Part shown: positions 1-40,222 of the stretch, piece after piece
Layout: every line of letters starts with the position of its first letter
Position numbering within the stretch: the stretch's first letter is position 1
NCBI GenBank assembly: GCA_016870245.1
Contig: VGCA01000006.1
Span: 1-40,222 of the forward strand
Origin: Actinomycetota bacterium
GTDB taxonomy: Bacteria; Actinomycetota; Acidimicrobiia; IMCC26256; PALSA-555
Direction of reading: 5' to 3'
DNA length: 40,222 nt
Position numbers and translations under genes: made by a program
The notes under the pieces: model-generated
What the model saw: the letters and a program-made list of their open reading frames with translations, nothing else
What the model was told of the DNA's origin: nothing
Databases searched by the model: none

Positions 1-1
1 G

Positions 2-1474
2 GTCACCGTGCTCGAACGGGCGCCGCACCTCGGCGGCACCACGGCGATCTCGGGCGGCGTGGCCTGGATCCCGGCCAGCGACGTCGCCCGGACGGCCGGC
101 GTCGACGACTCCCCCACGGCCGCCCTCACCTACCTGCGCGCCCTCGGCCTGGGCGACTACGACGACGCGCCCGCGACGGTCTTCGCCCACGACGCCGCCC
201 GCGTCGCCCGCACGATCGAGGCGACGACGCCGATCGAGTGGGTGCTCCTGCCCGACTGGCCCGATTACCAGAGCCACCTGCCCGGCGGCCTCGCCGGCGG
301 GCGCTCGATCTGGCCCGCGCCCCTGGCGGCACCGCCCGACCTCGCGCGCCGGATCCAGCCGACCCCCGAGGTCCCGGATCTCCCCGACCTGCCCGTCGTC
401 GCCGACGCGCCGGTCACCGATGCGGTCGTCCTGCGCGGCCCGGTGCGGGGGCGGGCCCTCGTCGCGGGCCTGGCGATGGCGCTGTCCGAGCGCGGCGTCG
501 AGCTGCGCACCGGCGCCCGGGTCCGGCGCCTCGACCTCGATGGCCAAGGCGGGGTGCGCGGGGTCGTGCTGGACCGTGCTGAGTCCGTTCCCGGTGCCGT
601 GGTGCTGGCGACCGGCGGGTTCCAGCACGACGCCGCGCTCGCCCGCACGTTCCTCCCCGCCCCCGGCATCGCTGCCCTCGGCCCGCCGGGCTGCGCGGGC
701 GACGGGTTGCGGATGGCCCTCGGGGCCGGGGCCGCCCTCGGGAACATGGCCGACGCGTGGTGGATGCCCGCCATCCGGGTGCCGGGCGAGACGATCGACG
801 ACGCGCCCTTCTACCGCCCGCTCCACCACGAGCGGGCCCAGCCGGGATCGCTGATGGTGGACCGGGAGGGCCGCCGCTTCGTCGACGAGGCCCAGAACTA
901 CTGCGATGCCGGCCGGGCGATGCTGCGCTTCGATCCCGGCGCGTACGGCTGGCCGGCAGCCCCGGCCTGGCTCGTCTTCGATCGCGCCTACCGGGAGCGG
1001 ACCGCCGTCGGGCCCCTCGCCCCCGGCGGCGACGACCCCGACTGGCTGATCCGGGCCGCTTCCGTGGCCGAGCTGGGCGCGGCGATCGGGGTCGATCCCG
1101 CCACGCTCACCGCCACCGTCGACCGGTTCAACCGGTTCGCGGCGGCCGGCCACGATCCCGACTTCGGCCGTGGCGCGCACCCCTACGACCGCTGGATCGG
1201 CGACGCCGCCGCGCCACATCCGAACCTCGCCCCGCTGGGCGCCGCGCCCTTCTACGCGCTCGAGGTGCTCCCCGGCTGCCTCGGGACCAAGGGCGGCCCC
1301 CGCACCGATGTCGACGGGCGGGTGCTGCGCGCCGACGGTGCATCGATCCCCGGCCTGTTCGCGGCGGGCAACGCCGCGGCGAGCCCGTTCGGCATCGGGA
1401 CGCCCGGGGGTGGCGGGACGATCGGGCCCGCCCTCGTCTTCGGCACCCGCGCAGGAGAGGCGGCAGCCACGTGA
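2..1474 (+). CDS. FAD-dependent oxidoreductase, 3-ketosteroid dehydrogenase-like (5' partial)
   Basis: The reading frame enters from the left edge, so the first part of the FAD-binding fold (GxGxxG) is missing; about 490 residues are visible. It opens at the adenine-ribose-binding acidic residue and the following glycines (VTVLERAPHLGGTTAISGG), has VLATGGF in the middle (near 597-620), and ends with a second flavin-contact block (GLFAAGNAAASPFG, then TPGGGGTIGPA). This is the fold of fumarate reductase/KstD flavoproteins, which dehydrogenate alpha,beta to a carbonyl or reduce enones. In true 3-ketosteroid delta1-dehydrogenases a tyrosine (Tyr487 of the Rhodococcus enzyme, in the block YPGAG) is catalytic; the equivalent block here reads TPGGG, so a different substrate or reaction is likely (inference). 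The stop overlaps the GTG start of the Rieske gene by four bases, so the two are probably translated together. Confidence 0.82.
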   Translation, partial: VTVLERAPHLGGTTAISGGVAWIPASDVARTAGVDDSPTAALTYLRALGLGDYDDAPATVFAHDAARVARTIEATTPIEWVLLPDWPDYQSHLPGGLAGGRSIWPAPLAAPPDLARRIQPTPEVPDLPDLPVVADAPVTDAVVLRGPVRGRALVAGLAMALSERGVELRTGARVRRLDLDGQGGVRGVVLDRAESVPGAVVLATGGFQHDAALARTFLPAPGIAALGPPGCAGDGLRMALGAGAALGNMADAWWMPAIRVPGETIDDAPFYRPLHHERAQPGSLMVDREGRRFVDEAQNYCDAGRAMLRFDPGAYGWPAAPAWLVFDRAYRERTAVGPLAPGGDDPDWLIRAASVAELGAAIGVDPATLTATVDRFNRFAAAGHDPDFGRGAHPYDRWIGDAAAPHPNLAPLGAAPFYALEVLPGCLGTKGGPRTDVDGRVLRADGASIPGLFAAGNAAASPFGIGTPGGGGTIGPALVFGTRAGEAAAT

Positions 1475-2829
1475 GCGACACACCCACGACCCACGGCGCC
1501 ACCGGCTACCAACGGGTCCTCGATTCCGACGTGCACCCGGCGCCGGCATCGCTGCGGGACCACGGCCAGGTCGACCTCGGGACCGGAGGCGTGTCCCGCG
1601 CCCGCTACGTCGATGCCGACTTCCAGCGGCTCGAGCACGAGCACCTGTGGTCGCGCGTGTGGCAGATGGCCTGTCGCGAGGAGCAGCTCGCCGAGCCCGG
1701 ACGCGTCGTCGTGTACGAGGTCGGGGACCTCTCGCTCCTCGTGCTGCGCACCGGCGCCGGGACCATCCGGGCGTTCCACAACTCGTGCGTCCACCGCGGC
1801 ACCCAGCTGCGCACCGCCGACGGCACCGTGGAGCGCCTGCGCTGCCCCTTCCACGGTTTCACCTGGGACCTCGACGGCGCGCTCTGCGAGCTCCCGTGTG
1901 CATGGGACTTCCCCCACGTCGACCCCGACGCGCTGCGCCTCCCCGAGGTCCGAGTCGCGACCTGGGGCGGGTTCGTCTTCGTGAACCCCGACCCCGACGC
2001 AAGCTCGCTCGACGAGTTCCTCGGGTCCCTTCCCACGCACTTCGCCCGCTTCCCGCTCGAGGACCGCTTCACCACCGCGCACGTGGCCAAGGTGCTCGAC
2101 TGCAACTGGAAGGTCGGGCTCGAGGCGTTCCTCGAGGCGTTCCACACGTTCGCCGTCCATCCCCAGCTCGTCACCACCAGCGGCGACACGATCACCCAGT
2201 ACGACGTGCCCCCCGACGAGCGCTGGAGCCGGATGGTCACGCCGGTCGGCGTCCCGAGCGAGCACGTGACCCGCGTGGTCGATGACCCCGAGATCCTGCG
2301 CAGCATGCTCATCACCCGCGACGACGCCGAGGTGGCGATCCCGGAAGGGTCGACCGTGCGCGCGGTGCTCGCCCACCGCGTCCGCACCGACCTCGCGACC
2401 CGCACCGGGCGCGACTTCTCCGACCTGTCCGACGCCGAGGCGATCGACGGCATCGAGTACTTCCTCTTCCCCAACTTCGTGCCGTGGGCCGGCTTCTTGA
2501 CCCCGCTCGTCTACCGGTTCCGTCCCTGGGGCGACGACCCCGGGCGCTGCCTCATGGAGGTCATGCTCCTCGAGCCGCTCCCCGCCGGTACCCGCCCGGC
2601 ACCGGCACCCCTCCACTTCCTCCACGACGGCGAGGGCTTCGCCGACGCGCCGGAGCTCGGCTACCTGGGCCCGATCCTCGACCAGGACACCCGCACCGTC
2701 GCGCGGGTCCAGCGGGGGCTGCGCGCGTCGCCGCGCACCGAGACCGTGCTCGCCCACACCCAGGAGGTGCGCATCCGCCACTTCCACCGGCTGCTCGAGG
2801 AGTACCTCCCGACCGACCCGGCGACCTGA
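1471..2829 (+). CDS. Rieske non-heme iron ring-hydroxylating oxygenase, alpha-type subunit
   Basis: A 452-residue protein starting at GTG 1471, which overlaps the previous stop (GTGA). The Rieske [2Fe-2S] ligands are Cys106-x-His108 and Cys125-x-x-His128 (CVHR and CPFH). The catalytic mononuclear iron site is read in NWKVGLEAFLEAFHTFAVH: His225 and His230 with bridging Glu222. A bridging Asp is more usual, but Glu occurs in monooxygenase- and demethylase-like members. Known family role: O2-dependent hydroxylation or demethylation, with electrons from a separate reductase. No ferredoxin or reductase gene lies nearby, so a shared electron chain is presumed. Position between a KstD-like flavoprotein and an acyl-CoA ligase suggests a ring or side-chain oxidation step. 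It is clearly related in architecture to the second Rieske protein at 32926-34260. Substrate unknown. Confidence 0.93.
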   Translation: MSDTPTTHGATGYQRVLDSDVHPAPASLRDHGQVDLGTGGVSRARYVDADFQRLEHEHLWSRVWQMACREEQLAEPGRVVVYEVGDLSLLVLRTGAGTIRAFHNSCVHRGTQLRTADGTVERLRCPFHGFTWDLDGALCELPCAWDFPHVDPDALRLPEVRVATWGGFVFVNPDPDASSLDEFLGSLPTHFARFPLEDRFTTAHVAKVLDCNWKVGLEAFLEAFHTFAVHPQLVTTSGDTITQYDVPPDERWSRMVTPVGVPSEHVTRVVDDPEILRSMLITRDDAEVAIPEGSTVRAVLAHRVRTDLATRTGRDFSDLSDAEAIDGIEYFLFPNFVPWAGFLTPLVYRFRPWGDDPGRCLMEVMLLEPLPAGTRPAPAPLHFLHDGEGFADAPELGYLGPILDQDTRTVARVQRGLRASPRTETVLAHTQEVRIRHFHRLLEEYLPTDPAT

Positions 2830-2831
2830 CC

Positions 2832-4448
2832 GTGCCGATCGCCCTCCGCCTCGCCTCGCCGACCACCGCGCTCACCGAGACGACCATCGGCGACATCGTG
2901 CGCCGGGCGGCCACGGAGGCACCCGACACGGTGGCGCTGGTCGACGGCGTGGCCGAACCCGCCGAGCGGGTGCGCTGGACGTACGCCGAGCTCCTGGCCC
3001 GGGCCGAGGCCCTCGCCCGGGGCCTCCTCGCGGACTTCGCGCCCGGCGACCGGCTCGCGGTCGCCCTGCCCACCACGCCCGAGTCGCTGCTGTGCACCTA
3101 CGCCGCCGCGCTCGCCGGTCTGGTGGTCGTTCCCGTGAACCCGTTGCTGCGGCCGGGCGAGCTGGCGCACGTCCTCGGGCAGTCGGGTGCCGCCGGCATC
3201 GTCTGCGGCGACGCGCACCGTGACTACGACCTCGCCGGCGTCGTCGCCGAGGTGCGCGGCGCCCTCCCCGCGCTCCGCACGCAGCTCCCGGTCGCCGACC
3301 TCGACGCGCGTGCGGCGGCCGGCGACCCGCGGCGGGCGCTCCCGGTCGTGTCGCCACACGACGTCGCCCAGATCGTCTACACGTCGGGGACCACCGGCGC
3401 CCCCAAGGGCGCCTGCCTCTCGCATCACGGGATGACCCATGCCGCCCGCGCCGGGGCCCGGCGGTTCGCGATCCAGGCGGGGGACGTGTACGTGAATCCG
3501 CTCCCGACCTTCCACGTGGGCGGACAGGGCGTCGCGTTCTCGCTCGCCGACTCGCACGCCACCAACGTGATGGTCCGCACGTTCGACCCCGGGCTGGTGC
3601 TGGACGTCATCGAGTCGGAGCACGCCACGCTGATGGTCGGAGTGCCGACCATGCTCGGTGCGCTGCTCGACGAGCAGGCCGCGCGCCCCCGCGACCTGTC
3701 GTCGCTGCGCGCCGTCTCGTCGGGCGGAGCCGTCGTCCGCGCCGACCTGGTGCGGCGGGTCCGGACCGAGATGGGCGCGTCCGTCACGGTGGTCTTCGGA
3801 CAGACCGAGTGCTGCGGGTTCGCCACCCAGACGCACCTCGACGACCCACCCGAGGTGATCGAGGCCACGCTCGGCACCGGACTCGACGGCATCGACGTGC
3901 GGGTGGTCGACCCCACGACCGGCGCCGTCATGGAGACCGGCGTCGACGGCGAGCTCGAGGTGCGCGGCCCCAACGTGATGCTCGGCTACCACGAGCAGCC
4001 CGACGCCACGGCCGCGGCCTTCCACGACGGGTGGCTCCGCACCGGCGACCTCATGACCATGGACGACCGTGGCTACCTGCGGATCACCGGGCGACTCAAG
4101 GACATGATCGTCACGGGAGGCGTCAACGTCTACGCCGCGGAGGTGGAGGCCGCGATCGCCGGCGACCCCGCGGTGGCCGAGGTCGCGGTCTTCGGCGTCG
4201 CGGACGAGCACTGGGGCGAACGGGTCGTCGCGGCCGTGCGCTTCGTGGATCCCCCGGCCGACGAGTCGGCCGCGCTCGCCCGGGTCGGCGCCGGACTCGT
4301 CGACCGCCTGGCACCGCACAAGCGTCCGAAGCAGTGGCTCGCGGTCGACGCGATGCCGGTCACGCCGTACGGGAAGGTGCAGAAGTTCCGGCTGCGCGAG
4401 CGGCTCGCAGGGCCTCGGCCTCGGGGGGAAGGGGCTGGCGGAACCTGA
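2832..4448 (+). CDS. Acyl-CoA synthetase / AMP-dependent ligase
   Basis: A 538-residue member of the adenylate-forming superfamily; GTG 2832 lies two bases after the Rieske stop. Landmarks: the P-loop TSGTTGAPKG (184-193), VFGQTECCG (321-329, the aromatic-or-Gly-T-E adenine motif), TGDL (404-407), hinge GRLKDMI (420-426) and the C-terminal catalytic lysine in PYGKVQK (about Lys515). It should activate a carboxylic acid to acyl-AMP and then acyl-CoA in the cytoplasm. The length suits medium/long-chain or steroid side-chain CoA ligases (FadD class), but the acid is not known. It is the last gene of the left operon. Its last 89 bases overlap, antisense, the end of the MpaB-like gene. An unrelated CoA ligase class is unlikely given the complete motif set. 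Confidence 0.93.
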   Translation: MPIALRLASPTTALTETTIGDIVRRAATEAPDTVALVDGVAEPAERVRWTYAELLARAEALARGLLADFAPGDRLAVALPTTPESLLCTYAAALAGLVVVPVNPLLRPGELAHVLGQSGAAGIVCGDAHRDYDLAGVVAEVRGALPALRTQLPVADLDARAAAGDPRRALPVVSPHDVAQIVYTSGTTGAPKGACLSHHGMTHAARAGARRFAIQAGDVYVNPLPTFHVGGQGVAFSLADSHATNVMVRTFDPGLVLDVIESEHATLMVGVPTMLGALLDEQAARPRDLSSLRAVSSGGAVVRADLVRRVRTEMGASVTVVFGQTECCGFATQTHLDDPPEVIEATLGTGLDGIDVRVVDPTTGAVMETGVDGELEVRGPNVMLGYHEQPDATAAAFHDGWLRTGDLMTMDDRGYLRITGRLKDMIVTGGVNVYAAEVEAAIAGDPAVAEVAVFGVADEHWGERVVAAVRFVDPPADESAALARVGAGLVDRLAPHKRPKQWLAVDAMPVTPYGKVQKFRLRERLAGPRPRGEGAGGT

Positions 4449-5346
4449 CCCCGGCCGGCGGCGGAGCATCCACCCGGATCAGGGCGAGTCGCCACGAGGG
4501 CGATGATCCCAACGAGGCGCGCAACGCCCTCGTCACGAACCGTCCGAGCGGCACTGCTCCGGGTCGGGTCCGGACTCCGATCACCTCGCGGATCCGGGGT
4601 GGCAGCGTGGCGACCGCGGCCCGGAAGAGGAAGCCGTAGACGAGGCGCACCCCGAACGGGAGGGGCGGGCGGCGTAGGAAGTCGATCGCCTCGCGCTGAC
4701 CCGGCGACGGGGCCAGCGCCGGGTGCTCGGCGATCCACCGCTCGAGCTCGGCCGCGGTCTCGGGGAGCGGCGCCGCGTGGTGGAGCGCCCCGAGCCGGGC
4801 CTGCTCCCGCGCGTACCGGTCGGCGTCCCCCGGGGCGAGCGGCTGCGCGCCGTAGACCTCGTAGGCGACGAGGAACGACTCCGCGAGCGAGTTGTGCACC
4901 CACGCGGCCATGTCGGGGGCGTCGGCGTCGTACGGCTCGGCCCGGTGCGAGAGCCCCTGCACCGGACGGTGGCGGCGGCGCACCGTGGCGATCGCGTGCC
5001 CTACCTCGGGCATGGCCCCGAAGGCGGTCGCGGTGACGTAGGCGGCGGTCCGCGACAGCCGCCCGAGCGGGTCGTTGCGGTAACGCGAGTGGTCGGACAC
5101 GCCGGCGGCGACCTCGGGGTGGGCGGCCTGCGCCAGCAGCGCCCGGATCCCCCCGATGAACGCCGAGGAGTCGCCGATCACCCGCCACGCGACCGACTCC
5201 GGGCCGAAGACCCCGGGGTCGCCCGGAAACGACAGCGTGTGCTCCAGCGGGGGCGGAACGTGCGAGAACAGGCCGTTGGTCGCCGCGACGACGCGGGCCT
5301 TCACGGCATCCAGGGGCCCAGAGGAGAAGCGCACGGGACCATGCAA
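4360..5346 (-). CDS. MpaB/DUF2236-family oxygenase-like protein
   Basis: About 328 residues on the minus strand, convergent with and overlapping the acyl-CoA synthetase by 89 bases. Characteristic blocks of the DUF2236 family (latex-clearing protein and MpaB relatives) are visible: DPLGRLSRT (92-100) followed by an FG, RRHRPVQG (124-131), and WVHNSLAESFL (149-159). In characterised relatives histidines bind a b-type heme and the protein oxidises isoprenoid double bonds; MpaB-like proteins of this clade are mostly uncharacterised. The start is uncertain: TTG 5346 gives the longest form, while in-frame GTG codons at 5334 and 5304 are as good and family similarity only becomes clear near residue 25. 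It is transcribed away from the thiolase-like gene, sharing a short divergent region. The local context (thiolase, ligase) suggests lipid or terpenoid chemistry, which is inference. Confidence 0.8.
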   Translation of the reverse strand: MHGPVRFSSGPLDAVKARVVAATNGLFSHVPPPLEHTLSFPGDPGVFGPESVAWRVIGDSSAFIGGIRALLAQAAHPEVAAGVSDHSRYRNDPLGRLSRTAAYVTATAFGAMPEVGHAIATVRRRHRPVQGLSHRAEPYDADAPDMAAWVHNSLAESFLVAYEVYGAQPLAPGDADRYAREQARLGALHHAAPLPETAAELERWIAEHPALAPSPGQREAIDFLRRPPLPFGVRLVYGFLFRAAVATLPPRIREVIGVRTRPGAVPLGRFVTRALRASLGSSPSWRLALIRVDAPPPAGVRFRQPLPPEAEALRAARAAGTSAPSRTA

Positions 5347-5379
5347 CGCCTCGGGGGCGGATTGCTTCCCCCTGCCCGC

Positions 5380-5385
5380 TACGGT
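5380..5385 (+). promoter_or_regulatory. -10-like hexamer TACGGT, near-leaderless start at 5394
   Basis: TACGGT ends eight bases before ATG 5394, so transcription would begin within a base or two of the start codon. No convincing -35 and no Shine-Dalgarno is seen. One of eleven such sites in the window. Confidence 0.45.
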
Positions 5386-5393
5386 GCGCGCCG

Positions 5394-6881
5394 ATGACGA
5401 CGAGCCTGTTCCCCGACCTCGACCCCCGCACTCCCGTGATCGCGGGCGTCGGCGTGGCCACCCAGTCGGTCGACGAACCGGGCGGGGGCGCCGAGGCCAT
5501 CGAGCTGATGCTGGCCGCCACCCGCGCCGCCGCGGCCGACGCCGGGTCCGACGCGATCCTCGCGGAGGTCGGCCGCATCGCCGTCCCGGCCGGGAACTGG
5601 CGCTACTCCGACCCCGGACGGCTGGTCGCCGAGCGGATCGGGGCCCCGGCCGCGCGGACGAGCCTCGTGCAGGTGGGGATCCCCCAGCAGACGCTGTTCG
5701 ACGACGCGTACCTCGCCGTGCGCGATGGCGGCCTCGACGTCGCGCTCGTGGTCGGTGGCGAGGCGATGCGCCGGGCCACCCTGGCCCGGCGGGCAGGCGT
5801 GGAGGCCGCGGAGACCGAGCAGACGGGCGTCGCCCCCGACGACCTCCAGCAACCGTCGAGCGAGATCATCACGAAGACCGAGATCGAGGGCGGCATCGCC
5901 AGCGCCATGGCCCCGTTCGCGATCATCGACAACGCGCTGCGTGCCCACGAGGGCCGCACGATCGCCGAGCACCGCGACGAGATCGCCCGGCTCTGCGCCG
6001 GCTTCAGCCGGGTCGCGTCGACCAACCCGCACGCCGCCTTCCCGACCCCACGCGACGAGGCGTTCCTGCGGGAGCCGAGCGAGAGGAACCGCCCGATGGC
6101 GTTCCCGTACAACAAGTGGCACTGCGCGCAGATGAACGTCGACCAGGCCGGTGCGATCCTGATCTGCAGCCTCGCCGCGGCGCGCCGCCTCGGCATCGAC
6201 GCGTCGCGCGTCGTGTTCCCACAGGTCGCGCTCGAGTCGAGCCTGTCGGTCCCCGTCTCGCAGCGGGCCCACATCCACCGCTGGCCGTCGATGGAGGTGC
6301 TGGGCGCCGCGGCCGAGGCCCATCTCGGATACGCCCTCACCGACATCGAGCCCGTGGAGATCTACAGCTGCTTCCCCGCCGCCGTGCGCGTGCAGCAGCG
6401 CGCGCTCGGGCTGCCGACCGACGGTGTCCCGACCATCACCGGCGGCGAGGCGTTCGCCGGCGGCCCCTGGAACAACTTCGTGCTCCAGACCACGGCGGCG
6501 ATGGTCGAGCAGGTCCGCACCACCCCGGGACGGCCGGGGCTGGTGACGACCCTGAGCGGCCTGATGAACAAGCCGGGGCTGGCGGTGTACTCCACGGAGC
6601 CCGGGGACCGGCCGCTGCTGGTCGCCGACCTGGTCGACGCGGCCACCGGGGCCACCGAGCGGCGCACGGTGCGCGAGGGCTACGCGGGTCCGGCCACCGT
6701 GGTCACCTACACGGTCTTCTACGACGGCCAGACGCCGGTGCGCACGACCGTCATCGCCGACACTGCCGACGGTGACCGCTGCGTGGCCCAGTGCGCCGAC
6801 CCCGAGCTCGCCGAGCGCGTGACCCGCGAGGAGCTCTGCGGCCGCCCGATCACGGTCGCCGGCACCACCTTCACCGCCTGA
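5394..6881 (+). CDS. Thiolase-like protein (TLP1-type acetyl-CoA acetyltransferase homologue)
   Basis: A 495-residue thiolase-superfamily protein. The nucleophile loop that normally carries the acyl-accepting Cys reads VGIPQQT (94-100), with no Cys. The HENPA-type histidine motif is replaced by YSCFPAAV (324-331), the HPxG-type motif by GGEAFAGGPWNN (350-361), and the C-terminal Cys-Gly motif by SGLMNKPG (388-395). HCAQMNVDQAGA (243-254) is typical of the thiolase-like clade found in mycobacteria. About 90 extra residues after position 405 fit the additional C-terminal domain of type-1 thiolase-like proteins. Known relatives of this type bind CoA esters but may lack classical thiolase activity; the real reaction here is unknown. 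It is preceded by a near-leaderless promoter and stands alone, with the next gene 110 bases on. Confidence 0.85.
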   Translation: MTTSLFPDLDPRTPVIAGVGVATQSVDEPGGGAEAIELMLAATRAAAADAGSDAILAEVGRIAVPAGNWRYSDPGRLVAERIGAPAARTSLVQVGIPQQTLFDDAYLAVRDGGLDVALVVGGEAMRRATLARRAGVEAAETEQTGVAPDDLQQPSSEIITKTEIEGGIASAMAPFAIIDNALRAHEGRTIAEHRDEIARLCAGFSRVASTNPHAAFPTPRDEAFLREPSERNRPMAFPYNKWHCAQMNVDQAGAILICSLAAARRLGIDASRVVFPQVALESSLSVPVSQRAHIHRWPSMEVLGAAAEAHLGYALTDIEPVEIYSCFPAAVRVQQRALGLPTDGVPTITGGEAFAGGPWNNFVLQTTAAMVEQVRTTPGRPGLVTTLSGLMNKPGLAVYSTEPGDRPLLVADLVDAATGATERRTVREGYAGPATVVTYTVFYDGQTPVRTTVIADTADGDRCVAQCADPELAERVTREELCGRPITVAGTTFTA

Positions 6882-6978
6882 TCCCCGGCGCGTCGCGCTC
6901 CCGCGGGTGCCCGCGCGTCCGCCGCGATGATCCCCGTGGGGACCAGCACCGGCCCGCGCGGCCGACACGCACGCGTGC

Positions 6979-6984
6979 CAGACT
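6979..6984 (+). promoter_or_regulatory. -10-like hexamer CAGACT, leaderless start at 6992
   Basis: CAGACT is followed by seven bases and GTG 6992, with no Shine-Dalgarno. The invariant -10 A (position 2) and T (position 6) are present. The 110-base gap 6882-6991 holds nothing else that I recognise. Confidence 0.4.
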
Positions 6985-6991
6985 CCCCCGG

Positions 6992-7840
6992 GTGAGCACC
7001 GTGCACATCGCCACCGGGGCCGGGCGCGGCATGGGTCGGGCCTGCGCCGACCGCCTCGCTCCCACCGCCGACGTCCTCGTCGTCGTCGACCGCGACGAGA
7101 CCGCGCTCGGCGCGGCGGCCGACGCCCTCGCGGGCTCCGCGGCGCGCATCGTCCCCGTCACGCTCGACGTGACCGACGCGGCGGCCGTCGCGGCCCTCGC
7201 CGACCAGGTCCAGGGACTCGGCGACCTCAGCGGGGTCGCCCACGCGGCGGGCATCTCCCCCACCATGGCCGACTGGCGGGCGGTGCTGGACGTCGATCTC
7301 GTGGGCACGGCGCTGCTGATCGACGCGCTCACCCCCCTCGTCACCCCGGGCACCGCGATGGTGTGCTTCGCGTCGATGGCCGCGCACCTGATGGGCCTGG
7401 CGGGTCCGACCGACCCCGCGATCGACGCCGTGCTCGACGACCCACGCGCGCCCGACTTCCTCGAGCGGATGCGCGAGGCGGGCGGCGAGGGCATCGAGGA
7501 GCCCGGGATCGCCTACTCGTACGCGAAGCGCGGTGTGCAGCGGCTCGTGCGCCGCACCGCGATCGCGTGGGGCCCCCGGGGCGGGCGGATCAACTCGATG
7601 TCGCCCGGTCTCATCGACACACCGATGGGGCGCCAGGAGTTCGACCATCAGCCGGTGATGGCGGTCATGCTGGAGCAGACGCCGTTGCGGCGCGAAGGCT
7701 CGGCCGACGAGCTCGCCGCGGTGGTGGCCTTCCTCTGCAGCCCCGAGGCCGGCTACGTGAGCGGCACCGACGTGCTGGTCGACGGCGGCTGCGTCGCCGC
7801 GATGGAGGCCATGGTGGCCGGGCCGACCCCCGGCGGCTGA
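6992..7840 (+). CDS. SDR oxidoreductase, coniferyl-alcohol/3-alpha-HSD-like
   Basis: A 282-residue classical-type short-chain dehydrogenase. The cofactor loop is TGAGRGMG (8-15), Asp33 after the second strand favours NAD(H), and the catalytic residues are Ser128 and Tyr175-x-x-x-Lys179. About 46 residues separate Ser and Tyr instead of the usual 12-13. Such an insertion is known in the 3-alpha-hydroxysteroid dehydrogenase/carbonyl reductase and coniferyl-alcohol dehydrogenase group, which supports that assignment. The C-terminus GTDVLVDGG is normal for the family. Expected role: reversible oxidation of a secondary alcohol to a ketone in the cytoplasm. It is a single-gene unit with a leaderless GTG start and ends six bases before the convergent LLM gene. 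Confidence 0.9.
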   Translation: MSTVHIATGAGRGMGRACADRLAPTADVLVVVDRDETALGAAADALAGSAARIVPVTLDVTDAAAVAALADQVQGLGDLSGVAHAAGISPTMADWRAVLDVDLVGTALLIDALTPLVTPGTAMVCFASMAAHLMGLAGPTDPAIDAVLDDPRAPDFLERMREAGGEGIEEPGIAYSYAKRGVQRLVRRTAIAWGPRGGRINSMSPGLIDTPMGRQEFDHQPVMAVMLEQTPLRREGSADELAAVVAFLCSPEAGYVSGTDVLVDGGCVAAMEAMVAGPTPGG

Positions 7841-7851
7841 GCCCGGTCAGC
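7836..7851. terminator. Short inverted repeat across a convergent stop/stop junction
   Basis: GCTGA at 7836-7840 and TCAGC at 7847-7851 pair around a 6-base loop, and each arm contains the stop codon of one of the two convergent genes. At five base pairs it is too short to be called a terminator with confidence. Confidence 0.25.
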
Positions 7852-8956
7852 GAGCAGGCCGGTACGCCTCGAGCGCCGGGATCACCTCCGTGCCCAGCAG
7901 CTCGATGCTGCGCATCACCGCCTCGTGCGGCAGCTTGCCGAACTGGACGTAGCAGAGCAGCTGGTCGACGCCGAGGTCGGCGTAGCGCTGCATCTTCTCG
8001 ATGCATCGGTCCACGTCACCGACGATGATCATGTCCTGGTCGTTGTACTCCTCGACCGGCCGGTAGAGCATCGGAAAGGTCTCGGCGATCTTGTCGGGCT
8101 CGGGCATCAGCGCGTCCCACTCCCACCGCAGGATGAAGTCGACGAGGCCCTTGTACCACCAGTCGACCGCGTCCCAGATGCCGTTGTCGACGGCGTCGTC
8201 CATCGAGTCGGCGCAGTGCACGAGCGTGTAGCCCGCGACCTTGTTGGTGGTGACCCGGGTGAGCGGCGTCGGGTCCGCGGCCGCCGCCCGGTACGCCTCG
8301 ATGTCGCCCTGCGTCGCCTGGAGCGGCCGCGCCGGGCTGAACGACAGCATCCCGAGCCCGCGTGCACCGGCCTGACGGGCCGACTCGGCGCTCGTGCACG
8401 CCATCCAGACCGGCGGGTGCGGGTCCTGGAACGGCTTCGGCGTGACCATGCGCTCAGGGAAGTCGAGGAATTCGCTGTGCTCCTCGTAGTACCGCTCCTC
8501 CCACATCCGCACGACGGTCTCACAGGCGGCGAACATCTCCACCCGGCTGCGCTCGCGGTCGACGCCGAACGCCTGCTGCTCCATCGGCGTCGATCGCCCG
8601 ATCCCCCACTCGACCCGGCCACCCGAGAGCACGTCGACGGTCGCGACCTTCTCGGCGATCCGCGCGGGATGGATGAAGCCGTGCGGGGTGAGGGTGACAC
8701 CGAAGCCGAGTCGGATCCGCTCGGTGATCTGGCTGAGCGCGCCGAGCACGACCTCCGAGGCCGGGCAGTGCGACCGGTTCTCCCGGAAGTGGTGCTCGAC
8801 CAGCCACACGGTGTGGAACCCCACGCGATCCGCGAGGCGGATCTGCTCCAGCGCGTCGCGGTAGGCGTGCTGCTCGGCCTCCCGTTGGTCGTACGGATGC
8901 GGCCGATCGCTCCAGGGGTACGGGGCATCGATCTCGTAGAGCAGGTCCAGCTTCAT
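7847..8956 (-). CDS. LLM-class flavin-dependent oxidoreductase (luciferase-like monooxygenase)
   Basis: A 369-residue TIM-barrel flavin enzyme, ATG at 8956. Family marks: WLVEHHFREN (51-60, the His pair near the active site of luciferase alpha-like proteins), GFGVTLTPHGFIHPARIAEKVATVD in the 90-120 region, and VEWGIGRST. The length and the C-terminal segment match the alkanal monooxygenase-like group, which uses FMNH2 or F420H2 with O2 to oxidise aldehydes, alkanes or similar compounds; the cofactor cannot be decided here. The start is preceded by CAGCAT and six bases, a leaderless arrangement, with no Shine-Dalgarno. It is convergent with the SDR at 6992-7840 and a single gene. Substrate unknown. 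Confidence 0.9.
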   Translation of the reverse strand: MKLDLLYEIDAPYPWSDRPHPYDQREAEQHAYRDALEQIRLADRVGFHTVWLVEHHFRENRSHCPASEVVLGALSQITERIRLGFGVTLTPHGFIHPARIAEKVATVDVLSGGRVEWGIGRSTPMEQQAFGVDRERSRVEMFAACETVVRMWEERYYEEHSEFLDFPERMVTPKPFQDPHPPVWMACTSAESARQAGARGLGMLSFSPARPLQATQGDIEAYRAAAADPTPLTRVTTNKVAGYTLVHCADSMDDAVDNGIWDAVDWWYKGLVDFILRWEWDALMPEPDKIAETFPMLYRPVEEYNDQDMIIVGDVDRCIEKMQRYADLGVDQLLCYVQFGKLPHEAVMRSIELLGTEVIPALEAYRPAR

Positions 8957-8962
8957 CGGGGG

Positions 8963-8968
8963 ATGCTG
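8963..8968 (-). promoter_or_regulatory. -10-like hexamer CAGCAT (minus), leaderless start at 8956
   Basis: Read on the minus strand, CAGCAT is followed by CCCCCG and then ATG 8956. The spacing of six is the same as at five other plus- and minus-strand genes in this window. Confidence 0.4.
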
Positions 8969-9092
8969 GCATCCCTGCGGACGCGGTGCCACCACGGTTC
9001 TCGGCGGCGTCGTCGCGGTCGACGCTGTCCCTGCCCCCACGTCCGGTTCGCAAGCGGCACCGCCGCGACCGGTCCGGGGCAGGGAGCAGGCC

Positions 9093-9776
9093 ATGCACAC
9101 CGAACCGCAGCGACCCTCCGCCCGCGCCACGGCGTGGGGCGGCATCGCGTTCGCCATCCTGTACGTCGCCGGGGTGATGACGATGTTCGCCGGGACGCCG
9201 GACGACACCAACATCGACCGACCGGCGAGGTACACCGCCGACTGGGTGAAGTACTACGCCGACAGCGGGAACCGCACGACGGCACTGATCGGCGCCTATC
9301 TGCTCGTCGCGGCGGGCATCGCCGCGGTGGTGTTCGGTGCCCACCTGCGCGAGCGGCTCGGCGCCGCCGGTGCAGGCGGCAGCGGGCGGATCGCCTTCGC
9401 CGGAACGATCATGCTGGGGACGCTCACGATCGTGGCCGCCGTGGCCGTCGCGTGGATCCCGGGCGCGGTCGCGTTCGGCGACGTCCCCGCACCGCAGGGT
9501 GAGCTCGCGGGCTTCGCCGCCCAGCTCGGCTTCGGCGCGCTCCTCGTGGGCGGCGGCATGACGGGCGCGCTGGTGCTGATGGCTGCCGGCATCGGCTCGA
9601 TCCGCACCGGGGCGCTCCCGAAGTGGCTGGCGTGGGCCGGCATCGTGGTCGCCGTGATCGTCGGCGCGCTCGGCGCGTTCTTCGTGCCGATGCTGCTGCT
9701 CGTGCTGTGGATGCTCGTCGCCGGGATCGTCGGCCTGCGGCGGCCGTTCGCCGGCGAGGCCGCCACCGCCGCCTGA
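9093..9776 (+). CDS. Six-pass membrane protein of unknown function
   Basis: A 227-residue hydrophobic protein starting at ATG 9093 with a GGGAG ribosome-binding site at 9081-9085. Membrane segments are visible at about 14-33, 62-83, 100-122, 145-168, 178-192 and 195-214, with a polar loop (34-61, rich in Asp, Arg and Tyr) between the first two. The N-terminus is short and hydrophilic and there is no cleavable signal peptide. I do not recognise the family; the pattern resembles small actinobacterial integral proteins of the DUF4386-like kind, but I cannot confirm that. It lies between an LLM oxidoreductase (divergent) and an acetoacetate-decarboxylase-like gene (convergent), and neither suggests a job for it. 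The 135-base upstream gap holds no further gene. Confidence 0.8.
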   Translation: MHTEPQRPSARATAWGGIAFAILYVAGVMTMFAGTPDDTNIDRPARYTADWVKYYADSGNRTTALIGAYLLVAAGIAAVVFGAHLRERLGAAGAGGSGRIAFAGTIMLGTLTIVAAVAVAWIPGAVAFGDVPAPQGELAGFAAQLGFGALLVGGGMTGALVLMAAGIGSIRTGALPKWLAWAGIVVAVIVGALGAFFVPMLLLVLWMLVAGIVGLRRPFAGEAATAA

Positions 9777-9807
9777 CCGGCCACCCGGACTGGTGGCGTC
9801 GGGTCAG
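9773..9807. terminator. Bidirectional hairpin containing both stop codons
   Basis: A two-part stem: CTGACC (9773-9778) pairs with GGTCAG (9802-9807), and inside it GCCACC (9780-9785) pairs with GGTGGC (9792-9797) around a six-base loop. The outer arms contain the TGA of the membrane protein and the TGA (as TCA) of the minus-strand gene. There is no T-run, as is common in GC-rich actinobacteria. Confidence 0.5.
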
Positions 9808-10607
9808 CCGCCCGACGTCACCAGGCTGGGGCCGCCCATCCCGCGGGGGCCGCCGCGCTCGCCCGGCCACCGCGACCCGCCGATGGTGTCGGCGTAGGGC
9901 CAGAACGCGATCGGGTCGAGCGGGCCTTCGAGCACGATCTCGCGGTCCTTGAAGATCGGCGTGACCAGGCGGGCCGACAGCTGCTCGCGCATCGGCAGCA
10001 GCTCGGTGTAGGGGTCCCACGGGCTGTCGCGCAGGACGAGGTCGCCGTCGACGATCTCCTCGTAGGCCGTGTCGAGCACGTTGGTGACGCGTACGACGCG
10101 CGGCGGGAAGTCGTACTCCTTCTCGACGCCGCCCACGGCGCGGGAGACCTTGATCCACCACTCGTGCTCGGTGTGCTCGCCGCCGGGGTCGGGCGCCGGA
10201 CCGGTCACCCGGCCGGTGAACTCCATGAACGTGTAGCCCTGGTGGGTGCAGCGCGCGGTGACGGTGTCCCCGAGGCGGAAGTAGCGGATCGAGCACGGGA
10301 ACTTGGGCTGCCCGTTGGTCTCGCGGCTGATGAAGATCGCGGCTTCCTGGTCGATGCCGAGACCCAGGCTGTAGAAGCCTTCCCGGCCGTCGTAGTCGGC
10401 CTCGACCTTCGTCGAGACGCCGTACTCCGGCTCCCCGTTGATCGGCACGTTGTAGACGTTGACGTGCACGTGCGGGTTGCGGCCGGGGGTGATGCCGGGT
10501 GGCAGCAGGTCGGCGATCCTGTCGGGATCGGTGCGGTACACGATCTTGAGCAGGGGCCATCCGCCGATCTCGGCCGGGCGGATCAGGGGTGCGGTGGTGT
10601 CGGTCAT
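9804..10607 (-). CDS. Acetoacetate decarboxylase-superfamily protein
   Basis: A 267-residue protein, ATG 10607. The block SRETNGQPKFP (94-104) matches the acetoacetate decarboxylase active-site region, where a lysine after G-x-P forms a Schiff base with the substrate; Lys102 is in that place and Glu96 precedes it. DLLPPGITPG (33-42) near the N-terminus is also typical. The superfamily contains true decarboxylases as well as aldolase-dehydratases and uncharacterised clades; homologues of this length in actinobacteria have mostly unknown substrates. The C-terminus is rich in Gly, Arg and Trp. The start follows TACGGT and seven bases, so the mRNA is probably leaderless. It is divergent from the two small genes at 10716-11525, with only about 108 bases between. 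Confidence 0.85.
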   Translation of the reverse strand: MTDTTAPLIRPAEIGGWPLLKIVYRTDPDRIADLLPPGITPGRNPHVHVNVYNVPINGEPEYGVSTKVEADYDGREGFYSLGLGIDQEAAIFISRETNGQPKFPCSIRYFRLGDTVTARCTHQGYTFMEFTGRVTGPAPDPGGEHTEHEWWIKVSRAVGGVEKEYDFPPRVVRVTNVLDTAYEEIVDGDLVLRDSPWDPYTELLPMREQLSARLVTPIFKDREIVLEGPLDPIAFWPYADTIGGSRWPGERGGPRGMGGPSLVTSGG

Positions 10608-10614
10608 GGGCCGA

Positions 10615-10620
10615 ACCGTA
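10615..10620 (-). promoter_or_regulatory. -10-like hexamer TACGGT (minus), leaderless start at 10607
   Basis: On the minus strand TACGGT is followed by TCGGCCC and ATG 10607. No Shine-Dalgarno precedes the start. Confidence 0.45.
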
Positions 10621-10679
10621 TCCCACACCGGATTCCGCCCGAACCGGACGCCCCCCTTTCGCCGGCCCGGAAATGTCCG

Positions 10680-10685
10680 TACGCT
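10680..10685 (+). promoter_or_regulatory. -10-like hexamer TACGCT for the 10716 gene pair
   Basis: TACGCT here would give a transcript starting near 10692 with a leader of about 23 bases that carries the ribosome-binding site AGGAG at 10706-10710, five bases before ATG 10716. Unlike many neighbours, this unit is leadered. Confidence 0.4.
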
Positions 10686-10715
10686 GCCCGGCAACCCCCG
10701 ACGACAGGAGCAGCC

Positions 10716-11120
10716 ATGGGTTTGTTCAAGGGCATGAAGGACATGAAGGACATGGTCGCGGCCGCGCCCGACATGCTGGACCAGGCTGCGCAGATGCAGG
10801 CCCAGGCCGCGCAGATGCAGGCGGCCAACGCGGGCGCGATGGGCGCGGTCGCCGGGATGCAGCAGGGCGCCGCCGCGGTCGACCCCGCCCTCCTCGAGCC
10901 GATCGACGGCATCTCGCTCGAGCGCTACGCCCAGCTCTCGAAGTCGATCGGCACCCGGCAGCTCACGACCGAGGCCCAGACCATCGAGTTCCTGGAGAGC
11001 CAGGGCCACACGCACGAGCAGTGGACCGCCGCCTGGGAGGGCTGGAACGCGCGCATGAAGCAGGACATGGCGCTGTCGGGCTACTTCAGCCAGCTGTTCA
11101 ACTCGACCGCCCCGCTGTAG
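10716..11120 (+). CDS. Small Met/Ala/Gln-rich protein of unknown function, first of a pair
   Basis: 134 residues, ATG 10716 with AGGAG five bases upstream. The first third (MGLFKGMKDMKDMV, then repeated AAQMQAQ blocks to about residue 55) should form an Ala/Met/Gln-rich amphipathic helix. The rest (LLEPIDGISLERYAQLSK, then FLESQGHTHEQWTAAWEGW) looks like a small helical domain. There is no signal peptide or membrane segment. The protein that follows, 12 bases downstream, begins with the same pattern (MGFFKDLK), so the two probably arose by N-terminal duplication or share a partner. I do not recognise either family with certainty. DNA under MKDMKDM repeats the 9-mer aaggacatg. Function unknown; a role at a membrane surface or in an assembly is only a guess from the amphipathic start. 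Confidence 0.82.
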   Translation: MGLFKGMKDMKDMVAAAPDMLDQAAQMQAQAAQMQAANAGAMGAVAGMQQGAAAVDPALLEPIDGISLERYAQLSKSIGTRQLTTEAQTIEFLESQGHTHEQWTAAWEGWNARMKQDMALSGYFSQLFNSTAPL

Positions 11121-11132
11121 ACCTCCCCGGCC

Positions 11133-11525
11133 ATGGGCTTCTTCAAGGACCTGAAGCGGACCTACGACAAGTCCAAGGACCTGCAGGACTCGATGCCGCC
11201 GGTCAAGGACCAGATGGCCGCCGGCCTCGCGAGCATGAAGGCGGTGAACGCCTCCATGGCCCAGATGAACGCCGCCCTCGACCCGACGGCCCCGTCGACC
11301 ACGGTCGACGCCACGGTGGTGTCGGTGCGGAGCGCCGGCGCGGAGATCAACCTCCAGCCCGTGTTCGTCATCGACCTGCTGGTCCCCTCGGCGACGGGCG
11401 CCACCTACCCCGTGTCGCTCACCCAGGTGGTGCCCCACGCGGCGATCCCCCGGGTCCAGCCCGGCGCGACGGTCCCCGTGCGGGTGCGGATCGACGACCC
11501 CCAGGCGGTGTTCCTCATCGTGTGA
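11133..11525 (+). CDS. Small protein with helical N-terminus and beta domain, second of a pair
   Basis: 130 residues, ATG 11133, 12 bases after the previous stop. Residues 1-50 are helical and charged or Met-rich (MGFFKDLKRTYDKSKDL, then KAVNASMAQMNAAL). Residues 55-130 are a run of beta strands (TTVDATVVSVRSAGAEIN, VFVIDLLV, YPVSLTQVVP, VPVRVRID), ending in DPQAVFLIV. Comparable beta domains occur in actinobacterial hypothetical proteins as a small barrel. It shares its opening MG(L/F)FK(G/D)(M/L)K with the upstream gene, and a strong hairpin (11547-11580) closes the two-gene unit. No enzyme motif is visible. The conserved N-terminal start could be a common docking helix (inference). Confidence 0.82.
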   Translation: MGFFKDLKRTYDKSKDLQDSMPPVKDQMAAGLASMKAVNASMAQMNAALDPTAPSTTVDATVVSVRSAGAEINLQPVFVIDLLVPSATGATYPVSLTQVVPHAAIPRVQPGATVPVRVRIDDPQAVFLIV

Positions 11526-11546
11526 CCGGGCCGGGTGGGACCAGCG

Positions 11547-11580
11547 CGATGGAGGCGGCCCGGGTGGGCCGCCTCCATCG
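11547..11580 (+). terminator. Perfect 15-bp hairpin terminator after the small-gene pair
   Basis: The 15-base arm 11547-11561 (CGATGGAGGCGGCCC) pairs perfectly with 11566-11580 around a GGGT loop. It begins 21 bases after the stop. No T-tract follows, as is usual for GC-rich terminators. Confidence 0.7.
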
Positions 11581-11680
11581 TCTGCAGTGGTGCCCCTGCC
11601 GGGTGCCCCGCTCAGGTCTCGCCGGCGCCGGTTCCCCGTCGACGACCGCTGCGCGGAGTATGAACCCCCAGGGGGCCGCC

Positions 11681-11686
11681 TAGGGT
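11681..11686 (+). promoter_or_regulatory. -10-like hexamer TAGGGT before a leaderless GTG at 11693
   Basis: TAGGGT is followed by CGCACT and GTG 11693, the same spacing as at 13039, 14653 and 24198. It would serve the mini-ORF 11693-11767 and, through it, the beta-propeller gene. Confidence 0.45.
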
Positions 11687-11692
11687 CGCACT

Positions 11693-11755
11693 GTGACCGC
11701 GGCGACACGCGATGTGACCAGGGCGACACTCCGGGTGACCCGCGACACACCGGCG
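11693..11755 (+). repeat. Three imperfect 21-bp tandem repeats
   Basis: Units at 11693-11713, 11714-11734 and 11735-11755, each opening with GTGACC; the first two share GTGACC(C/A)(N)GGCGACAC. They lie between a promoter-like hexamer and the beta-propeller gene. Confidence 0.6.
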
Positions 11756-11767
11756 TCGCGGCGGTGA
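11693..11767 (+). CDS. Possible 24-residue leader peptide built of 7-residue repeats
   Basis: A GTG-initiated frame of 24 codons reads VTAATRD, VTRATLR, VTRDTPA, SRR, then TGA. It is made of three imperfect 21-bp repeats, sits exactly six bases after TAGGGT, and its stop overlaps the GTG of the next gene (GTGA at 11764-11767), which is an ideal coupling arrangement. This may be a real leaderless leader peptide. Alternatively, the repeats may be protein-binding sites spaced two helical turns apart that happen to be open. Only its position and the repeat periodicity support it. Confidence 0.35.
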   Translation: MTAATRDVTRATLRVTRDTPASRR

Positions 11768-13029
11768 GCGCGCCCGGGTACTGGTCTTCGCCCTGGCCCG
11801 GCGAGGACGGCGGTCCCCACCGGCCGGGGCGGCCCCCGGCCGGCGCTCGGGAGCCCCGACTCACCGCCGCGCCCGTCGAGGTCACGTCGCGCGACGCGGT
11901 GGCGGCGACGATGGTCGTGCTGCGCGAGCCCGGCGAGGTGTACCTGCTCGGGCACACGTTCGGCCCGGACGCCACCGCGTGGGTGGAGCGGATCGACCCG
12001 GTCACGCTCGCACCGCTCGCCCGCTCGGTCGACCTGCCCGGGGGCCCCGCCTGGCCGGGGGGCATCGCCGCGCACGCGAACGGATCCCTGCACGTGGTGT
12101 TCGGCAACCACGTCCACCGGCTCGATCCCGGGCTGACGGTGCAGGCCTCGGCCCGGCTCCCCCGGCACCGTCCGTACAACAGCTTCGTGGTGCTGCCCGA
12201 CGGTCACCTCGTGACCAAGGACTTCGGGGGGCGCCTACCGGGTGACGCCGGGGCCCCGGTCGACGAGCCGGCCGAGCTCGTCGTGCTCCGGCCCGACTCG
12301 CTCGCGGTGGTGGCCCGGGCGGCCGCGCCCGAGCCGTCGGTGGCCCGGATCTCGGCGCTCGACGACACCGTGTACGTGGTGGGCACGAGCGGGCTCCACC
12401 GGTTCGCGTGGGACGGCGCCCGCCTCCGCCACGACCGCGACTTCACGCCCGTCTACCGCACGCAGCCCGGACAGACCTACGGGTGGGACGCGACCCTCGC
12501 GCTCGGCGCCGCGTGGTTCCTCGACGACGGTGAGGGAAGCGAGCGGTTCGCCGGGTCGTTCCGGGGCCTCGGCGTCTCGTCGGCGCCGCTCCACCTCGTG
12601 CGGGTGGGCCTCGACGACGGCGCCGTGTCGCTCACCGAGGTGTGCGGCCGCCCGGGAGGGTTGATCGCCAACCCGCCCGTGGTCGACGAGGCCCGGCGGA
12701 TCGTCGTGGGCTACGACAGCGCCAACGCGGTGCTCGCGGCCTTCACCGTCGACGCCGACGGCGCCACCCACCCACGGTGGACTCGGACCCAGGACCACGC
12801 CTGCCATCCCCTCCTGCTGCCCGCCTCCGGCGCGCTCGTCACCGACGACCACGACCCCGACCGCGGCGCGGATCAGGTGGTGGTCCTCGACATCGAGACG
12901 GGTGACGAGCGACTGCGGGTCGACAGCGGGAGCCCGTGGCAGTCGGTCCTGTTTCCCGCCGTGGGCTTCTCCGACGACGTCTACCTCTGCTCGTTCACCA
13001 CGCTCACCCGGGTGGCCGCGCGCAGATAG
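11764..13029 (+). CDS. Beta-propeller-like protein of unknown function
   Basis: About 421 residues from GTG 11764, which overlaps the stop of the preceding mini-ORF. The sequence is a succession of short beta strands in a repeating pattern (for example GSLHVVFGNHVHRLDPGL, then GHLVTKDFGG, DTVYVVGTSGLHRF and a late DQVVVLDIETGDERLRV), typical of PQQ/SMP-30-like propellers in which each blade reports a value about an entity. No secretion signal or catalytic set is apparent, and the first 35 residues are Pro/Gly-rich and probably disordered. An in-frame upstream extension exists but lacks a sensible start. The gene ends ten bases before ATG 13039, and that gene's promoter hexamer overlaps this stop codon. 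The role is not known; a sugar/quinone-binding or sensor function is only a family possibility. Confidence 0.75.
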   Translation: MSAPGYWSSPWPGEDGGPHRPGRPPAGAREPRLTAAPVEVTSRDAVAATMVVLREPGEVYLLGHTFGPDATAWVERIDPVTLAPLARSVDLPGGPAWPGGIAAHANGSLHVVFGNHVHRLDPGLTVQASARLPRHRPYNSFVVLPDGHLVTKDFGGRLPGDAGAPVDEPAELVVLRPDSLAVVARAAAPEPSVARISALDDTVYVVGTSGLHRFAWDGARLRHDRDFTPVYRTQPGQTYGWDATLALGAAWFLDDGEGSERFAGSFRGLGVSSAPLHLVRVGLDDGAVSLTEVCGRPGGLIANPPVVDEARRIVVGYDSANAVLAAFTVDADGATHPRWTRTQDHACHPLLLPASGALVTDDHDPDRGADQVVVLDIETGDERLRVDSGSPWQSVLFPAVGFSDDVYLCSFTTLTRVAARR

Positions 13030-13032
13030 CGT
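13027..13032 (+). promoter_or_regulatory. -10-like hexamer TAGCGT, leaderless start at 13039
   Basis: TAGCGT (its TAG is the stop codon of the previous gene) is followed by GGTCCC and ATG 13039, with no Shine-Dalgarno in between. Confidence 0.5.
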
Positions 13033-13038
13033 GGTCCC

Positions 13039-13986
13039 ATGGAACTCCACTCCGGCGATGTCGCCGTCGTCACCGGTGCCGCGAGCGGCATCGGCCTCGC
13101 ACTCGCCGAACGCTTCGCCCGGGCCGGGATGCACGTGGTGGCCGCCGACGTCGACGACGCCGCCCTCGCCGCGGTCGCGCCGGCGCTCGCCGCGCACGGC
13201 GTCGACGTCCTCACCCAGACGGTCGACGTGCGCGACGCCGCCGCGGTCGACGGGCTCGCCACCGCGACGCTCGAGCGCTTCGGCGCGGTGCACGTGGTGT
13301 GCAACAACGCCGGCGTCTCGTCGCGGGCCGATCCGTGGGCCGGTCCGCTGGAGGTGTGGCGCTGGGTCCTCGACGTCAACGTGCTCGGTGTGGTCCACGG
13401 CGTCCGGGCCTTCCTCCCCCACCTGTTCGCCGGTGGACGCGGCCACATCGTCAACACGGCGTCGATGGCCGGGCTCGCGCCGGGGGTGGGCGCCCCGTAC
13501 GACGCGTCGAAGCACGCGGTCGTCGCGCTCACCGAGGACCTCTACCTCGACCTCCAGGCCCAGCTCGCGCCGGTGGGCGTGAGCGTGCTGTGCCCGGGCT
13601 GGGTGCGCACCAACATCGTCGACGCCGACCGCAACTGGCCGGCCGAGCACGGGGAGGTCCCGGAGCGATCGGTCGTCACCGCCGCCATCGAGCACCACTT
13701 CCGCCGGGCGATCGCCGAGGGCATGACCCCCGCCGAGGTCGCCGACCGGGTGGCCGCCGCGATCGGCGAGGACCGGTTCTGGGTGCTCCCCGATCCCGAG
13801 TGGCTCGAGGTCGCCGCCGACCGCTGGGACACCATCCGCGCCGGCGCGAACCCGGCGCGGCCCGACCAGATCCCCGGCCTGCCCCCCACCAGCCGCCTGT
13901 TCGAGGACATCCTGGCCTCCCTCACCGGCCCGCCCGCCGACCCGCCCGCCGACCCGCCCGCCGACCCGCCCGCCGACCCGGCGTGA
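13039..13986 (+). CDS. SDR-family NAD(P)-dependent oxidoreductase with Pro-Ala-Asp tail
   Basis: A 315-residue classical SDR. Cofactor loop TGAASGIG (12-19), Asp37 for NAD preference, NNAG (89-92), Ser142, Tyr154 and Lys158. It is about 50 residues longer than a minimal SDR; the extension (240-315) includes LPPTSRLFEDILA and ends in the repeated tetrapeptide PPAD. Such extended SDRs near acyl-CoA genes often act on bulky hydroxy compounds, but the substrate is unknown. Transcription is predicted to start at the ATG itself. It is followed ten bases later by an alpha/beta hydrolase gene, and the pair looks co-transcribed. The repeat tail is likely to be non-structural and could vary in length between strains. 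Confidence 0.92.
   Translation: MELHSGDVAVVTGAASGIGLALAERFARAGMHVVAADVDDAALAAVAPALAAHGVDVLTQTVDVRDAAAVDGLATATLERFGAVHVVCNNAGVSSRADPWAGPLEVWRWVLDVNVLGVVHGVRAFLPHLFAGGRGHIVNTASMAGLAPGVGAPYDASKHAVVALTEDLYLDLQAQLAPVGVSVLCPGWVRTNIVDADRNWPAEHGEVPERSVVTAAIEHHFRRAIAEGMTPAEVADRVAAAIGEDRFWVLPDPEWLEVAADRWDTIRAGANPARPDQIPGLPPTSRLFEDILASLTGPPADPPADPPADPPADPA
13929..13980 (+). repeat. 12-bp tandem repeat, four copies, in the SDR 3' end
   Basis: Unit cccgcccgccga repeated four times (13929-13976) plus a 4-base remnant. It encodes PPAD in frame. Such an array is prone to slipped-strand length change. Confidence 0.9.
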
Positions 13987-13996
13987 GCGACCCCGG

Positions 13997-14620
13997 GTGA
14001 GCGACCCCCCGGGCCCCCACCTCACGCGCCGCGGTCTCGGCCGTCGGTCGCGCGCCGTCGTGCTCCTGCTCCACGGGGGCGCGGAAGCCGGGGCAGAGCC
14101 CGTCTCCCGTTGGGGAGGACCCCCGCTGCGGATGCTCCCGTTCGGCTGGGCGGTCCGCCGGCGGGACCGGCGGATCGCCGTGGTCCGGCTCCGCTACCGA
14201 CGGCGGGGGTGGAACGGCGACGCCGCCGACCCGGTCGCCGACGTGCGCTGGGCGCTGGCCGAGATCGAACGCCGCCGTCCCGGGCTGCCCGTCGTGCTGG
14301 TGGGTCACTCGATGGGCGGCCGGGCCGCCATCGCGGCGGCGGGCGACCCGCACGTGGTCGGCCTCGTGGCCCTGGCGCCGTGGATCCCGCCCTCCGACCC
14401 GGTGGACCAGCTCGCGGACCGGACCGTCGTCGTGGTGCACGGCACCGACGACGACCGCACGTCACCCGAGAACTCGGCCCGCTTCGTCGCCCGCATCCGG
14501 GGCGTCGCCCGCGACCCCCGCTGGGTGCCCGTCACCGGCGGCGACCACGCCATGCTCCGCCACGCCCGCCGCTGGCACCACCTCACCGCCGACGCCGTGA
14601 CCGCCATGCTCCCCCGGTGA
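13997..14620 (+). CDS. Alpha/beta-hydrolase fold protein
   Basis: 207 residues, GTG 13997, ten bases after the SDR stop. Strand then oxyanion region VVLLLHGG (21-28), nucleophile elbow GHSMGG (103-108, Ser105), acidic residue in HGTDDDRT (148-155) and His184 in GGDHAML, giving a complete Ser-Asp-His triad. Family role: hydrolysis of esters, thioesters or lactones in the cytoplasm. Residues 52-70 are very Arg-rich, so the protein may be basic. The DNA at the start repeats gtgagcgacccc (13984 and 13997), a small duplication of the junction that also offers an out-of-frame GTG. Its small size suggests a compact esterase without a cap domain. Physiological substrate unknown. Confidence 0.85.
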   Translation: MSDPPGPHLTRRGLGRRSRAVVLLLHGGAEAGAEPVSRWGGPPLRMLPFGWAVRRRDRRIAVVRLRYRRRGWNGDAADPVADVRWALAEIERRRPGLPVVLVGHSMGGRAAIAAAGDPHVVGLVALAPWIPPSDPVDQLADRTVVVVHGTDDDRTSPENSARFVARIRGVARDPRWVPVTGGDHAMLRHARRWHHLTADAVTAMLPR

Positions 14621-14640
14621 TGCGTCCCTCGACGGGGTCG

Positions 14641-14646
14641 TAGATT
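14641..14646 (+). promoter_or_regulatory. -10-like hexamer TAGATT, leaderless start at 14653
   Basis: TAGATT, then CATCCG, then ATG 14653. This is the best match in the window to the actinobacterial TANNNT plus six arrangement. Confidence 0.55.
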
Positions 14647-14652
14647 CATCCG

Positions 14653-15468
14653 ATGGCCGACGACCCGTCCCCCTCCTTCGCCGACCGCTACGGCCCGTGG
14701 GGGCTCGTGCTCGGCGCCTCCCACGGCATCGGCAACGCGTTCGCCCACGAGCTCGCCGCCCGCGGCGTCTCGGTCGTGATGGCCGCCCGACCCGACGACG
14801 GCCTCGATGCCGCGGCCGACGCGGTGCGCGCCGCACACGGCGTCGAGGTGCGCACCGTCGAGGTCGACCTGATCGCCGACGACATGATCGGCCGCCTGGC
14901 GCCTGCCACCGCCGACCTCGACATCGGGCTCCTCGCCTGCGTCGCGGGCGGCGTCGACTCCGTGGGCCGCTTCCTCGACCACCCGGCGGAGCGGGCCGAG
15001 CGCCTGGTGCGCCTGAACTGCCTGGCCCCGATCCGGGCCTGTCACCACTACGGGAGCCACCTTCGGGCCCGTGGAAGGGGTGGGATCGTCCTGATCTCGT
15101 CGCTGGCCGGGGTCTTCGGCACCGACGGCACGGTCGCCTACTCGGCGGCGAAGTCGTTCGACCTCGTGCTCGCACAGGGCCTGTGGGCCGAGCTGCGGCC
15201 CCACGGCGTCGACGTGATCGGGCTCGTCCTCGGCAACGTCCGCACGCCCACGCTGCTGGCGAGCGGATTGCGCCACGACCCCGACACGTTCCCCGGGATG
15301 GAGCCCGACGAGGTCGCCCGGGTCGGCCTCGACCGCCTCGGTGAGGCGCCGATGTGGGTGGTCGGCGACGACAACCGGATGATCTACGAAACGCTGCGCA
15401 CGCTGCCGGCGGTCGACGGGATCGACGCGATGAGCGCGGGCGTGCGGGCGCAGTACGGCTGGGACTGA
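14653..15468 (+). CDS. SDR-family oxidoreductase
   Basis: 271 residues, leaderless ATG 14653. GASHGIG (21-27), catalytic Ser149 or Ser150, Tyr163 and Lys167 are all present. The usual NNAG is replaced by CVAGG (96-100), and after the second strand the protein has Arg46, which favours NADPH. Residues 180-271 differ from FabG-type SDRs; the region GNVRTPTLL and the C-terminus QYGWD are specific to this group. Likely reaction: NADPH-linked carbonyl reduction. It is monocistronic, with the alpha/beta hydrolase ending 32 bases upstream. The substrate class cannot be told from motifs. Confidence 0.88.
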   Translation: MADDPSPSFADRYGPWGLVLGASHGIGNAFAHELAARGVSVVMAARPDDGLDAAADAVRAAHGVEVRTVEVDLIADDMIGRLAPATADLDIGLLACVAGGVDSVGRFLDHPAERAERLVRLNCLAPIRACHHYGSHLRARGRGGIVLISSLAGVFGTDGTVAYSAAKSFDLVLAQGLWAELRPHGVDVIGLVLGNVRTPTLLASGLRHDPDTFPGMEPDEVARVGLDRLGEAPMWVVGDDNRMIYETLRTLPAVDGIDAMSAGVRAQYGWD

Positions 15469-15469
15469 C

Positions 15470-15496
15470 GACCCTCGCGACCCTCGCGACCCTCGC
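15470..15496 (+). repeat. Three perfect 9-bp tandem repeats in a convergent gap
   Basis: gaccctcgc occurs three times directly after the SDR stop. With the following GGCGG/CCGCC pair (short stem near 15503-15519) it fills the 55-base convergent gap 15469-15523. Confidence 0.7.
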
Positions 15497-15523
15497 GGTG
15501 GCGGTGACACCCCGCCGGGCGCC

Positions 15524-16630
15524 TCACGCAGGCGTGAAGCCGTCGGTGAAGCCGGTGAGCCCGGTCGGCGCGTGCGGACCGAAGGCGAGCTGCTCGAGCA
15601 CCCCGACGCCCTCGCGGTCGCCCATGCGCACCTTGCAGAGCGTCTGGATGTGGATCGACGACGGGTCGTCGGGCACGAAGTCGCCGAGCGCGACCGACTC
15701 GCCACCCACCTCCAGCTCGCCGTGGTTGGAGCCATGGCTCCAGTGCGGGTGGGTGTAGCCGATCCCCCGCATCCGGAAGGTGAACAGCCGCTCGAACTCG
15801 ATCGTCGGCATCGCGGTGCCGTCCCGGCGGTTGAGGGTGACCCGGGCCGAGGCCATCTCCCGACGACCCGGCAGCCACTCCACCTCGTACTCGCTCCGAG
15901 CCAGGTGCTCGGGCTCGCCCGCGTCGGGCAGCACGGGCACGACGAGCGCCTGCTCGAGCCAGCGCTCCCCGTCGGCCCGCTCGAACAGCGCGAGGTGGGT
16001 GCAGCAGTCGTCGAAGTGCAGCGGGGCCCACAGCCAGAAGATCTGCATCGGCGCCGGGTCGAAGTTGGTGGGCGCCTGCTGACCCACCCCGCGCACCCCC
16101 CACGACCGGTCACGCGTGGCATATGTGCGCGACGGGTCGACGTCGAGGGTCACGCCGGTCGGCAGGGTGATCGTGCCCTCCCACGTGCCCCACTGGGTGA
16201 GCCGCGTGTAGTCCATCATCGGCACGTTGTTGCGCACGATCTGCTGGCGCGGCTCCTCGATGGCCTCGGTGCGGGCCCGGAACGTCACGTCGGCGGTGAG
16301 CCCGTGGTCGTTGTCGTCGACCACGTAGCGGAGCGTCCGCAAGGGCTCCACGATCTCGATCCGGAGCGGCCCGACCGTGGTGGCCCGGTCGGCCGGCATG
16401 CGTCCCGACGCGAACACGGAGTGCTCGACGCCGTCGTGCACGACCGAGAACGCGCCGTCGACGACCCCCCGGTTCGGGTAGTGCCCCATCGCCCCGCCGA
16501 GGAAGAAGCCGCCGTCGCGGTCGTAGCCGTTGAACCAATAGCGGTCGTAGTGGTTGGGGTCGGCCGAGACCGGCTGCGCGATCGGCGCCGGCGTCTGGTG
16601 GATCGGGTAGTCGTCGAAGGGAGTCAGCAC
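15524..16630 (-). CDS. Uncharacterised actinobacterial protein, CrtC/AttH-like in outline
   Basis: 368 residues from GTG 16630. Notable stretches: NHYDRYWFNGYDRDGGFFLGG (about 26-46), GHYPNRGV, MMDYTRLTQWGTWEG, and DRSWGVRGVGQQ (near 176-187); DRSWGVR is a strong conserved-looking motif. The composition and alternating strands suggest a two-domain beta (lipocalin-like) fold, as in hydroxyneurosporene synthase/AttH proteins, but this is by impression only. Similar proteins are common and unstudied in actinobacteria that degrade steroids or alkanes. There is no signal peptide or metal site. The start follows CAGGCT and six bases (leaderless). The gene is single and convergent with the SDR at 14653. 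Function not known. Confidence 0.78.
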   Translation of the reverse strand: MLTPFDDYPIHQTPAPIAQPVSADPNHYDRYWFNGYDRDGGFFLGGAMGHYPNRGVVDGAFSVVHDGVEHSVFASGRMPADRATTVGPLRIEIVEPLRTLRYVVDDNDHGLTADVTFRARTEAIEEPRQQIVRNNVPMMDYTRLTQWGTWEGTITLPTGVTLDVDPSRTYATRDRSWGVRGVGQQAPTNFDPAPMQIFWLWAPLHFDDCCTHLALFERADGERWLEQALVVPVLPDAGEPEHLARSEYEVEWLPGRREMASARVTLNRRDGTAMPTIEFERLFTFRMRGIGYTHPHWSHGSNHGELEVGGESVALGDFVPDDPSSIHIQTLCKVRMGDREGVGVLEQLAFGPHAPTGLTGFTDGFTPA

Positions 16631-16636
16631 CGGCGC

Positions 16637-16642
16637 AGCCTG
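16637..16642 (-). promoter_or_regulatory. -10-like hexamer CAGGCT (minus), leaderless start at 16630
   Basis: On the minus strand CAGGCT, then GCGCCG, then GTG 16630. The -10 A and T positions are kept, but the first base is C, as at 6979 and 8968. Confidence 0.35.
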
Positions 16643-16763
16643 GCACGGACGGCCCGGCGGGCGCCTGCCGGCGGGTTGCGAACCGGCAAAGGCGCCCCGA
16701 TGTGCGTCGCCGGGCCGCGTGGGGCAGCATCGGGGGTTCCGAGACCCGACCGGGGAGGCACCC

Positions 16764-16946
16764 ATGGCATCGATCGCCGAGATCGCCGAGGACGTGGCCG
16801 GCGTCGTCGTCAACGACGTGCTGGGCGAGGCCGCCGCCGAGCTGAGCGGCCGTTCCGGACGCAAGTGGGCCGTGCTGCTGCTCACGCTGCTGGTGGGCGC
16901 CGCCATCGCCGCGTTCGTCGTCAAGACGCTGCGCGACGAGGGCTGA
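16764..16946 (+). CDS. 60-residue single-pass membrane protein
   Basis: ATG 16764 with GGGGAGG (16752-16758) five bases upstream. Residues 1-30 form an acidic helix (ASIAEIAEDVAGVVVND, then EAAAEL), residues 31-34 are basic (SGRK), and 35-53 form one hydrophobic helix (WAVLLLTLLVGAAIAAFVV) ending in KTLRDEG. By the positive-inside rule the N-terminus would be cytoplasmic. I do not recognise it. An in-frame ATG at 16719 would add 15 residues but has no ribosome-binding site. It is followed by a long inverted repeat (16941-17005). Confidence 0.7.
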   Translation: MASIAEIAEDVAGVVVNDVLGEAAAELSGRSGRKWAVLLLTLLVGAAIAAFVVKTLRDEG

Positions 16947-17005
16947 CCGCTCCCCGTCGGTCGTCCGGTCGGCGCCCGCCGGCCGCGACGTGCATGCGGT
17001 CAGCC
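16941..17005. terminator. Inverted repeat at convergent junction (10-bp stem, long loop)
   Basis: GGCTGACCGC (16941-16950) and GCGGTCAGCC (16996-17005) are exact complements, 45 bases apart, and the left arm holds the stop codon of the small membrane protein. The loop contains smaller GC-rich pairings. It is a probable bidirectional terminator facing the ABC operon end at 17053; the rest of the 106-base gap is only GC-rich. Confidence 0.45.
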
Positions 17006-17052
17006 GCGCGCGACGCTGATGCGCCGCACCGCCGCGGCGCGCGGGGCCGGGA

Positions 17053-18237
17053 TCAGCCGAGGCGGAGCGTCTCGAGCGGTTCCATGCGGGCGGCCTTCAC
17101 CGACGGATAGAGCCCCGCCACGGCGGCGACCCCGACCGCGAGGCCGATCCAGATCGGCATCTTGGCGTAGTCGATGACCACGGTCCATCCGGCGATGGCG
17201 GACACCAGGTAGACCACGCCGACGCCGAGGAGCGCGCCCACCAGTCCACCGAGCAGCCCGACGAACAGCGCCTCGAGCAGGAACTGGAGGGCGATGAGCG
17301 ACCGGGTGCTGCCGAGGGCCCGCCGGATGCCGATCTCCGACGACCGCTGGATCACCGAGATCGACATCACGTTGGCGATGCCGAGCCCGCCGACCGCGAG
17401 CGCGAGCAAACCCGCGAACAGCGCGGTCTGCTGGAGGGTCTTGTCGGCCCGGGCCGAGGCCTCGAGCGCGTCGCTGGGGATCTTGGTGGTGACCGCCTGC
17501 TCGCTGCCGAGGTTGACCGCGGTCGGGAGGGCGTCGCTCGTCTCCTCCGTCGACCCCGGTCGGGCGCGGACGTACATCTTGGTGGGTGCGCCGTCGGTGT
17601 CGAAGTCGTGCTTCGCCGCCCACTGGGTGATGAACGCAGCGTTGTCGAGGCTCGGCTCGAGCGGCACCCGGTCGAGCACACCCACGACGCCGTAGTCGAT
17701 GCCGTTGAGCTGCACGGTGCGGATCTCGCCCGGCAAGACGCCGTACTCGTCGGCGAGCCCGCCACCGAGCACGACCGCCCGGGTCTTGTTGGCCTGGTCG
17801 CCCTGCGCGAGCCAGCGGCCGCTGCGCAATGGCACCTCGAGCACATCGGGCAGCTTGTCGTCGGACGCGAGCACCGGCACGGGGAACGTCTGGTAGTAGG
17901 CCGCGCCGCCCTCGTTCGGCAGCGTGACGACCCCCTGCACCTCGGCCACCGCGCTGGCCCGGTCGACGGTCTCGATCGCCTTCGCCCGGCGCACCGCGCT
18001 CTTGGGGAGGGTCGGGTTCTGCTGGCCGAACGACGATCCCGCCTCTGCGGTGATGAGGTTGGTCCCGAGCTCGGCGAGACGCGCCTTCAGGTCCCCCTTG
18101 GCCGACTCGGTGAGACCGACCGCGCCGACCATCGCGGCGACGCCCACGACCGGCCCGAGCATGATCAGCAACGTGCGGACCTTGCGGGCGAGGATGCCCG
18201 AGACCGCGATCGAGAGGAGGTCGCGGAACCGGCTCAC
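17053..18237 (-). CDS. MacB/FtsX-like ABC transporter permease
   Basis: 394 residues, GTG 18237, overlapping the ATPase stop by four bases. First membrane helix about 22-44, then a long extracellular core domain (about 50-265), then three helices near 273-296, 314-348 and 361-378. The C-terminus PSVKAARMEPLETLRLG is the typical end of MacB-type permeases, and EIGIRRALGSTR (about 302-313) is the conserved cytoplasmic coupling segment. MacB-type permeases do not carry substrates through the membrane in an alternating-access way; they transmit force across it to a partner (mechanotransmission). The partner here would be the giant adaptor two genes upstream. It is the last gene of the minus-strand operon 22137-17053. 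Confidence 0.93.
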   Translation of the reverse strand: MSRFRDLLSIAVSGILARKVRTLLIMLGPVVGVAAMVGAVGLTESAKGDLKARLAELGTNLITAEAGSSFGQQNPTLPKSAVRRAKAIETVDRASAVAEVQGVVTLPNEGGAAYYQTFPVPVLASDDKLPDVLEVPLRSGRWLAQGDQANKTRAVVLGGGLADEYGVLPGEIRTVQLNGIDYGVVGVLDRVPLEPSLDNAAFITQWAAKHDFDTDGAPTKMYVRARPGSTEETSDALPTAVNLGSEQAVTTKIPSDALEASARADKTLQQTALFAGLLALAVGGLGIANVMSISVIQRSSEIGIRRALGSTRSLIALQFLLEALFVGLLGGLVGALLGVGVVYLVSAIAGWTVVIDYAKMPIWIGLAVGVAAVAGLYPSVKAARMEPLETLRLG

Positions 18238-18959
18238 GTGGTCCCGCTGAACGGCTGGGGCTCCTGGTGGAGGTCCGACACGATCTCGCCGTCGCGCATC
18301 GACACCACCCGGTTGGTGGTGGCCGCGATGCGCGGGTCGTGGGTGACGAGGACGACGGCGCGCGCCGCGGTCCCGAGCCCGGCGAAGATCTCCATCACCA
18401 TCTCGGCGTTGCGGGTGTCGAGTGCGCCGGTGGGCTCGTCGGCGAGGACCAGCAACGGCTGGGTGACGATCGCCCGGGCGATGGCGACCCGCTGTTGCTC
18501 CCCACCCGACATCTGCACCGGACGGTGATCGGCCCGGGCCCCGAGGCCCACCTCCTCGAGCGCGGCCATCGCCCGCTCCCGCCGCTCCGACCTCGTCAGC
18601 CCGCGGTACAGCAGCGCGGTGTCGACGTTGCCGAACGCCGTGAGGTGCGGGATCAGGTGGAACTGCTGGAAGACGAAGCCGATCGTGTCCCCCCGCAGGC
18701 GCGACCGCGCGTCGTCGTCGAGCGCACCGGTGTCGGTGCCGGCCACCCTCACGGTGCCGTCGGTCGGCTTGTCGAGCACGCCGAGCAGCCCGAGCATCGT
18801 CGACTTGCCGGACCCCGACGGCCCGATGATCGCCATGTGGTCGCCGGCCTCGATCCGCAGCGACACGTCACGCATCGCGTAGACCTTCACCTGGTCTCCG
18901 TAGACGCGCGACACGTGGTCGAGCTCGAGCAGCGGCGGCGCCGCCGCAGCCGTCGTCAC
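18234..18959 (-). CDS. MacB/LolD-type ABC transporter ATPase
   Basis: 241 residues, GTG 18959, three bases after the adaptor stop. Complete nucleotide-binding domain: Walker A GPSGSGKST (46-54), Q-loop FVFQQF (95-100), signature SGGEQQR (151-157), Walker B LLVLADEPT (169-177) and H-loop His207. The sequence ADEPTGALDT is the usual hallmark of the MacB/LolD/FtsE group. It would dimerise beneath the permease encoded next. Nothing is unusual, and function within the export system is clear even though the exported compound is not. Confidence 0.96.
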   Translation of the reverse strand: MTTAAAAPPLLELDHVSRVYGDQVKVYAMRDVSLRIEAGDHMAIIGPSGSGKSTMLGLLGVLDKPTDGTVRVAGTDTGALDDDARSRLRGDTIGFVFQQFHLIPHLTAFGNVDTALLYRGLTRSERRERAMAALEEVGLGARADHRPVQMSGGEQQRVAIARAIVTQPLLVLADEPTGALDTRNAEMVMEIFAGLGTAARAVVLVTHDPRIAATTNRVVSMRDGEIVSDLHQEPQPFSGTT

Positions 18960-18962
18960 CGG

Positions 18963-21407
18963 TCAGCTCTTCTCTTCCAGCTCGATGACGACCACGTCGT
19001 TGACGGCGATCCCCTTCTTGACCTCGATGTACGACCCCTCGGTCAGGCCGGTCTCCACCTCGACCTCGCGCGTCTTGCCCGTCTCCAGGTCGATGAGCCG
19101 GATGACGTCGACACCGGAGCCGTTCTGCTTCACCGCGGCGATCGGCACGGTGAGCACACCCTTGCGCTCCTGCACCACGACGTTGACGGTGACCGGCGTG
19201 CCGTCGGCGGCACCGAGGTCTCCCTGGACCTGGACCTTGCCCTTGAACGTCTGCTGGCGGGTCTCGGGATCGGTGGTCGGGAAGTCGTCGAGCTCGGTGA
19301 TGACCCCGGGCGCACTGGACGCGCCGCCCTGGACCTGCACCGTGGCCGTCTGACCGACCTTGAGCTTGGTGCGGTCGGCCGCACTCGCGTTGAGCGTGAC
19401 GGCGATGTTGGGCTCGGTGATCGTGAAGAGCGGCGTGCCGGCGGGCACGACGTCACCCTCCTTCACGAGCAGCTGACCGAGGCGACCGCCGCCGGTCGTC
19501 ACGATGATGTCGGTGGGCAGGAAGTACACGTTGGTGTTGAGCGTGAGGATCGGGATCGACACCTGCGTCGACCCGGCGGGCAAGATCACGCTCCCGGTGA
19601 CCGGCTGGATGTCCTTGCCCTGCTGGGCGGTGCCGGTGACCGTGTACTGGATCGAGATGTCCTTGTACGACGGCTGGTCGGCGACCACGGTGAAGGCCAC
19701 GCCCCCACCCAACGACACGTTGGCGCCGCCCCCGTAGATGCTGATCTTCGGCTTCGTCTGGTTGACGATCACCGTCGACGCCGCGCTCGGGTTGCCGACC
19801 ACGTAGGTGGACTGCGGCGCGATCGCCACGACGAGGGTGGTGTCGGGCTGCACCAGGCCGTTGTTGAGCGTCGGCATCGCGACCGTGAGGGAGGTCTGGT
19901 TGGCCGGCACCGTCACGATTCCGGGCGGCGGGTTGTAGTCGCTGCCCATGACGGCGTCGCCGCCGTAGGCCAGCGTGAGCTCCAGCGGCTGGGTCAGCGG
20001 CCGATCCAGGCTGATGCCGAACTGCGCGGGCGTGCCGGCGTTCACCCGCAGGTTGCTCGCGCCGATCGTGACGACGGGCACGACCGAGCCCGCGCTCCCC
20101 TGGATGGTGACGGTGGCCGACCCCGGGCCGCCCGGCGTGTAGCCGGAACCCTGGGCCACGCCAACGATCAGGAAGCGGTCGGGCTTGATGGTGCTCGACG
20201 TCTTCGCCTGGACCGTCACCGTTGCCGAGGTCTGCCCCGCGGGGATCACCACGTTGGGCGGGAACGCCACGTAGTCGACGTCGGCCTGCGCGCTGCCGCC
20301 GACGCTCAGGTTCACGAGCAGGTCGTCGGTCGGCGCGCTGCTCGCGGCGATCGTGACCACGGTCGACTGGCCCGGCTGGATGGTGGTCGTGCCCGACACG
20401 GTGATCGTGGGCGTGACCGACGACTGGACCGTGATCGACGCGACCGACGGGGTGCCGACCGTGTACAGGTTTCCGGGGTCGGCCTGGACCGTCCCGGTGA
20501 GGGTCTGGGCCGGCGCCGAGGCGTTGGGCAGGATGAACACCTGGAGCGTCGCCGTGGTGCCGCCCGTCGGGATCGTGACCGTCTGCGTCGCCGCCGCCGG
20601 GATGCGGTCGCCGCTCGCGAGCGTCCCGCCGAGTGCGACCGTGACCGTGAGGTCGGCCAGCACCGGGATGTCGGAGACGAGGTTGAAGCTGACGAACGCA
20701 CCGCGCGCGGTTGACGTGGTCGACGCCCCGATGGAGATCTCCGGCAGTGCCTGGGCGCCGACGCCGGTGCGGGCCGCGGCCTTGCGGGCCGGGGGTGGGC
20801 CGATCGTCAGCCCGGCCGATGTCTGCGGGCCGAGCTCGTAGCCCGCCCCCTGCTGGAGCGCGACGTTCACCGTCTGGCTCGTCGAGGGCGTCGACCCCGG
20901 GTAGCCACGGGCGGCCTGCCACTGGCTCAGCGCGAACCGAGTCTGCTCGGTGTAGCGGGTGTCCGCCGGACCGGGCTGGAAGCCGTCGGCCGCGAGGATC
21001 GTCTTCAGCTGCTGCACGTCGAGGCCCTCGGCGCCGACGTCGAGCTTGCGGAAGAACGGGAAGAGGCCCGGGAACGCGACGGAGGCGCGACCGTCGACCG
21101 CGAGGATGCGGTCACCCGGGTTCAGCGGCGCGCCGTCGTCGAGGTACTCGGCGCTGACCACCGACGCCGACGCCGAGGTCGCGGACTGACCGCCGCCCCC
21201 ACCGCCGAGCCAGCTCACGGTGCGCTGCTCGGCGCGCTCGAGCGTGCCGGGGACGGTGACCTCGTCGGTGAGGTCGCGGACCACCGCCACGTCGGTGATG
21301 AGCACCGGCTTGGCGCCGGAGTCGCTGCCGCTCTGGGCCGACGCGACCACGATGCCGCCGACGACGACGAGCGCCACGACGACGCCGATGATGATCCACT
21401 TGCGCAC
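18963..21407 (-). CDS. Giant efflux adaptor with peptidoglycan-binding domain and four Calx-beta-like repeats
   Basis: 814 residues, GTG 21407. Order: N-terminal membrane anchor (4-23); first half of the barrel-sandwich/lipoyl region (about 36-110, with NPGDRILAVDGR); a peptidoglycan-binding type-1 domain (about 122-170, GAEGLDVQQLKTILAADGF then TRFALSQWQ); four repeats of roughly 105 residues (about 222-328, 332-436, 443-548, 552-637), each with the Calx-beta pattern P-x-I-T-I/G...DY...IPAG-T...V...Y; second lipoyl half (638-666, QLLVKEGDVVPAGTPLF); beta-barrel (667-748); membrane-proximal domain (750-811). The first and last parts match the known actinobacterial adaptor family that pairs with MacB-like transporters. 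The 415-residue Calx-beta block between the two lipoyl halves is extra. It probably forms a rigid spacer through the cell wall (inference). Its partners are encoded immediately downstream. Confidence 0.88.
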   Translation of the reverse strand: MRKWIIIGVVVALVVVGGIVVASAQSGSDSGAKPVLITDVAVVRDLTDEVTVPGTLERAEQRTVSWLGGGGGGQSATSASASVVSAEYLDDGAPLNPGDRILAVDGRASVAFPGLFPFFRKLDVGAEGLDVQQLKTILAADGFQPGPADTRYTEQTRFALSQWQAARGYPGSTPSTSQTVNVALQQGAGYELGPQTSAGLTIGPPPARKAAARTGVGAQALPEISIGASTTSTARGAFVSFNLVSDIPVLADLTVTVALGGTLASGDRIPAAATQTVTIPTGGTTATLQVFILPNASAPAQTLTGTVQADPGNLYTVGTPSVASITVQSSVTPTITVSGTTTIQPGQSTVVTIAASSAPTDDLLVNLSVGGSAQADVDYVAFPPNVVIPAGQTSATVTVQAKTSSTIKPDRFLIVGVAQGSGYTPGGPGSATVTIQGSAGSVVPVVTIGASNLRVNAGTPAQFGISLDRPLTQPLELTLAYGGDAVMGSDYNPPPGIVTVPANQTSLTVAMPTLNNGLVQPDTTLVVAIAPQSTYVVGNPSAASTVIVNQTKPKISIYGGGANVSLGGGVAFTVVADQPSYKDISIQYTVTGTAQQGKDIQPVTGSVILPAGSTQVSIPILTLNTNVYFLPTDIIVTTGGGRLGQLLVKEGDVVPAGTPLFTITEPNIAVTLNASAADRTKLKVGQTATVQVQGGASSAPGVITELDDFPTTDPETRQQTFKGKVQVQGDLGAADGTPVTVNVVVQERKGVLTVPIAAVKQNGSGVDVIRLIDLETGKTREVEVETGLTEGSYIEVKKGIAVNDVVVIELEEKS

Positions 21408-21426
21408 GTGTCCCCCAGTGTCCGGG

Positions 21427-22137
21427 CTAGCGGCCCGATCCGTTCTGCAACTGGCGTCGCGACCGCTCGGCGCACTCCCGCGTGTCGTCGCTCGACAGGA
21501 TGTCCTTGCCGGGCGGCGCCTGGATCTGGCTGCTGGTGCTCGCGCCGAACGAGAACAGTCGCCCCTTCTCGTCGGGTACCGGCTCGGCGATCTTCCAGCC
21601 CCGACCGATCATGCACTTGCGCCACTTCAGGTACGCCTTGTTGCGTTCCTGGATCTCCTCGGGGGTGAGGTTGTCGTTGGCGCTCTGCGCCGCCTGCAGC
21701 GCCTGCACGACGTTCGACCGGGCGGCGCACGTCCCGAGCGCGCTCACGTAGTCGCGGTCGTTCGTCGGCGAGTCGGGGTTCGCGGAGTCGGGAGCACCGA
21801 TGAACTTCACGCCGAGACCGTCGAGGCAGCCCCGGAACTTCGCCACCGCGTCGAAGAGCGCCGTCGTGGGGTCCTCGTCCTCGTCGAGCGGGATCGTCGT
21901 CGTGACGCTCGCGCGGCCGCCGGATGCGGAGCCCCCCGTGCCCGCACCCGCGGGCTTCACGACCTTGCCGTCGACCACCTCGTAGCCGGCGGGCAGCTTG
22001 ATGTCGACCTGCCCGGCAGGGAGCACGGTGGGGTCCTGGTCGCCCCCGCCCCCGCAACCGGCGAGCACCGCGAGGCAGCACAGGGCGACGCAGCCCAGCC
22101 CCATCCACCGACCGGCACCCGATCGCCGCACGCGCAC
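21427..22137 (-). CDS. Lipoprotein with four conserved-looking cysteines, first gene of the export operon
   Basis: 236 residues, GTG 22137 (a second GTG two codons later is possible). Signal sequence with Arg-rich start, hydrophobic core and lipobox LAGC, lipidated Cys28. After a Gly/Asp/Pro-rich linker (28-90) the mature part has four cysteines, 104, 137, 175 and 222, which could form two disulfides outside the cell. Segments FRGCLDGLGVKF and KWRKCMIGRGW (172-182) are the most structured-looking and read like two copies of a Cys-x-x-x-G(L/R)G pattern. I do not recognise the family. Because it is encoded 19 bases before the adaptor and in the same operon, it is probably an extracytoplasmic accessory or substrate-handling factor of the transporter (inference). 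Confidence 0.85.
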   Translation of the reverse strand: MRVRRSGAGRWMGLGCVALCCLAVLAGCGGGGDQDPTVLPAGQVDIKLPAGYEVVDGKVVKPAGAGTGGSASGGRASVTTTIPLDEDEDPTTALFDAVAKFRGCLDGLGVKFIGAPDSANPDSPTNDRDYVSALGTCAARSNVVQALQAAQSANDNLTPEEIQERNKAYLKWRKCMIGRGWKIAEPVPDEKGRLFSFGASTSSQIQAPPGKDILSSDDTRECAERSRRQLQNGSGR

Positions 22138-22185
22138 TCCGCTCCCCCGGGCGGCCCACGGCTGGGCGCCCCCACTCCGACGGGC

Positions 22186-22214
22186 AACCTATTGGCGTCG
22201 CCCCACCCAAGCAA
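22186..22214 (-). promoter_or_regulatory. Sigma70-type promoter for the export operon
   Basis: On the minus strand TTGCTT (22214-22209), a 17-base spacer and TAGGTT (22191-22186). Transcription would start near 22179, leaving a leader of about 40 bases before GTG 22137. This is the only clear -35/-10 pair with ideal spacing found in the window. Confidence 0.55.
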
Positions 22215-22242
22215 GGCGGAGGACAGGATCGTCAGGCGCCCG

Positions 22243-23160
22243 TCAGGACTGCCGATCCGCGGCGGGGCGGTCCGCCGGTTCCACGTCGACCCGGTCGGCC
22301 ACCTCGGCCATGAACCGCTCGATCGCCTCGGGCGCGTCGCGGCTCGTGACCCAGGGCATCACCACCACCCGCTCCACACCGAGCTCGGCCATCCGGGCGA
22401 CGTCGGCCGCGGCGGGCGCGGGGTGCAACACGGTGATCCCGAAGGCTCGCGCCGGGTCGAAGGCCTCGTCGCCGTCGGCGAGCAGGGTGACCCGCACGGC
22501 CGCCAGCCGGTCGACGAGGCGGGCGACCCCGGCGACGTCACCCGCCACCCCGCCCGACATCCAGCCGTCACCGAAGCGCAGGGCGCGGCGCAGCGCGCCG
22601 TCGGAGTCACCACCGAACAGGATCGGCGGGTGCGGCTGCGAGGCCGGTGAGGGCACGAGGTGCACGGGTGGGACGTCGAAGTGCCGGCCGTGGAACCCGG
22701 CGCCGGGCTCCGTCCAGAGGCTCCGGAGGGCGACGGCCGCCTCCTCGGTGCGCGAGAAGCGGGTGCGCGGGTCGACACCGAGTGCCGCGAACTCCTCGGT
22801 GAGCCACCCCACCCCCACCCCGAGGACGAGTCGGGGACCCACCAGCGCCTCGAGGGTGACCGCGTGGCGTGCGGTCAGGATCGGGTGGCGCAACCCCAGC
22901 AGGTAGACGGCCGTCCCGAGCCGGATGCGGGTGGTCGCGACGCCGATGGTCGCGAGCACGGTCCACGGGTCGAACAGCGGCACGGCGGCGCCGTAGGGGA
23001 ACGCGCCGTCGTCGGTCCCGGGGTACTCGGAGGAGAACTCGACCGGGATCACCACGTGGTCGGGCACGAACACCGACTCGTAGCCGAGCTCCTCGGCCCG
23101 CGCCGCGAGGGCCGGCATGCGGTCGGGCCGGACCCCGACGAGGTTCAGGCCCAGCCGCAC
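22243..23160 (-). CDS. LLM-class (F420-type) oxidoreductase
   Basis: 305 residues, GTG 23160. Starts MRLGLNLVGV, has VFVPDHVVIP (30-39), RIRLGTAVYLLGLRHP and VLGVGVGWLTEEFAALGVD, which are characteristic of the luciferase-like enzymes often described as probable F420-dependent oxidoreductases (TIGR03619-like). Whether it uses F420 or FMN cannot be decided from the sequence. It lies four bases after the stop of another LLM gene and is translated from the same message; the two may form a heteromer or handle successive steps. The hinge region to the export operon (22138-22242) has the promoter of that operon. Substrate unknown. Confidence 0.88.
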   Translation of the reverse strand: MRLGLNLVGVRPDRMPALAARAEELGYESVFVPDHVVIPVEFSSEYPGTDDGAFPYGAAVPLFDPWTVLATIGVATTRIRLGTAVYLLGLRHPILTARHAVTLEALVGPRLVLGVGVGWLTEEFAALGVDPRTRFSRTEEAAVALRSLWTEPGAGFHGRHFDVPPVHLVPSPASQPHPPILFGGDSDGALRRALRFGDGWMSGGVAGDVAGVARLVDRLAAVRVTLLADGDEAFDPARAFGITVLHPAPAAADVARMAELGVERVVVMPWVTSRDAPEAIERFMAEVADRVDVEPADRPAADRQS

Positions 23161-23163
23161 GCG

Positions 23164-24036
23164 TCAGACGCCCTGCAGCGGCCTCAGCACCTCGCGACCG
23201 AAGCCGTCGATCGACTCGGGGGACGCGAAGTCGCAGAACCAGACGTACACGCGCTCCACCCCCTGCTCGGCGAGCCCGCCGAAGTAGTCGACGATCTCCG
23301 GGCCCGTCCCGATGACCGGCGCCGAGGAGCCGAACCGGCGCTGGGCGGTCTCCGTGATCGCCGCGCGCGACGCCTCGTCGGGGACGTAGGCGACCATCTT
23401 CTGCACCGACACGCGGGCGTCGCCCACCTGGTCGCGCAGCTCGGGGACCCGGTGCATCTCGCCTACGTGCACGTTCCACCAGTCGGCGTGCTCGCGCACG
23501 AGCGCGAGCGTCTTCTTCCCCACGCCCCCGATCACGATCGGGATGTGCCCGAGCGGGACGGGCTGCTGGCGCGCGCCCGTCATGTGGTGGAACTCGCCGT
23601 CGTAGTCGAGGGTCTCCCCGGCCCAGAAGGCCTTGAGGACGTCGAGGGTCTCCCGCAGCCGCTCCACCCGATCCCGCGGCGCCGTCGAGCCCACCCCGTA
23701 GACCGAGAACTCGGTGGGCACCGATCCCCACCCGATCCCGAGCTCGAAGCGCCCACCGGACGCGTGGTCGATCGACACCGCTTCGCGGGCGAGCGTCGCC
23801 GGGTGCCGGAACGCGTCGCACAGCACGAGCGACCCCACCATGAGCGTGGAGGTGTGCGCGGCGATCCACGTGTTGGTGACCATCGCCTCGTACATCGGCT
23901 GGTCCTCGGCCATCGGCGGGGCGAGGTGGTCCATCCCGGTCATGCCCACGAACCCGGCGGCCTCGGCTGCCTGCGCCCGCTCGACGATCTGGTCGAACGA
24001 CAGCCGCATCTGGGGCAGGAACAGGTTGAACTCCAT
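23164..24036 (-). CDS. LLM-class flavin-dependent oxidoreductase
   Basis: 290 residues, ATG 24036 preceded by GAAGGG (ribosome-binding site, about six bases away). Typical features: MEFNLFLPQMRLSFDQIVERAQAAE start, MTGMDHLAPP (32-41), SGGRFELGIGWG and IPIVIGGVGKKTL. This is the mycobacterial-style LLM group that acts on unknown lipophilic substrates with F420 or FMN. It is transcribed first, followed after three bases by the second LLM gene, so the two should be expressed together. It is divergent from the small membrane protein gene at 24198. Confidence 0.88.
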   Translation of the reverse strand: MEFNLFLPQMRLSFDQIVERAQAAEAAGFVGMTGMDHLAPPMAEDQPMYEAMVTNTWIAAHTSTLMVGSLVLCDAFRHPATLAREAVSIDHASGGRFELGIGWGSVPTEFSVYGVGSTAPRDRVERLRETLDVLKAFWAGETLDYDGEFHHMTGARQQPVPLGHIPIVIGGVGKKTLALVREHADWWNVHVGEMHRVPELRDQVGDARVSVQKMVAYVPDEASRAAITETAQRRFGSSAPVIGTGPEIVDYFGGLAEQGVERVYVWFCDFASPESIDGFGREVLRPLQGV

Positions 24037-24185
24037 CGGGGACCCTTCTCGGTTCGCAGCCGTCGCCGGTCGGCCCCCGTTGCTAGTCGCAGGGAGATGC
24101 ACGCGCCACTCGGACCCCGGGCGGCTTCGCCCGCCGACCCCCCGCGCCGGCCGCCGCGGCTGCGCAGCACCCCCACGCCTCGGCT

Positions 24186-24191
24186 TAGGGT
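24186..24191 (+). promoter_or_regulatory. -10-like hexamer TAGGGT, leaderless start at 24198
   Basis: TAGGGT, then GGGTCC, then ATG 24198. No Shine-Dalgarno. Confidence 0.5.
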
Positions 24192-24197
24192 GGGTCC

Positions 24198-24620
24198 ATG
24201 CCTCGCTCGCAGACCCAGAAGATCCGCCGTCGGCGCCGCGTCGACGGGCTCGCCGTCGTAGCCGGCGCGATCCGCCTGGCGTCGGGTGTGTCGTTCCTCG
24301 TCACGCCCGAGGCTGCCAACCGGCTCTGGGGCGACGAGGAACAGCCCGAGGCGACGACCAGCCTCCTCCTGCGGTCGATGGGCTACCGCGACGCGCTGAT
24401 CGGCGGGCTGCTCATCTGGAGCGGGGTGCGCCCCGGCGGGTCGAGCGCGGGGTGGTTCCTCGCCTCGGCGGGCGCCGACGCCGCCGACCTGGCGGGCGGC
24501 CTGGCCAACCACGACCGGATGACCCCGTCGCAGCGGGCACGCGGGCTCGGCGGCGCGGCCGTGGGCATCGCGATCGGCGTGATCGGCGCGGCACGCGCCG
24601 TGCTCCGACCCCGCGCCTGA
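24198..24620 (+). CDS. Small integral membrane protein of unknown function (DUF4267-like outline)
   Basis: 140 residues, leaderless ATG 24198. Basic N-terminus (KIRRRRR, 8-14), then hydrophobic segments at about 17-36, 63-77, 84-102 and 116-134. The spacing and the motif RSMGYRDALIGGLLIWSG resemble small actinobacterial membrane proteins grouped as DUF4267, but the match is from memory and not certain. There is no catalytic motif. It is alone between two minus-strand groups, ends 22 bases before the convergent neighbour, and no terminator is visible. Confidence 0.7.
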   Translation: MPRSQTQKIRRRRRVDGLAVVAGAIRLASGVSFLVTPEAANRLWGDEEQPEATTSLLLRSMGYRDALIGGLLIWSGVRPGGSSAGWFLASAGADAADLAGGLANHDRMTPSQRARGLGGAAVGIAIGVIGAARAVLRPRA

Positions 24621-24642
24621 TCGACAAACGCCCGCCCCGGGG

Positions 24643-25392
24643 TCACTCGTCGGGGAGCTGGAAGCTGTCGCGGTCGGAGTCCCGGGGCTGGCGACCCGTG
24701 CGGAACGGGCTGAGTGGCGCATCGACCATGAGGAACCGGTCGAACGCCGTCGACAGCTCGGCCTGGTGCTCGCGCCAGGCCCGCAGCGCCGGGTCGGCCC
24801 GCACCGCCTTCTCGAGCTCGGCCCACTGCTCCCAGGTGGGGATGGCCCACAGCACGATCGCCTCGGAGTCGTCCATCATCGCGGTGACGAAGGCGCCGGC
24901 CAGCTCCCAGCCGAACTGCTCGTAGAGCGGGATCTGGCGCTCGCGCACCAGGTCGTCGACGTAGTGCCAGGCGGTGTCGGGCCTCAGGCTCACCAGCTCG
25001 TGGGCGTACGCCTCGCCCCGCACGCCGTCGGCGCAGAGCTCCTCGATGGTGCGGGTCCACGCCGCCGGCAGGATCAGCCGGTCGGTGCCGCTGCGCCGGA
25101 ACTGCGCCGCCCGGGCCCACCAGGCGGCGAGGGCCGGGTCCTGGAGCCCCGGGTGGTTGAACTCGTGCCGGAACGACGTCGCCATGCCGTCCCAGCCGTC
25201 CTCCTCCCACAGGTTGACGACCTCGGGCCAGCGCCGGGTGGTGCCCACCGTGCCCCACACGCCGTAGCAGAGCTGGTTGCGCTCGCGCTGCGCCGTCGGC
25301 GACCAGTTCGCCGTCATGTGGTGCATGTAGTTGGCCCGGTTGTGGCCGATGATGTCGATGAACTCGTGGATGTAGATCTTCTCGTTCGCCAC
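24643..25392 (-). CDS. NIPSNAP/dimeric alpha-beta barrel-like protein
   Basis: 249 residues, GTG 25392. The N-terminal half (YIHEFIDIIGHNRANYMHHM) and the C-terminal half (WHYVDDLVRERQIPLYEQFGWELAGAF) each resemble the start of a NIPSNAP-type ferredoxin-like domain, ending in DSEAIVLWAIPTWEQWAELE, so the protein looks like a fused dimer. Family members bind small hydrophobic molecules or act in degradation pathways, but mostly without known reaction. It lies 86 bases after the SDR stop on the same strand, so it may be the third gene of the Baeyer-Villiger operon. The gap contains a duplicated copy of the SDR gene's 3' end. Confidence 0.7.
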   Translation of the reverse strand: MANEKIYIHEFIDIIGHNRANYMHHMTANWSPTAQRERNQLCYGVWGTVGTTRRWPEVVNLWEEDGWDGMATSFRHEFNHPGLQDPALAAWWARAAQFRRSGTDRLILPAAWTRTIEELCADGVRGEAYAHELVSLRPDTAWHYVDDLVRERQIPLYEQFGWELAGAFVTAMMDDSEAIVLWAIPTWEQWAELEKAVRADPALRAWREHQAELSTAFDRFLMVDAPLSPFRTGRQPRDSDRDSFQLPDE

Positions 25393-25438
25393 GGACGGGT
25401 CCGATCGTCGAGGGATGCAGGCGGTCTCAGATCCCGGA

Positions 25439-25489
25439 GCCGCAGGCGGGTGTCACATCGCGTCGCCGCATGCGGGGGTCATATCGCGT
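25439..25489 (-). repeat. Imperfect 25-bp duplication of the SDR gene's 3' end
   Basis: 25439-25463 and 25465-25489 match at 22 of 25 positions. The copy at 25465-25489 includes the last codons and stop of the SDR; the other lies just downstream and reads through a similar end (gcg atg tga), so the tail and stop codon have been tandemly duplicated. Confidence 0.75.
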
Positions 25490-26258
25490 ACCCGCCGTCG
25501 ACGCCGATCACCTGGCCGGTGATCCCGCCGCCGTCGTCACCGACCAGCAGGGAGATCATGCCCGTCAGCTCCTCGGGTTCGAGGATGCGGCCCTGCGCGT
25601 TGGCGGCCAGCGCCTCGGACTGGGCCTCCTCCACCGTCACCCCCTGGCGGGCGGCGATGGCCTGCCAGTCGATCATCGAGGTGTTGGTCCAGCCCGGGCA
25701 CACGCAGTTGACGGTGATGCCGTGGCGCGCGGTCGCCTGGGCGAGCTGGCGGGTCAGGCCGACGAGGCCGTGCTTCCCGGCGGTGTAGCCGAGGCGACCG
25801 CCCGGCGTGCTCGACCGGGCCGCGCCGGAGCCGATCATCACGATCCGCCCCCAGCCCCGGTCGCGCATGCCTCCGAGCGCGGCGCTGGTCGTCCACCACG
25901 CCGAGGTGAGGTTCATCGTCAGCGTGCGCTCGAACGTGTCGTCGTCCATGGTGAACGGGTCGTGGTCCCGCCCCACCGACCCGCCCACGTTGTTGACCAG
26001 GACGTCGACGCCGCCGAAGGCCTCGATGGCCGCGGTCACCGGACGGCGGGCGCCGTCGCGATCGAGTGCGTCGGCCACGACCGCGAGCCCGCGGCCGCCG
26101 TCGGCCTCGATCTGCGCCACGACCGCGTCGAGGTCCGACTGCGTGCGTGACGAGACCACCACGGCGTGGCCCTCACGGGCGAGCCGCAGCGCGGTGGCGC
26201 GACCGATGCCGCGTCCACCGCCCGTGACGACCGCGATGCGGCCCGACGCGTCGCGCAT
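25479..26258 (-). CDS. SDR-family oxidoreductase (FabG-like)
   Basis: 259 residues, ATG 26258. Cofactor loop TGGGRGIG (12-19), NNVGG (89-93), Ser144, Tyr158 and Lys162, and the C-terminal GQVIGVDGGYAI. Normal length for the family. The start lies three bases after the stop of the Baeyer-Villiger gene, so the two are co-transcribed. The usual logic is that the SDR oxidises an alcohol to the ketone used by the monooxygenase, or reduces a downstream product; this is inference from the pairing. Arg38 after the second strand (VVSSRTQ) suggests NADP(H). Confidence 0.93.
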   Translation of the reverse strand: MRDASGRIAVVTGGGRGIGRATALRLAREGHAVVVSSRTQSDLDAVVAQIEADGGRGLAVVADALDRDGARRPVTAAIEAFGGVDVLVNNVGGSVGRDHDPFTMDDDTFERTLTMNLTSAWWTTSAALGGMRDRGWGRIVMIGSGAARSSTPGGRLGYTAGKHGLVGLTRQLAQATARHGITVNCVCPGWTNTSMIDWQAIAARQGVTVEEAQSEALAANAQGRILEPEELTGMISLLVGDDGGGITGQVIGVDGGYAI

Positions 26259-26261
26259 CGA

Positions 26262-28133
26262 CTACGAGATCTCGATGTCGTCCCAGTCGACCTCGACGCA
26301 CATGCGGTGGTACTCGGGGCCGTACCACGGCGCGTTGACCTGCATCCGGCCGTGCTCGTTGATGTAGTAGTTCTTGTCCGGCGCACCTTCGTCCTGCATC
26401 AGCAGCAGCCGCGACGCCTCGACGTCGAGCGCCTCGTTGTAGCGCTCGTACGCGTCCATCGTGACCTCGACGCGAGACTTGCCCTCCTGGAGCATCCGGG
26501 TGAGCAGCCGGGCCGAGTAGGCCGACCACACGACGTACCAGATGGGCAGGCCGGTGCCGCCCGACAGGGGCTGGGAGTTGGGCCCGTACAGCATGAACAT
26601 GTTGGGGAACTTCGGCACCATCATGCTGATGTACGCGCGGGGGCCGTCCGTCGACCAGAGATCGTGGATGCTCGTGCCGTCACGGCCCACGTAGTCGGCC
26701 GGCCACAGGTACTTCATCACCTCGAAGCCGGTGGCGGTGACGACGGTGTCGACGGCGTAGACGGTGCCGTCCTCGGTCTCGATGCCCTCCGGTGTCATCC
26801 GCACGATCGGGCTCGTGACCAGCTCGACGTTGTCGCGGGTGAGCGCCTGGTACCACCCGTTGTCGACGACGGGCCGGCGGGAGAACGGCGCGTAGTCGGG
26901 CAGCAGCCGGGCGATGAGGTCCTGGTCGCCGCCGACCTGGGCCTCGATGTAGGCGGTGAGGTCCTTGCGGAGCTGGTCGTTCATCGGGTTCCAGTGCCCG
27001 CCCTGCTTCACCCACTCCTCGTCGGGCTCGATGAAGCCGTGGGTCTGGAACAGGCCGGCGATCGCCATGTAGCGCCACCAGTTCCAGTAGCCGGGGAAGT
27101 GGTCCTGGAGCCACACGATCTCGGGCTCCACGAGCTTGCCGTACTTGTCGCGCGGGCTGATCCACTGCGGCGTGCGCTGGAACACGAACACCTGCGACGC
27201 GTCCTCGGAGATCGGCGCCAGGAGCTGCACGCCGGTGGAGCCGTTGCCGATGATGGCGACGCGCTTGCCCGTGGCGTCCCAGCCGTCGGGCCAGCGGGCC
27301 GGGTGCAGCACCTCACCGGTGTAGGACTCGATGCCCTCGAACTGCGGGAACTTGGGGTTGGCGAAGGTGCCCACGCCGTTGACCAGCGCATTGGCCTCGA
27401 TGGTCTCGATGCCGTCGGGCGTCGAGACCTCGAGCACCCACTTGTCGCGGTCCTCGTCGAACGTGGCCCGCTTCAGCTCGTGCTCGAACCGGGTGTTCTC
27501 GAACACGCCGAACTTCTTCGACACCATCTCGAGGTACTCGCGCACCTCCTTGCCCCGACCGAAGTAGTCACCCCAGCGGTAGTCCTTCTCGAAGTTGAAC
27601 TCGTACGTGATCGAGATCGTGTCGACGCGGATGTCGGGGTACCGGTTGACGCTCCAGGTGCCACCGGGCTCGGGCCGGCGCTCGAGCACCACGTACGGCA
27701 GGCCTAGGCGCTCGCACTGGGTCGCCATCGCGAGCCCGGAGAACCCGCTGCCGACGATCGCGACGAGGAAGTCCTCGGGGATCTCGGGTGCCTCGCCCTC
27801 CCACTCGATCATGAAGGGGAAGTCCTTGAACGCCGGGAGTTCGCGCCGGGCGAGGAACTCCAGGTCGCCCATCTCCTCCTTCGTCGCGAGGTTGCACAGG
27901 CGGCGCAGCTCGGCCTCGGGAGGCTCGGGCAGGCGCTCGGTGCCGGCGTTGGCCTCGAGCCACGCCGCCGCCTTGTCGATGAGGAGGGTGCGCTGGGCGT
28001 CGTCCATCTGCAACGCCATGGGGAGCGCCTCGATCTCCGGGTCGTGGGTGTGCATGAAGAGCGTCACCCGCACCGCGTTGAGGTCCGCGAGCTCGACCGC
28101 CCGCCGGATGAACGCCGAATCCACGTCTGCCAC
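26262..28133 (-). CDS. Type I Baeyer-Villiger monooxygenase with N-terminal extension (HAPMO-like)
   Basis: 623 residues from GTG 28133, chosen because AGGA lies six bases upstream; the frame stays open for 13 more codons. FAD motif GSGFSG (128-133), GGTWSVNRYP (157-166, a block shared by Baeyer-Villiger enzymes), fingerprint YTGEVLHPARWP (271-282, with Tyr instead of the first Phe of FxGxxxHxxxWP) and NADP loop GNGSTG (296-301). About 125 residues precede the flavin domain, the architecture of 4-hydroxyacetophenone monooxygenase. Reaction: NADPH- and O2-dependent conversion of a ketone to an ester or lactone. It is followed by the SDR gene with a three-base gap. Upstream lie a promoter and a palindrome. 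The natural ketone is unknown. Confidence 0.93.
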   Translation of the reverse strand: MADVDSAFIRRAVELADLNAVRVTLFMHTHDPEIEALPMALQMDDAQRTLLIDKAAAWLEANAGTERLPEPPEAELRRLCNLATKEEMGDLEFLARRELPAFKDFPFMIEWEGEAPEIPEDFLVAIVGSGFSGLAMATQCERLGLPYVVLERRPEPGGTWSVNRYPDIRVDTISITYEFNFEKDYRWGDYFGRGKEVREYLEMVSKKFGVFENTRFEHELKRATFDEDRDKWVLEVSTPDGIETIEANALVNGVGTFANPKFPQFEGIESYTGEVLHPARWPDGWDATGKRVAIIGNGSTGVQLLAPISEDASQVFVFQRTPQWISPRDKYGKLVEPEIVWLQDHFPGYWNWWRYMAIAGLFQTHGFIEPDEEWVKQGGHWNPMNDQLRKDLTAYIEAQVGGDQDLIARLLPDYAPFSRRPVVDNGWYQALTRDNVELVTSPIVRMTPEGIETEDGTVYAVDTVVTATGFEVMKYLWPADYVGRDGTSIHDLWSTDGPRAYISMMVPKFPNMFMLYGPNSQPLSGGTGLPIWYVVWSAYSARLLTRMLQEGKSRVEVTMDAYERYNEALDVEASRLLLMQDEGAPDKNYYINEHGRMQVNAPWYGPEYHRMCVEVDWDDIEIS

Positions 28134-28172
28134 GGTTCCTGATCCCCCTGGTCCACCGAATGGAGCGGGCAC

Positions 28173-28178
28173 ACCGTA
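28173..28178 (-). promoter_or_regulatory. -10-like hexamer TACGGT for the Baeyer-Villiger operon
   Basis: On the minus strand TACGGT (28178-28173) with the palindrome 28185-28201 covering the place of the -35, giving an arrangement suited to repression. The leader to GTG 28133 would be about 32 bases. Confidence 0.45.
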
Positions 28179-28184
28179 TCCGCA

Positions 28185-28201
28185 CCTGACGATCCGTCAG
28201 G
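28185..28201. promoter_or_regulatory. Palindromic operator CCTGACG-ATC-CGTCAGG
   Basis: Perfect 7-bp arms around three bases, in the divergent gap between the Baeyer-Villiger gene (minus) and the phytanoyl-CoA dioxygenase-like gene (plus). The size and symmetry suit a TetR- or GntR-type repressor. The sequence differs from the TGTACCG motif of the right-hand island, so a different regulator would bind. Confidence 0.55.
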
Positions 28202-28244
28202 AATGCGGCCGGTCAGCCCCCACCCGGACCGCCGGCCGGCGCGC

Positions 28245-28250
28245 GAAGAT
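28245..28250 (+). promoter_or_regulatory. Weak -10-like hexamer GAAGAT, leaderless start at 28257
   Basis: GAAGAT, then CCCGCG, then ATG 28257. It keeps the key A and T but is the poorest of the leaderless candidates. An ATG at 28203 would start inside the operator region and is less likely. Confidence 0.3.
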
Positions 28251-28256
28251 CCCGCG

Positions 28257-29033
28257 ATGCCCGACGCCGTCGACCAGGCCCGCTTCGAGCTCGAGGTGTT
28301 CGGGTTCACCGTGCTCGAGTCGGTGCTCCCCGTCGACGAGGCCGCCCGGCTCGGCACCCTCCTCGACGCCGTCGACGCCGCGGTGGGGACCGACTACACC
28401 TACGACGGCGCGCTCGCACGCCACGTGGCGAACCTGCCCGCCCGGGACGACGCCTTTCTCGGGCTCGTCGACCACCCGATGGTCCTCGCCGTCGTGGAGG
28501 CGGTGCTGGGTCACGACATCGTACTCGGGAGCATGAACGCCCGGATCGTGCGCCCCGGGGATCCCGAGCAGGGGTTCCACGCCGACATCCCCACCGTCCA
28601 TCGGCGCCTCGTGGGTCCGCCGATCATGGTCCAGGCGGTGTGGATGCTCGATGGGTTCACCCCCGACAACGGTGCGACCCGACTGGTCCCGGGGTCCCAC
28701 CGGGCGCCGACGTCGGCGCCGCCGCCGGGGCTGACCGTCCCGCACGCCGTCGCGCCCACCGGTCCGGCCGGCAGCGTGCTCGTGTTCGACGGCCAGTGCT
28801 GGCACGGCGGGGGGGCGAACCGCGGCACAGCCCGCCGGCGGGCCGCGTTCGCCCACTACCGGGTCGGCCCGTGGATGCGGTTCCAGACCGACCCGACGGT
28901 CGACTTCCCCGCCGATCGGTGGGCGCGGATGACCCCACGCCAGCGCGAGCTGCTGCGCATGGTCCACGGCGTCGACCAGCGCAACGCCGCCGACTACTAC
29001 CCCGAGCAGTTCACCGGCACCCGCTACGACTGA
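28257..29033 (+). CDS. Phytanoyl-CoA dioxygenase (PhyH)-family Fe(II)/2-oxoglutarate oxygenase
   Basis: 258 residues, ATG 28257. Iron ligands: HxD at His108-x-Asp110 (GFHAD) and His183 (CWHGGG); the 2-oxoglutarate-binding arginine is among Arg193-195 (GTARRRAAF). NGATRLVPGSH (138-148) is the usual block of the family. PhyH-type enzymes hydroxylate phytanoyl-CoA or diverse small molecules; in bacteria most are unassigned. The gene is divergent from the Baeyer-Villiger operon with a shared palindrome, so both are probably controlled together. It ends 12 bases before the convergent acyl-CoA dehydrogenase. Confidence 0.9.
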   Translation: MPDAVDQARFELEVFGFTVLESVLPVDEAARLGTLLDAVDAAVGTDYTYDGALARHVANLPARDDAFLGLVDHPMVLAVVEAVLGHDIVLGSMNARIVRPGDPEQGFHADIPTVHRRLVGPPIMVQAVWMLDGFTPDNGATRLVPGSHRAPTSAPPPGLTVPHAVAPTGPAGSVLVFDGQCWHGGGANRGTARRRAAFAHYRVGPWMRFQTDPTVDFPADRWARMTPRQRELLRMVHGVDQRNAADYYPEQFTGTRYD

Positions 29034-29045
29034 CGGGCCGACCGG

Positions 29046-30332
29046 TCAGGAGGTGGGACCGCGGGGAACGTCGCGGAACGGGACCTCCCGGTCGAACGAC
29101 TGCTCTCGCGGCATGCCGAGCACGCGCTCGCTGATCACGTTGCGGGCCATCTCGATGGTCCCTCCGGCGATCGCGATCGCCTGGCGCACCATGTACGCGT
29201 GCCCGGTTCCGTAGAGCGCGCCGTCGTCGTCGTCCCACGCGGCGCCGGTCGCGCCCGCGAGCTCGAACGGGATGGTGAGCATCGCCTTCATGACCTCCCA
29301 TCCGTACAGCCGCCCGATCGACGCCGCCTGGTCCGACAGGTGGCCGCCGGCGATGCCCTCGCCCAGACGACGCTGGAGCGGATCACCCACCAGGGCCGTC
29401 GTGTAGCCGCGGCCGATCAGGTCGCGCGCCAGCGGGTCGTCGAGGCGGGCCGCCTGCCGGGCGGCGTCGACGAGCAGGCCGGCGCCGTAGATGCCATGGC
29501 CCCCGACCGGCGGCCAGGTGATCACCGGCTCGTTGTGGGCCATCGCCATCCGCTCGTGGAACATCCAGCCGATGCCGACCGTCCAGCCCTGGTCGACCTC
29601 GCCGATGCGGTCGGTGTCGGGCACGCGCAGGTCGGTCATGAACTCCTGGCAGAACTCCTTGTTGCCGTTGAGCATCTCGATGCGCTGGATCTCGATCTCG
29701 GCCTGGTCGATCGGGAACATGAAGACCGTGAGCCCCCGGTGCTTGGGCACGTCCCAGTTGGTGCGGGCGAGGCACAGCGCCCAGTCGGACCACCAGGCAC
29801 CCGTGCTCCACACCTTGGAGCCGTTGAGGATCCACTCGTCGCCGTCGCGCACGGCCGTGGTGAGCGCGCCGGCAACGTCGGATCCGCCGCTGGGCTCCGA
29901 CAGGAACTGGATCCAGATCTCCTCGCCCTTGAGGATGGCGGGGACGTGGCGGAGCTTCTGCTCGTGGGTGCCGAAGTCGAGCAGCACGGCCATGCACGGC
30001 GACATCGTGGGCGTCTGCAGGTGGTACGGGAACTCGTAGCCCGCCAGCTCCTCGTTGAGGGCCTGCTGGTGTGCGGGCGTGAGGCCCAGCCCCCCGTACT
30101 CACGCGGCACGCACACACCGGCCAGGTCGTGATCCCAGAGCATCCGCTGGATCTCGCGTGCCCGGGTCACCGACGCGATCTCCTCGTCGTCGGGGACGAC
30201 GCTGCGGGCGAAGTCGCGATGGCCGCCGCGGCCCAGCGGTCGCAGGTTGGCCCGGATGAACGCGCGGGCGCGAGCCCCCAGCTCCTCGACCGACTCCGCC
30301 GCCGTCTCCGTGGTCTCGTCGACGGCGCTCAT
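29046..30332 (-). CDS. Acyl-CoA dehydrogenase, second gene of a pair
   Basis: 428 residues, ATG 30332, overlapping the preceding stop as ATGA. Flavin and substrate regions FLSEPSGGSDVAGA, ILNGSKVWSTGAWWSDWALC and the C-terminal block GGTIEMARNVISERVLGMPRE are typical of FadE-type acyl-CoA dehydrogenases, which oxidise acyl-CoA to enoyl-CoA. The paired arrangement with a shorter dehydrogenase resembles the alpha2beta2 heterotetramers of steroid side-chain degradation (ChsE1-ChsE2/FadE28-29 type), where neither subunit is active alone. Whether this pair assembles so is inference. The natural acyl group is unknown, but an association with bulky or branched acyl-CoA is plausible. Confidence 0.92.
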   Translation of the reverse strand: MSAVDETTETAAESVEELGARARAFIRANLRPLGRGGHRDFARSVVPDDEEIASVTRAREIQRMLWDHDLAGVCVPREYGGLGLTPAHQQALNEELAGYEFPYHLQTPTMSPCMAVLLDFGTHEQKLRHVPAILKGEEIWIQFLSEPSGGSDVAGALTTAVRDGDEWILNGSKVWSTGAWWSDWALCLARTNWDVPKHRGLTVFMFPIDQAEIEIQRIEMLNGNKEFCQEFMTDLRVPDTDRIGEVDQGWTVGIGWMFHERMAMAHNEPVITWPPVGGHGIYGAGLLVDAARQAARLDDPLARDLIGRGYTTALVGDPLQRRLGEGIAGGHLSDQAASIGRLYGWEVMKAMLTIPFELAGATGAAWDDDDGALYGTGHAYMVRQAIAIAGGTIEMARNVISERVLGMPREQSFDREVPFRDVPRGPTS

Positions 30333-31465
30333 GCCGCCTCCTCGCGGGCGATCAGCAGCGCGGCGAGTCGCTGGCGGTGGTCGGCCGGCGTGCCGTAGAG
30401 CGACCGGTTCAGCGTGATGCGCCGGAGGAACAGGTGGAGATCGTGCTCGAAGGTCACCCCGATGCCACCGTGGAGCTGCACGCACTCGTGCGCGAGCTCG
30501 GAGCCCTGGTCTCCCGTGTAGGCCTTCGCGGCGCTCGCCCGGGCGGCCGCGTCGACCGCGCCCTCGGCCACGGCGTCGGCGGCGGCGTCGCTCGCCGCGT
30601 GGCTCGCCTCCAGCCACATCTTCATGTCGGCGAAGCGATGCTTGAGCGCCTGGTACGACGCGAGCGGCCGCCCGAAGGAGTAGCGCTCGAACGCCCACTC
30701 GACCGTCATCTCGAACGCGCGCTGCATCGCGCCCGTCGTCTCCGCCGCGCACAGCACCGATGCAAGGCGCACCTGGTGCTCGACCTGCTCGGCGGCGCCG
30801 CCCATCTCGCCGACGACCGCTGATGCGGGCAGCCGGACGTCGGCGAAGGAGACCGTCCCGCAGCGACGCGTCAGGTCGACGGTCGTGAGCGGCGTGATCG
30901 CCACGCCGACGGCGTCGGCCGGGACCAGCACCTGGGTCAGGCCGTCACCGCTGCGGCCGGTGACCAGGAACGCGTCGGCCTGGGTCGCCGCTTCGACCGG
31001 ACGCTTCACCCCCGCAACCACCACGGAATCCCCGTCGTCGCGCACCTCGAGGGTGACGGTGCCGAAGCCGTCGTGCGGGATGGGCTCGCCGTACGCCCAC
31101 GAGACGACCGATTCCCCCGCCACCACGGCCGCGACCGCGGCCGCGTGGGCGTCACCCGCAGCCGCGAGGGCCGCCACCGCGACGTTCGCCGTGGTCAGCG
31201 GGCCGGGCGCCGCGTGGCGGCCGAACTCGTGGGCGACCAGCGTCAGGTCGACGAGTCCCGCGTCGCTGATGCTGCCCCCGCCGAGGCGCTCGCCGACGAG
31301 CAGCGACGTCCACCCGAGCTCGGCCCCCCGGCGCCAGTAGTCGGGCGGCGCGCCCAGCGGATCGTCGCGGAGCGCGCGGAGGGTCGCCACCGGGACCTGG
31401 TCTTCGAGGAAGCGGGCGGTCGTCTCGCGGAAGAACTGCTGGTCGGAGGTGAGCTCCCAGCGCAT
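30329..31465 (-). CDS. Acyl-CoA dehydrogenase, first gene of a pair
   Basis: 378 residues, ATG 31465 with GAGGA about nine bases upstream. It has the flavin-binding segment ERYSFGRPLASYQALKHRFADM (about 260-281) and the C-terminal LHGGIGVTFEHDLHLFLRR that ends many FadE subunits. The region between about 100 and 160 is Ala-rich and diverged, with no clear SEPxxGSD block, as expected for the less conserved partner of a heteromeric enzyme. It overlaps the next dehydrogenase gene by four bases, which supports one complex. A -10-like TAGGGT (minus, 31534-31529) could serve as promoter. Likely works as one subunit of an acyl-CoA dehydrogenase (see the next gene). Confidence 0.9.
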   Translation of the reverse strand: MRWELTSDQQFFRETTARFLEDQVPVATLRALRDDPLGAPPDYWRRGAELGWTSLLVGERLGGGSISDAGLVDLTLVAHEFGRHAAPGPLTTANVAVAALAAAGDAHAAAVAAVVAGESVVSWAYGEPIPHDGFGTVTLEVRDDGDSVVVAGVKRPVEAATQADAFLVTGRSGDGLTQVLVPADAVGVAITPLTTVDLTRRCGTVSFADVRLPASAVVGEMGGAAEQVEHQVRLASVLCAAETTGAMQRAFEMTVEWAFERYSFGRPLASYQALKHRFADMKMWLEASHAASDAAADAVAEGAVDAAARASAAKAYTGDQGSELAHECVQLHGGIGVTFEHDLHLFLRRITLNRSLYGTPADHRQRLAALLIAREEAA

Positions 31466-31620
31466 GGATGGAGGTCCTCGGGTCGGCGCGTGCGGTCGGA
31501 CGCGGACAGCGGATCGAGCGGTCGCCGGACCCTAGCGAGAACGTCGTACCCGGCGCACGAGAAGCAACTTCCCGCGTGGGCCAACACGTGGTGTACTGGC
31601 GCGAGCCGAGAGGAGGCGAC

Positions 31621-31773
31621 ATGAAGACCCGGCTGGCCTGCCCGTGTGGCGAGATGATCCGCGGTGAGGACGAGGACGACCTCGTGGAGAAGGCGTTCGC
31701 CCACCTCCGCGAGAAGCACCCCGACCTGGCCGAGGAGTACGAGCGGGAGCACATCCTCTTCATGGCCTATTGA
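31621..31773 (+). CDS. 50-residue DUF1059-like miniprotein
   Basis: ATG 31621 behind GAGAGGAGG (31608-31616), a strong ribosome-binding site. MKTRLACPCGEMIRGEDEDDL then LREKHPDLAEEYER fits the small DUF1059 family. Cys7, Cys9, His28 and His33 could bind a metal ion, a zinc-ribbon-like arrangement (inference). It is strongly acidic after residue 15. It has its own leadered unit, divergent from the acyl-CoA dehydrogenase pair (155-base gap 31466-31620), and is closed by a hairpin (31776-31796). The family function is unknown. Confidence 0.8.
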   Translation: MKTRLACPCGEMIRGEDEDDLVEKAFAHLREKHPDLAEEYEREHILFMAY

Positions 31774-31775
31774 CC

Positions 31776-31796
31776 GGCGGCCCCGACGGGGACGCC
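31776..31796 (+). terminator. Hairpin terminator after the miniprotein
   Basis: GGCG-g-CCCC (31776-31784) pairs with GGGG-a-CGCC (31788-31796), loop GAC, one internal mismatch. It begins three bases after the stop. Confidence 0.5.
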
Positions 31797-31866
31797 CGAC
31801 GTCCGGCGCCCCGATCCCGCCCCGATTCCGCCCACCGTCTCTTCCCGCCTGCACCGGAGCCGCCGT

Positions 31867-32907
31867 GTGACCGAGGTCCGCTTCTCCCCCGGCGATCCGG
31901 CGGTGTTCGCCGCCGGCCTGCTCGGCGTGATCGACCCTGCCGACGGGGGCACGGCCGAGCAGCGGGCCGTCCTCGACGCCGTCGTCGGCCACGTGTGGCA
32001 GGTGCCCGACCTCGACCTCGACGACCTGGTCCCCCTGACCCCCGGCGAGGTGGCGGCCCGCCTGCCCGAGGAGACGGCCCGGCTCCGCTTCTGCGAGCTC
32101 GCGATGGTGCTCGAGCTCTGCTGCCACCCGCCGTCGGCGGCCCAGGTCGAGCGGGTCGAGGGGTACGTGTCGGCGCTCGGCGTCGACGGGATCGCGGTGG
32201 AGACCGCCCGCACCACACTCGAGCGGGGAGCCGCGATCGCGACCGAGGACCTCGAGCGCACCTACCGCGAGATCCTCCCCGAGATCTCCGAGCTCACGCT
32301 GCGCGACCGCTACCTCACCCTCGACGCCCCCGACCCGGGGCTCGGCGACCGGCTGCGCGCGCTGCACGACCTGCCGCCCGGCACGCTCGGCCACGCATAC
32401 GTCGAGTTCTACCGGCGCAACGGGTTCCCGCTCCCCGGCGACGACGTGCACCTGCCGGCGCACTACGTCAACCACGACATGAACCACGTGATCACGGGCT
32501 ACGAGCCCACCGCGGCCGGCGAGGTCGCCCGATCGGGCTTCCTCTTCGCCGCGAACACCAGCCGGCACAACTGGCTCGAGCTCCTCCTCACCCTGTCGAT
32601 CCACGAGTCGGGCGTGGTCACCCACGGCGAGATCCGGGCCAAGGTGGCGACCCTCGCCCGCCCCGGCGTCGCCGACCTCCTCGGTGAGGGCCTCGCCCGG
32701 GGTCAGCAGTGCACCGTCGACCTGCCATCGGTCGACCACCTGGCGATCGCCGCGGAGCCGCTCGAGGAGATCCGCGCCCGCTTCCACGTGGTCCCGCTCC
32801 GCCACCCCATGCCCCCCACCGACCCCTTACCCCCCGATGCGTTTCTCACCGTCGATCCCGAGCCCCCGATGCGCTTCTCACCGTCGCTCAAATCCGAGCG
32901 ACGGTGA
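31867..32907 (+). CDS. TerB-like plus Coq4-like protein with repeat-derived C-terminus
   Basis: 346 residues, GTG 31867. Residues about 60-125 (RLRFCELAMVLELCCHPPSAAQVERVEGY) resemble the helical TerB fold. Residues 165-235 resemble Coq4, the ubiquinone-biosynthesis scaffold: LPPGTLGHAYVEFYRRNGFPLP (169-190) and the metal-binding motif HDMNHVITGYEP (203-214) with Glu219 in AAGE. Coq4-like domains bind lipids and may carry out oxidative decarboxylation in quinone synthesis, but in a presumed menaquinone-using actinomycete another role is likely. The last 25 residues are encoded by a 27-bp repeat and the left arm of a perfect hairpin, so they are probably not part of the fold. A rare TTA codon (32827-32829, Leu321) lies just before the repeat. 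Single gene, convergent with the Rieske gene. Confidence 0.72.
   Translation: MTEVRFSPGDPAVFAAGLLGVIDPADGGTAEQRAVLDAVVGHVWQVPDLDLDDLVPLTPGEVAARLPEETARLRFCELAMVLELCCHPPSAAQVERVEGYVSALGVDGIAVETARTTLERGAAIATEDLERTYREILPEISELTLRDRYLTLDAPDPGLGDRLRALHDLPPGTLGHAYVEFYRRNGFPLPGDDVHLPAHYVNHDMNHVITGYEPTAAGEVARSGFLFAANTSRHNWLELLLTLSIHESGVVTHGEIRAKVATLARPGVADLLGEGLARGQQCTVDLPSVDHLAIAAEPLEEIRARFHVVPLRHPMPPTDPLPPDAFLTVDPEPPMRFSPSLKSERR
32831..32857 (+). repeat. Direct copy of the 27-bp hairpin arm
   Basis: Matches 32863-32889 at 25 of 27 positions, 32 bases upstream and in another reading frame. With the inverted third copy (32896-32922) this makes a direct-direct-inverted set within 92 bases, inside and just after the coding region. 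Confidence 0.9.
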
Positions 32908-32922
32908 GAAGCGCATCGGGGG
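32863..32922. terminator. Perfect 27-bp hairpin with six-base loop, convergent terminator or REP-like element
   Basis: Arms 32863-32889 and 32896-32922 are exactly complementary, loop AAATCC. The stop codon of the TerB/Coq4-like gene is in the right arm (32905-32907) and the Rieske gene ends only four bases beyond it. Much longer than a usual terminator; its repeated arm suggests a small mobile or REP-type palindrome that also works as a bidirectional terminator. Confidence 0.85.
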
Positions 32923-32925
32923 GGG

Positions 32926-34260
32926 TCAGAGGGGGAGGTCGAGGATGGGGCGCTCGAAGGGGTACTGGTTGACCTCTTGCACCGCGGGGAGCAGGCGGTC
33001 GTGCGGGAGCCCGGCGAGGAACCCGTCGAGCACGCGGTGGCAGTTGGCGATGTGGCCCTCGAGCCCGGCCGACAGCCGCATGTACTCGAAGCCCCGGGCG
33101 TGGAGGCCACGCTGCTGGCGCGGCAGGTTGGCGAAGTCCTGCGTGGGGATCGGGGGCCAGCGGGGATCGTCGACCGCCCACCACTCGGGCGCACGCGGCG
33201 CGGGGCGCGCGGTCCCCTCGGGCACGCGCTCGAGCGACCAGATCTCCATGAGCGTCTCCTCCGGGCCCAGGGGGCGGAACCGGTAGGCCGAGGCGCCGCT
33301 GTACATCGGCAGCACGACGAAGTTGGGGAAACCGTGGAAGAACGTGAGGTTGAGCCCCCGGTCCTCGAGGTCGTTGAGGTCGGGGACGTCGTGGCCCCGA
33401 GCGCGGTGCCAGTCGACGACGGCGTCGTTGAGCGTCCGGTTCCAGAGGGTGATCGCCGCCTTCGCCTCGGACGGCAGCGCGATGCCGCGGAGCGACTCCG
33501 CGACCGCGACGTCGGTGGACGGGCACATGCCGGCCATGCCCTCGCTCATCGCACGCAGGTACTCGATGTCGGCGTCGACGAACGCCGCCGGGTCGAACTC
33601 GGCGCCGTCACGCATCCCGAACCGGGTGGGGATCACGAGCTGAGGATGGGTCTGCACCACGTGGTACATCTCGACGAACGCCTCGACCGCGAGCTTCCAG
33701 TTGACGGGTAGGCGTGCCGCGCACCACCACTCGGCACGCAGCGACCCGACCTTCCACGCGTCGAGCGCACTCGCCGTGGGCTCGAGGCTCTCGCGCAGCG
33801 GGGGCGCCGCCGGATCGAGGTTGACGAAGGCGAATCCGGCGAGCGTGTCGCATTGCACCGGCACGAGGTCGAGGTCGGCCGGATCGAGGTTGTGCTCGGC
33901 GAACGAGCGCTTCTGCGTGACGGCGACGTTAGTGCCGTCGACGTCGTAGCGCCATCCGTGGAACGGGCAGACGAACGCCTTCCCGCACCGACCCCGCCCC
34001 TGCACCAGCTCCACGCCCCGGTGCCGGCACGCGTTCTGGAACGCGGCGACCGACCCGTCGTCCTGGCGCACCACCACCACCGACTGGTCGAGGATGCGGT
34101 ACTCCACGAAGTCGCGGGCGTCGGGGATCTCCTCGAGCCGGCACGCCATCTGCCAGGTGCGGGACCACAGCCGCTCGCCCTCGAGCGCGAAGAAGTCGGC
34201 GTCGTAGTACCGCTGCTTGGGGATGCGATCGGACACCTCGATCCCGAACGGCACCGTCAT
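32926..34260 (-). CDS. Rieske non-heme iron oxygenase, alpha-type subunit
   Basis: 444 residues, ATG 34260 with GGGAGGGGGAG upstream. Rieske ligands Cys78-x-His80 and Cys98-x-x-His101; catalytic iron site in NWKLAVEAFVEMYHVVQTH with Glu197, His200 and His205. Both Rieske proteins in the window have Glu where Asp is usual, so they belong to the same subclass. It should oxidise a ring or side-chain carbon, drawing electrons from a reductase encoded elsewhere. It is transcribed divergently from the Baeyer-Villiger gene at 34358 through a shared operator (34331-34346). It ends at the 27-bp hairpin. Substrate unknown; context suggests a cyclic ketone or steroid-like compound. Confidence 0.93.
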   Translation of the reverse strand: MTVPFGIEVSDRIPKQRYYDADFFALEGERLWSRTWQMACRLEEIPDARDFVEYRILDQSVVVVRQDDGSVAAFQNACRHRGVELVQGRGRCGKAFVCPFHGWRYDVDGTNVAVTQKRSFAEHNLDPADLDLVPVQCDTLAGFAFVNLDPAAPPLRESLEPTASALDAWKVGSLRAEWWCAARLPVNWKLAVEAFVEMYHVVQTHPQLVIPTRFGMRDGAEFDPAAFVDADIEYLRAMSEGMAGMCPSTDVAVAESLRGIALPSEAKAAITLWNRTLNDAVVDWHRARGHDVPDLNDLEDRGLNLTFFHGFPNFVVLPMYSGASAYRFRPLGPEETLMEIWSLERVPEGTARPAPRAPEWWAVDDPRWPPIPTQDFANLPRQQRGLHARGFEYMRLSAGLEGHIANCHRVLDGFLAGLPHDRLLPAVQEVNQYPFERPILDLPL

Positions 34261-34330
34261 CGCGCTCCCCCTCCCGACCGACCCGACCCGGCGCCCGCCG
34301 AACCGGCGGCGGCATCCGACACCCGGTTAG

Positions 34331-34346
34331 TGTACCGGTCGGTACA
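34331..34346. promoter_or_regulatory. TetR-type operator TGTACCGGTCGGTACA with divergent -10 hexamers
   Basis: An almost perfect palindrome (7-bp half-sites, two central bases). It overlaps a plus-strand -10 (TAGTGT, 34328-34333) for the Baeyer-Villiger gene and a minus-strand -10 (TACACT, 34335-34330) for the Rieske gene, so bound repressor would block both. Same motif as at 37196 and 40018. Confidence 0.7.
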
Positions 34347-34357
34347 AAAGGAGCGCC

Positions 34358-36010
34358 ATGAACCCCGCGGCCGACGCGACCTCCACCCCCGGCGAGCTCG
34401 GCGAGCCCGGCGACCCCGCCGACACCGGGCCTCCCCGCCCCGACGTCCTCGTCGTCGGGGCGGGGATGACCGGGGTCAACCAGGCGTACCGGCTTCTCGA
34501 GGAGGGGTTCACGGTCGAGGTCGTCGAGGCCGGCGACGGCGTCGGCGGCACCTGGTTCTGGAACCGCTACCCCGGCTCGCGCTTCGACTCCGAGAGCTAC
34601 ACCTACGGCTTCCTCTTCTCCGAGGAGCTGTTCGACGAGTGGGTCTGGTCGGAGCACTTCGCGGGCCAGCCCGAGATCGAGCGCTACGTCAACCACGTCG
34701 TCGACAAGTTCGACCTGCGCCGCCACATCACCTTCGGCGTCCGGGTCACCGCCGCGCAGTGGGACGGGGAGTCGTGCACCTGGGCGGTCACCCTCGACGA
34801 CGGCACCGTGCGCCGGGCCCGCCACCTGATCGCGGCGACCGGGGTGCTGTCGGTCCCCTACCTCCCCGACATCCCCGGCATCGACGGCTTCGCCGGGGTC
34901 GCCCACCACACCGGTCGCTGGCCCGCGGAGCCGGTCGACTTCACGGGCAAGCGGGTAGCGATCGTCGGCACGTCGTCGAGCGGGGTGCAGGTGCTGCCCG
35001 TGGTCGCGCCGGTCGCCGAGTCGGTCACCGTGTACCAACGCACGGCGAACTGGTGCACCCCGCTCAACAACTCACCCATCACCGACGAGGAGCAGGCCCA
35101 GCTGCGGGCCGACTTCGCGCAGCTCAAGCAGATCCTCGACACGTCACCCCACGGGTTCCACCACACCGCGGTCGAGGACACCGCGCTCGACGCGAGCGCG
35201 GAGGAGCGAGAGGCGTTCTTCGAGCGGGTGTGGAGCAGCCCGGGCTTCCGCAAGCTCACGAGCAACTACGCCGATGTGCTCCTCGACCCCGAGGCCAACG
35301 AGCTGTGGTGTGCGTTCATCGCCGCGAAGATCCGCAGCATCGTGGACGACCCGGTGGCCGCGGAGGCGCTGATCCCGACGGACCACCGCTACGCGCAGAA
35401 GCGTCCGCCCTTCGTCGCCGGCTACTTCGAGGCGTTCAACCTGCCCAACGTCGAGCTCGTCGACCTGCGGGCCACGCCGATGGTGCGGGTCACCCGGACC
35501 GGCATCGAGACGACCGACGGCGAGCGGCCGTTCGACGTCATCGTGTGGGCCACCGGGTTCGACTTCGGCACCGGCGCGCTGATGCGCCTCGGCGTGCGGG
35601 CGGGGGACCACGTGCTCACCGACGACTGGGCCGACGGCCCCGCCACCTGGGCCGGCGTGCAATGCGCCGGCTTCCCGAACTTCTTCTTCCCCGGCGGCCC
35701 GCACGCCGCGGCGGGCAACAACCCCCGCTACAACAGCGACCAGGTCGAGTTCGTCACCGATCTGCTCTGCGCCGCCCGTGCGGCGGGCGAGACCCGCATC
35801 GAGCTCGACCCCGCCGCCGAGCAGCGATGGACGGCGATGGTCGACCGCGGCGCGCAGAGCTCGGCCTTCGGCAGCGACAACTACTACTTCGGGTCCAACA
35901 TCCCCGGGAAGCCCCACCGGCTGCTGCTCAACGCGTCGGGTCGCCCGAAGCTGCTCAAGACCTTCGCCGAGTCCCGCGCGCACGACTTCCCCGAGTTCCA
36001 CCGCTCCTGA
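34358..36010 (+). CDS. Type I Baeyer-Villiger monooxygenase (cyclohexanone/steroid monooxygenase-like)
   Basis: 550 residues, ATG 34358 with AAAGGAG four bases upstream. FAD motif GAGMTG (34-39), GGTWFWNRYPG (63-73), exact Baeyer-Villiger fingerprint FAGVAHHTGRWP (178-189), NADP loop GTSSSG (204-209). Length and motifs are those of cyclic-ketone, phenylacetone and steroid monooxygenases. Reaction: NADPH- and O2-dependent insertion of oxygen next to a carbonyl, giving a lactone or ester. Nearby cyclase-family and amidohydrolase genes could open such a lactone (inference). It ends at the 16-bp hairpin 36011-36063. It differs from the first enzyme (26262-28133) by lacking the long N-terminal extension. 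Confidence 0.94.
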   Translation: MNPAADATSTPGELGEPGDPADTGPPRPDVLVVGAGMTGVNQAYRLLEEGFTVEVVEAGDGVGGTWFWNRYPGSRFDSESYTYGFLFSEELFDEWVWSEHFAGQPEIERYVNHVVDKFDLRRHITFGVRVTAAQWDGESCTWAVTLDDGTVRRARHLIAATGVLSVPYLPDIPGIDGFAGVAHHTGRWPAEPVDFTGKRVAIVGTSSSGVQVLPVVAPVAESVTVYQRTANWCTPLNNSPITDEEQAQLRADFAQLKQILDTSPHGFHHTAVEDTALDASAEEREAFFERVWSSPGFRKLTSNYADVLLDPEANELWCAFIAAKIRSIVDDPVAAEALIPTDHRYAQKRPPFVAGYFEAFNLPNVELVDLRATPMVRVTRTGIETTDGERPFDVIVWATGFDFGTGALMRLGVRAGDHVLTDDWADGPATWAGVQCAGFPNFFFPGGPHAAAGNNPRYNSDQVEFVTDLLCAARAAGETRIELDPAAEQRWTAMVDRGAQSSAFGSDNYYFGSNIPGKPHRLLLNASGRPKLLKTFAESRAHDFPEFHRS

Positions 36011-36063
36011 CCGTTTTGGCGTCTCCCGCGCATCGTATGGATGCCCAGGAGACGCCAGAACGG
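36011..36063. terminator. 16-bp hairpin (one G-T pair) at convergent junction
   Basis: Arms 36011-36026 and 36048-36063 pair with a single G-T wobble; the 21-base loop has its own 5-bp stem (GCATC/GATGC, 36030-36044). It begins directly after the stop codon of the Baeyer-Villiger gene and ends six bases before the stop of the minus-strand cyclase gene. Confidence 0.8.
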
Positions 36064-36068
36064 GCGCG

Positions 36069-37121
36069 TCAGACCGTCGCGACGGGGGTCACCGGGCAGC
36101 CGACGGCGCCGGGGAGGCGCAGGGGCGGCGCGGTCAGGAGGAAGCGGCTGCGGCCGTGCGCGCGCAGCCAGGTCGCGAGCTCGTGGAGGTACCACAGCTC
36201 GCCGAGCGGCACGCCCAGCTTGAACAGGCACAGGTGGTGGATCGGCAGCAGCGTGTAGCGGTCGGCGTCGCGCCGGGGGCGCACCATCCCCTCGACGGCG
36301 TAGTTGTCGGCGATCAGCGCCGAGAGCTGCGAGTCGGCGATCCACTGGAGCAGCGCGTCGTCCTGCGCGTCGAGGTAGGTGCACATGCGATGGACCGCGA
36401 CGGGATCGGGATCGCGCTCCCACTCGAGCACCTTCGTGGCGAACCCGGTGTGGAACAGCACCATGTCGCCCGGCTCCACCACCACGTCGTCGGCCGCCAT
36501 GATCTCCCGGAGCGTCGCGAGGTTCACGCCCTTCCAGTCGTGACCGAGGTGGTGCGCGAGGTCGACGAGCACGCCGCGGCCCTGCACCCCGTGGGCGGCC
36601 ATGTGCTCGAGGCCGAGGTGGTGGGCGAACGACGCGTGGCCGCAGCCGTCACCGCGCGCGTCGGCCGACGGCCCCACCAGATCGACGCCCGCGCGGTAGC
36701 CGTTGTAGTAGACGGCCTCCTCGACCCCGTCGCCGTCGGCGTCGAACTCGGCGCCCACGTGCGCGAGCGAGTCCCACTGGGTGGAGTACTGGAGCCAGAG
36801 CGTGACCTGGTCGTCGGCCCACACGTCGAAGAAGCCGGGACCGCCTTCGTCCATGTCGCGCATGAGGACGTTGAAGAAGACCTCGGGCGTGCCGTGCATG
36901 TCCTCGGTGGGCGCGAGGCGCGGCGGGTAGCGGCGCTGGTTGAGCGCAGTGCCGCCCGGGTAGTCCAGCGGCAGGCTCAGGCTGAACGACACGCCGGCCT
37001 GCACCTCGGCCACGCCCTGGAGGACCTTCTCCGGGGTGAGGAGGTTGATCCGCCCCAGCTCGTCGTCGTCGCCGAAGTCTCCCCAGGTCGAGCCCTCGGG
37101 CCGGTGCACCCAGCGCTTCAC
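36069..37121 (-). CDS. Cyclase-family (kynurenine formamidase-like) hydrolase
   Basis: About 350 residues from GTG 37121, chosen because GAGGGGGG sits six bases upstream; the frame is open to GTG 37187, and GTG 37124 is also possible. Family block STQWDSLAHVG (residues near 110-120) corresponds to the metal-binding HxGTHxDxP-like site of the cyclase/formamidase superfamily, and LFHTGF follows later. Proteins of this family hydrolyse amides, esters and lactones, which suits the product of the neighbouring Baeyer-Villiger enzyme (inference). Divergent from the amidohydrolase across the operator 37196-37211. Confidence 0.85.
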   Translation of the reverse strand: MKRWVHRPEGSTWGDFGDDDELGRINLLTPEKVLQGVAEVQAGVSFSLSLPLDYPGGTALNQRRYPPRLAPTEDMHGTPEVFFNVLMRDMDEGGPGFFDVWADDQVTLWLQYSTQWDSLAHVGAEFDADGDGVEEAVYYNGYRAGVDLVGPSADARGDGCGHASFAHHLGLEHMAAHGVQGRGVLVDLAHHLGHDWKGVNLATLREIMAADDVVVEPGDMVLFHTGFATKVLEWERDPDPVAVHRMCTYLDAQDDALLQWIADSQLSALIADNYAVEGMVRPRRDADRYTLLPIHHLCLFKLGVPLGELWYLHELATWLRAHGRSRFLLTAPPLRLPGAVGCPVTPVATV

Positions 37122-37195
37122 CACGTTCCCCCCTCGCGTGCTCCGCTCGTCGGCGGGCCGACCGGCCCCGCCCCCGTCTCGCGTCACCAGGTTTT

Positions 37196-37211
37196 TGTAC
37201 CGATCGGTCGG
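37196..37211. promoter_or_regulatory. TetR-type operator TGTACCGATCGGTCGG
   Basis: Matches the 34331 site at 12 of 16 positions, with the left half-site TGTACCG exact. It lies between the cyclase (minus) and amidohydrolase (plus) genes, 10 bases before the plus-strand -10 (TACGCT). Confidence 0.6.
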
Positions 37212-37220
37212 ATTCTGGGG

Positions 37221-37226
37221 TACGCT
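37221..37226 (+). promoter_or_regulatory. -10-like hexamer TACGCT, near-leaderless start at 37235
   Basis: TACGCT, then eight bases, then ATG 37235; the operator 37196-37211 lies between the -35 and -10 positions. Confidence 0.45.
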
Positions 37227-37234
37227 ACCGCGCC

Positions 37235-38482
37235 ATGAGCGAGCGCGACTTCATCGTCTCGGCCGACGGGCACATCCTCGAGCCCACCGACCTCTTCCTC
37301 ACCCGCCTCCCCAAGCACCTGCGCGACCGTGCGGTGTGGGAGGAGGACTTCGAGATCGAGCCCGTGTACGAGGGCGCGGCCACCGTCTTCCGGATGCTCC
37401 ACACCCCCGGCTACGACGGCTGGACGGTGTCGCGCTACCGCCAGACGAGCGGGCGCACCCCCGAGGGCGACCCCGAGATGATCCTCGAGGACCTCGACAG
37501 CGACGGCATCGACGCGCAGGTGATGTACCCGAACCTCAGCCTGTTCGGGCTCTACTCCGACAACCACGAGCTGTCGATCGCGCACGCGCGGGTCTACAAC
37601 GACTACGTCGTCGAGCGGTTCTCCCCCTACTTCCACCGCCTCGCGCCCGCGGCGCCCATCCCCCTCACCGACGTCGCCGACGCGGTGGAGGAGATCGAGC
37701 GCGTCGCCGAGGCCGGCTTCCGCGGCATCCTCCTGCCGGCCACCGCGCCGAGGCGGTACCACACCGCCGAGTTCGACCCCGTCTGGGCCGCCGCGTCGGC
37801 CGCCGGGCTGCGCGTGTTCATCCACACCGCCACCGGTGGCGTGAAGGTCGACGAGCCCGAGGCCACCACGCTGAAGACGGTGCTGGGCGTGGTCGACGAG
37901 GTCAACACGCCGATGACGCCCAAGCTCGCGTCGCGCCGGATGACCACCCAGTGCATCTACGGCGCGTTCGAGCCGCAGCAGATCATCATCGACCTGATCG
38001 CGGGCGGTATCCCCGAGCGCTTCCCCGACCTCCACTTCCTGCTCATCGAGTTCAACGCGATGTGGCTGCCCGCCCTCATGGGCGCGATGGACAAGGCGTG
38101 GAGCACGGGCATCGGTCAGGACCGCGACTGGTGGCTCGGCATGTACGACCGCTCGCTGCCGCCCGACCAGCAGAAGACGATGGCCCGCCTGTTCACCATC
38201 AACGAGAACTGGCCCTACCCGCTGCTGCCGAGCGAGTACGTGAAGCGCCAGTTCCACGTGTCGTTCCAGGACGACCCCGTCGCGGTGGCGTCGCGCCACA
38301 TCACCGGCGTCCCCACGCTCGTCTGGGGCTCCGACTACCCCCACGCCGAGGGCACGTTCCGCGGCACGCAGGCCCTCATCGCCCAGCAGTTCGAGGGCGT
38401 GCCGGCCGACGAGCGCGCCGCGATGCTCGGCGGCACCCTCGGCGGCCTCCTCGGCATGACACGCGAGACCGTCCGCTCCTGA
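37235..38482 (+). CDS. Amidohydrolase-2 family metal-dependent hydrolase/decarboxylase
   Basis: 415 residues. Metal-binding start SADGHILEPTD (Asp11-x-His13), FIHTATGG in the middle, VWGSDYPHAEGT near the end (Asp367) and the pattern of an eight-fold barrel are typical of the amidohydrolase-2 (ACMSD-like) group. Known members decarboxylate or hydrolyse with a zinc or similar ion. In actinobacterial catabolic gene sets such genes often accompany Baeyer-Villiger or Rieske genes, and the shared operator supports a pathway role here. Its exact reaction (lactone opening, C-C hydrolysis or decarboxylation) cannot be settled from the sequence. 94 bases separate it from the convergent regulator gene; they hold a GTCCCC/GGGGAC pair and GC-rich ctcg repeats but no gene. 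Confidence 0.9.
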   Translation: MSERDFIVSADGHILEPTDLFLTRLPKHLRDRAVWEEDFEIEPVYEGAATVFRMLHTPGYDGWTVSRYRQTSGRTPEGDPEMILEDLDSDGIDAQVMYPNLSLFGLYSDNHELSIAHARVYNDYVVERFSPYFHRLAPAAPIPLTDVADAVEEIERVAEAGFRGILLPATAPRRYHTAEFDPVWAAASAAGLRVFIHTATGGVKVDEPEATTLKTVLGVVDEVNTPMTPKLASRRMTTQCIYGAFEPQQIIIDLIAGGIPERFPDLHFLLIEFNAMWLPALMGAMDKAWSTGIGQDRDWWLGMYDRSLPPDQQKTMARLFTINENWPYPLLPSEYVKRQFHVSFQDDPVAVASRHITGVPTLVWGSDYPHAEGTFRGTQALIAQQFEGVPADERAAMLGGTLGGLLGMTRETVRS

Positions 38483-38576
38483 ACTCCGGGTCCCCATCCC
38501 TGGGTCGCTCCGCTCGCTCGCTCGATGGTCGCGGGCGGGCAGCTCGCCGGACCGACGGGGACGCTCGCTTCGCTCC

Positions 38577-39176
38577 CTACGCGCGGGCGATGCCGTGCAG
38601 GAAGATGTCGGCGAACGGGGCGGCCGCGTCGCGTGCCGACATGCGGCCACCGGCGCGCAGCCACAGATACGTGTAGTTGTGCATCCCGAGCCACGCCCGG
38701 GCGGTCAGCCACACGTCGACGTCACGGAAGTCGCCGCCCGCCACGCCGGCCCGCAGCACCTCCTCGATGCGCGCCTCGTAGGCACGGCGCCGGGTGCGGA
38801 ACTGGTCGGCCCGCTCCCCCGTGAGCGCGGGGAATTCGTGGAGGAACACCCAGACATGGTCGGGGTAGCGGCTGATCACGTCGAGCAGCTCCTCGCCGTG
38901 CATCGCGAGCTGCTCCGGCGGCGTGCCGCCCGACGCGAGGACCCGGTCGGCTCCGGCGATCACCTCGTCCATCACGCGGTCGTGGATCGCGGCGAGGAGC
39001 TCCTCCTTCGAGCCGATGTAGTAGTAGAACGCGCCCTTCCCGAAGCCGTTGACCTCGCACAGCTCCGCGATGCCGGTCGCGTGGTACCCCTGGCGCGCGA
39101 AGACCGTCGCCGACGTGTCGACGATCTCGTCGCGCCGCGCCTTCCACTTCGCACTGCGCTTCTCTGCGGCGGTCAT
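38577..39176 (-). CDS. TetR-family transcriptional regulator
   Basis: 199 residues from ATG 39176; GGAAGGG six bases upstream. The stop of the enoyl-CoA hydratase gene overlaps the start (TGATG), so the two are translated together. N-terminal helix-turn-helix: VFARQGYHATGIAELCEVNGFGKGAFYYYIGSKEELL (about 25-61), the classic TetR DNA-binding segment; the rest is a variable helical ligand domain with Trp/Tyr/His-rich helices (HVWVFLHEF, WLTARAWLGMHNYTYLWL) that could make an aromatic or lipophilic pocket. It is the obvious candidate to bind the TGTACCG operators at 34331, 37196 and 40018, one of which controls its own operon (autoregulation, inference). Inducer unknown, possibly a CoA ester or a cyclic ketone. 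Confidence 0.93.
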   Translation of the reverse strand: MTAAEKRSAKWKARRDEIVDTSATVFARQGYHATGIAELCEVNGFGKGAFYYYIGSKEELLAAIHDRVMDEVIAGADRVLASGGTPPEQLAMHGEELLDVISRYPDHVWVFLHEFPALTGERADQFRTRRRAYEARIEEVLRAGVAGGDFRDVDVWLTARAWLGMHNYTYLWLRAGGRMSARDAAAPFADIFLHGIARA

Positions 39177-39961
39177 CAACGGCCCTTCCACTCCGGTGGA
39201 CGCTTCTCGGCGAAGGCGCGCAGACCCTCGGCCGTGTCTTCCGACTCGAGCAGCGCGTCGAGCATCGCACGCGTCGCCACGCGCATCGCGTCATCCGGCT
39301 CCGACGCCGCGAGGTTGACCGCCCGACGGCTCTCCTGCACGGCGACGGGCGCCGCGGCGACGATGGCCTCGGCGACCCGCATCGCCTCGGCATCGACATC
39401 CGCGGGATCGACGAGACGGCTCACGAGCCCGAGGGCGTGGGCCCGACCGGCGTCGATCGGCTCGCCGGTGAGGATCATGTCCATCGCGGTGGCGCGCCCC
39501 ACCGCGCGCGGCAGCCGGTAGAGGCCACCGGCGGCCGCGACGAGGTTGCGGCGCACCTCGGCGAGGCCGAACGACGCCCGGGTGCTCGCCACAACGATGT
39601 CGCAGGCGAGGACGAGCTCCAGTCCACCGGCCGTCGCCAGCCCGTCGACCGCGGCGACGATCGGCTTGCTCCGCTCGCGGAACGCGAGCCCGCCGAACCC
39701 GCCGCGCGCGGTGTCGAGGCTGGTTGCGCTCCCCGTCTGCTCGACGACCTTGAGGTCGGCGCCCGCGCAGAACACCGGACGGGACTGGCCCTCGGTGTCG
39801 GCCCGCAGGATGCCGACCCGCAGCGCGGCGTCGGCCTCCAAGGCGTCGATCGCGGCCTCGAGGCCGGCCGCGAGCGCGGGGTTGACCGCGTTGCGGGCCT
39901 CGGGGCGGCGCAGGGTGATGACGGCCACGGCGCCCGTCGCGACGTACTCGACCTCCGACAC
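39176..39961 (-). CDS. Enoyl-CoA hydratase/isomerase family protein
   Basis: 261 residues, GTG 39961. FCAGADL (64-70) and [23 protein letters not shown] (104-126) are the crotonase oxyanion-hole elements; Glu135 is at the place of the first catalytic Glu (GLAEVRRNL), while the second acidic position is Asp161 ([11 protein letters not shown]). It may be a hydratase or an isomerase, and motif reading cannot decide which. Its role would be in beta-oxidation of the acyl-CoA. It is the first gene of an operon with the TetR gene and is divergent from the SDR at 40054, sharing the operator 40018-40033. Confidence 0.9.
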
Positions 39962-40017
39962 GCGGGCTCCCCGATCCGGCTCCGGGCCCGGTCTCCCGGG
40001 CGCACCCCGAGTGTAGG

Positions 40018-40033
40018 GTGACTGGTCGGTACA
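40018..40033. promoter_or_regulatory. TetR-type operator GTGACTGGTCGGTACA with divergent -10 hexamers
   Basis: The right half-site CGGTACA is exact and 12 of 16 positions match the 34331 site. Plus-strand -10 TAGGGT (40014-40019) and minus-strand -10 TACACT (40015-40010) overlap it, the same layout as at 34331. Controls the hydratase-TetR operon and the SDR. Confidence 0.65.
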
Positions 40034-40053
40034 CGAACGCGGACGGTGACCCG

Positions 40054-40222
40054 GTGGCAGCGCAGGAGTTCGGGTTCGACGGGCGGGTCGCGGTGGTCAC
40101 GGGCGCCGGTCGCGGCATCGGCCGGGCCTACGCCCGCCTGCTCGCCGAGCTCGGCGCCGCGGTCGTCGTCAACGACCTCGGCGCCTCGATGGCCGGCGCC
40201 GGCGCCGATGCCGGACCGGCCG
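40054..40222 (+). CDS. SDR oxidoreductase, HSD17B4/MFE-2-like (3' partial)
   Basis: GTG 40054 opens a frame that runs off the right edge after 56 codons. The visible part is [19 protein letters not shown], then the cofactor loop TGAGRGIG (about 16-23) and VVVNDLGAS (about 39-47). Asp after the second strand and the NDLG signature are those of the multifunctional enzyme type-2 (17-beta-HSD4) SDRs, which oxidise 3-hydroxyacyl-CoA. This fits the neighbouring hydratase. The catalytic Tyr and Lys lie outside the window. The leader is about 28 bases from the predicted start of transcription and has no obvious Shine-Dalgarno. Confidence 0.8.

Follow-up and report, generated by a model that had tools for sequence, protein, structure and literature searches.

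The minus strand of the window, by which we mean the whole 40,222-nucleotide stretch of DNA analysed here, carries a four-gene operon that includes an adaptor of the MacAB type. The adaptor gene (18963-21407, minus strand) encodes 814 residues from a GTG start that is kept in close relatives (MRKW/VRKW); the single 814-residue frame described in an earlier note on this DNA is thus confirmed by a frame open for 814 codons, and it lies on the minus strand, the plus-strand reading not being the gene. Downstream are the genes for an ABC ATPase of the MacB/LolD type (18234-18959, minus strand, 241 residues) and for a MacB-type permease with MacB_PCD and FtsX domains (17053-18237, minus strand, 394 residues), and the order adaptor, ATPase, permease was retained in 28 of 28 relatives. 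The presence of MacB_PCD and FtsX domains with a cognate ATPase places these components in the MacB family (E 4e-22, 7.8e-19). On the other side, a gene for a lipoprotein with the lipobox LAGC and four conserved cysteines (21427-22137, minus strand) ends with its stop codon 19 bp short of the adaptor gene. Upstream of the operon lie two neighbouring genes for luciferase-like monooxygenases, at 22243-23160 and 23164-24102 (minus strand; Pfam E about 1e-43).

Within the adaptor, the sequence indicates an N-terminal transmembrane anchor (residues 1-24; 21336-21407, minus strand, as are all features of the protein), followed by the first half of a lipoyl region (approximately residues 34-108; 21084-21308), where positions 49-93 of the family profile match a biotinyl carrier domain (E 5e-4). 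A PG_binding_1 domain occupies residues 128-170 (20898-21026), with a Pfam score of 24.5 bits against a curated cut-off of 23 (E 3e-5). After a short stretch resembling strands F and G of a Calx-beta domain (approximately residues 177-203, QTVNVALQQGAGYELGPQTSAGLTI; 20799-20879) and an Ala/Pro-rich linker defined by its sequence and by comparison of linkers (residues 204-221; 20745-20798), three complete Calx-beta repeats were delineated by a repeat HMM, by Pfam or by both, at residues 222-331 (20415-20744), 332-441 (20085-20414) and 443-552 (19752-20081). The array ends in an incomplete repeat comprising strands A-E only (residues 553-626; 19530-19751), and the remainder of the protein (residues 627-814; 18966-19529) supplies the second lipoyl half, a beta-barrel and a membrane-proximal domain.

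Several lines of evidence support these assignments. Pfam places HlyD_3 at residues 641-731 (E 1.5e-11) and Calx-beta in three stretches of the protein (E 4.8e-9), both, like PG_binding_1, above the curated cut-offs, and all three domains were matched by each of the eleven members of the first family alignment. When the profile of these eleven proteins was compared with the PDB, it retrieved MacA (6.8e-9), the Calx-beta domains of NCX1 (1.4e-8), the peptidoglycan-binding domain of SleB (5.5e-5) and the biotinyl domain, in the right order along the chain. Among solved structures, MacA (3fpp, 5nik) is the closest to the C-terminal part, over residues 625-808; the adaptor's score against the NCBI RND_mfp model is below its trusted cut-off (55.3 versus 94.9 bits). 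Repeat 2 modelled alone in AlphaFold2 folds as a Calx-beta domain with a pLDDT of 91.7, its best matches in the PDB being CBD1 of NCX1/CALX and the Calx-beta domain of integrin beta4 (TM 0.63-0.77), and a full-length model built from only two sequences, otherwise too poor to use (pLDDT 41), renders repeat 1 as a beta-sandwich. Because the Pfam matches, the PDB profile matches and the single-repeat model agree, the domain order read in the earlier note (anchor, half lipoyl region, peptidoglycan-binding domain, Calx-beta array, second lipoyl half and beta-barrel) is correct, as is its identification of a MacAB-type adaptor with the array lodged between the peptidoglycan-binding domain and the second lipoyl half. 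The helical hairpin that separates the lipoyl halves in MacA is absent, its place being taken by the peptidoglycan-binding domain and the Calx-beta array.

A key feature of this array is the way in which its two ends match the repeat profile. We built the profile from hand-cut complete repeats, leaving out the N-terminal segment, and ran it on 28 relatives. In all 28, the stretch directly after the peptidoglycan-binding domain corresponds to HMM positions 75-106 (strands F and G), while the last repeat corresponds to positions 1 to 73-83 of 107 (strands A-E). The claim of four Calx-beta repeats is therefore only partly upheld: three are complete, and the fourth is split, with A-E at residues 553-626 and F-G at approximately 177-203. 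The short F-G segment scores 6.2-15.9 bits among the relatives; a score of 6 bits at these positions was reached by one of 5600 shuffles and by none of 2175 other ORFs, and a profile-profile comparison of the segment with the repeat profile (hhalign) gave an E-value of 6e-10. Residues Y190, G193 and I202 of the F-G motif are invariant. From the complementary matches at the start and the end of the array, it follows that the insert comprises an integral number of Calx-beta periods with its boundaries in the E-F loop, which spans residues 71-79 of the single-repeat model and contains the position of the cut.

These patterns suggest that the two ends of the insert can pair into one Calx-beta domain, residues 177-203 completing residues 553-626, so that the array appears to be a loop closing through a single split domain. 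The acidic E-F/F motif points in the same direction: the N-terminal F strand and the last repeat either both have it or both lack it in 28 of 29 proteins (a count that ignores kinship and in which few lineages discriminate), the sole mismatch being L106, whose sequence was read by hand, whereas agreement with the internal repeats holds in 25 of 29. In two relatives, L107 and L108, the acids are kept in both complete repeats and lost in both halves of the split domain. The last strand E is nevertheless followed by a PTDIIV segment that is a candidate F strand of its own, and a MAFFT alignment of the repeats sets the stretch past strand E against the beginning of strand F. The last repeat might thus be closed by the PTDxIV strand, leaving the F-G-like segment as a relic of the origin of the array or as an element packing on the peptidoglycan-binding domain. 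We consider this unlikely, although it deserves serious attention, since a relic would have to accommodate a complementary cut with no overlap in 28 of 28 relatives, the conservation of the tyrosine and glycine of the F-G motif, and the agreement between the acidic motifs of the two halves once L106 had been corrected by hand.

Acidic residues also bear on a possible role of calcium. In a crude motif test, the acids that serve as Ca2+ ligands were largely missing from the repeats of the window adaptor, from those of its genus and from L041, L043 and L106, and acidic residues make up 4-6% of the array in these proteins compared with 9-24% in most others. With the ligands lost in the window and kept in most relatives, any Ca2+ role would belong to those relatives rather than to the window adaptor.

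The topology of the insert also bears on its shape. The earlier note had envisaged an extended rod or duct carrying the adaptor through the thick cell wall, a proposal for which four Calx-beta units in a row, and the elongated form of Calx-beta arrays elsewhere, can be cited. However, both ends of the array join the lipoyl/peptidoglycan-binding base, and they are tied to this same base even if the halves do not pair; moreover, each end supplies the half of a domain that is missing from the other. If the halves pair, strand G finishes at the adaptor base and strand A of that domain starts at the far end of the array, so that repeats 1 to 3 have to bridge back through the linker. Laid out straight, three to four Calx-beta domains would measure approximately 13-17 nm, at 4.3 nm for each domain by our own estimate. 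The linker from strand G to repeat 1 is 18 residues long in the window adaptor and 17-41 residues in two- and three-repeat relatives that lack an additional insert, lengths that reach at most about 6-15 nm. Many linkers could not span three to four domains set in a straight line, so that, if the halves pair, the chain of repeats has to double back into a loop. Relatives with four repeats have linkers of 71 and 92 residues, although these represent too few lineages to correlate linker length with repeat number. A wall-spanning rod was accordingly rejected on topology and linker length, and we regard it as distinctly improbable; a collar or cap at the site of the MacA hairpin fits better.

The family is restricted to a single bacterial class. 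All 28 full-length relatives with the same domain order belong to one class of Actinomycetota, presumably the Acidimicrobiia; the one named record is an Actinomycetota bacterium (VGBI01000037.1). Of 58 genomes from the same order, 13 encode the whole architecture, as do about 33 of a sample of 395 taken from the class (34 were listed, of which G323 has the repeats only), and an even draw of 396 genomes across the phylum yielded four matches, all inside the class. One Acidimicrobiales record, L006, has no family adaptor. No relatives were detected among the viral contigs scanned, and no plasmid record covered 80% of the adaptor protein; plasmids of Agrobacterium and Rhizobium (NZ_CP049209.1, NZ_CP072143.1) contain stretches resembling Calx-beta arrays, at 28-29% identity and with no listed gene. 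We found no account of this exact domain order, nor any description of a Calx-beta-bearing adaptor, in the open-access journal literature searched, in keeping with the earlier view that the arrangement was undescribed. That note did not mention that one domain is split, that the Ca2+ sites are degenerate, that a lipoprotein gene accompanies the adaptor or that the family is confined to one class.

Considerable diversity exists among the relatives, which possess two, three or four complete repeats and in some cases an additional coiled-coil hairpin or a second peptidoglycan-binding domain. In a tree of the adaptor core, the window adaptor falls in a clade whose members have three or four complete repeats; set apart from it is a two-repeat group that also holds one long-branched three-repeat row. 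In L111-L114, the F-G loop of repeat 1 is interrupted by 234-338 extra residues whose sequence looks like an antiparallel coiled-coil hairpin, the only coiled coil among family adaptors. Between strand G and repeat 1, the adaptors of L105 and L109 (1136-1137 codons) accommodate a second stretch resembling a peptidoglycan-binding domain, together with three beta domains of a different type. Furthermore, a lipobox (LLAGCGG) replaces the N-terminal transmembrane helix in L046-L048, showing that the mode of membrane attachment has changed within the family. In one locus, L045 (G057:C12), the adaptor is distributed over two frames of 299 and 737 codons, reflecting either an assembly error or a pseudogene.

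Canonical actinobacterial adaptors with a peptidoglycan-binding domain (L050-L054) provide a comparison. As in the window, their peptidoglycan-binding domain lies between the lipoyl halves, and an ATPase and a permease adjoin four of the five (L051-L054). At the position of the Calx-beta array, L052 and L053 have nothing, whereas L050, L051 and L054 have a long coiled coil; unlike in the window family, no strand F-G segment was seen after the peptidoglycan-binding domain. The three adaptors with a coiled coil at this position come from genomes of the same order. Across these proteins, this one position accepts extracytoplasmic extensions of several kinds.

The fourth gene follows the adaptor closely in its occurrence. 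The DNA is GC-rich, and clustering of neighbouring ORFs in all frames was crowded with antisense shadow ORFs; the lipoprotein was the only neighbour to survive a profile check. In each of the family loci examined, a match to its profile lies upstream of the adaptor, and among the 58 genomes of the order the lipoprotein occurs in just the 13 with the adaptor, the remaining 45 lacking both. Pfam and the PDB return nothing for it, and no NCBIfam model matches above its cut-off. L111-L114 carry two tandem copies, and a weak relative (E 3e-10) adjoins the canonical adaptor L052, suggesting that this type of lipoprotein may extend beyond the family. Such all-or-none co-occurrence, together with an ATPase that scores high with LolD, invites comparison with LolCDE: the neighbouring lipoprotein would be the cargo of a dedicated release system, handed to the wall by the adaptor. 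We find this improbable, as both the ATPase and the permease score higher with MacB and such an adaptor is not known from Lol systems; in addition, a part as clamp or sensor, like that of YknW in YknWXYZ, would suit the lipoprotein just as well.

A search for relatives of OEP/TolC returned no matches in the genome and was positive in 7 of 14 control genomes, in keeping with a single membrane. The want of an outer channel, the peptidoglycan-binding domain and the MacB_PCD/FtsX permease would also suit an arrangement like FtsEX, with the permease transmitting force to the wall via the adaptor, for example onto a peptidoglycan enzyme, and no export taking place. There is little to recommend this alternative, however, given that the adaptor core is most like MacA, which is part of an exporter, and that no hydrolase gene is conserved in the loci.

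We instead favour, with reasonable though far from complete confidence, a MacAB-like export or mechanotransmission system of monoderm bacteria whose adaptor is tethered to peptidoglycan and bears a closed Calx-beta loop at the hairpin site. This is a new form of a known machine, and not a new machine. With MacA of MacAB-TolC, the window adaptor shares the anchor, the split lipoyl region, the beta-barrel and the membrane-proximal domain, and a MacB-type permease is likewise present in the operon; it differs in having a peptidoglycan-binding domain and a Calx-beta loop where MacA has its helical hairpin, in having ATPase and permease as separate genes, and in the absence of TolC from the genome. 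Separate genes for adaptor, ATPase and permease are also found in two monoderm systems, Spr0693-0694-0695 of S. pneumoniae and YknWXYZ of Bacillus (PMC5768738, PMC5985334). Spr0693 has an ordinary helical hairpin, with no PG_binding_1 or Calx-beta domain reported, and YknWXYZ is also a four-gene system, although YknW is a membrane protein rather than a four-cysteine lipoprotein. The hexamers formed by Gram-positive relatives of MacA (Spr0693, YknX) stand about 154 A tall, a height that fits the inner wall zone (PMC5768738), YknX has been reported to bind peptidoglycan (as cited in PMC5985334), and the role of such adaptors in bacteria without an outer membrane is considered an open question (PMC5985334). 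The window repeats share their fold and sequence profile with the Calx-beta domains of NCX1/CALX and integrin beta4, but largely lack the Ca2+-ligand acids and have one domain split across the chain.

From its family, we infer that the window system would operate through four co-inherited parts: the four-cysteine lipoprotein, a hexamer-forming adaptor, the ATPase and a MacB-type permease (type VII ABC). The membrane-anchored adaptor would use its membrane-proximal, beta-barrel and lipoyl domains to cap the permease, while its peptidoglycan-binding domain would touch the wall. At the site of the MacA hairpin, the Calx-beta excursion would leave and return at one place, the F-G strands at its start and the A-E strands at its end pairing as one 'velcro' Calx-beta domain on the base, with two to four complete domains forming the loop. 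Such a loop could plausibly take over the job of the hairpin by making the hexamer larger and stiffer at its extracellular end, within the inner wall zone, and Ca2+ may set its stiffness in relatives that keep the ligands. More tentatively, and with odds that we place well below even, the adaptor hexamer might carry six Calx-beta loops, each sealed by a split domain, as a beta-walled collar replacing the alpha-helical barrel of known MacA-type adaptors, its loop size tuned by repeat number and its stiffness by Ca2+, with the four-cysteine lipoprotein as an obligatory fourth subunit.

Together, these analyses define a class-restricted form of MacAB-like pump with a companion lipoprotein, and a probable structural trick that is read from the protein sequences. 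Between them, the family and its canonical counterparts offer a natural series at one site, extending from no insert to a coiled coil or to two, three or four Calx-beta domains, with and without Ca2+ ligands, and accompanied by a strictly co-inherited lipoprotein. If real, the split Calx-beta domain would be a neat answer to the accommodation of a long repeat array inside a compact fold.
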